The translations under genes and the position numbers were made by a program. Below the pieces are notes generated by a model. The model was not told the DNA's origin, ran no database searches, and saw only the letters and a program-made list of their open reading frames with translations. Shown here one piece after another: positions 1 to 43,600 of a DNA stretch of 43,600 nt. The stretch's first letter is position 1; every line of letters begins with the position of its first letter. This DNA comes from an uncultured Bacillota bacterium. Its GTDB lineage: Bacteria > Bacillota_I > Bacilli_A > RF39 > UBA660. The DNA lies in NCBI GenBank assembly GCA_947650795.1, contig CANSWR010000008.1:1-43600 (forward strand). The letters run 5' to 3'.

Positions 1-1
1 A

Positions 2-3000
2 AATGGAAACGTTGCAGAAGAAGTAACAAGAGTAGTAAAAGTAGTAGATACAACAGCACCAGTTATCACAATAGATGGTCCAAAACTAATTATTATTGAA
101 AAAGGTAAGAATTATACTTTACCAAATGTAAGTGCTAATGATAATTATTTAGGAAGTGTTCCAGTTACTAATGACTCTTCTAATATTGATATAAACGTTC
201 CAGGAGAATATACAATTACATTTACAGCAACAGATGGTACTAATACTGCAACTGAATCTATAACTCTAAGAGTGTTAGATTTAACAGAATTACGTAAACA
301 AGAAAGTAAAATGTATGATTTGTATCATTTTGCAACAGAGGATATCTTTGAAGCTTTAAATGAAAATGCTAATGATTATACAAAAGAATCTTTGGAAGCA
401 AAACAGGCTTTGATAGATGAATTAAATAATATAATTAAAGGTAATTCAGAGGTTGCTTTAGAAGATATTACTCAAGATTTTGTTAATGAGAAAATGGCTG
501 CAATTAAGAATTATGAATTACAACCAATTGAATTAGATAAAACTAAATATAATGAGCAAATGGAGAAAGCTGATAGTTTGATAGAAGAAGATTATACTCC
601 AGATTCATGGGCTAAGTTAGTTAATGCTATGAATCAAGATATTTCAAATATTAAATTACAAAGTTCTTTAAATGTTGTTACATATTATATAGAAATTGCT
701 ATAAGAGATTTGGTTCCTGAAAACTTTGAAAGATATGTTACTAGTACAGTTTTAAATCTTCAAATGCAACTTTGGGATCGTGTAAGAACTGATTATACAC
801 CAGATTCTTATCAAGCAGCTCAAGATGCTATTAATGCTTTGAAATATAAAACTATATATTATGGTGGAACTATAGATAAAAAGAGTGAATATCAAAAAGA
901 GCTAGATAAAATTGATTTAGATAAAATTTTAATTGCTAAAGATGTAGATCAATCAGCGCTTAATCCAATAGAAGAAGCTATGAGTCAATTGAATTCTGAA
1001 GATTATACAGAAGATTCATGGAATGATTTATTAGAGAAAATAGAAAATGCAAAGAAAATAACTGATTTGCAAAGTAAATTTGATAAGGCTATGGAGGGAA
1101 TCTCTTTAGATAATTTAGTAAAAATTCCTAATGTAGTAGATGTTAATTTAAGTACAAATGGACAGAATGGATTTGTTACAGTAGGAAATGAAATCGTTTT
1201 AACATTTGGTGGTAATGTACAACTTGATGTTAATGCTACTACAGTTAAAATAAATGGTAAAGATGTACAATTGGTTTCAACAGATAATGGTTATAAAGCA
1301 ACTCTTATAGTAGAAGATACTGAAAAAGAGGGCAAAGTAAATTATGAAATCAATGTTGTAGGACAAGATGGATTAGTTGGAAAAACTATTAAGGATACTA
1401 GTGAAATAGTAGTAGATATCACAGCACCTACTGTAAACTTTAAAGCTGGTATTGAGTCTAATATGACAATTAATTATAATCAGGAATATGCAGTAAGTAG
1501 AGATGATTTAATACTTGAAGATAATTATACTGGAAATGATGATTTAGTTGTTGAATTTAATCAAGTTGATACTTCAATTTTAGGTAGTGTAACTATAACT
1601 TATGTAGTTACTGATAAGGCTGGAAACGATTCTAGAATTACTCGAGTAATTGAAGTGGTAGATAATGAAAAACCAGTTATCACATTGAATGGAGAAACAC
1701 CTGTAACAGTAGAAGTAGGAAGTACATATACAGATGCAGGAGCAACAGCAAGTGATAATTATGATGGAGATATAACTGCAAACATAGTAGTAGTAAATCC
1801 AGTAGACACAACAACAGTAGGAGAATACACAATAACTTATAATGTTACAGATACAAACGGAAACGTTGCAAAAGAAGTAACAAGAGTAGTAAAAGTAGTA
1901 GATACAACAAAACCAGTTATTACACTAGTAAATGGTGAAAAACCAGTTACAGTTGAGGTTGGTACTTCATACATCGAACCAGGTTATGAAGCTATGGATA
2001 ACTATGATGGTGACATTACTGATAAAGTAGTAGTTACTGTTGAAGGTTTAAAAGAATTAGATATAACTAAGATTGGTGATTATAAATTAAAATACAATGT
2101 TACAGATGAAGCTGGAAATAAAGCTGAAGAAGTTGTAAGAATTGTAAAAGTAGTAGATACAAAAGCTCCAGTGATTAAGTTAAGAGGAGAAAATCCATTA
2201 ACTGTACAAGTAGGAGAAACTTATAATGAACCAGGAGCAACTGCTATAGATAATTATGAAGGAGATATAACTAGTAGAATAGTAATTTCTGGTAGTGTAG
2301 ATACTTCTAGACCAGGAACATATACTGTATATTATAATGTAAGTGATTTTTCTGGAAATATGGCAGAAGAGGTAACTAGAACAGTGATAGTAGCTGATAC
2401 AGTGTTACCTACAGTAGATTTTGAAATACTTAACCCAACTAAAAATGAATGGTATGGAGAATCTATACAAGTTAAAGTAAAAGGTGCAGACGCATCAGGA
2501 ATTACTAAATTAGAATATCAATTAGTAATTGATGGTGTATTAGGTGAATGGAAAGAATTAAATTTAGATAATCCTATATTTATGATTTCTAATAATAGTT
2601 CTGATATCACATTTAATGTTAGAAGTACTGATGGAGCAGGAAATGTTTCTGAAGTAAAAGCAGGTGGAAAATATAAATTAGATGTATTAAAACCTGAGAT
2701 AAATAGTGTAAATCAAGAGGGTGATTATGACCGTGAAACTACTTGGTTCAAATCAGCAGTAAAAGTAATTGCTACTTCTCAAGATAATCAAGAAGGAAGC
2801 GGAGTAAAATCTATGTTCTATTCTATAAGTAAAGATGCTGGACAAACTTGGGCTGAATGGACAGAAGTTCAAGGAAGTAATTTAGAATTTACTATAGAAG
2901 AAAATTTATCAACAATTCAATATAAGATCAAATCTATAGATAATGCTGGTATAGAGTCAGATGAGTATATAAGTTCTTTAATAAAGATAGATACTGTCAA

Positions 3001-4684
3001 ACCTGTAATTAGTGTTGTATATAATGGAAAAACTTATAATGAGAGCTTCAATGTAACAGTTCCAGCTAACAAAACAAATACATTTGTAAGTCCTGAAGTT
3101 ACTAGCGATGGAACATTAAGTATGAATGGTAATATTGATAATTCTGTTCTAGGTGTTCAAACTATCACTTATACTTCTAGGGATGAGGCAGGAAATGTAA
3201 CTACAGTTGTAATGACTGCAACAGTTGAAGATAAAGAAGCTCCAGTAATTACATTAAATGGAGATGAAGAATTAAATATAAAATATGGTAGTCAATATGT
3301 TGAATTAGGTGCAAGTGCTCAAGATGCATATGATGGAGACGTAAATGTTGAAATAACTGGAAATGTTAATACTTATAAAGTTGGATCTTATACTATTACT
3401 TATAAAGCAGTAGATAAATCAGGCAATGAAAGTACTAAAACAAGAAAAGTTAATGTAACAAAAGCAACTACATCTGAAATATTTACAGAAGGTAATAATT
3501 GCGAAGCAGGAAAGGATTGTTATAATACACAAGTACTTAATAACTTCGTATGGTATAGTGGACATTTATGGAGAGTAATTAAAGTAAATGCTGATGGTAC
3601 TGTAAAATTAATTACTGAAGAAAGTGCAGCTGGACTTGCTTATGATGATGCTAGTAGTGCATTTAGTGGAAGTATAGTTCAAGATTGGCTAACTAAAGAA
3701 TTTTATGCAGAACTTAATAATGCAAATAATTTAATAGTTGAAAGTGATTATTGTAATGAAAAGACAACATTATTTGAAAAGGTACGTTATGTTTGTTCTC
3801 CAAGTAGTACTGTAAAATCTAGAATAGGACTTCTTACTTTAGATGAGTATAATATTCTTGGAGCAGAAAATAGTTACATAAATAATGGTACTTGGTTCTA
3901 TACAATGACACCTTCTAAAGATACTAATGCATGGATAGTTAAGATGGATGGAGCTAAAGACCGTGTATATAAAGTATTAGAACCATATGGTATAAGACCA
4001 GTAATAACTATGAAATCTTTAGATATATTATCTGGTAATGGTACTGAGACAGATCCTTATAGAATTCAAGGAGATAATACAGCTCAAGCAGGTTCTAAAC
4101 TTAACACTCGTGTAAGTGGTGAATATGTTAAATTTGGTAATGAGATGTGGCGTATAGTTGAAGCATCAAGTTCTCAAACAAGATTAATATATAATGGTGT
4201 AATTGAGGAAAATGAAATTCCTGTTCAAGTTGTTTACGGAGAATATGGAAAATTTGAAAAAGGTTCAAGTATATATAATTATTTGAATGATACTATTATG
4301 AATAAACTATTTAATAGCACTGAAGAGTCGTTAATATTAAATTCTAAATGGTATAGTAATCCTATAAGTAGAGGAGAAAACCCTCGTACAACAAGTTTAA
4401 TTTCTAATTCTAAGTATACAGAAGCTAAGATTGGTTTACCAAGTGTAGGTGAATTAATGACAGGATGGAGTTCTACTAATAAGATGGATAGATTTACAGT
4501 ATGGACAATCAACTATAATCCAACTTATAAAGAAGGAAATCAATGGTACTTAACTAGTGCTGGTACATCAGATTACTTAGATGGTGTTGATCGTGGTATT
4601 AAACCAGTAATAAATATTCATCCTAAGTTAACTATTGCTAGCGGTGATGGTACTTATGAAAATCCATATATATTGAATTATTAA
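2..4684 (+). CDS. Giant Ig-repeat (DUF5011-like) surface protein, 5' end outside window
   Basis: The reading frame is open from the first bases, so this is the last 1560 residues of a longer protein whose start lies outside the window. After a partial Ig repeat come helical FIVAR-like stretches (two with the phrase DYTPDSW or DYTEDSW), then several bacterial Ig-like repeats of the DUF5011/Cry22 type, recognisable by 'PVITLNGETPVTVEVG', 'DNYDGDIT' and 'YTITYNVTDTNGNV'. The C-terminus holds two copies of a module that starts around 'WRVIKV' / 'WRIVEA' and ends 'GNGTETDPY' / 'GDGTYENPY'. There is no LPXTG motif at the end. Such proteins are normally secreted and act at the cell surface in adhesion or cell-wall contact; the actual ligand is unknown. 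No membrane anchor is visible in the part seen. Confidence 0.85.
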   Translation, partial: NGNVAEEVTRVVKVVDTTAPVITIDGPKLIIIEKGKNYTLPNVSANDNYLGSVPVTNDSSNIDINVPGEYTITFTATDGTNTATESITLRVLDLTELRKQESKMYDLYHFATEDIFEALNENANDYTKESLEAKQALIDELNNIIKGNSEVALEDITQDFVNEKMAAIKNYELQPIELDKTKYNEQMEKADSLIEEDYTPDSWAKLVNAMNQDISNIKLQSSLNVVTYYIEIAIRDLVPENFERYVTSTVLNLQMQLWDRVRTDYTPDSYQAAQDAINALKYKTIYYGGTIDKKSEYQKELDKIDLDKILIAKDVDQSALNPIEEAMSQLNSEDYTEDSWNDLLEKIENAKKITDLQSKFDKAMEGISLDNLVKIPNVVDVNLSTNGQNGFVTVGNEIVLTFGGNVQLDVNATTVKINGKDVQLVSTDNGYKATLIVEDTEKEGKVNYEINVVGQDGLVGKTIKDTSEIVVDITAPTVNFKAGIESNMTINYNQEYAVSRDDLILEDNYTGNDDLVVEFNQVDTSILGSVTITYVVTDKAGNDSRITRVIEVVDNEKPVITLNGETPVTVEVGSTYTDAGATASDNYDGDITANIVVVNPVDTTTVGEYTITYNVTDTNGNVAKEVTRVVKVVDTTKPVITLVNGEKPVTVEVGTSYIEPGYEAMDNYDGDITDKVVVTVEGLKELDITKIGDYKLKYNVTDEAGNKAEEVVRIVKVVDTKAPVIKLRGENPLTVQVGETYNEPGATAIDNYEGDITSRIVISGSVDTSRPGTYTVYYNVSDFSGNMAEEVTRTVIVADTVLPTVDFEILNPTKNEWYGESIQVKVKGADASGITKLEYQLVIDGVLGEWKELNLDNPIFMISNNSSDITFNVRSTDGAGNVSEVKAGGKYKLDVLKPEINSVNQEGDYDRETTWFKSAVKVIATSQDNQEGSGVKSMFYSISKDAGQTWAEWTEVQGSNLEFTIEENLSTIQYKIKSIDNAGIESDEYISSLIKIDTVKPVISVVYNGKTYNESFNVTVPANKTNTFVSPEVTSDGTLSMNGNIDNSVLGVQTITYTSRDEAGNVTTVVMTATVEDKEAPVITLNGDEELNIKYGSQYVELGASAQDAYDGDVNVEITGNVNTYKVGSYTITYKAVDKSGNESTKTRKVNVTKATTSEIFTEGNNCEAGKDCYNTQVLNNFVWYSGHLWRVIKVNADGTVKLITEESAAGLAYDDASSAFSGSIVQDWLTKEFYAELNNANNLIVESDYCNEKTTLFEKVRYVCSPSSTVKSRIGLLTLDEYNILGAENSYINNGTWFYTMTPSKDTNAWIVKMDGAKDRVYKVLEPYGIRPVITMKSLDILSGNGTETDPYRIQGDNTAQAGSKLNTRVSGEYVKFGNEMWRIVEASSSQTRLIYNGVIEENEIPVQVVYGEYGKFEKGSSIYNYLNDTIMNKLFNSTEESLILNSKWYSNPISRGENPRTTSLISNSKYTEAKIGLPSVGELMTGWSSTNKMDRFTVWTINYNPTYKEGNQWYLTSAGTSDYLDGVDRGIKPVINIHPKLTIASGDGTYENPYILNY
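1861..1920 (+). repeat. Near-identical 60-bp internal repeat (partner at 7-66)
   Basis: The DNA at 1861-1920 matches 7-66 with only about three mismatches, including shared synonymous positions such as AAACGTTGCA. Other Ig repeats of the same gene differ strongly at DNA level, so these two copies appear recently duplicated or homogenised. Confidence 0.8.
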
Positions 4685-4689
4685 GATTT

Positions 4690-4722
4690 AAAAGTATTGC
4701 CTTAAATGGTAATACTTTTTCT
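4690..4722 (+). terminator. Intrinsic terminator after the surface protein
   Basis: AAAGTATTGCC and GGTAATACTTT form a stem with a short loop, followed by a T-rich run, six bases after the stop codon. Confidence 0.8.
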
Positions 4723-4782
4723 TTGGGCTAAAGTTTATACACATATGATAAATACACATAAAATACTTTGGAGGAATGAGTT

Positions 4783-5580
4783 ATGATTGATAGACTTTTA
4801 GAGATGGATACAATTACATTAACTTTAATAGCAACAGTATTTACATGGGGAATTACTTCTTTAGGTGCAAGTTTAGTTTTCTTTTTTAAAAAAGTTAATC
4901 GTAATGTTATGGATGCAATGTTAGGATTTGCGGCTGGTGTTATGATTGCAGCTTCATTTTGGTCTCTTTTAGCACCTGGGATAGAACTTGCTGATGAGTT
5001 AGGTAAGTGTTCTTGGCTAGTGGCTACTATAGGTTTTATTAGTGGTGGTGTTATATTATATTTAGGAGATAAAGTATGCAAATATTTTATGAAGAAACGT
5101 AATAATAATAGTGAAGGACTTAGAAGAAGTATATTACTATTTAGTAGTATAAGTTTACATAATATTCCAGAAGGTTTGAGTGTTGGTGTGGCATTTGGTT
5201 CATTGTTTTATAACATGACAGAAGCTACTTTACTTAGTGCTATAGTTTTTGCTCTTGGTATAGGGTTACAAAACTTTCCTGAAGGTAGTGCAGTTAGTTT
5301 GCCTTTGAGACGTGAAGGATTTAGTAGATGTAAATCTTTTATGTATGGTTCTTTAAGTGGGTTAGTAGAACCTATATCTGCTGTTATAGGTGCATTACTT
5401 GTTGTTAGAATTCGTAATATTTTACCTCTTTGTTTATGTTTTGCAGCAGGTGCGATGATATATGTGGTAGTAGAAGAATTAATACCTGAGAGTCAAAGTA
5501 ATAAATGTAAAGATTTAATGGCATTTTTTACTTTAATAGGGTTTAGCATTATGATGATATTAGATGTTGCTTTAGGATAA
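4783..5580 (+). CDS. ZIP family divalent metal transporter
   Basis: The product is a 265-residue polytopic membrane protein of the ZIP/GufA group, which imports Zn2+ and related divalent cations into the cytoplasm. The two metal-binding helices are clear: 'HNIPEG' at about 126-131 and 'QNFPEG' at about 163-168. About eight hydrophobic segments are visible, with a short basic loop (KKRNNN) around 104-110 in place of a long His-rich loop. The ATG is preceded by GGAGG at 4770-4774 with good spacing. The gene stands alone between two terminator-like hairpins. Metal specificity cannot be read from the sequence; ZupT-like broad specificity is the usual expectation. Confidence 0.9.
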   Translation: MIDRLLEMDTITLTLIATVFTWGITSLGASLVFFFKKVNRNVMDAMLGFAAGVMIAASFWSLLAPGIELADELGKCSWLVATIGFISGGVILYLGDKVCKYFMKKRNNNSEGLRRSILLFSSISLHNIPEGLSVGVAFGSLFYNMTEATLLSAIVFALGIGLQNFPEGSAVSLPLRREGFSRCKSFMYGSLSGLVEPISAVIGALLVVRIRNILPLCLCFAAGAMIYVVVEELIPESQSNKCKDLMAFFTLIGFSIMMILDVALG

Positions 5581-5583
5581 GTT

Positions 5584-5616
5584 AAAAGGTGGACAATAGT
5601 CTGCTTTTATTTTTAT
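5584..5616 (+). terminator. Probable weak terminator after the ZIP gene
   Basis: AAAAG...GGAC and GTC...CTTTT make an imperfect stem, followed by TATTTTTAT. The pairing contains mismatches, so this is tentative. Confidence 0.4.
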
Positions 5617-5637
5617 ATTTAATATTCTTTGGGTTCA

Positions 5638-5646
5638 TGGTAAAAT
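5638..5646 (+). promoter_or_regulatory. Extended -10 promoter TGGTAAAAT upstream of the SDR gene
   Basis: TGGTAAAAT is an extended -10 box (TGn plus TAAAAT). The same nine bases occur at 16976-16984 before tsaB. In both places an AGG-type ribosome site begins only about seven bases later, giving a very short leader. No convincing -35 is seen. Confidence 0.45.
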
Positions 5647-5663
5647 AATAATAGGTGAAGAAT

Positions 5664-6419
5664 ATGAAATGTATTGTAACTGGTGCTTCTTCTGGTATTG
5701 GAAGAGATATAGCAAGGTATTTAGGAAAATTAGGCCATGAAGTAATATTAGTTTCAAGAAATAGGTTTGTTTTAAATCAATTATCTAAAGAAATTAATAA
5801 TTCAAAAATTTATGTTGTAGATTTGAGAGTTGATGAAGAAGTAGATAATTTTTGTAACTTTATTAAGAAAGAAAATCCTAGTATTTTAATAAATAATGCT
5901 GGTTTTGGTGCGTTTGGTTTATATGATGAAGTTAGTTTAAATAAAGAATTAGATATGATTAAGGTTAATATAGTAGCTATGCATAAAATAACTAAATCAT
6001 ATTTAGAATGTGGTAGTGGTTCTGATAAAAAGTATTTATTAAATGTTGCTTCAAGTGCTGGTCTTATGCCAGGAGGTCCTATGATGAGTACGTATTATGC
6101 TACTAAGAGTTATGTAAAAAGTTATACACTTGGAATTTATAAAGAGTTACAAATTGAAAATAAAAATTTAAGTGTTTCAGTTTTATGTCCAGGGCCAGTA
6201 GATACAAATTTTAATGAAGTAGCAGGTGGTCATTTTAGTGTTAAACCATTAAGTAGTGAATATGTTTCAAAGTATGCCATTAAAAAAATGTTTCGAAAGA
6301 AACTTATAATAATTCCTGGCGTTAAAATGAAATTAGCTGTTTTTTTTGCTAGATTTTTGTCAAATAAAAGACTTTTGTCTATAATACTTAAGATTCAACA
6401 TAAAAAAGTTGTTAAATAA
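5664..6419 (+). CDS. Short-chain dehydrogenase/reductase (SDR)
   Basis: This is a 251-residue classical SDR, an NAD(P)H-dependent oxidoreductase of the cytoplasm. The cofactor loop TGASSGIG lies at 6-13, the NNAG motif at about 77-80, and the catalytic residues at Ser131, Tyr144 and Lys148 (within 'STYYATK'). The length is normal for the family. I take the ATG at 5664 because AGGTGA at 5653-5658 is well placed; a GTG nine bases earlier lies inside that ribosome site. A basic, hydrophobic C-terminal tail (about 207-251) could associate with membrane, as in some acyl- or sterol-processing SDRs. It is followed after 193 bp by an acyl-CoA ligase on the same strand, which hints at lipid metabolism. 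The substrate is unknown. Confidence 0.88.
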   Translation: MKCIVTGASSGIGRDIARYLGKLGHEVILVSRNRFVLNQLSKEINNSKIYVVDLRVDEEVDNFCNFIKKENPSILINNAGFGAFGLYDEVSLNKELDMIKVNIVAMHKITKSYLECGSGSDKKYLLNVASSAGLMPGGPMMSTYYATKSYVKSYTLGIYKELQIENKNLSVSVLCPGPVDTNFNEVAGGHFSVKPLSSEYVSKYAIKKMFRKKLIIIPGVKMKLAVFFARFLSNKRLLSIILKIQHKKVVK

Positions 6420-6612
6420 ATTAAGTTTTAATATAATGTTGTTTATAAGTATAGTTAAATTTGATAAATCATATAGTTAAATGTGGTCAAATTATATTTT
6501 TACTTCTTAGTTCTTTAATTAGATTTAGATATATAAATTAAGTTGTTATTTAAGTAAATTGAATTATATAGAGAAAGTATAGAAACTAGTGAGATTTTTA
6601 AAAGGAGAGTAG

Positions 6613-8331
6613 ATGAAAACGAAAAATAAAAGTATTAATAAGCCTTGGATAAATTTTTATGATGAAGGAGTTCCTAAAACAATAAATTATCCTAATAAAA
6701 TGATGTGGGAAGTAATTAATGATTCTGTTATTAAGAATTCTAATAAGTTAGCATATGAATACTATGGTACTAGTGTAAGCTTTAAGAAGTTTATGATTGA
6801 AATTGAGGAAGCTGCTAGATCACTTAAATCTATTGGAGTTAATGAGAAAGATGTAATAAGTATTATTTCTCCCAATATTCCTCAAGCTATAATTATGTTT
6901 TATGCTGTAAATATGGTGGGCGCAATTGCTAATATGGTTCATCCTTTAAGTGCAGTTAGTGAAATTAAAAATTATCTTACAATGTCAAAAAGTAAGTATG
7001 TTTTTGTTGTAGATATTTCTGTGAATAAAGTTTTAGAAGTAGTTGATAGAAATGTAGTTAAACAAATAATTGTTATGAATGTAAGCGAGAAAATGAATAA
7101 AATTACTAGGTTTGCTTATGAAATTACTAAGGGGAAAAGTATTAAAATTCCTTATGAAGATGATATAATTTTGTCTTGGAATTCTTTTTTAGATTATGGA
7201 TATATGTATGATGGAGAATATAAAGTTCATAGAGATGCTAAAGAATGTGCAGTTATTTTATATAGCGGCGGTACTACTGGAACGCCTAAAGGAATTATGC
7301 TCAGTGATATGAATTTTAATTCAGTTACTATGCAAACTGCTTCTATGATTCAGCCTGTAAATGCGGGAGAGTCGATTCTTACTATCATGCCAATCTTTCA
7401 TGCTTTTGGTCTTGATGTTTGTATTCATACACCTCTTTCTTTGGGAGTGAAATGTATTTTAATCCCAACTTTTAATTTTAAGAAGTTTGGACGTCTTATT
7501 AAGCAATATAAGCCTAATTTTATAGTGGGTGTGCCTACTTTACTTGAAACCATGATTAATGATGAGAAGTTACAAGAAATGGATTTGTCGTTCGTTAAAT
7601 GTATTATAACAGGAGGAGATGTTATTTCAGTTCAACTTAAGAAACGAGTTGATAAATTTATGAAGAATCGTGGAAGTTCTTCTACTGCTAGGCCAGGATA
7701 TGGATTAACTGAAGGATGTGGCGCTAGTTGTTTGCTACCAAATAATTTTCAACCAGAAGGTAGTATAGGAGTGCCTTTACAAGATGTGCTTTATAAGATT
7801 GTTAATCCGAGTGATAAAAGTGAAGTAAATGTTGGAGAAGTTGGAGAAATTCTTATAAGTGGTCCTAGTGTAATGTTAGGATATTTAGATAATTTAGAAG
7901 AAACAAAAAATGTTATTATTAAGGATAATAATAACACTCTTTGGTTGTGTACTGGAGATATGGGCAAAATGGATGAAAATGGGTTTGTTTATTTCGTTCA
8001 GAGACTTAAAAGAATTATAATTTCTTCTGGATATAATTTGTATCCTTCTCATATTGAAGAAGTTTTACTTGTTAATCCACTTGTAGAAAATGTATGTGTC
8101 ATAGGAATACCTCATCCTCACAAAACTCAGGTTGCTAAAGCTTTTGTAGTACTTAAAAATGGAATAGAAGGTAATGATAATATTAAACGTGATTTGAAAA
8201 AACATTGTGAAAAATATTTAGCTAAGTATTCTATTCCTTATGAGTTTGAATTTAGAAGTGAGCTACCTAAAACTAATGTAGGTAAAGTTGCTTATAAGGT
8301 TTTAGAGGATGAGGAAAATTTGAGTAAATAA
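6613..8331 (+). CDS. AMP-binding acyl-CoA synthetase/ligase
   Basis: A 572-residue ANL-superfamily adenylating enzyme, which activates a carboxylic acid with ATP and transfers it to CoA. The phosphate loop YSGGTTGTPKG lies at 217-227, the A5 motif 'YGLTEG' near 365, the A7 'TGDMG' near 455 followed by 'RLKRIIISSGYNLYPSHIE', and the C-terminal catalytic lysine in 'PKTNVGKVAY'. All core motifs are intact and the length matches long-chain fatty-acid CoA ligases. The ribosome site AAAGGAG lies 8 bases before the ATG. It may act with the SDR upstream in lipid metabolism, but the leader between them (193 bp) allows independent transcription. The fatty-acid chain length is not predictable from sequence. 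Confidence 0.9.
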   Translation: MKTKNKSINKPWINFYDEGVPKTINYPNKMMWEVINDSVIKNSNKLAYEYYGTSVSFKKFMIEIEEAARSLKSIGVNEKDVISIISPNIPQAIIMFYAVNMVGAIANMVHPLSAVSEIKNYLTMSKSKYVFVVDISVNKVLEVVDRNVVKQIIVMNVSEKMNKITRFAYEITKGKSIKIPYEDDIILSWNSFLDYGYMYDGEYKVHRDAKECAVILYSGGTTGTPKGIMLSDMNFNSVTMQTASMIQPVNAGESILTIMPIFHAFGLDVCIHTPLSLGVKCILIPTFNFKKFGRLIKQYKPNFIVGVPTLLETMINDEKLQEMDLSFVKCIITGGDVISVQLKKRVDKFMKNRGSSSTARPGYGLTEGCGASCLLPNNFQPEGSIGVPLQDVLYKIVNPSDKSEVNVGEVGEILISGPSVMLGYLDNLEETKNVIIKDNNNTLWLCTGDMGKMDENGFVYFVQRLKRIIISSGYNLYPSHIEEVLLVNPLVENVCVIGIPHPHKTQVAKAFVVLKNGIEGNDNIKRDLKKHCEKYLAKYSIPYEFEFRSELPKTNVGKVAYKVLEDEENLSK

Positions 8332-8341
8332 TAAAAATGTT

Positions 8342-8380
8342 AAAACCTTGCTTCATAGTATTTAAAAGCGAGGTTTTTAT
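8342..8380 (+). terminator. Intrinsic terminator after the acyl-CoA ligase
   Basis: AAACCTTGCTT at 8343-8353 pairs with AAGCGAGGTTT (one G-T pair), followed by TTTATTATA. Confidence 0.85.
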
Positions 8381-8412
8381 TATAATATAAAAGTTAATAA
8401 AATTTATTTTAA

Positions 8413-8437
8413 ATAAAAAAAACTCATTAAGAGTTTG
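8413..8437 (-). terminator. Intrinsic terminator for the XRE regulator
   Basis: Read on the minus strand, AAACTC TTAAT GAGTTT is followed by a run of T. It lies just downstream of the regulator stop codon. Confidence 0.8.
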
Positions 8438-8462
8438 TTAGTAAATCTTATTTTAAATTTAC

Positions 8463-8708
8463 TTAATCTTCTTCGAAGAAATCACCAAGTTTTATTTTTA
8501 GTTTGTCAGCAATTAATTTTAATGTCTCAATGGAGATTGTAGCATGAACTTTTTGTGATTCTAGATTTTTTATATAACCATAAGAAAGATTACAAAGTTC
8601 TGCTAATTCTTCTCCAGTATAGCCACGGAGTTTTCTAAATTTTTGTATGTTTTTTCCTACAACATTATATATGTTACTAGATGTAACTTCTTCTTTGATG
8701 TAAACCAT
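8463..8708 (-). CDS. XRE-family helix-turn-helix regulator
   Basis: An 81-residue single-domain DNA-binding protein. The HTH_3/Cro-type fold covers about residues 17-78: 'IQKFRKLRGYTGEELAEL' then 'LSYGYIKNLESQK' (recognition helix) and 'LKLIADKLKIKLGDFF'. Ribosome site GGGTGA precedes the ATG. There is no second domain, so any ligand sensing must be by partner proteins, or there is none. Targets are unknown; a small inverted repeat upstream at 8755-8771 could be an autoregulatory operator. It sits alone with its own terminator. Confidence 0.88.
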   Translation of the reverse strand: MVYIKEEVTSSNIYNVVGKNIQKFRKLRGYTGEELAELCNLSYGYIKNLESQKVHATISIETLKLIADKLKIKLGDFFEED

Positions 8709-8754
8709 ATTATTTCACCCTTTTTTATTTTCTCATAATTTTAGAAATTATTCG

Positions 8755-8771
8755 GTCACCCTGTGTGTGAC
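8755..8771. promoter_or_regulatory. Possible operator: GTCAC-N7-GTGAC
   Basis: A 5+5 inverted repeat with a 7-bp spacer lies in the leader of the XRE gene, about 47 bp before its start. Location suggests autoregulation; the repeat is short, so chance is possible. Confidence 0.35.
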
Positions 8772-8835
8772 TAAGATTGCTAACCTACTTACCATATTTT
8801 ACCATTTTTTAAGTAAATAGAAAAGTATTAGTGTT

Positions 8836-9207
8836 TTATCTATGGTCGTACATTTCGTTTATAATTTGTTCAATTTTATTTAATCTTTCATGTAAACTGT
8901 TAAATATATTTTGCATATCATTTGGTTTTACTGTTCTTAATATATTTTGAAGAGTTTCGATGTCATAAAATAATGGATTATATGTTGATTTTACTTCATT
9001 CGAGTTTATATTTATTCCAGACCCAGTTGCATAACTCTCAATTAGTTGTTGACTAGAGGCATTTGTTATTACTACTTGTGCAGTTAACATTAGCCAGTTT
9101 CCTATGACATTTTGTTCTGGGGTACTTAAATCTTCTATTAAAATAAATCCTATTATTGTAAATAGAGCTGTTGATACTTTAGGATTTAGAGTGAATAGAC
9201 TTTGCAT
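8836..9207 (-). CDS. Conserved-looking hypothetical protein, 123 aa
   Basis: I do not recognise this protein. I place the start at the ATG at 9207 because AGGTGA sits six bases before it; an in-frame GTG farther upstream lies inside that ribosome site. Visible features: a hydrophobic N-terminal region (about residues 10-50, 'VSTALFTIIGFILIEDL' then 'IGNWLMLTAQVVIT') suggesting one or two membrane or buried helices, a Ser/Asn-rich middle, and a charged amphipathic C-terminal helix (about 85-123, 'IFNSLHERLNKIEQIINEM'). It is monocistronic and divergent from rubrerythrin. No enzymatic motif is seen. Confidence 0.7.
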   Translation of the reverse strand: MQSLFTLNPKVSTALFTIIGFILIEDLSTPEQNVIGNWLMLTAQVVITNASSQQLIESYATGSGININSNEVKSTYNPLFYDIETLQNILRTVKPNDMQNIFNSLHERLNKIEQIINEMYDHR

Positions 9208-9298
9208 AGTTATCACCTTATATTAATTTTATTCAAATATTAATAAGTAATTTACTTTTTTTTATGTACATGGTATTATTGTTTTGGAGGTATTTATA

Positions 9299-9838
9299 AT
9301 GGAATTAAAAGGAAGTAGAACTGAAGCTAATCTTTTAGCTGCATTTGCTGGAGAAAGTCAAGCAAGAAATAAATATGATTGTGCTGCTAGTCAAGCAAAG
9401 AAGGAAGGTTATGAGCAAATTGCTAGTATTTTTGAGGAAACAGCTCGTAATGAGAAAGAACATGCTAAAATGTGGTTTAAGTTAGTAAATGGTGGTAAGA
9501 TAGGAAATACATCTGAGAATCTTAAAGCAGCTGCTGAAGGTGAAAACTATGAACATACAGATATGTATAAAGAATTTGCTCAAGTGGCACGTGAAGAAGG
9601 ATTTAATGATATAGCTGAATTATTTGAAGGAGTAGGAGCTATAGAAAAAGAACATGAGGAAAGATTTTTGACTTTACTTAAAAATTTAGAATCTGATATG
9701 GTTTTTAAATCTGAGGAAGAAACTATTTGGGTATGTAGAAATTGTGGACATGTTTATAGAAGTAAAGAAGCACTTGATGTATGTCCTGTTTGTAAACATG
9801 GAAAAGCTTATCAAGAAAGAAAAGCTACAAATTATTAA
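9299..9838 (+). CDS. rbr: Rubrerythrin
   Basis: A 179-residue non-haem iron peroxidase that reduces hydrogen peroxide to water in the cytoplasm of anaerobes. The N-terminal ferritin-like four-helix domain carries the diiron ligands: Glu19 ('FAGES'), the 'EETARNEKEH' helix at 46-55 and 'GAIEKEHEERF' around 117-127. The C-terminal rubredoxin domain has the two metal knuckles CRNCG and CPVC. The start is the ATG at 9299, preceded by GGAGG (9286-9290). It is a single gene between an unknown minus-strand gene and its own terminator. Fully intact; indicates an oxygen-sensitive lifestyle. Confidence 0.97.
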   Translation: MELKGSRTEANLLAAFAGESQARNKYDCAASQAKKEGYEQIASIFEETARNEKEHAKMWFKLVNGGKIGNTSENLKAAAEGENYEHTDMYKEFAQVAREEGFNDIAELFEGVGAIEKEHEERFLTLLKNLESDMVFKSEEETIWVCRNCGHVYRSKEALDVCPVCKHGKAYQERKATNY

Positions 9839-9841
9839 TAT

Positions 9842-9872
9842 AAGCGTCAATTAAACTGACGTTTTTCTTTTT
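9842..9872 (+). terminator. Intrinsic terminator after rubrerythrin
   Basis: AGCGTCA and TGACGTT pair around a 7-base loop, followed by TTTCTTTTT. Confidence 0.85.
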
Positions 9873-9875
9873 GTG

Positions 9876-9947
9876 CAAAATAAAAAGCTCGAAACCGAGC
9901 TTCCTGTGTGTTGAACACATTTGTGAATATTTATTCCCATTGGGAAT
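9876..9947 (-). ncRNA. Candidate small RNA with three stem-loops
   Basis: On the minus strand a consensus-like promoter (TTTACT, 17-bp spacer, TAAAAT at 9982-9954) is followed by about 72 nt containing three consecutive hairpins: TTATTCCC-AAT-GGGAATAA, TGTGT-TCA-ACACA, and AAGCTCG-GTTT-CGAGCTT running into TTTTTATTTT. The last is a classical intrinsic terminator with no gene upstream of it on that strand. There is no plausible ORF. I do not recognise the RNA family; it could alternatively be only a terminator for read-through from tRNA-Asn, although that gene has its own terminator. Confidence 0.5.
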
Positions 9948-9953
9948 AATTGT

Positions 9954-9982
9954 ATTTTACTATATTATTTAGAAAAAGTAAA
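9954..9982 (-). promoter_or_regulatory. Promoter for the candidate small RNA
   Basis: On the minus strand: -35 TTTACT (9982-9977), spacer of exactly 17, -10 TAAAAT (9959-9954). The same -35 hexamer TTTACT is found before TATAAT at 23586-23614 and 39780-39807. Confidence 0.5.
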
Positions 9983-9983
9983 T

Positions 9984-10262
9984 ACTTATTTTAACATTTT
10001 TTAATTTTTTGTAATTAGGCTGAACTTATAATTCTTAATTTCTATAAACTAGAATTAATAATAGTTACTAAATGTCTTTATCGATTATTTTTTTCTTTCT
10101 TTATATTATAATAATTCTTATTTGGAATATCAGTTGTTGAGTGTCTACCAAATCTCTTATAGAGTGGAGCTTGATAATAATGGAATTAAAAACTTTTATT
10201 CTTTATTATCATTATGATAGTTGTTAAAAAGTTGTGATTTCTAGTTATTTCATTTTATAGAT
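9984..10262. other. AT-rich intergenic stretch, possibly gene debris
   Basis: No start-to-stop gene is visible. On the minus strand about 10105-10195 reads as a coding-like string (with 'YKRFGRHSTTD') ending in a stop but preceded by stops with no start codon. This may be the remnant of a decayed gene or chance. Confidence 0.25.
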
Positions 10263-10263
10263 T

Positions 10264-10300
10264 AAAAAACCTCTGAAAGCTTTTATTTTCAAAGGTTTTA
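10264..10300 (-). terminator. Intrinsic terminator of tRNA-Asn
   Basis: On the minus strand AAACCTTTGAAA and TTTCAGAGGTTT pair, followed by TTTTAAT, 12 bases beyond the tRNA 3' end. Confidence 0.85.
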
Positions 10301-10312
10301 TTATTCTTTAGA

Positions 10313-10388
10313 TGGCGCCCGATGCAGGACTCGAACCTGCGACCTAACGGTTAACAGCCGTGCGCTCTACCGACTGAGCTAATCGGGC
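10313..10388 (-). tRNA. tRNA-Asn (GUU)
   Basis: A complete 76-nt cloverleaf is visible on the minus strand: acceptor GCCCGAT/ATCGGGC, D arm TAGCTCAGTCGGTAGAGC, anticodon loop CTGTTAA with GUU anticodon, T arm GCAGGTTCGAGTCCTGC, and encoded CCA. It has its own terminator. Confidence 0.97.
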
Positions 10389-10477
10389 AACTTCAATATG
10401 TATTTTATACTATATATTATGCAAAGTCAATAATATTTATACTAAAAAATAAAAAAAAGTAGTAAAAGTGTTAAATT

Positions 10478-11851
10478 TTACCACATATTTGTATAAATTC
10501 CTTCTTCTTTGTATAATTCATCCATATTATTTATGAAGCTATATAATTTATATAGTTCTGTTCCATATTTAGAAAATTCTTTAATTACTACTCCTCCTAC
10601 TAAACTTTCAGCTATATAAATATTATTTTCGTCTAAACCTGCTATTAAAGCAATATGTCCATCTCTTCCAATTAAATCTCCAACTTTATATGATTCATTA
10701 AGTACGAAATCTTTAGTAAGCTCATTATATTTACCAAGATCTCCTATGTCATCATCTCTTTCTGTATTTCCAGCTCCTGAGTCTTTAACATCAAATCCTG
10801 AGTTATATAGAACCCATGAAACGAATCCTGAGCAATCTAAACCATTAGCGTATTTTCTTCCAGGAACATAACCAGATTCTTCTTGCCAATTCATAAGTGG
10901 ACATCCCCATGTTGCAGGACCTTCGTCTATTGCTATTAGATATTGAAATCTGTCTTCATTAAGATAAAGACCTTTTTTGTAATATCTACCTTCTCCATCT
11001 ACATAAGGTCTACCAGGATGTGGGTTAAGTCTTCCATTTTCAAAAAAGTAATTTATCCTATAAGGAAACTCTAGTACTAAAAATCGTGCTGTTGCGACAA
11101 CTGCTCCTCTTGTTCCTTCTCCCCCTGCTTCTTTGATTTTAAATTTTAGTATATCATCAAGCATGTCGTTTTGTTCTTTTGAATATATTCCACAAGGTAG
11201 CTTTGTACTATTGTTATCTTGACTAGCTTTTTTGTATAAATCTGTAACTATTACTTCTACTTCTTTCATTATATTATTTGATGTATTAACAGTTATTTTA
11301 GTAGTTCCATTGTTAATGGGAGTTACTAATCCATTATTAACGGTTGCAATATTTTCATCTAAACTTGTATAATTTATTGTTTCGTCTACTTCTCCTATAC
11401 TTGTTATTTTACTTGTTATTTGATATGTTTCTCCAATAGTAAGATATATTTTGTCAGTATTCAGAGATAAATCTAATATTTTATTTATTTTGACATCTTC
11501 TGTTTCAACTTCAATAATATTATCCTTTTCATCTTTTATAAAAATATAGAACTTTCCAGCATTAACATTAAATGTACACTTGTTTTCATATTCATTTATC
11601 CATTGTGTATCATTTTCAGATAATTCTTTGTTTTCACTAATGATGCAAGAAAGTTTTTTATTTAATGGATTATGAATTTCTATTTCTATAGTCTTAGTAT
11701 TATCATCATTAATATAATCGCTTATATTTATAGATTTTACTTTGATACGTGATGTTGTCATTAGTCCAGTAATTCCTATGAAAATTAAAATAATTATTAT
11801 AATTAAAAAGGATATAATAATTATTGTGTTATATTTTTTATTTATTTCCAT
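10478..11851 (-). CDS. Membrane-anchored Big_2 / NlpC-P60-type cell-wall hydrolase
   Basis: A 457-residue protein with an N-terminal membrane segment (about residues 8-32), a region of unknown fold, a bacterial Ig-like Big_2 domain (about 125-210, with 'LTIGETYQI' and 'ATVNNGLVTPINNGTTKI'), and a C-terminal papain-like NlpC/P60 domain. The catalytic cysteine is in 'GLDCSGFVSWVL' and the histidine in 'GRDGHIALIAG', so the active site looks intact. Such enzymes cut peptide bonds in peptidoglycan outside the cell. The start is the ATG at 11851, preceded by GGGTGA. It is transcribed alone toward tRNA-Asn. The precise bond and whether it serves growth or sporulation are unknown. Confidence 0.85.
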   Translation of the reverse strand: MEINKKYNTIIIISFLIIIIILIFIGITGLMTTSRIKVKSINISDYINDDNTKTIEIEIHNPLNKKLSCIISENKELSENDTQWINEYENKCTFNVNAGKFYIFIKDEKDNIIEVETEDVKINKILDLSLNTDKIYLTIGETYQITSKITSIGEVDETINYTSLDENIATVNNGLVTPINNGTTKITVNTSNNIMKEVEVIVTDLYKKASQDNNSTKLPCGIYSKEQNDMLDDILKFKIKEAGGEGTRGAVVATARFLVLEFPYRINYFFENGRLNPHPGRPYVDGEGRYYKKGLYLNEDRFQYLIAIDEGPATWGCPLMNWQEESGYVPGRKYANGLDCSGFVSWVLYNSGFDVKDSGAGNTERDDDIGDLGKYNELTKDFVLNESYKVGDLIGRDGHIALIAGLDENNIYIAESLVGGVVIKEFSKYGTELYKLYSFINNMDELYKEEGIYTNMW

Positions 11852-12011
11852 TAAAATCACCCAAATATTCTATTTTGAAATTATTATATCAAAATATTTT
11901 ATAATAATCTATAGGTCTTTATGTAAAGTTTTTAGTTTATTCTTATTATTTTTTAATTTTTATTATATAATATTATTATTGAATACAATGCTTTAAAGGG
12001 GCGTGAAATAA

Positions 12012-12968
12012 ATGGATAAAGATTTTGAGGTATTAGAGTTTGATTCTCCTAAAAAAAGTTTTAGTGTTTTAGAAACATATGGGGAAAATTTAATTAAGAA
12101 AACTTATATTACTAATCCTGCGATTGGTAGAGATAAAGAAATTAAAGAAATGATTTTAGTTTTATTGACTCCGGAGAAGAGTGCTATGCTTGTTGGTAAG
12201 CCTGGTATAGGTAAAACAGCAATAGTTGAAGGATTAGCTTATAGAATGCAACGTGGTGAAGTTCCAAATGCTATTAAAGGTTATGATGTAATAAAAGTTA
12301 ATATTTCTAGTTTGCTTGGTAATGTTCAAGTAGAGGGTGGGGTTAATGAGAATAAGCTTCAGATATTAGTTGATGAATTAAAGACTCGTGAAAATATTAT
12401 TTTATTTATTGATGAAGCACATTTGCTAGTTAGTAGAAATACTTCTAATTTGAATGTTGATTTTGCTAATATGTTAAAGCCAGGTCTTGATAGAGGTACT
12501 ATAAAGATGATAGGCGCTACTACTACGGAAGAATATGATGCTTATATTTTAAGAGATCGTGCATTTCTTAGAAGATTTCAAAAAGTTGATGTTTGTGAGC
12601 CCTCTATAGATGATACCGTTAATATTCTTTTAGGAACTTATCTTAAATTAGAAAAACAAAGTGGAGTAAAAATACCTTATAGTAATTATCAAAAAGAAAA
12701 ATTGTTTAGATTTATTACAGAATTTACAGATGAATATAAAAGAATATATGAGATAGGAAATAGATATCCAGATATTGCATTAACACTTTTAGGGAATGCT
12801 TTTAGTAATGCCGTTTTTGAAAATACTAATGAGCTTAGAATTAGACATATTTATGAAGCTTTAAAATCGAGTAAAAATGTTTATCCAGATGCTAAAAGAA
12901 AAAGTTTAGTAGAGTTTGCGGAAAAATTTTCAGATATTATAGAGGAAGAAAATCTAGTTATTGATTAG
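12012..12968 (+). CDS. Stand-alone Clp-type (ClpA/B D1) AAA+ ATPase
   Basis: A 318-residue AAA+ protein corresponding to just the first nucleotide-binding domain of ClpA/B/C unfoldases. Walker A GKPGIGKT lies at 62-69, Walker B 'LFIDEAH' at 131-137, followed by the D1-typical 'LKPGLDRGTIKMIGATT', 'EYDAYILRDRAFLRRF' arginine-finger region, and a helical small domain to about 300. The Clp N-domain, middle domain and D2 domain are all absent, and there is no IGF/L loop for ClpP, so it is not a protease partner of the usual kind. A regulatory or remodelling role is inferred. The ribosome site is AAAGGGG. The terminator overlaps its stop codon. Confidence 0.8.
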   Translation: MDKDFEVLEFDSPKKSFSVLETYGENLIKKTYITNPAIGRDKEIKEMILVLLTPEKSAMLVGKPGIGKTAIVEGLAYRMQRGEVPNAIKGYDVIKVNISSLLGNVQVEGGVNENKLQILVDELKTRENIILFIDEAHLLVSRNTSNLNVDFANMLKPGLDRGTIKMIGATTTEEYDAYILRDRAFLRRFQKVDVCEPSIDDTVNILLGTYLKLEKQSGVKIPYSNYQKEKLFRFITEFTDEYKRIYEIGNRYPDIALTLLGNAFSNAVFENTNELRIRHIYEALKSSKNVYPDAKRKSLVEFAEKFSDIIEEENLVID

Positions 12969-12985
12969 ATTTTTTCTTTTTTGTA
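12948..12985 (+). terminator. Terminator overlapping the AAA+ gene stop codon
   Basis: AAAATCTA and TAGATTTT pair, with the TAG stop (12966-12968) in the 3' arm, and the run TTTTTTCTTTTTT follows. Confidence 0.75.
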
Positions 12986-13023
12986 ATAATTTATTGAATA
13001 AATTAAAAAAATTTTAACTTTTG

Positions 13024-13133
13024 AAAATTAAAAATTGAGCACTTTTTGAGAATTTTTTTGTTTTATTTGCGTTCGTGTTTTTTAAAAATAGGGGTTAAAA
13101 TTAAAAATTGGTTCTTTAATTTTAAAAATTGGA
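13024..13133 (+). repeat. Short intergenic AT repeats
   Basis: The 14-mer AAAATTAAAAATTG occurs exactly at 13024-13037 and 13097-13110, with a third variant (AATTTTAAAAATTGG) ending near 13132. This is the main content of the 337-bp gene-free stretch before the ABC exporter. Confidence 0.6.
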
Positions 13134-13170
13134 GAGTTTGCTTTTTTTTATGTGATATGTTATGTTCTTT

Positions 13171-13263
13171 TTAAGGGACAATTAGTATTTGTTTTTGGCA
13201 TTCATTCCTATAAATTTATTAATCAAAGTCTATTAATTGTTCCTTAATTAATTATGTTATATT
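13171..13263 (+). promoter_or_regulatory. Inverted repeat overlapping the ABC-exporter promoter
   Basis: TTAAGGGACAATTAGTA (13171-13187) is the inverse of TATTAATTGTTCCTTAA (13231-13247). The right arm contains TTGTTC (13237-13242), which could be the -35 of an extended -10 promoter TGTTATATT (13255-13263; 15-bp spacer). This layout is typical of a repressor or activator site; no regulator gene is adjacent. Confidence 0.45.
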
Positions 13264-13305
13264 AGTTTTCAATAATTTATTTAATTTTAAGATGAGGGAG
13301 GTTTT

Positions 13306-14172
13306 ATGGAAAAAGTTATTGAAGTTAAAAATGTTACAAAAGAAATAGGCAATAATCTTATTATTGATGATGTTAGCTTTAGTTTAGAAAGTGGCAAAAT
13401 TTATGGATTAATAGGCGCTAATGGGAGTGGAAAATCTACACTTTTAAAAATAATCTTAGGACTTTATAGTGCGGAAGGCGAAGTGATAATTAATGGTAAA
13501 AACTTGCGGAGTAATTTTGAAGAAGTTATGAGTAGTATTAGTGGTATTGTAGATTATGTTAGTTTTTATGATTATTTAACAGCATATGAAAATGTTCGGT
13601 ATTTTGCAATGTTATATGATGTAAATTTTGGGAGAGTTAAGGAAGTCTTAGATATAGTAGATTTAGATTATGAAGATAAAAGACCAGTGAGTCAATTTTC
13701 ATTAGGAATGAAACAAAGATTAGGTCTAGCTATTTCTCTTTTAAAGAATCCAAAAATATTAATATTAGATGAGCCTATGAATGGATTAGATCCGATTGGA
13801 ATATCTAAACTTAGAAAATTACTTTTAAGTTTTAAAGATAAAACTATTATTATTTCTTCTCATATTATTTCAGAAATAGAGAAAATTGTGGATGAAGTGT
13901 TATTTATTAACAATAAAAAAATAATTCAAAAAACTATTTTTAGAGAAGATAATAAAAAACCTATTTTATTTAAGCTTAGTGATTATAAAGAAGCTTCTAA
14001 GATTTTAGATACACCTGTATTAAATGAAGAGACATCGGTATATTTAAGTGATAATGAAGTATCTAAAACTATTAAAGAAATGGTTAAGCGTGATGTGGAA
14101 GTTTATAGGGTTGAAAGTGGGACTTTAGAAGATGATTTGCTAAAAATGTTAGAAGGTGATACTAATGGGTAA
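13306..14172 (+). CDS. ABC transporter ATP-binding protein
   Basis: A 288-residue ABC ATPase that powers the membrane partner encoded next. Walker A GANGSGKST lies at 37-45, the signature 'FSLGMKQRL' near 135, Walker B 'ILILDEPMNGLDP' near 152-164, and the switch histidine in 'ISSHII'. The last ~80 residues form the extra domain usual in ABC-2-type exporters of antimicrobial peptides or drugs. GAGGGAGG precedes the ATG. The stop overlaps the start of the permease gene by 8 bases, so the two are translationally coupled. Substrate unknown; self-protection against bacteriocin-like peptides is a common role. Confidence 0.93.
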   Translation: MEKVIEVKNVTKEIGNNLIIDDVSFSLESGKIYGLIGANGSGKSTLLKIILGLYSAEGEVIINGKNLRSNFEEVMSSISGIVDYVSFYDYLTAYENVRYFAMLYDVNFGRVKEVLDIVDLDYEDKRPVSQFSLGMKQRLGLAISLLKNPKILILDEPMNGLDPIGISKLRKLLLSFKDKTIIISSHIISEIEKIVDEVLFINNKKIIQKTIFREDNKKPILFKLSDYKEASKILDTPVLNEETSVYLSDNEVSKTIKEMVKRDVEVYRVESGTLEDDLLKMLEGDTNG

Positions 14173-15115
14173 ATTGATTTTAGCTGAGCTTTATAAAGAG
14201 AGTAGAAAAAAGAGTTTTAAAATATTTATTTTGTTGATTATATTTGTGAGTGTTTTAAGTTTAATATTAATTAATAAAAATTTAAAATTGGAAAGTGAAC
14301 AATTAGATATTTATCCACAATATTCTGAGGAAGAATATTTGGATGTTAATAAGTATGGAAGTTATTCACAGTATTTAAAAGATTATGAAAACTACAAAAG
14401 TTATATGGATAAAGAGATAGTTAAAAGTGAAGTTTTTAATAAGACTAAAATTAATGCTTTGTATATTTATTATCCTACTTTTCTTTTTGTAATTGGTTTA
14501 GTTAGTATTTTTATTTCTTTTAATATTTTAAGTTATGATTATCAGTCTAAGAGTTTAAGATATGTATTTCAATCGCATAAAGGAAGAAATAAAATTTTGA
14601 TATCGAAAGTTATTACTGTTATATTATTATCTATTTTTTATAGTTTTCTTTTATTTTTAACATTTCTGTTTACTTTATGTTTCTTAACAAAAGAAAATTT
14701 GTTATTAGAAACTATTCCTATATATTTAGGTAATTCTTTAAAATATGTTCCCATAGTATTATACTATTTATTTAAAACTTTTTTATATATTATACCTATT
14801 ACTTTTATATCAATTTTTACTGTATTTTTAACAATTTTTTTGAAGGGAAATACATTTGCTTTAATTATTTCAAATATTCTTTATTTTTGTTCTTTATTAG
14901 TAAGTCAAATTTTAATTACATATGGTTATACTTTTATAAGATATAGTTTTTTACCATATTTAGATTTTACTTATTTTGAAAATTCGAAAAGCGTAATTTT
15001 AAATAATTTAATTTATAATTTAGATTTGTCTATTGAAAAAGGTTTTATTATTTTAATAGTTTATAGTACTTTGTTTTTTATATTTTCTATTAAATTTATA
15101 AAAAGAGATGTATAA
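14165..15115 (+). CDS. ABC-2-type exporter membrane subunit
   Basis: A 316-residue membrane protein with about six hydrophobic helices: one at 18-38, then after a polar extracellular stretch (about 40-95, rich in Tyr/Asp/Ser) five more to the C-terminus, the pattern of ABC-2 permeases (NatB/BcrB-like). The ATG at 14165 overlaps the end of the ATPase gene, and GAAGGTGAT just upstream is the ribosome site. It forms the transport channel with the ATPase. No specific substrate motif is present. Confidence 0.85.
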   Translation: MGKLILAELYKESRKKSFKIFILLIIFVSVLSLILINKNLKLESEQLDIYPQYSEEEYLDVNKYGSYSQYLKDYENYKSYMDKEIVKSEVFNKTKINALYIYYPTFLFVIGLVSIFISFNILSYDYQSKSLRYVFQSHKGRNKILISKVITVILLSIFYSFLLFLTFLFTLCFLTKENLLLETIPIYLGNSLKYVPIVLYYLFKTFLYIIPITFISIFTVFLTIFLKGNTFALIISNILYFCSLLVSQILITYGYTFIRYSFLPYLDFTYFENSKSVILNNLIYNLDLSIEKGFIILIVYSTLFFIFSIKFIKRDV

Positions 15116-15149
15116 ATAAGTTGGATTTAAATAACTTTTTTGTTATTTG

Positions 15150-15180
15150 ATAAAAGAGACTGAAAATAGTTCAATCTCTA
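15150..15180 (-). terminator. Intrinsic terminator of the cotJBC operon
   Basis: On the minus strand AGAGATTGAA and TTCAGTCTCT pair (one wobble) around CTATT, followed by TTTTATC. It lies 20 bases after the cotJC stop. Confidence 0.8.
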
Positions 15181-15199
15181 AATGCCTTATTAGATGAGG

Positions 15200-15757
15200 T
15201 TACATTCCTTGTTTTTTATAATAATCATGTAATTCTTTAAATCTATTAAAATGTACTATTTCTCTTTCTCTTAAAAAGCTTAAAGGCGCTAGTAAATCTT
15301 GGTCTTTTGTTAAATCCATTAAGTTTTCATAAACTGCCTGTGCTTTCTTTTCTGCTGCCATATCTTCTTGTAAATCTACTATTGGGTTACCTGTAATATT
15401 TATATAAGCAGTTGTAAATGGTACGCCATTTGAGTCACTTGGAAAAACACCTTTTTTATGTTCTACATAATGAGTATCAAGTCCAGCAGATTTTAATTCT
15501 TCTATGCTCGCATCTTTAATTAATTGTCTTACCATTGTAGAAATCATTTCAACATGTCCTAATTCTTCTGTAGCAATATCAGAAAGTAATGCTCTGCCTT
15601 TTTCATCTGGCATAGAAAATCTTTGACATAAATATCTTAATGATGCAGCTAATTCACCATTAGGACCTCCTAATTGTTGATTGAGTAATTTTGCCATTTT
15701 CAAATCTTTTTTTCTTATATTTATAGGATATTCTAATAATTTTTCATATTTAAACAT
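15200..15757 (-). CDS. cotJC: Spore coat protein CotJC, manganese-catalase family
   Basis: A 185-residue member of the Mn-catalase/CotJC family, a ferritin-like four-helix protein found in the inner spore coat. The dimetal ligands are visible in 'ELAASLRYL', 'TEELGHVEM' (about 66-74), 'DMAAEKKAQAVYENL' and 'REREIVHFNRF'. The length and start ('MFKYEKLLEYP') match CotJC. Its ATG shares one base with the stop of the preceding cotJB gene (TAATG), so they are translationally coupled, and GGAGGAAAAAAC provides the ribosome site. It supports sporulation in this organism. Catalase activity is possible but not proven for CotJC. Confidence 0.93.
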   Translation of the reverse strand: MFKYEKLLEYPINIRKKDLKMAKLLNQQLGGPNGELAASLRYLCQRFSMPDEKGRALLSDIATEELGHVEMISTMVRQLIKDASIEELKSAGLDTHYVEHKKGVFPSDSNGVPFTTAYINITGNPIVDLQEDMAAEKKAQAVYENLMDLTKDQDLLAPLSFLREREIVHFNRFKELHDYYKKQGM

Positions 15758-16347
15758 TAGTTTTTTCCTCCTTCATTCATCCATGGCCATGGATTTTTAT
15801 TCCATTTATATTCACTATAGTATTCTGTTTCAGTCAAGCAAAGTGGACCATAATTTTTTTCGTATATTTCTTTAGCTTTTTTTAATTCTTTTGAAGCATT
15901 TCTAAATTCATAATAAACTTTTTCATCTTGAGGATTAACATCTAAATAAAGACCTAAATCTATTGTTTTAAAAGTTAATTCTTGAATTTTTAAAAGCAAT
16001 TCGTCTCTTTCACCACTTACAACAACTTTATAAATATAATTTTTATAAGGATCATAAATTGAAGTGAACATATTTCCTTTATTTAATCCTTCTTTTGCTG
16101 AATATAATTCGTTTTTAACTCTTATGTTGTTTACATTAATATTTCCTATGTTAACTTTTACGTCTGTATCCCATTCGTTAGATTTATAATTATTTTCATA
16201 CATGTTTTTTTCAAGTTCGTTTTTAATATTAAATTTATTTATGTCAACATCATTGTGTTCGTGATTATTAAAATCGTAATCGTTATTTTCTATTTTCTTT
16301 TCTTCACTAATGTATTTTATTTTATTATCTCTTTCATCATAATACAT
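15757..16347 (-). CDS. cotJB: CotJB with a long N-terminal extension
   Basis: The C-terminal ~90 residues (about 105-196) are CotJB: 'LLLKIQELTFKTIDLGLYLD', 'YEKNYGPL' and 'NKNPWPWMNEGG' are characteristic. CotJB itself is normally only about 90 residues. Here it follows a polar, Asp/Asn/Lys-rich N-terminal region of about 100 residues with no recognised domain, possibly disordered. GGAGGG precedes the ATG. The usual first gene cotJA is not seen between this gene and tsaE, so the operon is cotJB-cotJC only. The extension could replace a CotJA-like scaffolding role, which is inference. Confidence 0.85.
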   Translation of the reverse strand: MYYDERDNKIKYISEEKKIENNDYDFNNHEHNDVDINKFNIKNELEKNMYENNYKSNEWDTDVKVNIGNINVNNIRVKNELYSAKEGLNKGNMFTSIYDPYKNYIYKVVVSGERDELLLKIQELTFKTIDLGLYLDVNPQDEKVYYEFRNASKELKKAKEIYEKNYGPLCLTETEYYSEYKWNKNPWPWMNEGGKN

Positions 16348-16497
16348 TTTTATCCCTCCTAAAATATTCTATGAAAGGTATTTTTTAGTGTAAGGGCTAA
16401 TAACTAATGTTATAAAAATATGTAAAATGTGTAAAAGATATAAATTACTCTTGCATTAAGTCTCAAACTATGTAAAAATTAATTATAGGTGAGATAT

Positions 16498-16947
16498 ATG
16501 GATTATAAAATAACATCAAACTCAGATGTAGATACAATTGAGTTAGCTCAGAATATTGAGAGTGAAAAATTTCCTAATATGGTTATATGCTTAGAAGGAG
16601 ATTTAGGAAGTGGAAAGACTTTATTTACTAAAGCTTTTGCTAAATCTATGGGTATTATGGATAATATTACATCTCCAACTTTTAATATTATTAAAGAATA
16701 TGAGGGAGAGTTAAAATTATTTCATATGGATGTATATAGACTTAGTGAAGTTAAAGAGGATTTAGGAATTACTGAATACTTTAAAAGAGGTGGAGTAACA
16801 ATTATTGAATGGGCAGATTTAATTACTGATATACTTCCTAAAGAAAGACTTGATATTAAAATAAAAATTGTAGGTGAAAATAAGAGAATTTTTCAAATCA
16901 TTCCAAGAGGAGAAGATTATGAAGATTTATGTGAAAGAGTTTTATAG
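16498..16947 (+). CDS. tsaE: tRNA t6A-modification ATPase TsaE
   Basis: A 149-residue P-loop ATPase that works with TsaB and TsaD to transfer threonylcarbamoyl to A37 of ANN-decoding tRNAs. GDLGSGKT lies at 34-41, 'SPTF' at 59-62, 'HMDVYRL' at 76-82 and 'EWAD' at 104-107, all typical. The ATG at 16498 is preceded by TAGGTGAGA; an upstream in-frame alternative lacks a ribosome site. It begins the t6A gene cluster, but a strong terminator folds over its stop codon, so tsaB probably depends on a separate promoter. Confidence 0.96.
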   Translation: MDYKITSNSDVDTIELAQNIESEKFPNMVICLEGDLGSGKTLFTKAFAKSMGIMDNITSPTFNIIKEYEGELKLFHMDVYRLSEVKEDLGITEYFKRGGVTIIEWADLITDILPKERLDIKIKIVGENKRIFQIIPRGEDYEDLCERVL

Positions 16948-16964
16948 TCTTTCACTTTTTTTTT
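16931..16964 (+). terminator. Terminator overlapping the tsaE stop codon
   Basis: GTGAAAGA (16931-16938) and TCTTTCAC (16948-16955) pair perfectly around the TAG stop codon region, followed by nine Ts. Confidence 0.9.
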
Positions 16965-16975
16965 AGTTGTAAAGG

Positions 16976-16984
16976 TGGTAAAAT
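16976..16984 (+). promoter_or_regulatory. Extended -10 promoter TGGTAAAAT before tsaB
   Basis: Same nine bases as upstream of the SDR gene (5638-5646), placed immediately after the tsaE terminator and about seven bases before the AGGAAG ribosome site of tsaB. Confidence 0.45.
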
Positions 16985-17003
16985 GTAATTAGGAAGTGGT
17001 TTT

Positions 17004-17540
17004 ATGTATACTTTATTTTTAGATACTCATGGAAGTGAGATAATAGTTAGTTTATATAACGGAGTAAAATCTATAGAGAAGAGGCAGGAAAGTGAATATA
17101 GTCATGCTAAGTTTTTAGTTCCTATGATTGAAAGTATTATGAAAGAAAATAATGTTAGTTTTGAAAATATAAAAGACATAGTAGTAATTAATGGACCTGG
17201 AAGTTTTACTGGACTTAGAATAGGACTTAGTGTTGCTAAAGTTATGGCTTATAGTTTAAGAGTTCCTATTACAACTGTTTCTACTTTAAAAGCATATTTA
17301 ATTAGTGATGAAGGCGATGATATGAGACTTGCAGTTATTCAAGATAATAAGGGATTCTATATTTGTACAGATGAGTACGTTGATGAATATGTAGAAGATA
17401 TAAGTAGCTATAATGAATATAGAAGAGTGCCTCAAATGATAGATGTTTCTAAGGTGGTGCAATATGCTAAGTCTATTAAAGATACTAATGCTCATTTGGT
17501 AAGAGCTAATTATGTTAAGAAAATTGAGGCAGAAAAGTGA
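17004..17540 (+). CDS. tsaB: TsaB, t6A-modification scaffold protein
   Basis: A 178-residue ASKHA-fold protein that pairs with TsaD. The N-terminal 'LFLDTHGSEIIVSLY' and the family signature GPGSFTGLRIG (64-74) are clear. It is shorter than the usual ~230 residues, with the loss in the C-terminal half, so the second subdomain is reduced; the TsaD-binding N-domain appears whole. Its TGA stop overlaps the GTG start of rimI (GTGA), so translation is coupled. This TGA also shows that the standard code is used. Confidence 0.93.
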   Translation: MYTLFLDTHGSEIIVSLYNGVKSIEKRQESEYSHAKFLVPMIESIMKENNVSFENIKDIVVINGPGSFTGLRIGLSVAKVMAYSLRVPITTVSTLKAYLISDEGDDMRLAVIQDNKGFYICTDEYVDEYVEDISSYNEYRRVPQMIDVSKVVQYAKSIKDTNAHLVRANYVKKIEAEK

Positions 17541-17881
17541 TTCATAAAGAGGATTTAGGGGATTATAAGATTAAATATTTTTATTTAGAAAATGGTATAG
17601 AAGAAGCTTACATAGTTATAGAGGATGCAATAGATATAATAAATATTATAGATGTGTATGTTAATGAAAATAAAAGACGTGAAGGAATAGCTAGTAAGCT
17701 TTTAAAAGAGATTATGATAGATTATAATGGTAGAAATGTTAAATTTATGTTGGAAGTAAGTACAAATAATAATCCTGCTTTTCTTCTTTATAAAAAGTTT
17801 GGTTTTAATGTTATAAGTGTTAGAAAAAAGTATTATAAAAATAGTGATGCTTTGATTATGGAGAAGGTGAGTGGTAAGTAA
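17537..17881 (+). CDS. rimI: RimI-like GNAT N-acetyltransferase
   Basis: A 114-residue GNAT acetyltransferase. The acetyl-CoA motif 'RREGIASKLL' and the C-terminal 'NNPAFLLYKKFGFNVISVRKKYY' are typical of RimI, which acetylates the N-terminus of ribosomal protein S18 using acetyl-CoA. It starts at a GTG overlapping the tsaB stop. It is slightly short (usual ~150) because the N-terminal strand is brief. In many Firmicutes rimI sits between tsaB and tsaD, which supports the name. Confidence 0.88.
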   Translation: MIHKEDLGDYKIKYFYLENGIEEAYIVIEDAIDIINIIDVYVNENKRREGIASKLLKEIMIDYNGRNVKFMLEVSTNNNPAFLLYKKFGFNVISVRKKYYKNSDALIMEKVSGK

Positions 17882-18652
17882 ATGAAAATGGAGAGAAGGC
17901 AGATTATAATGGCTTTAAGTATAATTTTAGTTGTAGTTATTTTTTTAATAATTATGCTTAGTTTTAAGACTATTGAAAGTGGAGAAATAGGATTAAAGAC
18001 AAGATTTGGAAAAATTACAGATACGTCTTTAAAAGAAGGTATAAACTTTAAGATACCTTTGATTGAAAAAATAATAAAAGTTAATATTAAGGTTCAAAAA
18101 TCAGAAATGGGAATTGAGAGTTCTACTAAGGATTTGCAAACTGTTAATACTAGTGTGGCAGTTAATTATAGAGTAGATGTAGAGAAAGCACCTAGTTTAT
18201 ATAGACAAGTTGGGAATGCGTATGAAGAAGTTATTTTAAACCCTGCTATAAAGGAGAGTATTAAGAGTGCAATTGCTCAGTATAATGCTGAAGAAATAAC
18301 TATTAATAGAACTGCAGTTTCACTAAGTTGTTTGAAAGCAATACAAGATAAAGTTTCTAAATATGGAATTATTATAGAGGATTTTAATTTGACTGATTTT
18401 AGTTTCAGTGAAGAATATACTAGATCAATAGAAGAGAAACAAGTTGCAGAGCAAAATTTGGAAAAAGCAAAATTGGATGCGGAGAGAAAGATTGTGGAAG
18501 CAGAGGCTAATAGAAAAGCTAATGAATTACAAGGTCAAACATTAAATGAAGCGCTTATTAAAAAACAGTTTATAGAAAAGTGGAATGGGGAATTACCTAA
18601 GGTTTTAGGTGGTAATTCTATATTTGATATATCCGGGTTAATGGGTAGTTAG
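17882..18652 (+). CDS. SPFH/Band 7 (prohibitin-like) membrane protein
   Basis: A 256-residue protein with one N-terminal transmembrane segment (about 8-28), an SPFH domain ('ESGEIGLKTRFGKITDTSLKEGINFKIPLI' region split over about 32-62, extending to about 180) and a C-terminal coiled coil rich in Ala/Glu/Lys (about 185-230). These proteins oligomerise into membrane rings or microdomains and can bind membrane proteases. It starts immediately after the rimI stop (TAAATG), so it is in the same operon. It has no known role in t6A synthesis; its location looks like shared transcription only. Confidence 0.88.
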   Translation: MKMERRQIIMALSIILVVVIFLIIMLSFKTIESGEIGLKTRFGKITDTSLKEGINFKIPLIEKIIKVNIKVQKSEMGIESSTKDLQTVNTSVAVNYRVDVEKAPSLYRQVGNAYEEVILNPAIKESIKSAIAQYNAEEITINRTAVSLSCLKAIQDKVSKYGIIIEDFNLTDFSFSEEYTRSIEEKQVAEQNLEKAKLDAERKIVEAEANRKANELQGQTLNEALIKKQFIEKWNGELPKVLGGNSIFDISGLMGS

Positions 18653-18664
18653 GAAGATGGTATT

Positions 18665-19666
18665 ATGAAAGATATTTATATTTTAGCAATAGAAAGTAGT
18701 TGTGATGAAACTAGTGTAAGTATAGTTAAGAATGGGAAAGAAGATATAGCAACAACAGTTAATTCTCAGATAGATGTTCATACTTTATATGGTGGAGTTG
18801 TTCCTGAGCTTGCAAGTAGATTACATTTAGAAAATATTACTTTAGTTATTGATGAAACTTTGAAAAAAGCTAACATGGGTGTAGAAGATATGGACGCGAT
18901 AGCAGTTACATATTGTCCTGGACTTTTAGGTAGTTTATTGGTAGGTCTTGAAGCAGCTAAAACTTTGAGTTTAATTTATAATAAACCTTTTATTAAAGTG
19001 AATCATATGTTAGGACATATAGCGGCTAATAATATAGGGCAAGAGCTTAAATATCCTCTTGTTTCTCTTGTAATAAGTGGAGGACATACTGATTTGATGT
19101 ATATGGAGGAAGAAGGAAGTTTTAAATATTTAGGTAGAACTTTAGATGACGCTGTTGGAGAGTGTTTTGATAAGGTAGCTAGAATTTTAGATATGCCTTA
19201 TCCAGGAGGTCCTAATGTAGAAAAATGTGCTAAAGATGGAAGTGATGTTGTACCAATGCCAAAATGTTTAGATGATAATACATTTAATTTTAGTTTTAGT
19301 GGTATTAAAAGTCATGTCAATAATTTAGTTCACAATGCAAAGCAAAGAGGAGATGTTATAAAAAAAGAAGATGTTGCTTGTTCTTTTCAAAATGCAGTTA
19401 CAAAATCTTTGGTCAGTAAAACAAGGCAAGCTTTGAGGGCGACAGGTGTAAAGTATTTGAGTGTTGCAGGTGGAGTTGCTGCAAGTAGCTTTATTAGAGA
19501 AAAACTCATTGATATGTGTAATGAGGAAAGCGTGGAAATCTTTATTCCAGATAAAAAATATTGTACTGATAATGCAACTATGATAGGTGCAGCAGCTTAT
19601 ATGCTTTATAAAAATGGAGAGTTTAGTGATTTAGATGTTAACGCTAGTAGTCATGGAGAATTATAG
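18665..19666 (+). CDS. tsaD: TsaD, tRNA threonylcarbamoyladenosine transferase subunit
   Basis: A full-length 333-residue Kae1/Qri7/TsaD protein, the catalytic subunit that transfers threonylcarbamoyl from the adenylate to tRNA A37. N-terminal 'AIESSCDETSVSIV', the metal-binding histidines His114 and His118 in 'NHMLGHIAAN', the 'SGGHTDL' loop and the C-terminal 'DNATMIGAAAY' are all present. It lies 12 bases after the SPFH gene. It needs TsaB and TsaE, encoded upstream; TsaC/Sua5 is not in the window. Confidence 0.97.
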   Translation: MKDIYILAIESSCDETSVSIVKNGKEDIATTVNSQIDVHTLYGGVVPELASRLHLENITLVIDETLKKANMGVEDMDAIAVTYCPGLLGSLLVGLEAAKTLSLIYNKPFIKVNHMLGHIAANNIGQELKYPLVSLVISGGHTDLMYMEEEGSFKYLGRTLDDAVGECFDKVARILDMPYPGGPNVEKCAKDGSDVVPMPKCLDDNTFNFSFSGIKSHVNNLVHNAKQRGDVIKKEDVACSFQNAVTKSLVSKTRQALRATGVKYLSVAGGVAASSFIREKLIDMCNEESVEIFIPDKKYCTDNATMIGAAAYMLYKNGEFSDLDVNASSHGEL

Positions 19667-19668
19667 TT

Positions 19669-19694
19669 AATACTTGAAAATATAGTATTTTTGT
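19669..19694 (+). terminator. Possible weak terminator after tsaD
   Basis: AATACT and AGTATT pair with a 9-base loop, followed by TTTTG. The same bases contain the promoter of the next gene, so both readings are provisional. Confidence 0.35.
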
Positions 19695-19702
19695 AATAAA
19701 AT
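19674..19702 (+). promoter_or_regulatory. Promoter for the 209-aa secreted protein
   Basis: TTGAAA, a 17-bp spacer and TAAAAT, followed 28 bases later by the ATG with a GGAGGTG ribosome site. Confidence 0.6.
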
Positions 19703-19729
19703 TATATTAGGAAAGTACGGAGGTGTTAT

Positions 19730-20359
19730 ATGGAAGGTTATTCTAAAACACGTTATTATGTAATGATAGGTGTAAGTGTTGTATGTTTATTATTGTTGGT
19801 TGGTGCAGCAAGTTATGCGTTTTTTAGACCTGTTATAACTGGAGAGGGTGCTCCTATAAATGTTAACTCTGGTAAGATAAAGCTACAAATTTCTGAGAGT
19901 AAGATAAGCGCTAGTAATTTATTTCCTATTAAAGACACATCTAAAGATACTAAGGCACAGAAAAATGAGTTTAGTATTTCTAGGACTGATGATAGTAATT
20001 TGAATGCTTGTTATTCTTTGTATTTAGTTGTAGATAATATAGGAGATGCACTTAAAAATAAATGGCTTAAATATGAGCTTAGTTATACAGATAAAACAGG
20101 ACAAGCACAAACAGTAGAAGGTAATTTTGAAAATTTTGCTAGCTTAACTTTGGATAAAGATGGTAAAGCTAATATAGGGTTACTTATAAATCAAGAACTT
20201 ACAGATGATAATCCTAGTAATAGTTATACTTTAAGGTTATGGTTAAGTTATTCTGAAACTGATGATCAAACAAGTATTCTTACTGGTGATGCAGCATCAA
20301 GAACTTTTGAGGCTCATATTTATGCAAGTGGAGAAAGTGGCGTTTGTAAATCTAATTAA
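19730..20359 (+). CDS. Exported or membrane-anchored beta-rich protein
   Basis: A 209-residue protein with an N-terminal membrane segment (about 10-32, 'VCLLLLVGAASYAFF') shortly followed by a polar, beta-strand-rich ectodomain. The 'GAASYAFF' border resembles the signal regions of TasA/camelysin-like exported fibre proteins, but I cannot identify the family. Two cysteines (in 'NACYSLYL' and near the C-terminus 'GVCKSN') could form a disulfide. It has its own promoter and terminator. It may be a surface structural protein; that is inference. Confidence 0.6.
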   Translation: MEGYSKTRYYVMIGVSVVCLLLLVGAASYAFFRPVITGEGAPINVNSGKIKLQISESKISASNLFPIKDTSKDTKAQKNEFSISRTDDSNLNACYSLYLVVDNIGDALKNKWLKYELSYTDKTGQAQTVEGNFENFASLTLDKDGKANIGLLINQELTDDNPSNSYTLRLWLSYSETDDQTSILTGDAASRTFEAHIYASGESGVCKSN

Positions 20360-20386
20360 CTGGGGAAACTCAGTTTTTGTTTTGGT
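20358..20386 (+). terminator. Intrinsic terminator after the exported protein
   Basis: AACTGGG and CTCAGTT pair around GAAA with one wobble, followed by TTTGTTTTGG. Confidence 0.75.
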
Positions 20387-20446
20387 TTTTATTTAATTTT
20401 AGTTCTTAATTTTTTAATTTTTTAATAAACTTTAATGGTGAATACA

Positions 20447-23020
20447 ATGTTTAATATTAAAGGTTTATCAGACGAAGAAGTAAAAAAGAGTAGAGAAATG
20501 AATGGTACAAATCAAATTACAGAGCATAAAAAAAATACATTATTTAGTTTGATATTAGAATCACTTAATGATCCAATAATAAAAATATTAATGATTGCTT
20601 TAGGTATTAAAGTGTTGTTTCTTTTTCATGATAGTGATATTTATGAAACTATTGGTATAATAGTTGCCATTATTTTAGCTAGTGTTATTAGCAGTTTATC
20701 AGAGTATGGAAGTGAAAAAGCTTTTGTTAAGCTTTCAAGTATGACTAGTAAGATATTAGTAAAAGTTTTTAGAAATTCTAAACTTGAAAATATAAATATA
20801 GATGATGTAGTTGTCGGCGATTTTGTTTTCTTAGAAAGTGGGGATAAGATTCCAGCTGATGGGGAAATTGTAAAAGGAGATATAAGTGTAGATGAGTCTA
20901 TGCTTACTGGTGAGTCTAAGGAAAAGAATAAGGGATACAAAGATACTCTTTATAGAGGAAGCATTGTTACAAGAGGTAGTGCTTTAATGGAAGTTTATAA
21001 TATTGGTAATGATACTTATTATGGAAAGATAGCAAAAGATATACAAGAAAAAACTCCAGATAGTCCTCTTAAAAATAGGCTTAGAGATTTAGCAAAGTTT
21101 ATAAGTAAAATTGGATATTTTTGTGCGTTTTTGGTTATTATTTCTTATTTATTTAATGCTATTTTTATAAGTAATAATTTTGAAGTAGATAAAATTATAA
21201 ATATGGTAAGTAGTTTTAAAACAATGGCCCCACATCTTTTATATGCTCTTACTTTAGGTGTTACAATTATAGTAGTAGCTGTTCCAGAAGGGCTTCCGAT
21301 GATGATTACTTTAGTTTTATCTTCTAATATGAAAAGATTACTTAAAAATAATGTTTTAGTTAGAAAATTAGTTGGAATAGAATCTAGTGGAAGTTTAAAT
21401 ATTTTATTTAGTGATAAGACTGGAACTATAACTAAGGGTAAGCTTGAGGTAATTGGAGTTATGGATAGTAAAGGGACAGTTTATAAAAAATTTAAAGAAA
21501 TTAACAACTTTAAATTATCTGAACTTTTCTTGCTAGGTTTACTTTATAATAATGCTTCTAATTTTAGTGGAGAAGATGTTATAGGAGGAAATGTTACTGA
21601 CCGCGCTATTTTAAGATTTATTGGTAATCAAAATAGGGATAAATATAAGATTTTAGAGCAAGAAGATTTTGATAGTAAGAAAAAATATTCAAGTGTTAAA
21701 TTAAATTATGAAAAAGATAGTGTTTTTTATAAAGGTGCTTACGAAGTAATAATAAATAAATGTAGTAGGGAACTTAGAGAAGATGGGAGTTTAAGTTTAA
21801 TTAAGGATAAACAAAATCTTATTAATATAGGAAATGATTATACTAGTAAGGGTGTTAGAGTACTTGGTGTTTCTTATAAAGTAAATGGTAGTATGACTTT
21901 TATTGGTTTTGTTTTAATTAAAGATGAAATAAGAGATGAAGCAAAAAAGGGAGTAGAAATGTTTAAAAATGCTGGTATTCAGACTGTTATGATTACTGGA
22001 GATAATGCTTTAACTGCAAAGAATATTGCCAAAGAAGTAGGTCTTATTGAGAGTGAAAATGATTTAGTTCTTACAAGCGAAGAATTAAGGTTAATGAGTG
22101 ATGAGAAAGTAAAAGATATTTTACCTAAAATAAGAGTAGTGGCTAGAAGTTTACCTGAAGATAAAAAACGTCTAGTTTATTTGAGTCAAGAGATGGGACT
22201 TGTAGTTGGAATGACTGGGGATGGCGTTAATGATGCGCCTGCTTTAAAAAGAGCGGATGTTGGATTTGCAATGGGAAGTGGAACTGAGGTAAGTAAAGAG
22301 GTAAGTGATATTATTATTCTTGATGATAATTTTTTAAGTATTGTAAAAACTATATTATTTGGAAGAACAATATTTAAGAGTATTAGAAAGTTTATTATAT
22401 TTCAATTAACAGTTAATATTACAGCAGTTAGTTTGTCTGTAATTGGACCATTATTTGGTATTATATCTCCTATAACTGTTATTCAGATGTTATGGATAAA
22501 TATGGTTATGGATACTTTGGCAGGTGTTGCATATGCCTTTGAACCTCCAAAAATTGAATATATGAGTGAAAAACCTAAAAATAGAAATGAAAAAATTATG
22601 AATAGGTATATGATGAATGAAATTTTAGTTACTGGTTGTTATATGAGTTTACTCTGTATGTTTTTCTTAAAATCAGATTTTATTAAGAGTCTTTATAGAG
22701 TAGGTAATAAAGATGCGTATGTTATGACAGCATTTTTTGGATTATTTATTTTTATGACAATTTTTAATGCTTTTAATGCAAGAACTCACAGATTAAATGT
22801 TTTTGCAAATGTTACTAAGAATAAAGCATTTTTAATTATTATTTTGTTTGTTGCTTTAGTACAAATTGGTATGATATATTTTGGTGGTAATATTTTTAGG
22901 ACTACAGGACTTACTTTTTTAGAGTTTGATGTTATGTTGATATTGGCGTTTAGTGTTATTCCATTTGATTTTATACGTAAAACTATTCTAAAAAAACGTG
23001 GTAAATGTTTAGGTGTATAA
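20447..23020 (+). CDS. P-type cation ATPase, Ca2+-ATPase (type IIB-like)
   Basis: An 857-residue P-type ATPase that exports a divalent cation, most likely Ca2+, across the plasma membrane at the cost of ATP. Motifs in order: actuator 'DESMLTGESKEK' (TGES), membrane helix M4 'AVPEGLPM', phosphorylation site 'SDKTGTIT' (with Ile rather than the more common Leu), 'KGAYE' nucleotide-binding loop, 'ITGDNALTAKNIAKE' and hinge 'GMTGDGVNDAPALKRADVGFAMG'. Four C-terminal helices follow. The start is taken at 20447, because GGTGA six bases before it is the ribosome site; an in-frame ATG 12 bases earlier has none. A bidirectional terminator ends it. Confidence 0.93.
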   Translation: MFNIKGLSDEEVKKSREMNGTNQITEHKKNTLFSLILESLNDPIIKILMIALGIKVLFLFHDSDIYETIGIIVAIILASVISSLSEYGSEKAFVKLSSMTSKILVKVFRNSKLENINIDDVVVGDFVFLESGDKIPADGEIVKGDISVDESMLTGESKEKNKGYKDTLYRGSIVTRGSALMEVYNIGNDTYYGKIAKDIQEKTPDSPLKNRLRDLAKFISKIGYFCAFLVIISYLFNAIFISNNFEVDKIINMVSSFKTMAPHLLYALTLGVTIIVVAVPEGLPMMITLVLSSNMKRLLKNNVLVRKLVGIESSGSLNILFSDKTGTITKGKLEVIGVMDSKGTVYKKFKEINNFKLSELFLLGLLYNNASNFSGEDVIGGNVTDRAILRFIGNQNRDKYKILEQEDFDSKKKYSSVKLNYEKDSVFYKGAYEVIINKCSRELREDGSLSLIKDKQNLINIGNDYTSKGVRVLGVSYKVNGSMTFIGFVLIKDEIRDEAKKGVEMFKNAGIQTVMITGDNALTAKNIAKEVGLIESENDLVLTSEELRLMSDEKVKDILPKIRVVARSLPEDKKRLVYLSQEMGLVVGMTGDGVNDAPALKRADVGFAMGSGTEVSKEVSDIIILDDNFLSIVKTILFGRTIFKSIRKFIIFQLTVNITAVSLSVIGPLFGIISPITVIQMLWINMVMDTLAGVAYAFEPPKIEYMSEKPKNRNEKIMNRYMMNEILVTGCYMSLLCMFFLKSDFIKSLYRVGNKDAYVMTAFFGLFIFMTIFNAFNARTHRLNVFANVTKNKAFLIIILFVALVQIGMIYFGGNIFRTTGLTFLEFDVMLILAFSVIPFDFIRKTILKKRGKCLGV

Positions 23021-23021
23021 A

Positions 23022-23053
23022 AAAACTCTTAAAGATAGCTCTTTAAGAGTTTT
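23022..23053. terminator. Bidirectional terminator between converging genes
   Basis: AAAACTCTTAAAG and CTTTAAGAGTTTT form a perfect 13-bp stem. It serves the ATPase on the plus strand and, followed by seven Ts, the minus-strand gene, whose stop codon (23029-23031) lies inside it. Confidence 0.9.
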
Positions 23054-23466
23054 ACTTGATTTTCACCAAATTCTAATATTTCGTTTGCGAGTTTTAATGT
23101 GTCTTTGTTTGCTTCTTTTTTAAAATCTTTTATTTTTACTTCCATATTTATATTGCCCATGGAAAAACCTCTTATTAATATATCTGCTATTTTGGAGTCA
23201 GAATTATCTTTTTTTACTTCATGTGTCATAGCAGTTGATGCTGTTATTTCTTTTAATAGTGAAGAATGTTTTATATTAATTTTTTCTTTTTTAAGTAAGT
23301 TTTTAATTTTTTTATAGAATGTTTCGTATTTTTGTAATTGTTCTTCTAGTGTAAATTTTATTTTGTTCTCTTTATTTTTTATTAAGTTTAAAAGTTTTTT
23401 TGTACTAGTTAATCCCATTTTTGCATTATCATGCATGAATATAAGTAATTCACTTGTTTCATTCAT
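23029..23466 (-). CDS. Small alpha-helical protein of unknown function
   Basis: I do not recognise this 145-residue protein. It is predicted almost entirely helical and highly charged, without a signal peptide or membrane segment, and contains long amphipathic stretches (about 25-70 and 110-145, with 'FKKEANKDTLKLANEILEFGENQ'). The pattern suggests a cytoplasmic four-helix-bundle-like protein, perhaps distantly similar to ferritin-like DUF2383 proteins, though no metal ligands are evident. AGGTGA precedes the ATG. Its terminator contains its own stop codon. Confidence 0.7.
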   Translation of the reverse strand: MNETSELLIFMHDNAKMGLTSTKKLLNLIKNKENKIKFTLEEQLQKYETFYKKIKNLLKKEKINIKHSSLLKEITASTAMTHEVKKDNSDSKIADILIRGFSMGNINMEVKIKDFKKEANKDTLKLANEILEFGENQVKLLKSYL

Positions 23467-23585
23467 TTTTAATCACCTATTAGTATTTTGTTCATAATTT
23501 TTTCTTTTATACAAAGTATGTTTTGCATGAAATGCGCTAATTTATGTTTTAATTGTTAAAATAATATTTAGTAGCATAAAAATCT

Positions 23586-23614
23586 TTTACTTTTTGTATT
23601 ATATGGAGTATAAT
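23586..23614 (+). promoter_or_regulatory. Promoter of the 132-aa membrane protein
   Basis: TTTACT, 17-bp spacer, TATAAT. It decides the start of the downstream gene, because in-frame ATG codons upstream of or inside it cannot be used. Confidence 0.65.
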
Positions 23615-23635
23615 TTAGAAATGGGAGGAAAAAAG

Positions 23636-24034
23636 ATGGGAAGAGTAATGAAGTACTTCTATATGGTAATGACCGCAATATTCATCCTATTCACTGCATT
23701 TGAAGTATATATGTATATGAGAATGGATGCTAATTATGTCGGAATATTTTATTTGTTGTTTAATTTTTTTATCATGTTTATGCTGTTTACTACTGCATAT
23801 AATTATGATAATGCTAATAAAAAAATTAGATTTAGTAAAAATGTAATAGCAATTGTCATTGGAGTTTTTACAAGTTTCATACTTACATTTATATTGTCTC
23901 ATGTTTTTAGTTATACCGATAATTCTTATGTTTTTAACGAATCAGTTTTTGTTATTAGCAAAGTAATTAAACCAATTATTTATTTTCTAATATTGTCTGT
24001 AAGCGTATTAGAATTGAAGTTTGTAAAAAATTAA
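23636..24034 (+). CDS. Small membrane protein, four helices, unknown function
   Basis: A 132-residue polytopic protein with about four hydrophobic helices (about 5-25, 33-55, 65-90 and 105-128) and short basic loops. I do not recognise it. The start is the ATG at 23636, preceded by GGGAGGA; earlier in-frame ATGs are ruled out by the promoter at 23586-23614. Its terminator follows directly. Confidence 0.65.
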   Translation: MGRVMKYFYMVMTAIFILFTAFEVYMYMRMDANYVGIFYLLFNFFIMFMLFTTAYNYDNANKKIRFSKNVIAIVIGVFTSFILTFILSHVFSYTDNSYVFNESVFVISKVIKPIIYFLILSVSVLELKFVKN

Positions 24035-24035
24035 T

Positions 24036-24068
24036 GGATACCTATTTTAGGTGTCTTTCTTTTTTGTA
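24036..24068 (+). terminator. Intrinsic terminator
   Basis: GGATACCT and AGGTGTCT pair with a 4-base loop and wobble pairs, followed by TTCTTTTTT. Confidence 0.8.
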
Positions 24069-24097
24069 AGTTTAACTTGAAAAAATAGTGAAAATTA

Positions 24098-24126
24098 TTG
24101 TTTTTTAAATATTTTTATTATAAAAT
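24098..24126 (+). promoter_or_regulatory. Promoter of the thioredoxin-like gene
   Basis: TTGTTT, 17-bp spacer, TAAAAT, 20 bases before the ATG. Confidence 0.45.
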
Positions 24127-24146
24127 TGTTATGAGGTGTATAAGTT

Positions 24147-24602
24147 ATGGACAAGAAAAAAATTAAGAAGTTTTGGAATAAATATAAGCTTCCTATCATT
24201 ATAGTTGTTTTACTTGGAGTTTTTGTTGTTCTTTCAACTCTTATTGGGGATAAAATAGAAAAAGATGAGGTTGATGATTGGATTGAGGAAACTAAAAAAG
24301 AGCAATATGTTGTAACTTTACTTAGTCAAACAACTTGTAGTCATTGTACTCAGTTTAAGCCTGTTGTAAATGAAGTTGTACAAGAGTATGGTGATAATTT
24401 TATGTTTAAGATATTTGAAATAGACACTATTACAAATATTGCTGTTAGAAATAAGCTTATTTATGCTTATGATATTAAGTTTGAAGGTACTCCACATTTG
24501 TTTGTTACATATGATGGTAAATTGCTTGGTGAATTTGAGGATGTAGAACGTACTAAAGAAAATTTAGTTGAGTTTTTGAGAAGTAAAGGCGTGATTAAAT
24601 AA
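24147..24602 (+). CDS. Membrane-anchored thioredoxin-like protein (CSHC)
   Basis: A 151-residue thioredoxin-fold protein with a single N-terminal membrane anchor (about 15-34), placing the redox domain outside the cell. The active site is CSHC at 64-67 and the cis-proline loop is 'GTPHLFV'. CxHC sites of this type occur in DsbA-like oxidases as well as in reductive extracytoplasmic thioredoxins, so the direction of electron flow is uncertain. AGGTG precedes the ATG. The terminator overlaps the stop, so the next gene likely depends on read-through or its own promoter. Confidence 0.85.
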   Translation: MDKKKIKKFWNKYKLPIIIVVLLGVFVVLSTLIGDKIEKDEVDDWIEETKKEQYVVTLLSQTTCSHCTQFKPVVNEVVQEYGDNFMFKIFEIDTITNIAVRNKLIYAYDIKFEGTPHLFVTYDGKLLGEFEDVERTKENLVEFLRSKGVIK

Positions 24603-24620
24603 ACGCTTTCTTTGTTTTTG
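24585..24620 (+). terminator. Terminator overlapping the thioredoxin-like stop codon
   Basis: GCGT and ACGC with flanking AAAG/CTTT pair (one bulge) around the TAA at 24600-24602, followed by TTTGTTTTT. Confidence 0.55.
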
Positions 24621-24631
24621 AGGAAGTATAT

Positions 24632-25696
24632 ATGATAAAAAAATTTATGTATGTTATTTTGTTTTTTAGTGTAATAATTATTGTTAAGTTTTTTACTGCG
24701 CAGTATAGTATTTCTTATGTAATAGAGGATTTTAATATAAAAGAAGAAGCAAGAAATGGTACTATGTATTTCGAAATTACCTATGATAATAAAATTTATA
24801 ATTATATGTTTTATAATTCTAGGAAATTAACTAAAAAACGAATTAAAAGTGTTAAGGTAGAGAAAATAGGTGAAAGTTTATGTTTGACACCAGATATTAA
24901 AGGAATAGATTCTTATAGTGTATGTCATGATGGCACTAGTTTGGTAAGTGAGCATATTTTAAAGGATAAAAATTATGATAATAAAACAGAAGATTTTTAT
25001 TATAGTAAAAAGTTAAATAAAAATGAATTCGTTTTAATTTGGAAATATGATGGTTTTTATTATATGAATGAAGATGAGCAAAAAAGTATTAATATTTTTA
25101 ATAAAGATAGATATTCTAATGATTTAATGTATCAAAAAGATAAATTTTTAATTTTTCCTAAGTATAGTGATGCGTATTTATTTTCTGATTTTGTTGTTTT
25201 AGATATGACTAGTGGAGATTATAAATATATTACTACAGATTATAAAATTAATTATAATAGTAAAGTTGTTGGAGAACATAATAATAGCATTTATTTATTT
25301 GATTATACTAGTAATAAACTTTATGAAGTTAACTATAAGAAACGTAGATGTAAATTAGTAGGGGATGAAATAAAGGGATATATAAAATATGAAAATGGTC
25401 GAAAGAAGGAAGCTAGTTTAAATAATTATATTAAAGAAAATTATACTTTTTTTGAAGATGACAATAAGTATTTAGATGTTGATAAAAATTATTTTAGTTA
25501 TTGTAATAACAATAGTATAAAGTTTAGATATTTCAAAGATGATAATATTAAATTTGTAGATAGTTATAAAAATAATTTATATTTTGTAAGTGATGATAAT
25601 TTGTTAAAGTATACTAATAATAGTGTGGAACTATTAGTTCATTATTTTGAACTTAATTTTAATAGTGGTAATGTTGTCTTTGTCTATAATAAATAA
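24632..25696 (+). CDS. Membrane-anchored extracytoplasmic protein, unknown
   Basis: A 354-residue protein with an N-terminal membrane segment (about 4-22) and a large Tyr/Asn/Asp/Lys-rich ectodomain. Repeated strand-like units such as 'YKYITTDYKIN', 'IYLFDYTSNKLYEV' and 'LYFVSDDNLLKYTNN' resemble beta-propeller blades, which is inference. I do not recognise a family. GAGGAAG precedes the ATG, 29 bases after the thioredoxin-like gene, so the two may be co-transcribed by read-through. Confidence 0.65.
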   Translation: MIKKFMYVILFFSVIIIVKFFTAQYSISYVIEDFNIKEEARNGTMYFEITYDNKIYNYMFYNSRKLTKKRIKSVKVEKIGESLCLTPDIKGIDSYSVCHDGTSLVSEHILKDKNYDNKTEDFYYSKKLNKNEFVLIWKYDGFYYMNEDEQKSINIFNKDRYSNDLMYQKDKFLIFPKYSDAYLFSDFVVLDMTSGDYKYITTDYKINYNSKVVGEHNNSIYLFDYTSNKLYEVNYKKRRCKLVGDEIKGYIKYENGRKKEASLNNYIKENYTFFEDDNKYLDVDKNYFSYCNNNSIKFRYFKDDNIKFVDSYKNNLYFVSDDNLLKYTNNSVELLVHYFELNFNSGNVVFVYNK

Positions 25697-25738
25697 CCTT
25701 TTTACTTTATTTGCATATATTGTAAATAGGTGAATGAA

Positions 25739-25831
25739 ATGAATGATTTTAGAAAAGTTTTAGATACAGAATATTATACTTATTATACTATTGAAAGCGG
25801 GGATACAATTTTTATGGGGAATAATGAGTAG
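25739..25831 (+). pseudogene. 5' fragment of a LysM-repeat protein gene, interrupted
   Basis: A 30-codon ORF with a proper ribosome site (AGGTGA) encodes 'YYTYYTIESGDT' and then runs into unrelated residues and a stop. The first 23 residues are the start of a LysM domain ('YTIESGDT'). The remainder of the gene is found at 29894-30161 beyond a mobile element. Joining the two at the shared CGGGGATAC gives 'SGDTLYSISKKFNVNP' in frame, a 108-residue protein with two LysM-like repeats and no signal peptide. LysM domains bind peptidoglycan GlcNAc chains; spore or cell-wall location is likely. Confidence 0.85.
25798..25806 (+). repeat. Left junction core (attL-like) CGGGGATAC
   Basis: The nine bases CGGGGATAC occur here and at 29894-29902, the two borders of the inserted element. 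They sit within the 'SGDT' codons of the LysM gene. Confidence 0.75.
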
Positions 25832-25885
25832 AATATAAAAATATGCACAAAATTTAGGTTGTTTAAATAAAAATGACCTTTTATA

Positions 25886-25894
25886 TGTTATAAT
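25886..25894 (+). promoter_or_regulatory. Extended -10 promoter TGTTATAAT of the hydrolase
   Basis: An extended -10 box 25 bases before the ATG of the hydrolase; no convincing -35 at standard distance. Confidence 0.5.
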
Positions 25895-25918
25895 TTATAA
25901 TATACTGGAGATGAAAAT

Positions 25919-27013
25919 ATGAATGAATTTAAATTAAGAGGCACTATAACTGATTGTATAGATGTTGATCAAAATGCTGAATTAGGTTTTAACTTTCCAT
26001 TTAAAATAGTTATTCCAAAAAATTTAAATGATACTCCAGAACTTATATATGCATGTAATTTACCAAGAGACATGTCAGATAGTTGTTCATCATTTGATGA
26101 ATTAATCCAACATGCAAAAAATGATTTTGGAAGCATTGATCCTATGCTTATTCATTTATGCTTAGAAAATGGTTACCCTATGATTATTCCAGCAATACCA
26201 AGATTTAAAAATTTTCGGCCTAATTTTTTAGGAAGTGATTGTTTCAATAATGATTTTAAAAAATCAAAAAATTCTATATTTAAAGATTATTTATATATGT
26301 ATGAAAACTTGGCAGATCAACATAAAGCAATTATGGAATATGCAATAAAATGTTTAAATGCAAGTGGAATAAATGTAGATGATAAGTTAATTATTTCGGG
26401 CTATTCTGAAGGTGCAAAATTTGCTTCCCATTTTGCTCTTTTACATCCAGAGATTATTAAAGCAGTTATTGCTGGAGGAACAGGTGGGGCAATTTCAATG
26501 CCAGTTTCAAACATTGATGGATATGAATTTATATATCCAACAGGCATAGCAGATATTTCTAATTTTGATTTTGCTTCTTTTAAAAATATATCGTTTTTCT
26601 ATTATATGGGTGATATAGATAAGTCTGATTCTGCTATTCCAAATTTTGAAACATATCATTATATAGATGATAAAGGAAAAGATTGTATATTAAAAGATGA
26701 GTGTGGAAATGAAACACCTTTTATCGATGAAAATGGTAAGCAAAAATTTATATTGGATAGTGATGGCAATTATACTGCTAAATTTAATTTATTTAGTGAT
26801 CAAGAGGTAAACGCAATTAATAAAGCATTAGGAACAATTACGCAAGAAAGATTTAAAAAACAGGCATCCATTTATAATAGTTTAGGTCTAAGGGCATTGT
26901 TTAAATTATACCCTGGAAATCACAGAACTATATTTGATAATAGAAATATTATTTTTAAAGATGTAGATGAGTTTATTAATAATTATTTAAAAAAAGAAAC
27001 AAAAATATTGTAA
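25919..27013 (+). CDS. Alpha/beta hydrolase (esterase-like), element cargo
   Basis: A 364-residue alpha/beta-hydrolase. The nucleophile elbow is GYSEG in 'LIISGYSEGAKFASHFALLHPE' (about 160-180) and the likely catalytic histidine is in 'YPGNHRTIFD' (about 337-345). No signal peptide is present, so it is probably cytoplasmic. The family cannot be narrowed: esterases, PHB-depolymerase-like and peptidase-like proteins share this pattern. GGAG precedes the ATG, and a terminator follows. It is the first gene of the mobile element. An inactivating or detoxifying enzyme is one possibility; nothing in the sequence proves it. Confidence 0.78.
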   Translation: MNEFKLRGTITDCIDVDQNAELGFNFPFKIVIPKNLNDTPELIYACNLPRDMSDSCSSFDELIQHAKNDFGSIDPMLIHLCLENGYPMIIPAIPRFKNFRPNFLGSDCFNNDFKKSKNSIFKDYLYMYENLADQHKAIMEYAIKCLNASGINVDDKLIISGYSEGAKFASHFALLHPEIIKAVIAGGTGGAISMPVSNIDGYEFIYPTGIADISNFDFASFKNISFFYYMGDIDKSDSAIPNFETYHYIDDKGKDCILKDECGNETPFIDENGKQKFILDSDGNYTAKFNLFSDQEVNAINKALGTITQERFKKQASIYNSLGLRALFKLYPGNHRTIFDNRNIIFKDVDEFINNYLKKETKIL

Positions 27014-27034
27014 AAATTAAAGTCTAAAAAACTT

Positions 27035-27084
27035 AATCATCCTATAAATTTTAACAAAAACTATAAATTAGGATGATTTTTTAT
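27035..27084 (+). terminator. Intrinsic terminator after the hydrolase
   Basis: AATCATCCTA and TAGGATGATT pair, followed by TTTTTATG. Confidence 0.8.
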
Positions 27085-27127
27085 GCTTTAAATACTGATA
27101 AATACCGACTTTATCCTTTATAGCTTC

Positions 27128-27236
27128 CTACAAAGTAGGATGAATTTTGCAAGTGCAAAATCAGATTTGTGTATATACAATTCCTTATGTAATAAGGTTC
27201 TAATTGCATATGATACACATACTTCTTATCCTGTTA
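27128..27236. other. Structured noncoding region of the 4.1-kb element
   Basis: Several nested inverted repeats: TTTTGCA-AG-TGCAAAA (27145-27160), CCTTAT-GTA-ATAAGG (27183-27197) enclosed by GTGTATATACAATT and AATTGCATATGATACAC, all enclosed by TAGGAT and ATCCT. There is no ORF. It may be a structured RNA or leader, or recombinase binding sites. Confidence 0.4.
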
Positions 27237-27328
27237 TTTCATAATTTAATAAATTATCAATCTTTTTAGGATGATAGACAAAACTTTCCATACTTTATGA
27301 GTTGACTCTTCTTTTTAAAGGAGGTACC

Positions 27329-27388
27329 ATGCATCATACAAAAGGAGATGATGTTTATGAAGATTTTAATGGAGGAATATGGAGTTAA
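27329..27388 (+). CDS. Possible 19-aa leader peptide
   Basis: An ATG with an excellent ribosome site (AAAGGAGGTACC) opens a 19-codon ORF ending in 'DFNGGIWS'. It precedes a second short ORF and a strong hairpin. The strength of the ribosome site for such a tiny ORF is the main evidence; translation is not proven. Confidence 0.4.
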   Translation: MHHTKGDDVYEDFNGGIWS

Positions 27389-27392
27389 GTAA
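27357..27392 (+). CDS. Possible 11-aa leader peptide (MKILMEEYGVK)
   Basis: A second tiny ORF overlaps the previous one, with AAAGGAG about nine bases upstream of its ATG. It ends three bases into the hairpin at 27389-27431, a layout resembling attenuator leader peptides. Confidence 0.35.
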   Translation: MKILMEEYGVK

Positions 27393-27431
27393 TATTGTTA
27401 GGTGTGTTGTACACATACCAAATAATATTAC
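27389..27431 (+). promoter_or_regulatory. Hairpin in the recombinase leader
   Basis: GTAATATT pairs with AATATTAC, and inside it GGTGTGT with ACACATACC. It lies between the tiny ORFs and the recombinase operon. It has no T-run on the plus strand, so it is not a plain terminator. Confidence 0.5.
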
Positions 27432-27478
27432 TAAAAAAAAATTTAAAGCCATAGAATTTATTGGAGGTATTAAACTCT

Positions 27479-27658
27479 ATGGTTAAATACAAAGTTAATT
27501 TAAAGTTTAAAGAAAATGGGAAATCTTTAAATGAGACAATAACTGAGGTATTAAAAATAGAACTAAATAAAAAAATAAATGAGACTTGCAATATTTTAAA
27601 AAAGGAGTTACCATTCCATCATACTCATTATTCTCAAAGTGAAGGGAGTAGTAATTAG
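27479..27658 (+). CDS. Small accessory protein upstream of the serine recombinase
   Basis: A 59-residue protein, basic and mostly helical ('LNETITEVLKIELNKKIN'), ending in a polar tail with 'HHTHYSQSEGSS'. The ATG at 27479 has GGAGG 12 bases upstream. Its TAG stop shares one base with the GTG start of the recombinase, so the two are coupled. Small ORFs in this position accompany many large serine recombinases in Firmicute elements; a recombination directionality role is inference. Confidence 0.65.
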   Translation: MVKYKVNLKFKENGKSLNETITEVLKIELNKKINETCNILKKELPFHHTHYSQSEGSSN

Positions 27659-29220
27659 TGATTGGGAATAGTAGTTTTAAAGTAGGAATATATATAAGAT
27701 TATCAAGAGATGATGGAAATATTGAATCAGATAGTATTATTAGTCAAAGAAGCTTACTTAATCAATATATCAAAGAGAACAACTATAATTTAATTGATGA
27801 ATATGTTGATGATGGTTTTACTGGAACAAATTTTGAAAGACCATCATTTAAAAGAATGATTAAAGACATTGAATCTGGAAAAATCAATATGATTATTACC
27901 AAAGATATGTCTAGATTAGGAAGAGATTATATTGGTACAGGTGAACTAATTGAAAAGTATTTTCCAAATAATAATGTAAGATATATTGCTATTAATGATG
28001 GTATTGACACATTTATAGATAATACAAACAATGATATAGCACCATTTAAAGCAATAATGAATGATATGTATGCTAAAGATATTTCTAAAAAAGTTAAAAC
28101 AAGTCTTCATTCACGAATGAAAGAAGGATTATATGTATCAGGAAGATGCCCTTTTGGTTATATGAAAGATCCAAATAACAAAAATCATTTAGTTATAAAC
28201 GAAGAACAAGCAGATACTGTTAAATTGATATTTGATTTAGCATTAAAGGGTAATACTTATCATTATATAGCCCAAGAATTAACTGAAAGAAAAATAAAAA
28301 CACCAGCATCTTATTACAATTATGTTTGGAATACAAAGTGTATAAATACAAATTGTATTTCACAAGAGTATGGTGTATGGGTTGATACAACTGTTAAATC
28401 AATTCTAACTAATCAAATCTATGTTGGAGATACAGTTCAAGGAAAGACTAAAAAAATTAATTATAAACTTAAAAAGACAGTTAAGAATAATCCTAAAGAT
28501 TATATAATAGTTGAAAATACACATGATGCAATAATTGATAGAGATACTTTTAATTATATTCAAACACTTTTACCTAAAAATGTTAAAAGACCAGAGAAGA
28601 AAAGATTTTATTTATTAGATGGACTTTTATATTGTGGAGACTGCAAACATAGAATAACGATTAGATATCAAAACAAAACTGGTAGAAGTTATACAACTTG
28701 TGATTATTATAGAACTTATTCTAAATATCATGTTTGTACAAGTCATAATAATAATTATGAAACATTAGAAAGAGTTATTTTAGATAATGTAATGGAAGTG
28801 TGTAAGAAATATTTAGATAAGAATAAAATAAAAGATTCAATAGGTAATATTAATCCAGTAGATAATACTTTAAATATTAAAAAACAAATTGAATGTTTAG
28901 AATTTGCAAATCAAAAATTAACAAATAATTTGGATAAAACATATATGAATATGTTAAACAGTATAATTGATGAAGAACAGTATGTAAGAATAAGTGAGAA
29001 CATAAAAAAAGAAATAAAAAATAATAAATTAAGTATTGATAATATTAAAAATGAAAATATTGAATCTAAAAAACAAGATAAAAAACAATTAGAAAAATAT
29101 ATTGATGAATTTTTATCAATAGAAAGACCATCCAGAGAATTAATAGTTAATTTAATTGAAAAGATTTATATTTATCAAGATAAAACTATAGATATTATAT
29201 TTACATTTGTTAATACATAA
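27658..29220 (+). CDS. Large serine recombinase (integrase) of the 4.1-kb element
   Basis: A 520-residue large serine recombinase that catalyses integration and excision. The N-terminal resolvase domain (about 8-150) has the nucleophile Ser16 in 'YIRLSRDD', with Arg14, and downstream 'ITKDMSRLGRDYIGTGELIE'. A recombinase domain (about 160-270) is followed by a zinc ribbon ('LYCGDCKHRITIR' to 'CDYYRTYSKYHVC') and a C-terminal coiled coil (about 385-480). All catalytic residues appear intact. It starts at GTG, with GGGAG upstream, overlapping the small accessory gene. It is presumably responsible for the CGGGGATAC-flanked insertion into the LysM gene. Confidence 0.93.
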   Translation: MIGNSSFKVGIYIRLSRDDGNIESDSIISQRSLLNQYIKENNYNLIDEYVDDGFTGTNFERPSFKRMIKDIESGKINMIITKDMSRLGRDYIGTGELIEKYFPNNNVRYIAINDGIDTFIDNTNNDIAPFKAIMNDMYAKDISKKVKTSLHSRMKEGLYVSGRCPFGYMKDPNNKNHLVINEEQADTVKLIFDLALKGNTYHYIAQELTERKIKTPASYYNYVWNTKCINTNCISQEYGVWVDTTVKSILTNQIYVGDTVQGKTKKINYKLKKTVKNNPKDYIIVENTHDAIIDRDTFNYIQTLLPKNVKRPEKKRFYLLDGLLYCGDCKHRITIRYQNKTGRSYTTCDYYRTYSKYHVCTSHNNNYETLERVILDNVMEVCKKYLDKNKIKDSIGNINPVDNTLNIKKQIECLEFANQKLTNNLDKTYMNMLNSIIDEEQYVRISENIKKEIKNNKLSIDNIKNENIESKKQDKKQLEKYIDEFLSIERPSRELIVNLIEKIYIYQDKTIDIIFTFVNT

Positions 29221-29225
29221 AATTA

Positions 29226-29254
29226 TTGACGATGTGAATAAAAATGTATATAAT
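29226..29254 (+). promoter_or_regulatory. Consensus promoter of the toxin-antitoxin operon
   Basis: TTGACG, a 17-bp spacer and TATAAT. Transcription would start about 29261, immediately before the AAGGAG ribosome site, giving almost no leader. It is the strongest sigma-A promoter in the window. Confidence 0.8.
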
Positions 29255-29277
29255 ATAAACGTAAGGAGATGGATGAT

Positions 29278-29586
29278 ATGGAGTCTATGACTAATGTAAA
29301 TATAAGAATGAGTGTGGAGGATAAAGAAATTGCTACTAGCATACTGGAAAGTATGGGATTAAATATGTCTACACTAATTAATATGACTGTTAAACAACTA
29401 ATACAGAAAAGAAAAATACCTTTTGAAATAACTGCTCCATCGGATGATGCTTATTTACTTAAATATTTTACAAAAGAGGAATTGCAGGAAGGTTCTAAGG
29501 AACTTGAATTTATGGAAAATCATCCAGAAAATTATAAGAGTTATGATAATTTAGATGATTTATATAAGTCTTTAAATGAGGATTAA
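29278..29586 (+). CDS. RelB/DinJ-family antitoxin
   Basis: A 102-residue antitoxin: N-terminal ribbon-helix-helix ('NVNIRMSVEDKEIATSILES' and 'LNMSTLINMTVKQLIQKRKIPFEI') that binds DNA and dimerises, then an acidic flexible C-terminus that would neutralise the toxin. The ATG at 29278 is preferred over one nine bases earlier because the ribosome site AAGGAG is too close to the latter. It is transcribed with the toxin, two bases separate the genes, and is likely autoregulated by the complex. Confidence 0.9.
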   Translation: MESMTNVNIRMSVEDKEIATSILESMGLNMSTLINMTVKQLIQKRKIPFEITAPSDDAYLLKYFTKEELQEGSKELEFMENHPENYKSYDNLDDLYKSLNED

Positions 29587-29588
29587 TA

Positions 29589-29876
29589 GTGAAATATAAA
29601 GTAAAGTACGAAAACTTATTTAAAAAGCAATATAAAAAGGTAATTAAGCAAGGAAAAGATATAAAAAAGTTACATGAAATAATTGAATGTCTTGCAAAAG
29701 GTGAAGAATTACATGAAAAATATAGAAATCACAAACTAGTTGATAATAAAAAATTCAAAAATTGTTATGATTGTCATATTGAGCCTAATTGGTTGCTCAT
29801 ATATAAAATTGACAACGATGAGTTAATTTTATTATTAGTTGCAACAGGTTCACATAGCGAGATTCTAAATAAATAG
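29589..29876 (+). CDS. YafQ/RelE-family mRNA interferase toxin
   Basis: A 95-residue RelE-fold toxin, which cleaves ribosome-bound mRNA. The family pattern 'YRNHKL', 'NCYDCHIEPNWLLIYKI' and C-terminal 'LLVATGSHSEIL' is clear; the histidines in 'CHIEPNW' and 'GSHSEIL' correspond to YafQ active-site positions. It uses GTG as start, two bases after the antitoxin stop. In the element the pair probably promotes maintenance. Confidence 0.9.
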   Translation: MKYKVKYENLFKKQYKKVIKQGKDIKKLHEIIECLAKGEELHEKYRNHKLVDNKKFKNCYDCHIEPNWLLIYKIDNDELILLLVATGSHSEILNK

Positions 29877-29893
29877 CACATAAAAAACGTAAA

Positions 29894-29902
29894 CGGGGAT
29901 AC
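29894..29902 (+). repeat. Right junction core (attR-like) CGGGGATAC
   Basis: Second copy of the nine bases at the left junction. The reading frame of the LysM gene resumes immediately after it. Confidence 0.75.
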
Positions 29903-30161
29903 TCTTTATAGTATTAGTAAGAAATTTAATGTAAATCCTAAATTAGTAGCAGAGTTAAATGGACTTGAAGTAGATGAGTATATTTATCCTAAGCAAACTT
30001 TAATTATTCCTAAAAAAGGTATTCAATATTATATTACTAAAGAAAATGATACTTTAAAGACAGTTTCTAATTTGTTTGGGACTAATGAAGGAGAAGTTGC
30101 TAGTCAAAATAAAACAATATATTTATTGCCAGAACAGATGATATTTTATAGGGAAAACTAA
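29894..30161 (+). pseudogene. 3' fragment of the interrupted LysM gene
   Basis: The frame runs from the junction to the TAA at 30159-30161 without a start codon. It encodes the rest of the first LysM repeat ('GDTLYSISKKFNVNP', 'LNGLEVDEYIYPKQTLIIP') and a second, more divergent repeat ('YYITKENDTLKTVSNLFGTN'). It is separated from its 5' end at 25739 by the inserted element. Excision would restore the gene. Confidence 0.85.
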
Positions 30162-30165
30162 TTTT

Positions 30166-30196
30166 AAACAGTTATGAAAATGTAACTGTTTTTGTT
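30166..30196 (+). terminator. Intrinsic terminator of the LysM gene
   Basis: AAACAGTTA and TAACTGTTT pair around TGAAAATG, followed by TTGTTATT. Confidence 0.8.
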
Positions 30197-30258
30197 ATTA
30201 TAAAATATGAATTATGATATAAATTGATTTGAGATATTTTGATAATATAAAAAAGTTT

Positions 30259-30316
30259 AAGTTATTAAAAGTAATAATTAATAATCTTCATGAAGTATTA
30301 ATGTTTTTAATAACTT
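30259..30316. repeat. 58-bp imperfect palindrome
   Basis: AAGTTATTAAAA pairs with TTTTAATAACTT, and inside it ATTAATA with TATTAAT and CTTC-AT-GAAG at the centre. It has no T-run after it, so it is unlikely to be a terminator. It is the main content of the 240-bp gap before the 534-aa protein. Confidence 0.6.
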
Positions 30317-30400
30317 ATCAAATTAAATAGTCTAGTAAATTGCTTGTATTTTCCTCTTTTTTTTTATATAATTAAGTTAGAATAAAGGAGAGGGTATTAG

Positions 30401-32005
30401 ATGATTATAAAGAAACCATATGCATTTTTAATTAAGCATTTTCGATTAATACATTTGATATTATCTTCATTACTTATATTTTTAGCATATAAAAGTCATT
30501 TAGTATATAAGTTTTTTAATGATTATGTTAAAAATGGTTATTACACTTATTCTTCTGAAATATCTGGATCATATATAAATTTTTATATGTTTTTAGCTAT
30601 AGTAGGTGTTTTAGTTGTAACAGCTTTTATTTATCTATTAATGAAATGGAAAAAAAAGAGTAGATTATTTTATATTTTGCTTTCTATTTTTTACATGATA
30701 TTGTTTGTTGGACTGTTAGTGTATTTTAATGCGTTTCTGAATTTATTAAATGAACCTTTAGGTGTTCAAGCAGTTCGTGCGTACCGAGATATAATGTTTT
30801 TGCTTTATGTTCCACAGTATTTGTTTGTTATTTTTGGGTTAGTGCGTGGTGTAGGATTTGATATTAAGAAATTTGATTTTAAAAAAGATTTAGCAGATTT
30901 AGATATTGCAGAAGAAGACCAGGAAGAAATAGAAGTAACTTTTGGACAGAATAGTTATAAATATAAGAGAAAAGCTAGAAGAGCATACCGAGAAATTAAA
31001 TATTATGCTTTAGAAAATAAATTCTTTTTTGGTGTTATTTGTGGAACGCTTATGCTAGTTCTTATATTTGTGATTTATGTTAATATAAATGTTTTTACTA
31101 AGAAATATAAGGAAAGTGAATTTTTTACAGTTAATGGTGTTATATTTAATGTTTTAGATTCATATGAAACAGATATGGATTTAAAAGGTAATAAGATTAA
31201 TTCTCTTTATAAATATGTTATAGTTAAGGTAAGTATGCAGAATACTAATTCTTATAAATTATCTTTAGATAGTAAAAATTTGAGACTTATTTTAGATGAT
31301 GAATTATATTATCCTACTTATTCTAAATCTGATTATTTTAGAGATTTAGGAAAAGGTTATTATGATAATAATTTATATTCTGGAGAAACTTATGAATATT
31401 TAATAATTTATGAGGTTCCTAAAGATTTAAAATATAAAAAAGCTTTGTTTAGAATGGTAGATGATATAAATGTTATTAATGGTGCGATTAATTCTAAATA
31501 TAAGGATGTTAAGATTAAACCAATAGATTATATGGATTATGAAGCAGAAGAACAGGTTTATATGAGAGACGCTATTAGTTTGGAAAAGTCTACGCTACTT
31601 AAAAGTGAAGTAGTTGTAAATTCTTATGAAATTGGTGAAAAGTTTGTTGAAAATTATAATTATTGTGTTGATAGTGAATGTCATAGTGGGACAAGGATTA
31701 TAACTCCAGCTGTTTTAGGAAATGAAGAAAGAAGTGTTATTAAACTTAATTTAGATGTAATGTTAGATGAGGATTTGTATATTAATAGGTTTATAAAGAA
31801 TAATACTAATTTTTATAGCGCTTTTGGAGATATAATGTATTTGAGTAATGGAGAGTTAGTTAAAGCTCCTGTAGTTGTTAAAACTATGGATTTAGAAACT
31901 AAAAATGTTTATTTGGAAGTTCCTAGTAGTCTTAAAAATTCTCCTTTGATAAGGTTTGTTATTTCTGTTAGAAATAGAAAATATGTTGTTACTTTAAATA
32001 GTTAG
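30401..32005 (+). CDS. Multi-pass membrane protein with large C-terminal ectodomain
   Basis: A 534-residue protein I do not recognise. It has about four membrane helices in the first half (about 15-32, 63-82, 90-112, 128-150), a charged acidic/basic cytoplasmic loop (about 155-205), a fifth helix (about 208-230) and a long C-terminal region outside the membrane. Part of this (about 240-345, 'YKYVIVKVSMQNTNSYKLSLDSK') resembles the beta-sandwich of DUF4352-type domains. AAAGGAGAGG precedes the ATG. It ends with a perfect bidirectional terminator. A role in envelope homeostasis is only a guess. Confidence 0.7.
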   Translation: MIIKKPYAFLIKHFRLIHLILSSLLIFLAYKSHLVYKFFNDYVKNGYYTYSSEISGSYINFYMFLAIVGVLVVTAFIYLLMKWKKKSRLFYILLSIFYMILFVGLLVYFNAFLNLLNEPLGVQAVRAYRDIMFLLYVPQYLFVIFGLVRGVGFDIKKFDFKKDLADLDIAEEDQEEIEVTFGQNSYKYKRKARRAYREIKYYALENKFFFGVICGTLMLVLIFVIYVNINVFTKKYKESEFFTVNGVIFNVLDSYETDMDLKGNKINSLYKYVIVKVSMQNTNSYKLSLDSKNLRLILDDELYYPTYSKSDYFRDLGKGYYDNNLYSGETYEYLIIYEVPKDLKYKKALFRMVDDINVINGAINSKYKDVKIKPIDYMDYEAEEQVYMRDAISLEKSTLLKSEVVVNSYEIGEKFVENYNYCVDSECHSGTRIITPAVLGNEERSVIKLNLDVMLDEDLYINRFIKNNTNFYSAFGDIMYLSNGELVKAPVVVKTMDLETKNVYLEVPSSLKNSPLIRFVISVRNRKYVVTLNS

Positions 32006-32012
32006 AATTATG

Positions 32013-32043
32013 TAAAAAAGTTTCTTTGCTAGAAACTTTTTTA
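32013..32043. terminator. Bidirectional terminator
   Basis: AAAAAAGTTTC and GAAACTTTTTT form a perfect stem around TTTGCTA, with T-runs in both directions. Confidence 0.85.
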
Positions 32044-32126
32044 GTTACTATTAAAAGAAAATAGATTATATGTTTTATTGATATAAAGATAATGTTTGAA
32101 AATGTTCAATTAAACATTAAATAAGC

Positions 32127-32275
32127 TTATATGTTTTTGGTAATTATTTCTATTAATGAATGATCGCTTTCTGCTTTAATAGATTCTTCATAGTTGTACT
32201 TGGTTTTATAATTATTAAACATTTTTTTATTTTAGGTATGCTTTTTCTGTTACTTCTTGTAAAATAACTATTGTA
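32127..32275 (-). pseudogene. Possible decayed gene fragment
   Basis: On the minus strand a 31-codon ORF (32222 to 32127, 'FNNYKTKYNYEESIKAESDH') is preceded in a shifted frame by another coding-like piece ('ILQEVTEKAYLK') ending near 32240. The codon and residue patterns look protein-like but there is no ribosome site. It occupies part of the 675-bp gene-free region before the second element. Confidence 0.3.
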
Positions 32276-32485
32276 TGAAATATTCCAATTAATTATTTTC
32301 ATATTTTTTCTCACTTTCAATTATATTTTTTAGTGTTTTAATTATAATATTTTTTAATTCTTATTAATAGTACATTAATAAATTTTTACAAATGTTTTTA
32401 GTTATTTTATCTTTATTTTTTGAAATTATTAAAAAATATTGAAAAATGGTAAAAGTTTTATATAATTTTTCTAAACTCAAAAATA

Positions 32486-32661
32486 AAAAAATACCAAATT
32501 TTTTAAAAAATTGGTACTTATATACTAAGTCAAAACTATAAAAGTTCGGACAAATTTTAACTGGAGCGAGTGGTTAAGTTATTTCAAACTTTTTCTCACA
32601 AATTAGGAATTAATACCATAAAAGTATCAATTTCTAATAATATTTTAACACAAATTTGTCC
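32486..32661. repeat. Cluster of hairpin repeats at the left end of the second element
   Basis: Hairpin TACCAA...TTGGTA (32492-32516), the 20-mer repeated at 43041-43060, and an inverted repeat GGACAAATTT (32548-32557) / AAATTTGTCC (32652-32661) enclosing a further hairpin with ATACC...GTAT (about 32622-32640). Related TACCAA/TTGGTA hairpins recur at 38669-38688 and 42998-43022. Confidence 0.6.
32508..32557 (+). repeat. Left direct repeat of the 10.5-kb element
   Basis: The region matches 43013-43065: AAATTG, TACTTAT, AAGTC and an identical 20-mer ending GTTCGGACA (32533-32552), then AATTT versus GATTT. Confidence 0.7.
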
Positions 32662-32717
32662 AAATGTCTTAAAAAAAGTTCATTTTTATAGTAAAATAAT
32701 ATCTAGGAGTTGATACT

Positions 32718-33614
32718 ATGAAAAATTTTTATATTGATCTTGGTTCATCGACAATAAAGGTTTATTGCTATGAAGATGAATTAAAACTTATAGAAGAACA
32801 TTCTATTTATTTTAAAAATGATTTTGATGCTGAAAAAGGAATTAGTAAAAGTAATTTAAAAGAGCTATGTGATTACTTTGAAGAAATAAAATCTAAATAT
32901 GATTTAAAATATTATAATACACATATTTTTGTTACTGGTATATTTAGAAATTTAATACAAGAAAGAAAACAAGATTTGATTGAGTTATTTAATGATAAAT
33001 TCGATTTACATTTTAATATTATTAGTCATGGTATTGAAAATTATTATTTAGCAAAAGCAATGGAAAATGACTATAACAATAAGAAAGTTTTAATCATTAA
33101 TATGGGTGGTAAAACTACCGAATTAGTAACTTTTATAGGCACTAAAATAACTGATACAAAAAATTTAAATATAGGTGTTGCTGATTTATTGAATAATTTT
33201 GATAAAGTTAATAATAAATATAGTGGTAATACTGTTGAAGAAATGGAAAACTTTGTTGCTGGAAGACTATCTGATATTGAATTAGATAAAGACTATGATT
33301 GTGCAATATTTACAGGTGGAGAAGAAAGATTTGAATTACTAACAGGATTTAATTTAGTAGATAATACTTTATTTAATGATAATATTCATAAATATATGCT
33401 AAGTTTAGAAGATTACATTAAAGGTACTGAAAAAGTATTTAATGATATTTCACTTGAAGAATTATATGATTTAATGCCATCAAATCCTAAATGGATGGAT
33501 GGTGCAAGAAGTGGTGCAATTATCCCATTAGTATTATTTAAAATGGCAAATGTAAAATGGATTATTCCATCTGATTTAAATTTAATTAATGGTGTCATTA
33601 ATGATTTAAAATAA
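32718..33614 (+). CDS. Divergent Ppx/GppA-like (ASKHA) phosphatase
   Basis: A 298-residue protein of the exopolyphosphatase/guanosine-pentaphosphatase superfamily. The phosphate-1 loop is 'YIDLGSSTIKVY' (5-16), then 'VTGIFRN' (equivalent to the TEA-VRDA region), 'IISHGIENYYLAKAM' (equivalent to the GEEEA region, where one Glu remains), phosphate-2 'IINMGGKTTEL', and 'AIFTGGEERF'. Only the two-domain core is present. Family members hydrolyse polyphosphate or pppGpp; the altered catalytic loop makes the true substrate uncertain. AGGAG precedes the ATG. It is 24 bases upstream of the AdSS-like gene, clearly one operon. Confidence 0.75.
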   Translation: MKNFYIDLGSSTIKVYCYEDELKLIEEHSIYFKNDFDAEKGISKSNLKELCDYFEEIKSKYDLKYYNTHIFVTGIFRNLIQERKQDLIELFNDKFDLHFNIISHGIENYYLAKAMENDYNNKKVLIINMGGKTTELVTFIGTKITDTKNLNIGVADLLNNFDKVNNKYSGNTVEEMENFVAGRLSDIELDKDYDCAIFTGGEERFELLTGFNLVDNTLFNDNIHKYMLSLEDYIKGTEKVFNDISLEELYDLMPSNPKWMDGARSGAIIPLVLFKMANVKWIIPSDLNLINGVINDLK

Positions 33615-33638
33615 TACTTATCTTAGGGGGATTAAGGT

Positions 33639-35012
33639 ATGATAAAAAATGTAATATCTGTAATAGATGGTGCAGCAGGAAGTTGTGGTAAAGCTAAAGT
33701 AATTGGTGAAATAGCAACTGATAAATCTATAAAACTTGGTGCATCAGTAACAAATTGTATGCCAAATGCAGGTCATACTTTTGTTGATGAAAAAGGTAAT
33801 TCAACTATTTTTAGAAATATTCCTGTTGCTTCAGTCAATCCAGATACTGAATTATTTATTGGTCCTGGATCTGCTATTGATATGGAAGTATTTAAAGGAG
33901 AATATGAGCAAGTTAGTAAATATTTAGGAGAAAGAAAAATTTATGTTCATGAAATGGTTCCTTTAGTAGATGAAAGACATAAACAATATGAAAGAGAACA
34001 TATTAAAAGTGGTTCAACATTTAAAGGTTGTGGAGCAGTTACTCAGGAAAAAGTAATAAGGGATAAAAAACTAGAATTTTTTAAAACATTTAAAAATGCA
34101 ATTGTTTGTTCTAACTCTGAATGGCTAGAAAGGTTATATCAACATTTAGATAATCCTTTAGAATATATTATTCTAGAAGGCTCACAAGGAGCTGATTTAG
34201 ACTTAAATCATAGCGGGAATTATCCTTATGTAACAAGCAGAAATGTTTCTACATCTCAACTACTTGCAGACTCAGGAATATCAGCAGAGCGATTACTTCA
34301 AACAATTATGGTAATTCGACCTTTTCCAATAAGAATAAGTAATATTACTAAATCAGGAGAATTTATTTATACAGGCAATTATGGTAAAGGTGAAGAACTT
34401 ACATGGACACAAATCAATTTAGCATCTATGTATGGAAGTTATCCTTATAATGGTGATGCAGAATGTCTACCTTATAATATTAATTTAAGTCGTGTAAAAA
34501 AATTAATTAGTCAATGCCCTGAAATATATTTAAAACAATTATTTGGTAATAATTTTAGGAATATAAAAGTTAGTGATTTAAAAATATTACAAATATTAGA
34601 ACTCGAAAGATTAGTATATAAATCAAAAGGATTTAGTGATTATGAATCTCATTTTTTAGAATTGGAGATGTTTGATAAAGATTTTCCTAATAACACTATA
34701 TTTGATCAATCCGAGCAAACAACAGTTACTAAAATGGAAAGAAGAGTGTTTGATTTAGATATCGCAAAATTAAAAAATAATATGCGCATAAATACTCCAT
34801 CAAGTTTATATTTAAACTTCTTTCAACATTTGGGATTAGATTTTCAAAATGAAAGTGGTGGATTTGAAGATTACTACTTTAATCGTTACTTAAGAGAATA
34901 TTTTAATTGGTTAGAAACAAATACTGGTGTAGAAATATCTGCTTTAGGAACTGGTGCTAAAAATGGAGAAAGAATTTTAAAAAAACAATTAATTATGCCT
35001 ATAAAAAGATGA
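33639..35012 (+). CDS. Divergent adenylosuccinate synthetase-like protein
   Basis: A 457-residue member of the PurA family. Recognisable are the N-terminal loop 'DGAAGSCGKAK' (10-20, PurA QWGDEGKGK), 'NAGHT' (43-47, with the catalytic His46), 'ILEGSQGADLDLNHSG' (PurA FEGAQGTLLDIDHG) and 'YPYVTSRN' (195-202), and the C-terminal 'TGVEISALGTGAKNGERIL'. PurA makes adenylosuccinate from IMP, aspartate and GTP. Here the catalytic Asp of PurA (E. coli Asp13) aligns with Ser15, and the next Glu with Cys16. Loss of that Asp is, as I recall, also a feature of phage PurZ, which acts on dGMP. The housekeeping function is therefore unlikely. AGGGGG precedes the ATG. Confidence 0.85.
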   Translation: MIKNVISVIDGAAGSCGKAKVIGEIATDKSIKLGASVTNCMPNAGHTFVDEKGNSTIFRNIPVASVNPDTELFIGPGSAIDMEVFKGEYEQVSKYLGERKIYVHEMVPLVDERHKQYEREHIKSGSTFKGCGAVTQEKVIRDKKLEFFKTFKNAIVCSNSEWLERLYQHLDNPLEYIILEGSQGADLDLNHSGNYPYVTSRNVSTSQLLADSGISAERLLQTIMVIRPFPIRISNITKSGEFIYTGNYGKGEELTWTQINLASMYGSYPYNGDAECLPYNINLSRVKKLISQCPEIYLKQLFGNNFRNIKVSDLKILQILELERLVYKSKGFSDYESHFLELEMFDKDFPNNTIFDQSEQTTVTKMERRVFDLDIAKLKNNMRINTPSSLYLNFFQHLGLDFQNESGGFEDYYFNRYLREYFNWLETNTGVEISALGTGAKNGERILKKQLIMPIKR

Positions 35013-35048
35013 TTTTAAACATTATCGTTCAAAATCATCTTTGTTTTT
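35003..35048. terminator. Bidirectional terminator between AdSS-like and mob genes
   Basis: AAAGATGATTTT (35005-35016) and AAAATCATCTTT (35031-35042) pair perfectly, followed by GTTTTTT; the minus-strand reading also ends in Ts. The AdSS-like stop lies in the left arm and the relaxase stop in the loop. Confidence 0.88.
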
Positions 35049-36359
35049 TGAATTGTTTTGAATAATATCAATATCACTATCATCTAGTATATCTTCACTA
35101 TATAAATCATTTATGAAATCATCATATTTATCATTAAAGAAGAATTTGTTTTGTAAAAATTCTATAAACTTTTTCCATAATTCTTTAAAGTAATCAACTA
35201 TTTTTTGTAATTCTGATACCTTATCTTCTAACTCATCAATAGTTTCGTTAGCATCATTTAAGTCATATTCTAATTCTTCAATTCTATCATCACGAGTTTT
35301 TATTTTCTTTTTCAAGTTTCTAACTTCATTTGAATGTTCTCTTAAATCATCTTCGTATTTTTTTAAGATTATATTTATATCATTTGCATTTCGTAAATTA
35401 GAAGTTGTGTCGCTAGTTTGCTCTATGTATTTTTTGATTTTGTTAATTTCTTCACTAGAAATAGAGTAGTTATTTTTATTTATAATAGTAGGTTTTAAAT
35501 TATCAATAATATCATTAATCTCACTAGATTTATTTCGTAATTCGTCAGTTTTACTATTTAATTCTTTGAGTTGCTTTTTATATTTTTCTTGTTCTCGTTT
35601 AAACTTTTTATATTCATTCATATTAGCTACATTAATATCAACATTCCTACCTTCTTCTTTTTCCTTAAGAGTGTAGTTTAAATGATAAATTCTATTAAAC
35701 GAATTAATACAATATTCTCTCATTTTATCTTGGATATTTACTAAACTTGTCTTATTAAACACATCAGATTTACCAACTTGTTTAGACATACCATTTTTCA
35801 TTCCATCTTTAAAAGGAACTCCAACAATATGTAAATGAGGACTAGATTCGTCAAAATGAATAGTGGCATTTGCTATTTTAAAGTTAGGTACAACTTCTTC
35901 TAAATCTAATATTTGTTCTTTAAAAACTTCAATCATTTTTTTCTTAAACTTATCATCTTTATCAGTCCAAAAGTCCATATCTCCAAGTTCAATAATAATC
36001 TCACAAGCAAGATCTCTTTTGTTATCATTTGAAATATGATTAAAATAATTTTCTATCTTTCTATCATTTCTAGTTTGCTTTTCGTTGTATTTAATTTTTG
36101 CATCTTCAAATAAATCTAAATATAAACTTTTAGTATCTTCTACAATAGATGAAGTACCTTTAATCGTACAAATTAATTCTTGTTCTTCATCATATTTTCG
36201 TAAGTTATGTTTATCAACTTTTGATAATTGTTGATGGTTTTGGATAGCATTATTAGATAGAGAAGTAGTTCCAGTTTCAGTATTTTTTACACTTCTTCTT
36301 GCTTTTTTTGATTTATTTTTATCATTACTTAAATGTAATGAATAAGATAATTCTTCCAT
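35022..36359 (-). CDS. mobV: MobV/Pre-type relaxase (mobilisation protein)
   Basis: A 445-residue relaxase of the MobV family, which nicks oriT and leads transfer using a helper conjugation system. The N-terminal motif 'HNLRKY' (51-56) and the metal-binding motif 'HFDESSPHLHIVG' (168-180; His168, Glu171, His175, His177) are clear. A long C-terminal coiled coil follows (about 245-410). AAAGGGGG precedes the ATG. Its promoter at 36398-36426 is next to two adjoining stem-loops that may be oriT, the same arrangement as in pMV158-type plasmids. No partitioning or replication gene is adjacent. Confidence 0.92.
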   Translation of the reverse strand: MEELSYSLHLSNDKNKSKKARRSVKNTETGTTSLSNNAIQNHQQLSKVDKHNLRKYDEEQELICTIKGTSSIVEDTKSLYLDLFEDAKIKYNEKQTRNDRKIENYFNHISNDNKRDLACEIIIELGDMDFWTDKDDKFKKKMIEVFKEQILDLEEVVPNFKIANATIHFDESSPHLHIVGVPFKDGMKNGMSKQVGKSDVFNKTSLVNIQDKMREYCINSFNRIYHLNYTLKEKEEGRNVDINVANMNEYKKFKREQEKYKKQLKELNSKTDELRNKSSEINDIIDNLKPTIINKNNYSISSEEINKIKKYIEQTSDTTSNLRNANDINIILKKYEDDLREHSNEVRNLKKKIKTRDDRIEELEYDLNDANETIDELEDKVSELQKIVDYFKELWKKFIEFLQNKFFFNDKYDDFINDLYSEDILDDSDIDIIQNNSKNKDDFER

Positions 36360-36397
36360 AAATTCATAACCCCCTTTGTTAGAATAGAGTCCTACTA

Positions 36398-36426
36398 TTT
36401 ATAATAGGATAATTTTGCTCTGTCAA
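36398..36426 (-). promoter_or_regulatory. Promoter of the mob gene
   Basis: On the minus strand TTGACA (36426-36421), spacer of 17, TATAAA (36403-36398). The start point would be near 36391. Confidence 0.7.
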
Positions 36427-36435
36427 AATCTCTAA

Positions 36436-36495
36436 CCCCCTATATATTTTGACACAAGTATCAAAATATGGGGGCTAAGGTTTAGGCAACCTTAG
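36436..36495. other. Candidate oriT: two adjoining stem-loops
   Basis: CCCC...ATATTTTGA pairs with TCAAAATAT...GGGG (36436-36474) and is directly followed by CTAAGGTT-TAGGC-AACCTTAG (36475-36495). They lie just upstream of the mob promoter, where MobV relaxases act. I see no match to a known nic sequence. Confidence 0.5.
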
Positions 36496-36720
36496 AATCT
36501 ATGAAAATTATTCAAGTAATTGCAAACTATTGTAAGCAATTATTTCATAATTTTATCAACAAACTTTTCCCACTTTCATTGTCTTTCGACAACAAAACGT
36601 GTTCGTTTGTTTTTACTTTTTTTAGAAAAAAGTTAACAAAAAATCTTTTGTTGATTGGTAACTTCAAAACGAAAAATATTATTTTTGTTTTAAAGTTTTT
36701 CCATTATTACTCTTACTTTT
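36496..36720. other. AT-rich noncoding stretch
   Basis: A plus-strand open frame at 36501-36725 has no ribosome site and an unusual Phe/Lys-rich composition; I regard it as noncoding. No further feature is visible. Confidence 0.4.
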
Positions 36721-36745
36721 GTTAGTCAAGAATCAAGACAAGCAA

Positions 36746-36766
<21 letters not shown>
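36721..36766. repeat. 12-bp perfect inverted repeat downstream of the recombinase
   Basis: GTTAGTCAAGAA (36721-36732) and TTCTTGACTAAC (36755-36766), with CAAC-TATC-GTTG in between. It overlaps the stop of the small ORF; T-rich sequence follows on the plus strand only. Confidence 0.6.
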
Positions 36767-38636
<1,870 letters not shown>

Positions 38637-38668
38637 TTAGATTTAATCAAGTTTAATTACAAAATAAA

Positions 38669-38761
38669 TACCAATATCACTATTGGTACAAATATAAAGC
38701 AAGAAAAAGTCCATATAGATAAATTAGATATAACTTTATCATTAGGACTTTAAAATAGTAT
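38669..38761. other. Two hairpins upstream of the defective recombinase
   Basis: TACCAATA-TCAC-TATTGGTA (38669-38688) and AAAGTCC...GGACTTT (38706-38761). The first belongs to the hairpin family also seen at the element ends. Confidence 0.5.
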
Positions 38762-38791
38762 ATTTCAAATTAAAATAATTAATTGTTGAAT

Positions 38792-38836
38792 AGAGAAACT
38801 ACTGATTATATAATCAAAACTAGTTTCTCTTTATTA
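38792..38836. terminator. Terminator-like hairpin after the 251-aa gene
   Basis: AGAGAAACTA and TAGTTTCTCT pair perfectly, with GATTATATAATC inside; TTTATT follows on the plus strand. Confidence 0.6.
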
Positions 38837-39589
38837 ATTAACAAAATCATAACTATTTACTTTTATTTTACTTCTACAATATGGTTTTCTTTCTTCTAAA
38901 GGTACTTTACTACATATTGACTTTAACTCTTCTTTTAATCTTAATTCCTTATCTGAAACCATAAATGGACTTTGTTTCCAATCTATATACTTTTCTAATT
39001 GTTCATCATATACTTTTTTTGGTATTTGATAAATTTTGTAATCATGTAAAATATAATCGTAGAAAGTTTCATAAATATTAAATTTGGAAGTGGTAATTGT
39101 TCTATAAAGTTGGCTTTCAATTGCATCATAATTACATGCTTGCACTAATATATCTTTTAATACTCTATCTCTTCCAAGTGAGTTCCTATTAGTATCTTGA
39201 ATTCCAGTGACCTGTGAAAAATCTACTATTTCACTTTTCCAATCCCAAATACCATATTTACTTTTATAAACATTAATTAAATATCTAACTAAATAAAGTC
39301 TCATTTTTTGTTCTTTTAAATGAACATCATAAGTTTTAGTAGTTAAAGATTTTTCCCAACTAATTAAGCTATTTAAATATTCATCTTTAGAGGAATATCG
39401 TACATCTGCTCCAGGTGTAAAATAATGAGTAAAAAATGGTATAACAAATCCCCCAGCATGAGCAACGCTAGCATATCTCTCTACATCAAATAAGGATCCA
39501 TCTGGGGTAATATATGTACCTCTAGGCCAAATTATATTTGGAGTAGTTTTTCCGTATTGCTCTACATATTTATCATAAAAATAAGTCAT
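38834..39589 (-). CDS. Unknown 251-aa protein of the second element
   Basis: I do not recognise this protein. It is soluble-looking, rich in Tyr, Asp, Lys and aromatic residues, with no signal peptide, membrane segment or obvious catalytic motif. The N-terminal half has 'NIIWPRGTYITPDGSLFDVE' and 'YASVAHAGGFVIPFFTHYF'; the C-terminal half is helical and ends with two cysteines ('SICSKVPLEERKPYCRSK'). GGAGGAAA precedes the ATG, and a near-consensus promoter lies 28 bases upstream. It stands alone as a cargo gene between the two recombinases, where defence and resistance genes are often found; function not inferred. Confidence 0.75.
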   Translation of the reverse strand: MTYFYDKYVEQYGKTTPNIIWPRGTYITPDGSLFDVERYASVAHAGGFVIPFFTHYFTPGADVRYSSKDEYLNSLISWEKSLTTKTYDVHLKEQKMRLYLVRYLINVYKSKYGIWDWKSEIVDFSQVTGIQDTNRNSLGRDRVLKDILVQACNYDAIESQLYRTITTSKFNIYETFYDYILHDYKIYQIPKKVYDEQLEKYIDWKQSPFMVSDKELRLKEELKSICSKVPLEERKPYCRSKIKVNSYDFVN

Positions 39590-39616
39590 AATTTATTTCC
39601 TCCTTGTGTACCAAGT

Positions 39617-39645
39617 ATTATAGCACAAATGAATTTTACTAACAA
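39617..39645 (-). promoter_or_regulatory. Promoter of the 251-aa cargo gene
   Basis: On the minus strand TTGTTA, a 17-bp spacer and TATAAT, with an extended -10 (TGCTATAAT). Confidence 0.75.
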
Positions 39646-39779
39646 TAAAAATTTTAAACCTATTAGTATTGAGTAAAAATATATGAAATTATATACTAAT
39701 ATAAACGCTAATAAAATTAGGTATAATTAAAAATTGAAGCAACATTTTTATCAATAAAACACCAAATATTTTATCCTTA

Positions 39780-39807
39780 TTTACTATAAGCAATCAAGTG
39801 ATATAAT
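39780..39807 (+). promoter_or_regulatory. Promoter of a short structured RNA
   Basis: TTTACT, 16-bp spacer, TATAAT, just before the transcript at 39814. Confidence 0.55.
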
Positions 39808-39813
39808 ATAGTA

Positions 39814-39871
39814 GAATATGAAATAATTGTATATAGTAGTACTACTTCTAAATGTAAGTAGTGCTTTTTTC
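39814..39871 (+). ncRNA. Candidate short regulatory RNA
   Basis: About 58 nt between a promoter and an intrinsic terminator: AGTACTACTT and AAGTAGTGCT pair (39838-39865), followed by TTTTTC. In addition GAATATGAAA (39814-39823) is inverted at TTTCATATTC (39868-39877), so the whole RNA can fold back on itself. There is no ORF. It could be an antisense-like or copy-control RNA of the element. Confidence 0.5.
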
Positions 39872-39877
39872 ATATTC

Positions 39878-40311
39878 AAATATCTACATCTTCATTAATA
39901 TTTTTCTTCGAAAAGTATGGCCATATTTACGACCATCAATTCATTATAATTTCTAAAATTTATAATCAAAAATCTTAAAATATTTCTTTAAAAAAGTGTT
40001 TACGATTGTCATACACCTTTTTAGAAGTCTTTATTTATAAGGATTTTAAAAATTTATATTGTATACGATTGTATAACAATTATAGAAAGTGTATACACTT
40101 GTATTTTTTCTAATTTCCTATAAAATAAGGGAAAACTAGCTACTGGCTAGTTCTTTGTAAACAGGTTTATCCTGCTTTTATTTTGTTTTGATTATTTTAG
40201 AAAAAGTGATATTTCTATAGCCATAACTTCGGCCGTAACTACGTCTATGATTTTACATACTTTTATAATTTTGATAACTATTATTTAGTTGTCTTTTTTT
40301 TATTTGTGGGG
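39878..40311. promoter_or_regulatory. Gene-free region with three related palindromes
   Basis: GTGTTTACGATTGTCATACAC (39996-40016), a second palindrome around TATACGATTGTATAAC (40062-40077) and GTGTATACAC (40089-40098) are similar near-palindromes within 100 bp. Further hairpins follow: AACTAGC-TACTG-GCTAGTT (40134-40152) and CAGG-TTTAT-CCTG with CTTTTATTTT (40162-40185, terminator-like). The cluster could bind a regulator or recombinase. No gene is seen. Confidence 0.5.
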
Positions 40312-40340
40312 CTGTAATAAAATGATAAGTGCAGTATAAT
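40312..40340 (+). promoter_or_regulatory. Promoter of the recombinase operon
   Basis: CTGTAA, 17-bp spacer, TATAAT at 40335-40340, about 78 bases upstream of the small ORF. Confidence 0.4.
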
Positions 40341-40417
40341 TTCTTTAAGATATTTAAAAGAAAGTTGGTGCATAACTATGATATGAATTGTTTAAGAATT
40401 TAAAGGGGGAATAATTT

Positions 40418-40603
40418 ATGCAAGAAAGAAGTGATAAAAAGTTTGAACATCTAAAAAAATATGTAGCAGAAATTGCTTTATTAGAATTTATTAAAGATAA
40501 TAACTTAATCGATATTAACGAATACAAAAAAATCAAAAATAAAATTGATAATGAATATGCAAAATATAATAAGCTAAACAATTCAAAATATAGTTTTGCA
40601 TAA
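40418..40603 (+). CDS. Small accessory ORF before the intact recombinase
   Basis: A 61-residue helical, charged protein ('FEHLKKYVAEIALLEFIKDN', 'YKKIKNKIDNEYAKYNKL') with a strong ribosome site (AAAGGGGG). It lies 52 bases upstream of the serine recombinase, the same position as the 59-residue ORF in the first element, though the sequences differ. A role in regulating or directing recombination is inference. Confidence 0.65.
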   Translation: MQERSDKKFEHLKKYVAEIALLEFIKDNNLIDINEYKKIKNKIDNEYAKYNKLNNSKYSFA

Positions 40604-40655
40604 CTAAAATACTATTTGAAATATGCTATTATTCAACAATTATAGAAAGGAAGAA

Positions 40656-42485
40656 ATGAATAATAAAAATGTTGAAGTAATAGCACCAACTTCTAAAACA
40701 ATGTGCTTAAAAGAAACTAAAGAAAAGAAAATGATTAAGGCCTGTGCTTATTGTCGTGTTAGTACAGATAATGAAGATCAGAAAACAAGTTATGATTCAC
40801 AACGAATACATTACAAAAATATGATTGAAGAAAATCCTGACTATGAATTTGTAGGAATATATGCTGATGAGGGTATAACTGGTACACAAACTAAAAAGAG
40901 AGAACAATTTAATCAAATGATGAATGATGCCTTGAATGGCAAGATTGATTTAATATTAGCAAAATCTATATCAAGGTTTGCTCGGAATACTGTTGATACT
41001 TTAAATTGTGTAAGATTATTAAGAGAACATAATGTAGATGTCTTTTTTGAGAAAGAAAACATCCATACTCTAGGATTATCAAATGAATTATTTTTAACTT
41101 TATATAGTGCTTTTGCTCAAGCTGAAAGTGAATCAATATCAGAAAATGTAAAAGCAGGTGTAAGAATGAAAATGAAACGTGGAGAATTGGTTGGTAAGTA
41201 TGCTCCCTTTGGATATTTATACGACAAAGAAAAAAATATAATAATACCAGATGAAAGCAAGAAAGATATTGTTACTTATATTTTTAAAGAATATTCTAAA
41301 GGTGTAGGTTTTAGAACGATTGCTCTCAATCTTAATAGTTTAGGAATACTTAGTCCTTCTAATTTAAAATGGTGTCATGCTTCGGTTAGAAGAATAATTG
41401 TAAATGAAAAATATGTTGGAGATTTAAAGACTGGAAAATATTATACTGAAAATGTTTTAACTCATAAAAAGAAAGTCAATTACGGAGAAAAAGAACAGTT
41501 TTTTACAACTAATCATCATGAACCCATTATCTCTCGTGAATTATGGGATAAGTGTCAAGAAATACTAAATATAAGAAGTAAAATCATTAAGCCAGATGGG
41601 AATAGAGATAAGTTTAGTAGAAAGTATCCATTCAGTAGTAAAATCTTTTGTGGGATATGTGGAGAGAGATTTATCAGACGTTCTTATAAAATCAGAAGTA
41701 ATGGAAAAGAAGTTGCTTATTGGATATGTAGAAGTCATCGAAATAAAATTGAGTGTTCTAATCTTATTCACTACAAACAAGAAGAATTAGAAGATATATT
41801 TGTACTTGCTTATAACAAACTATTTCAAGATAGTGATAGATACATCAATTCATTTATGCAAAAAGTAAATGAAGTCATCAATGATAATCAAAATTATACT
41901 AATCAAAAAAATATACAAGAAGAAATCACTAAACTTGAAAATAAGTTATCTAATCTCATTGATTTACAACTAGATGGCTCTATTTCAAAAGAAATACTAA
42001 ATCAGAAAAATCAAGAGATTACTAATCAAATTAAAGAATATGAGCAACAACTAAAAAATACTGAAAAGATAGAATTCACAAGAAAACAAAAACTAGAACA
42101 AATTGATAAAATATCTAATATTCTAAAACAGTATAAAGGACTTACTAAATTTAATGAAGAAGTTTTTAATAGTTTAGTTGATAAAATCATTATTGGCGAA
42201 AAATTAGAAAATGGAACAGAAGATTTTTACAAGATTAAGTTTATTCTTAAAACTGGAGAATTAGTGAGTGAAAATCTACCGAATGGAAAACTGGATATTG
42301 GTACTAACTTTGGTAAATATGGTTTTACAATCACTAAACAAGAACTAGAAGAGAAGGAAGATAGTGTGTCTGCCTATGTATTACAACGGCACCCTTATGT
42401 AGATTCCAGCAATTTTCTTTTCTTCATTCATAAATCAAAATCCTTTCTTATTCTTCATCAAAAAAGAGGCGACAAAGACACTTAA
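40656..42485 (+). CDS. Large serine recombinase (integrase) of the second element
   Basis: A 609-residue large serine recombinase with an intact active site: 'ACAYCRVSTDNEDQ' carries Arg34 and the nucleophile Ser36, followed by 'LAKSISRFARNTVD', a recombinase domain (about 180-290), a zinc ribbon ('IFCGICGERFIRR' to 'CRSHRNKIEC') and a coiled coil (about 410-485). The start at 40656 is chosen because AAAGGAAG lies six bases upstream; an ATG 33 bases earlier has no ribosome site. It is the most likely integrase of the 10.5-kb element. The last ~40 residues are atypically hydrophobic. Confidence 0.92.
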   Translation: MNNKNVEVIAPTSKTMCLKETKEKKMIKACAYCRVSTDNEDQKTSYDSQRIHYKNMIEENPDYEFVGIYADEGITGTQTKKREQFNQMMNDALNGKIDLILAKSISRFARNTVDTLNCVRLLREHNVDVFFEKENIHTLGLSNELFLTLYSAFAQAESESISENVKAGVRMKMKRGELVGKYAPFGYLYDKEKNIIIPDESKKDIVTYIFKEYSKGVGFRTIALNLNSLGILSPSNLKWCHASVRRIIVNEKYVGDLKTGKYYTENVLTHKKKVNYGEKEQFFTTNHHEPIISRELWDKCQEILNIRSKIIKPDGNRDKFSRKYPFSSKIFCGICGERFIRRSYKIRSNGKEVAYWICRSHRNKIECSNLIHYKQEELEDIFVLAYNKLFQDSDRYINSFMQKVNEVINDNQNYTNQKNIQEEITKLENKLSNLIDLQLDGSISKEILNQKNQEITNQIKEYEQQLKNTEKIEFTRKQKLEQIDKISNILKQYKGLTKFNEEVFNSLVDKIIIGEKLENGTEDFYKIKFILKTGELVSENLPNGKLDIGTNFGKYGFTITKQELEEKEDSVSAYVLQRHPYVDSSNFLFFIHKSKSFLILHQKRGDKDT

Positions 42486-42511
42486 ATTGGTTTTATGTCT
42501 TTGACACCTCT
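42465..42511 (+). terminator. Stem-loop overlapping the recombinase stop
   Basis: AGAGG..CAAAGACA and TGTCTTTG..CCTCT pair around the TAA at 42483-42485. The T-run is weak, so this is a probable terminator or attenuator. Confidence 0.5.
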
Positions 42512-42683
42512 AAATTTCTATCAGTTGTTTAATTATTTTGTTTTATATTAACCCCTCAAAAACATAAAACTTCTTTTATTGCTTTCCTATTATAAAGAGT
42601 TTGTAGTTAAAGTCAAGACATAATTACCATTTTTTACCTATTTAAAGGCGATTTTAAGGGAAGTTAGTACAAATGCTTATATT

Positions 42684-42959
42684 TTAGTTTAGTTGTTTTA
42701 TAAAGGCTTCTAAATCTTTTAATTCTAGTCTTTTTGATAAATTACCAACATATAAAGTTTTAGAGTAGTTAAAAGCAAGAAATGTTATTCCTTTAATAAT
42801 AATTCTATGTGGCTCAACATAACTTAAATTCGTTCTAGTAATATTACGAATATTACCATTAATAATAGTAGGTTTTGTATTACAAAAATCACATATAAAT
42901 TCTATTTTCCTTTTTAACTCTTGCTCAATTTCTAATTCCTTTGTAGTAATATTAATCAT
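42684..42959 (-). CDS. Unknown 91-aa protein at the right end of the element
   Basis: I do not recognise it. It begins with an acidic/basic helix ('TKELEIEQELKRKIEFI'), contains a C-x2-C pair ('ICDFCNTKP'), a beta-rich middle ('YVEPHRIIIKGITFLAFNYS') and a charged C-terminal helix. AAAGGACAGG precedes the ATG. It is the last gene before the right repeat, convergent with the recombinase. It may be a small regulator. Confidence 0.6.
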   Translation of the reverse strand: MINITTKELEIEQELKRKIEFICDFCNTKPTIINGNIRNITRTNLSYVEPHRIIIKGITFLAFNYSKTLYVGNLSKRLELKDLEAFIKQLN

Positions 42960-43012
42960 TTAAAACCTGTCCTTTCTAAACTTAAACACTAAAAAAGTAC
43001 CAACTTCTTTTG

Positions 43013-43065
43013 AAATTGATACTTATGTATTTTAAGTCCTAAACTATAAAAGTTCGGACAGATTT
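43013..43065 (+). repeat. Right direct repeat of the 10.5-kb element
   Basis: Counterpart of 32508-32557, with the identical 20-mer at 43041-43060, ten bases from the tRNA-Cys 3' end. Confidence 0.7.
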
Positions 43066-43070
43066 CCCAA

Positions 43071-43144
43071 TGGAGGACCTAGTCGGATTTGAACCAACGA
43101 TCAGGGAGTTGCAGTCCCATGCCTTACCACTTGGCTATAGGTCC
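43071..43144 (-). tRNA. tRNA-Cys (GCA)
   Basis: A 74-nt cloverleaf on the minus strand: acceptor GGACCTA/TAGGTCC, D arm AGCCAAGTGGTAAGGC, anticodon loop with GCA between GGGA and TCCC, T arm CGTTGGTTCAAATCCGAC and CCA end. The mobile element begins just beyond its 3' end. Confidence 0.97.
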
Positions 43145-43391
43145 ATTGCCTTGTGAAATAATTGTACAATAATAATGTTTATTTGTCAAACATCTTATAT
43201 AATATTATATGTTTTCTTATAAAAATGTTAACTATTAAATTAAAAAACATCTTTTATTTAGATTTAAGATGCTTTGTTTATATAATAGGAAAGTCCTCAT
43301 TAAAATCGAAAACAATGTTCATACAAAATAAAACACAAAAACTAGAGATGGTTTATCTCTAAACATTTATGTTTTTAAATTAAGTTATTTT
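43145..43391 (-). terminator. Noncoding stretch with two minus-strand hairpins
   Basis: On the minus strand AGAGAT-AAACC-ATCTCT followed by AGTTTTTG (43343-43360), and CATCTT...AAGATG followed by TTTTTT (43242-43272). They probably terminate the gene at 43392. A plus-strand open frame here has no ribosome site and is not called. Confidence 0.5.
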
Positions 43392-43598
43392 TTAGTTTTT
43401 TTTCTTATATTGGTGATGATATCCTCTCTTAGATTTGTAATCCATTGGCACACATTTATCATGTTTATATTTAGAACAAATTGTATATGGTGGAGTAGAT
43501 ATAGGTAAACCATTCCATTCATCTTCTTGTTCAAATTCTTCTACAGCTTCAATGGGTGATTCAAATTTATGTTTACATTTTGGACAGATGTATATAAC
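43392..43598 (-). CDS. Zinc-ribbon-type protein, 5' end outside window
   Basis: The last 68 residues of a protein whose start lies beyond the window. It contains 'YICPKCKHKFESPIEA', a zinc-ribbon-like C-x2-C, a second C-x7-C ('ICSKYKHDKCVPM') and a basic tail ('SKRGYHHQYKKKN'). Function unknown; its terminator candidates lie downstream. Confidence 0.6.
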   Translation of the reverse strand, partial: VIYICPKCKHKFESPIEAVEEFEQEDEWNGLPISTPPYTICSKYKHDKCVPMDYKSKRGYHHQYKKKN

Positions 43599-43600
43599 TG

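Follow-up and report, generated by a model that had tools for sequence, protein, structure and literature searches.

A large serine recombinase element that splits a LysM gene in an uncultured member of the Bacilli, from an integrase clade that targets LysM-coding repeats

Here we describe a small LysM gene of an uncultured member of the Bacilli that is split by a 4096-bp element carrying its own large serine recombinase (LSR), and whose open reading frame is restored when the two flanks are joined. We refer to the whole 43,600-nucleotide stretch of DNA that was analysed as the window. With a probability of about two in three, we read the insertion as a gene-intervening element that entered at LysM codons and is excised in the sporulating mother cell to restore the LysM gene. 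Judging by the junctions of its relatives, the clade of integrases to which the recombinase belongs targets LysM-coding repeats in many genes, beyond the gene found here. The split gene and the ends of the element lie as follows.

25739..25831, + strand: 5′ fragment of the LysM gene; host-encoded as far as about 25806, followed by seven element-encoded residues and a stop
25773..25828, + strand: attL; crossover GG at 25799-25800, 9-bp repeat at 25798-25806 (attL/attP consensus from 35 loci)
25801..29896, + strand: intervening element, 4096 bp, missing from the orthologous gene in G003-G006
29869..29924, + strand: attR; GG at 29895-29896, 9-bp repeat at 29894-29902, left arm CATAAAAAACGTAAAC
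29895..30161, + strand: 3′ fragment of the LysM gene; 88 codons, without its own start codon at the junction

An earlier note on this DNA had proposed that the LysM gene is split by an element of about 4.1 kb and that joining its halves restores a protein of 108 aa. Both proposals are borne out. The element is bounded by CGGGGATAC, which occurs exactly twice in the window, at the two positions listed above, where shuffled sequences predict 0 copies. The left-hand frame encodes 30 aa, MNDFRKVLDTEYYTYYTIESGDTIFMGNNE*, an arrangement that is identical in a congener (G007), and the right-hand frame restarts at 29895 as GDTLYSISKK and ends at 30161. Joining the flanks across the core yields an open frame of 108 aa, in which Pfam recognises a LysM domain (residues 16-59, 66.8 bits) running across the junction, GAAAGCGGGGATACTCTTTATAG, which is the attB. 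A Pfam search of the 5′ fragment alone gave no match, and that of the 3′ fragment was limited to LysM positions 6-43; neither half has a whole domain. The element is slightly AT-richer than the window (24.7% against 26.2% GC), and all its named genes point in the direction of the host LysM gene.

The uninterrupted gene, whose absence from related genomes would have spoken against this picture, was found in four of the nine genomes of the genus (G003, G004, G005 and G006) at 76-78% identity. G007 carries an integrase 88% identical to that of the window, inserted at the same codon, with the left end of its element on contig C4 and the right end on C15; by eye its cargo differs, an ATPase-like gene replacing the RelB/YafQ pair. 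A homologue of the LysM gene is present in 164 of the 243 family genomes searched, and a search with a longer homologue found it in 206 of 386; in both searches it is nearly always open.

The recognition of attL, attR and a recoverable attB of a serine recombinase likewise stands, with empty sites present in relatives. The reconstructed attP is a near-palindrome about GG, with a mean of 16.3 of 24 symmetric pairs compared with 7.6 in shuffled sequence, and the attB sites are without a palindrome (5.8 pairs). Symmetric attP arms around a central non-palindromic dinucleotide common with attB, here GG, are what is looked for in an LSR. The attB consensus spells the codons Y-T-V...G-D-T-L...I-A. 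The 9-bp core proposed earlier is present as a repeat at both junctions but does not in itself mark the crossover: the attP arms are symmetric about GG, and the repeat extends beyond it because the right arm of attP begins with GATAC, like the LysM codons.

LSR relatives with 78-89% identity occur in about 50 of 386 family genomes, and we assembled 80 named loci (77-89% identity) from uncultured Bacilli and related metagenome assemblies. The right end is readable in 73 of the 80, and in every one of the 73 the host sequence picks up at GD[x][LIFVW] within a LysM repeat, the abutting LysM motif being GD[TSN]. Where both ends are available, all 32 junction peptides are the LysM motif, for example YTVQSGDSLWSIA. 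The entered genes vary, and include Amidase_3, GH25, M23 and PG_binding genes with LysM domains as well as homologues of the small LysM gene. Judged by these junctions across relatives, the attB of the integrase is DNA that encodes a protein-domain motif. Among 42 integrases placed in a tree, the 17 LysM-targeting LSRs form one clade (support 100/100), and LSRs outside it enter other sites, including a Ca2+-ATPase gene and the catalytic domain of an amidase. Elements with both ends measure about 2.3 to 9.7 kb and have varied cargo. Two wider proposals were rejected: a LysM target common to LSRs of 55-58% identity, since these adjoin other genes and a 48% group sits in the Ca2+-ATPase gene; and a phage origin of the element, the closest viral contig reaching only 54%. 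A literature search returned no report linking serine integrases, attB and LysM.

Between the attachment sites, the element holds the following genes and RNA structures.

25919..27013, + strand: cargo, 364-aa protein with an alpha/beta-hydrolase-like GYSEG nucleophile elbow (motif seen in sequence)
27388..27432, + strand: conserved stem-loop upstream of the 59-aa ORF and LSR; z = -5.3
27447..27484, + strand: second stem-loop (GCCATAGA...TCTATGGTT); loop carrying the GGAGG ribosome site, stem carrying the ATG of the small ORF
27479..27658, + strand: 59-aa ORF immediately upstream of the LSR, candidate recombination directionality factor
27658..29220, + strand: LSR, 520 aa; Resolvase, Recombinase, Zn_ribbon_recom
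29269..29586, + strand: RelB/DinJ-type antitoxin, cargo (Pfam/NCBIfam-type match)
29589..29876, + strand: YafQ/RelE-type toxin, cargo (Pfam/NCBIfam-type match)

The recombinase exceeds the cut-offs of PF00239, PF07508 and PF13408, giving the resolvase, recombinase and zinc ribbon domains and the length of roughly 500 aa expected of an LSR; its nearest solved structure is the catalytic domain of TnpX (2mhc). A 59-aa ORF lies just before the LSR in 58 loci, behind two stem-loops. It has no match in Pfam or NCBIfam, and its position and fitting size make it a candidate directionality factor. The pairing of the first stem-loop is preserved across 13 aligned relatives, with three pairs changed on both sides. 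An Rfam search of the two structures gave no match; conserved as they are in relatives, they resemble translational or attenuation control. At window positions 27359-27484, a putative short leader ORF beginning near 27359 and the two stem-loops lie ahead of the 59-aa ORF and integrase. A search for SigK or SigE promoters before the small ORF and LSR found none beyond chance, and none of SigK type in 58 loci. The 364-aa cargo protein has no Pfam or PADLOC match and nothing better than E = 0.06 in NCBIfam.

The split gene itself is preceded by a promoter-like sequence.

25696..25722, + strand: SigK-type promoter of the LysM gene, AC-N16-CATATATTG; one mismatch to AC-N16-CATAnnnTA

The sequence AC-N16-CATAnnnTA is the SigK consensus of Bacillus sigma factors. 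Of 73 distinct uninterrupted orthologues, 66 have a strict SigK-type promoter at the corresponding position, as compared with 0 of 108 ORFs used as controls. Genomes of the genus encode a close homologue of sigK, scoring 298.1 bits where the cut-off is 298.65, together with sigE/sigG-like factors. From this promoter evidence, the LysM target of the window looks like a sporulation gene. Across the clade, strict SigK promoters precede 6 of the 27 interrupted genes with a 5′ end, some of these ends being themselves cut by another element, compared with 9 of 733 controls (p = 4.5e-6). The proposal that all targets are sporulation genes was rejected, since insertions also lie in GH25, M23 and PG_binding LysM genes that have no SigK promoter. 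Genes resembling those of the spore coat proteins CotJC and CotJB were seen by eye at window positions 15200-16347. Genome-based predictions place spore formers in orders of related uncultured Bacilli such as RF39 (PMC10868615).

Elements of comparable behaviour are known from sporulating bacteria. The closest likeness is to gin, the gerE-intervening element of Bacillus cereus ATCC10987, which is 28.6 kb long, has three recombinases and one target gene, and whose excision has been proved (PMC5595907). Like the window element, gin is a non-prophage element with a serine recombinase and a 9-bp repeat that splits a small sporulation gene, the frame being restored on excision. By contrast, the window element is 4.1 kb long, has one recombinase, belongs to a clade with many LysM targets and is predicted from its sequence to be excised. 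The intervening elements skin (sigK), SP-beta (spsM), vfbin (spoVFB) and yin (yabG) similarly bear a recombinase and lie within a mother-cell sporulation gene (PMC5025042, PMC4191935, PMC10747680). In two of these cases the directionality factor is small, 53 and 72 aa, compared with 59 aa for the candidate here. They differ in being prophage-like with one gene each, and the papers searched named no LysM target. The window element shares with this class a recombinase of its own inside the element, a frame restored on joining and a target with, on promoter evidence, a SigK-type promoter. A second comparison is with the multi-targeting LSRs of the TndX/TnpX-like kind, in which one LSR clade enters many target gene clusters (PMC10083194). 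The domain architecture is the same. The worked example in that study has an AT-rich relaxed target, and some others have more complex motifs, whereas the attB described here, about 40 bp, is the coding sequence of a domain motif. DUF4368 is found in 63% of the multi-targeting clade, hence is not universal (PMC10083194); the window LSR has no Pfam match to it.

Two species of one genus (L256 and L267) with a common insertion bear on whether the split halves remain in use. Their loci, element and cargo included, align at 88% over 6.5 kb, with matching dS values of 0.52 and 0.57 in the halves, 0.53 and 0.55 in the flanks and 0.64 in the integrase; a Fic-like cargo gene is lower, at 0.31. The dN/dS ratio is 0.075 in the 3′ half (95% CI 0.026-0.165) and 0.074 in the 5′ half. 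The sequence offers no in-frame start codon for the 3′ half where it meets the element, and purifying selection on a start-less half implies that it is translated after rejoining. This one species pair thus suggests that the LysM gene gets rejoined at some stage, and by analogy the rejoining is most likely a skin/gin-type excision in the mother cell. In this genus the gene is in one open frame in 28 of the 38 genomes searched. The pair formed by the window and G007 was rejected for the selection test because its LSR (dS 0.47) is less diverged than the host genes (0.74-1.41), which also means that the insertion in the window may be young. The earlier suggestion of a sigK-type intervening element has gained in part: the analogy with skin is strengthened by the conserved SigK-type promoter, the sigK homologue in the genus and the purifying selection on both halves.

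We propose that the LSR inserts at a fixed spot in LysM-coding DNA, the motif Y(T/I)V..GD(T/S)L(W/Y).IA divided between G and D, with the crossover probably at the GG of the glycine codon, as the anatomy of many relatives indicates. The split gene would be under a SigK-type, mother-cell promoter and dispensable in vegetative cells, so that its interruption would cost the host little. During sporulation the recombinase, probably with the 59-aa protein as directionality factor, would excise the element in the mother cell, and the forespore chromosome would retain it, as for skin and gin. Several observations weigh against this reading: the attP pattern turned up no excised circle in viral contigs or in genome contigs of at least 3 kb, a SigK-type promoter is absent before the small ORF and LSR in 58 loci, many relatives occupy LysM genes without such a promoter, the insertion in the window may be young, and the selection argument comes from one species pair, in which the Fic-like cargo has a lower dS. 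A bolder extension, to which we give somewhat less than even odds, is that DNA of the LysM GDTL motif is the attB of the clade and that the host re-joins many cell-wall genes by timed mother-cell excision, making them a sporulation-gated rearrangeable gene family and allowing the clade to persist.

The strongest rival is a plain insertion, with LysM repeats as an abundant landing site, the gene inactivated, other LysM proteins compensating and the restored frame an automatic consequence. Many target genes lack a SigK promoter, multi-LysM genes are numerous in these genomes, and insertions vary among genomes, implying turnover, all of which such an insertion would accommodate. However, it sits poorly with the strong purifying selection on the split halves of L256 and L267, with the enrichment of SigK genes among the targets, and with the state of the right-hand frames, just 1 of about 74 of which looks decayed (L275). 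We consider it unlikely.

LSRs with directionality factors undergo stress-triggered excision in many mobile elements. A small fraction of cells might always lose or re-insert the element, which would make the LysM gene phase-variable independently of sporulation; some targets are not SigK genes, and yin is excised at every sampled time point (PMC10747680). The target here is nevertheless a SigK-type gene conserved family-wide, and no free circle was found in the collections searched, the attP pattern having matched nothing in viral contigs or in genome contigs of at least 3 kb. This explanation seems distinctly improbable. Finally, an assembly or binning artefact joining unrelated sequence, conceivable in a draft of 87 contigs, can for practical purposes be dismissed, since the same junctions and element ends recur in more than 70 independent assemblies and both fragments match the uninterrupted gene of congeners.

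Known sporulation-intervening elements occupy one gene each; here one clade, spanning many genera of uncultured gut Bacilli, tracks a protein-domain motif between genes. Targeting a domain motif is a general way to reach a safe, abundant and conserved landing site and, if true, would enable elements to colonise many cell-wall genes within one genome. Many split cell-wall and spore genes are predicted to have gone unrecognised, being labelled truncated by annotation pipelines. The natural attB/attP pairs are also a resource on integrase specificity. If excision is timed, programmed gene rearrangement would be extended to an uncultured lineage of the gut in which sporulation is known from genomes only.

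Other recombinase insertions were observed alongside these. Another LSR type, distant from the first (36-39% identity), interrupts the Amidase_3+LysM gene at the catalytic GG[D]GAE in three of four congeners with readable copies (G000:C1 20125-61020, with L056 and L104; L057; L055). By eye, its attP arms are inverted repeats about GG, and strict SigK promoters lie upstream. The element in G000 is about 41 kb long; the 11-kb amidase-site element of L057 (G007:C4) appears by eye to carry a type I restriction-modification set and a reverse transcriptase seemingly fused to a trypsin-like domain, cargo that is likely phage defence. LysM-site amidase genes in L200, L203, L209, L231, L253, L257 and L262 start abruptly at GG[DE]GAE, and thus appear interrupted twice; L216 and L218 start at the HGG motif, which may be a third site. 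Related LSRs (L191, L192, L193, L194) lie in the Ca2+-ATPase gene at the EGLPMMITLVLSSN motif and in a ZIP-type transporter at the PEGIS motif, and an intact Ca2+-ATPase of the LSR-targeted kind is present at window positions 20435-23020. A second mobile region is suggested at 35022-42485 of the window, where a gene for a MobV-like relaxase was seen by eye (35022-36359) along with two further large serine recombinases (36852-38615 and 40623-42485).
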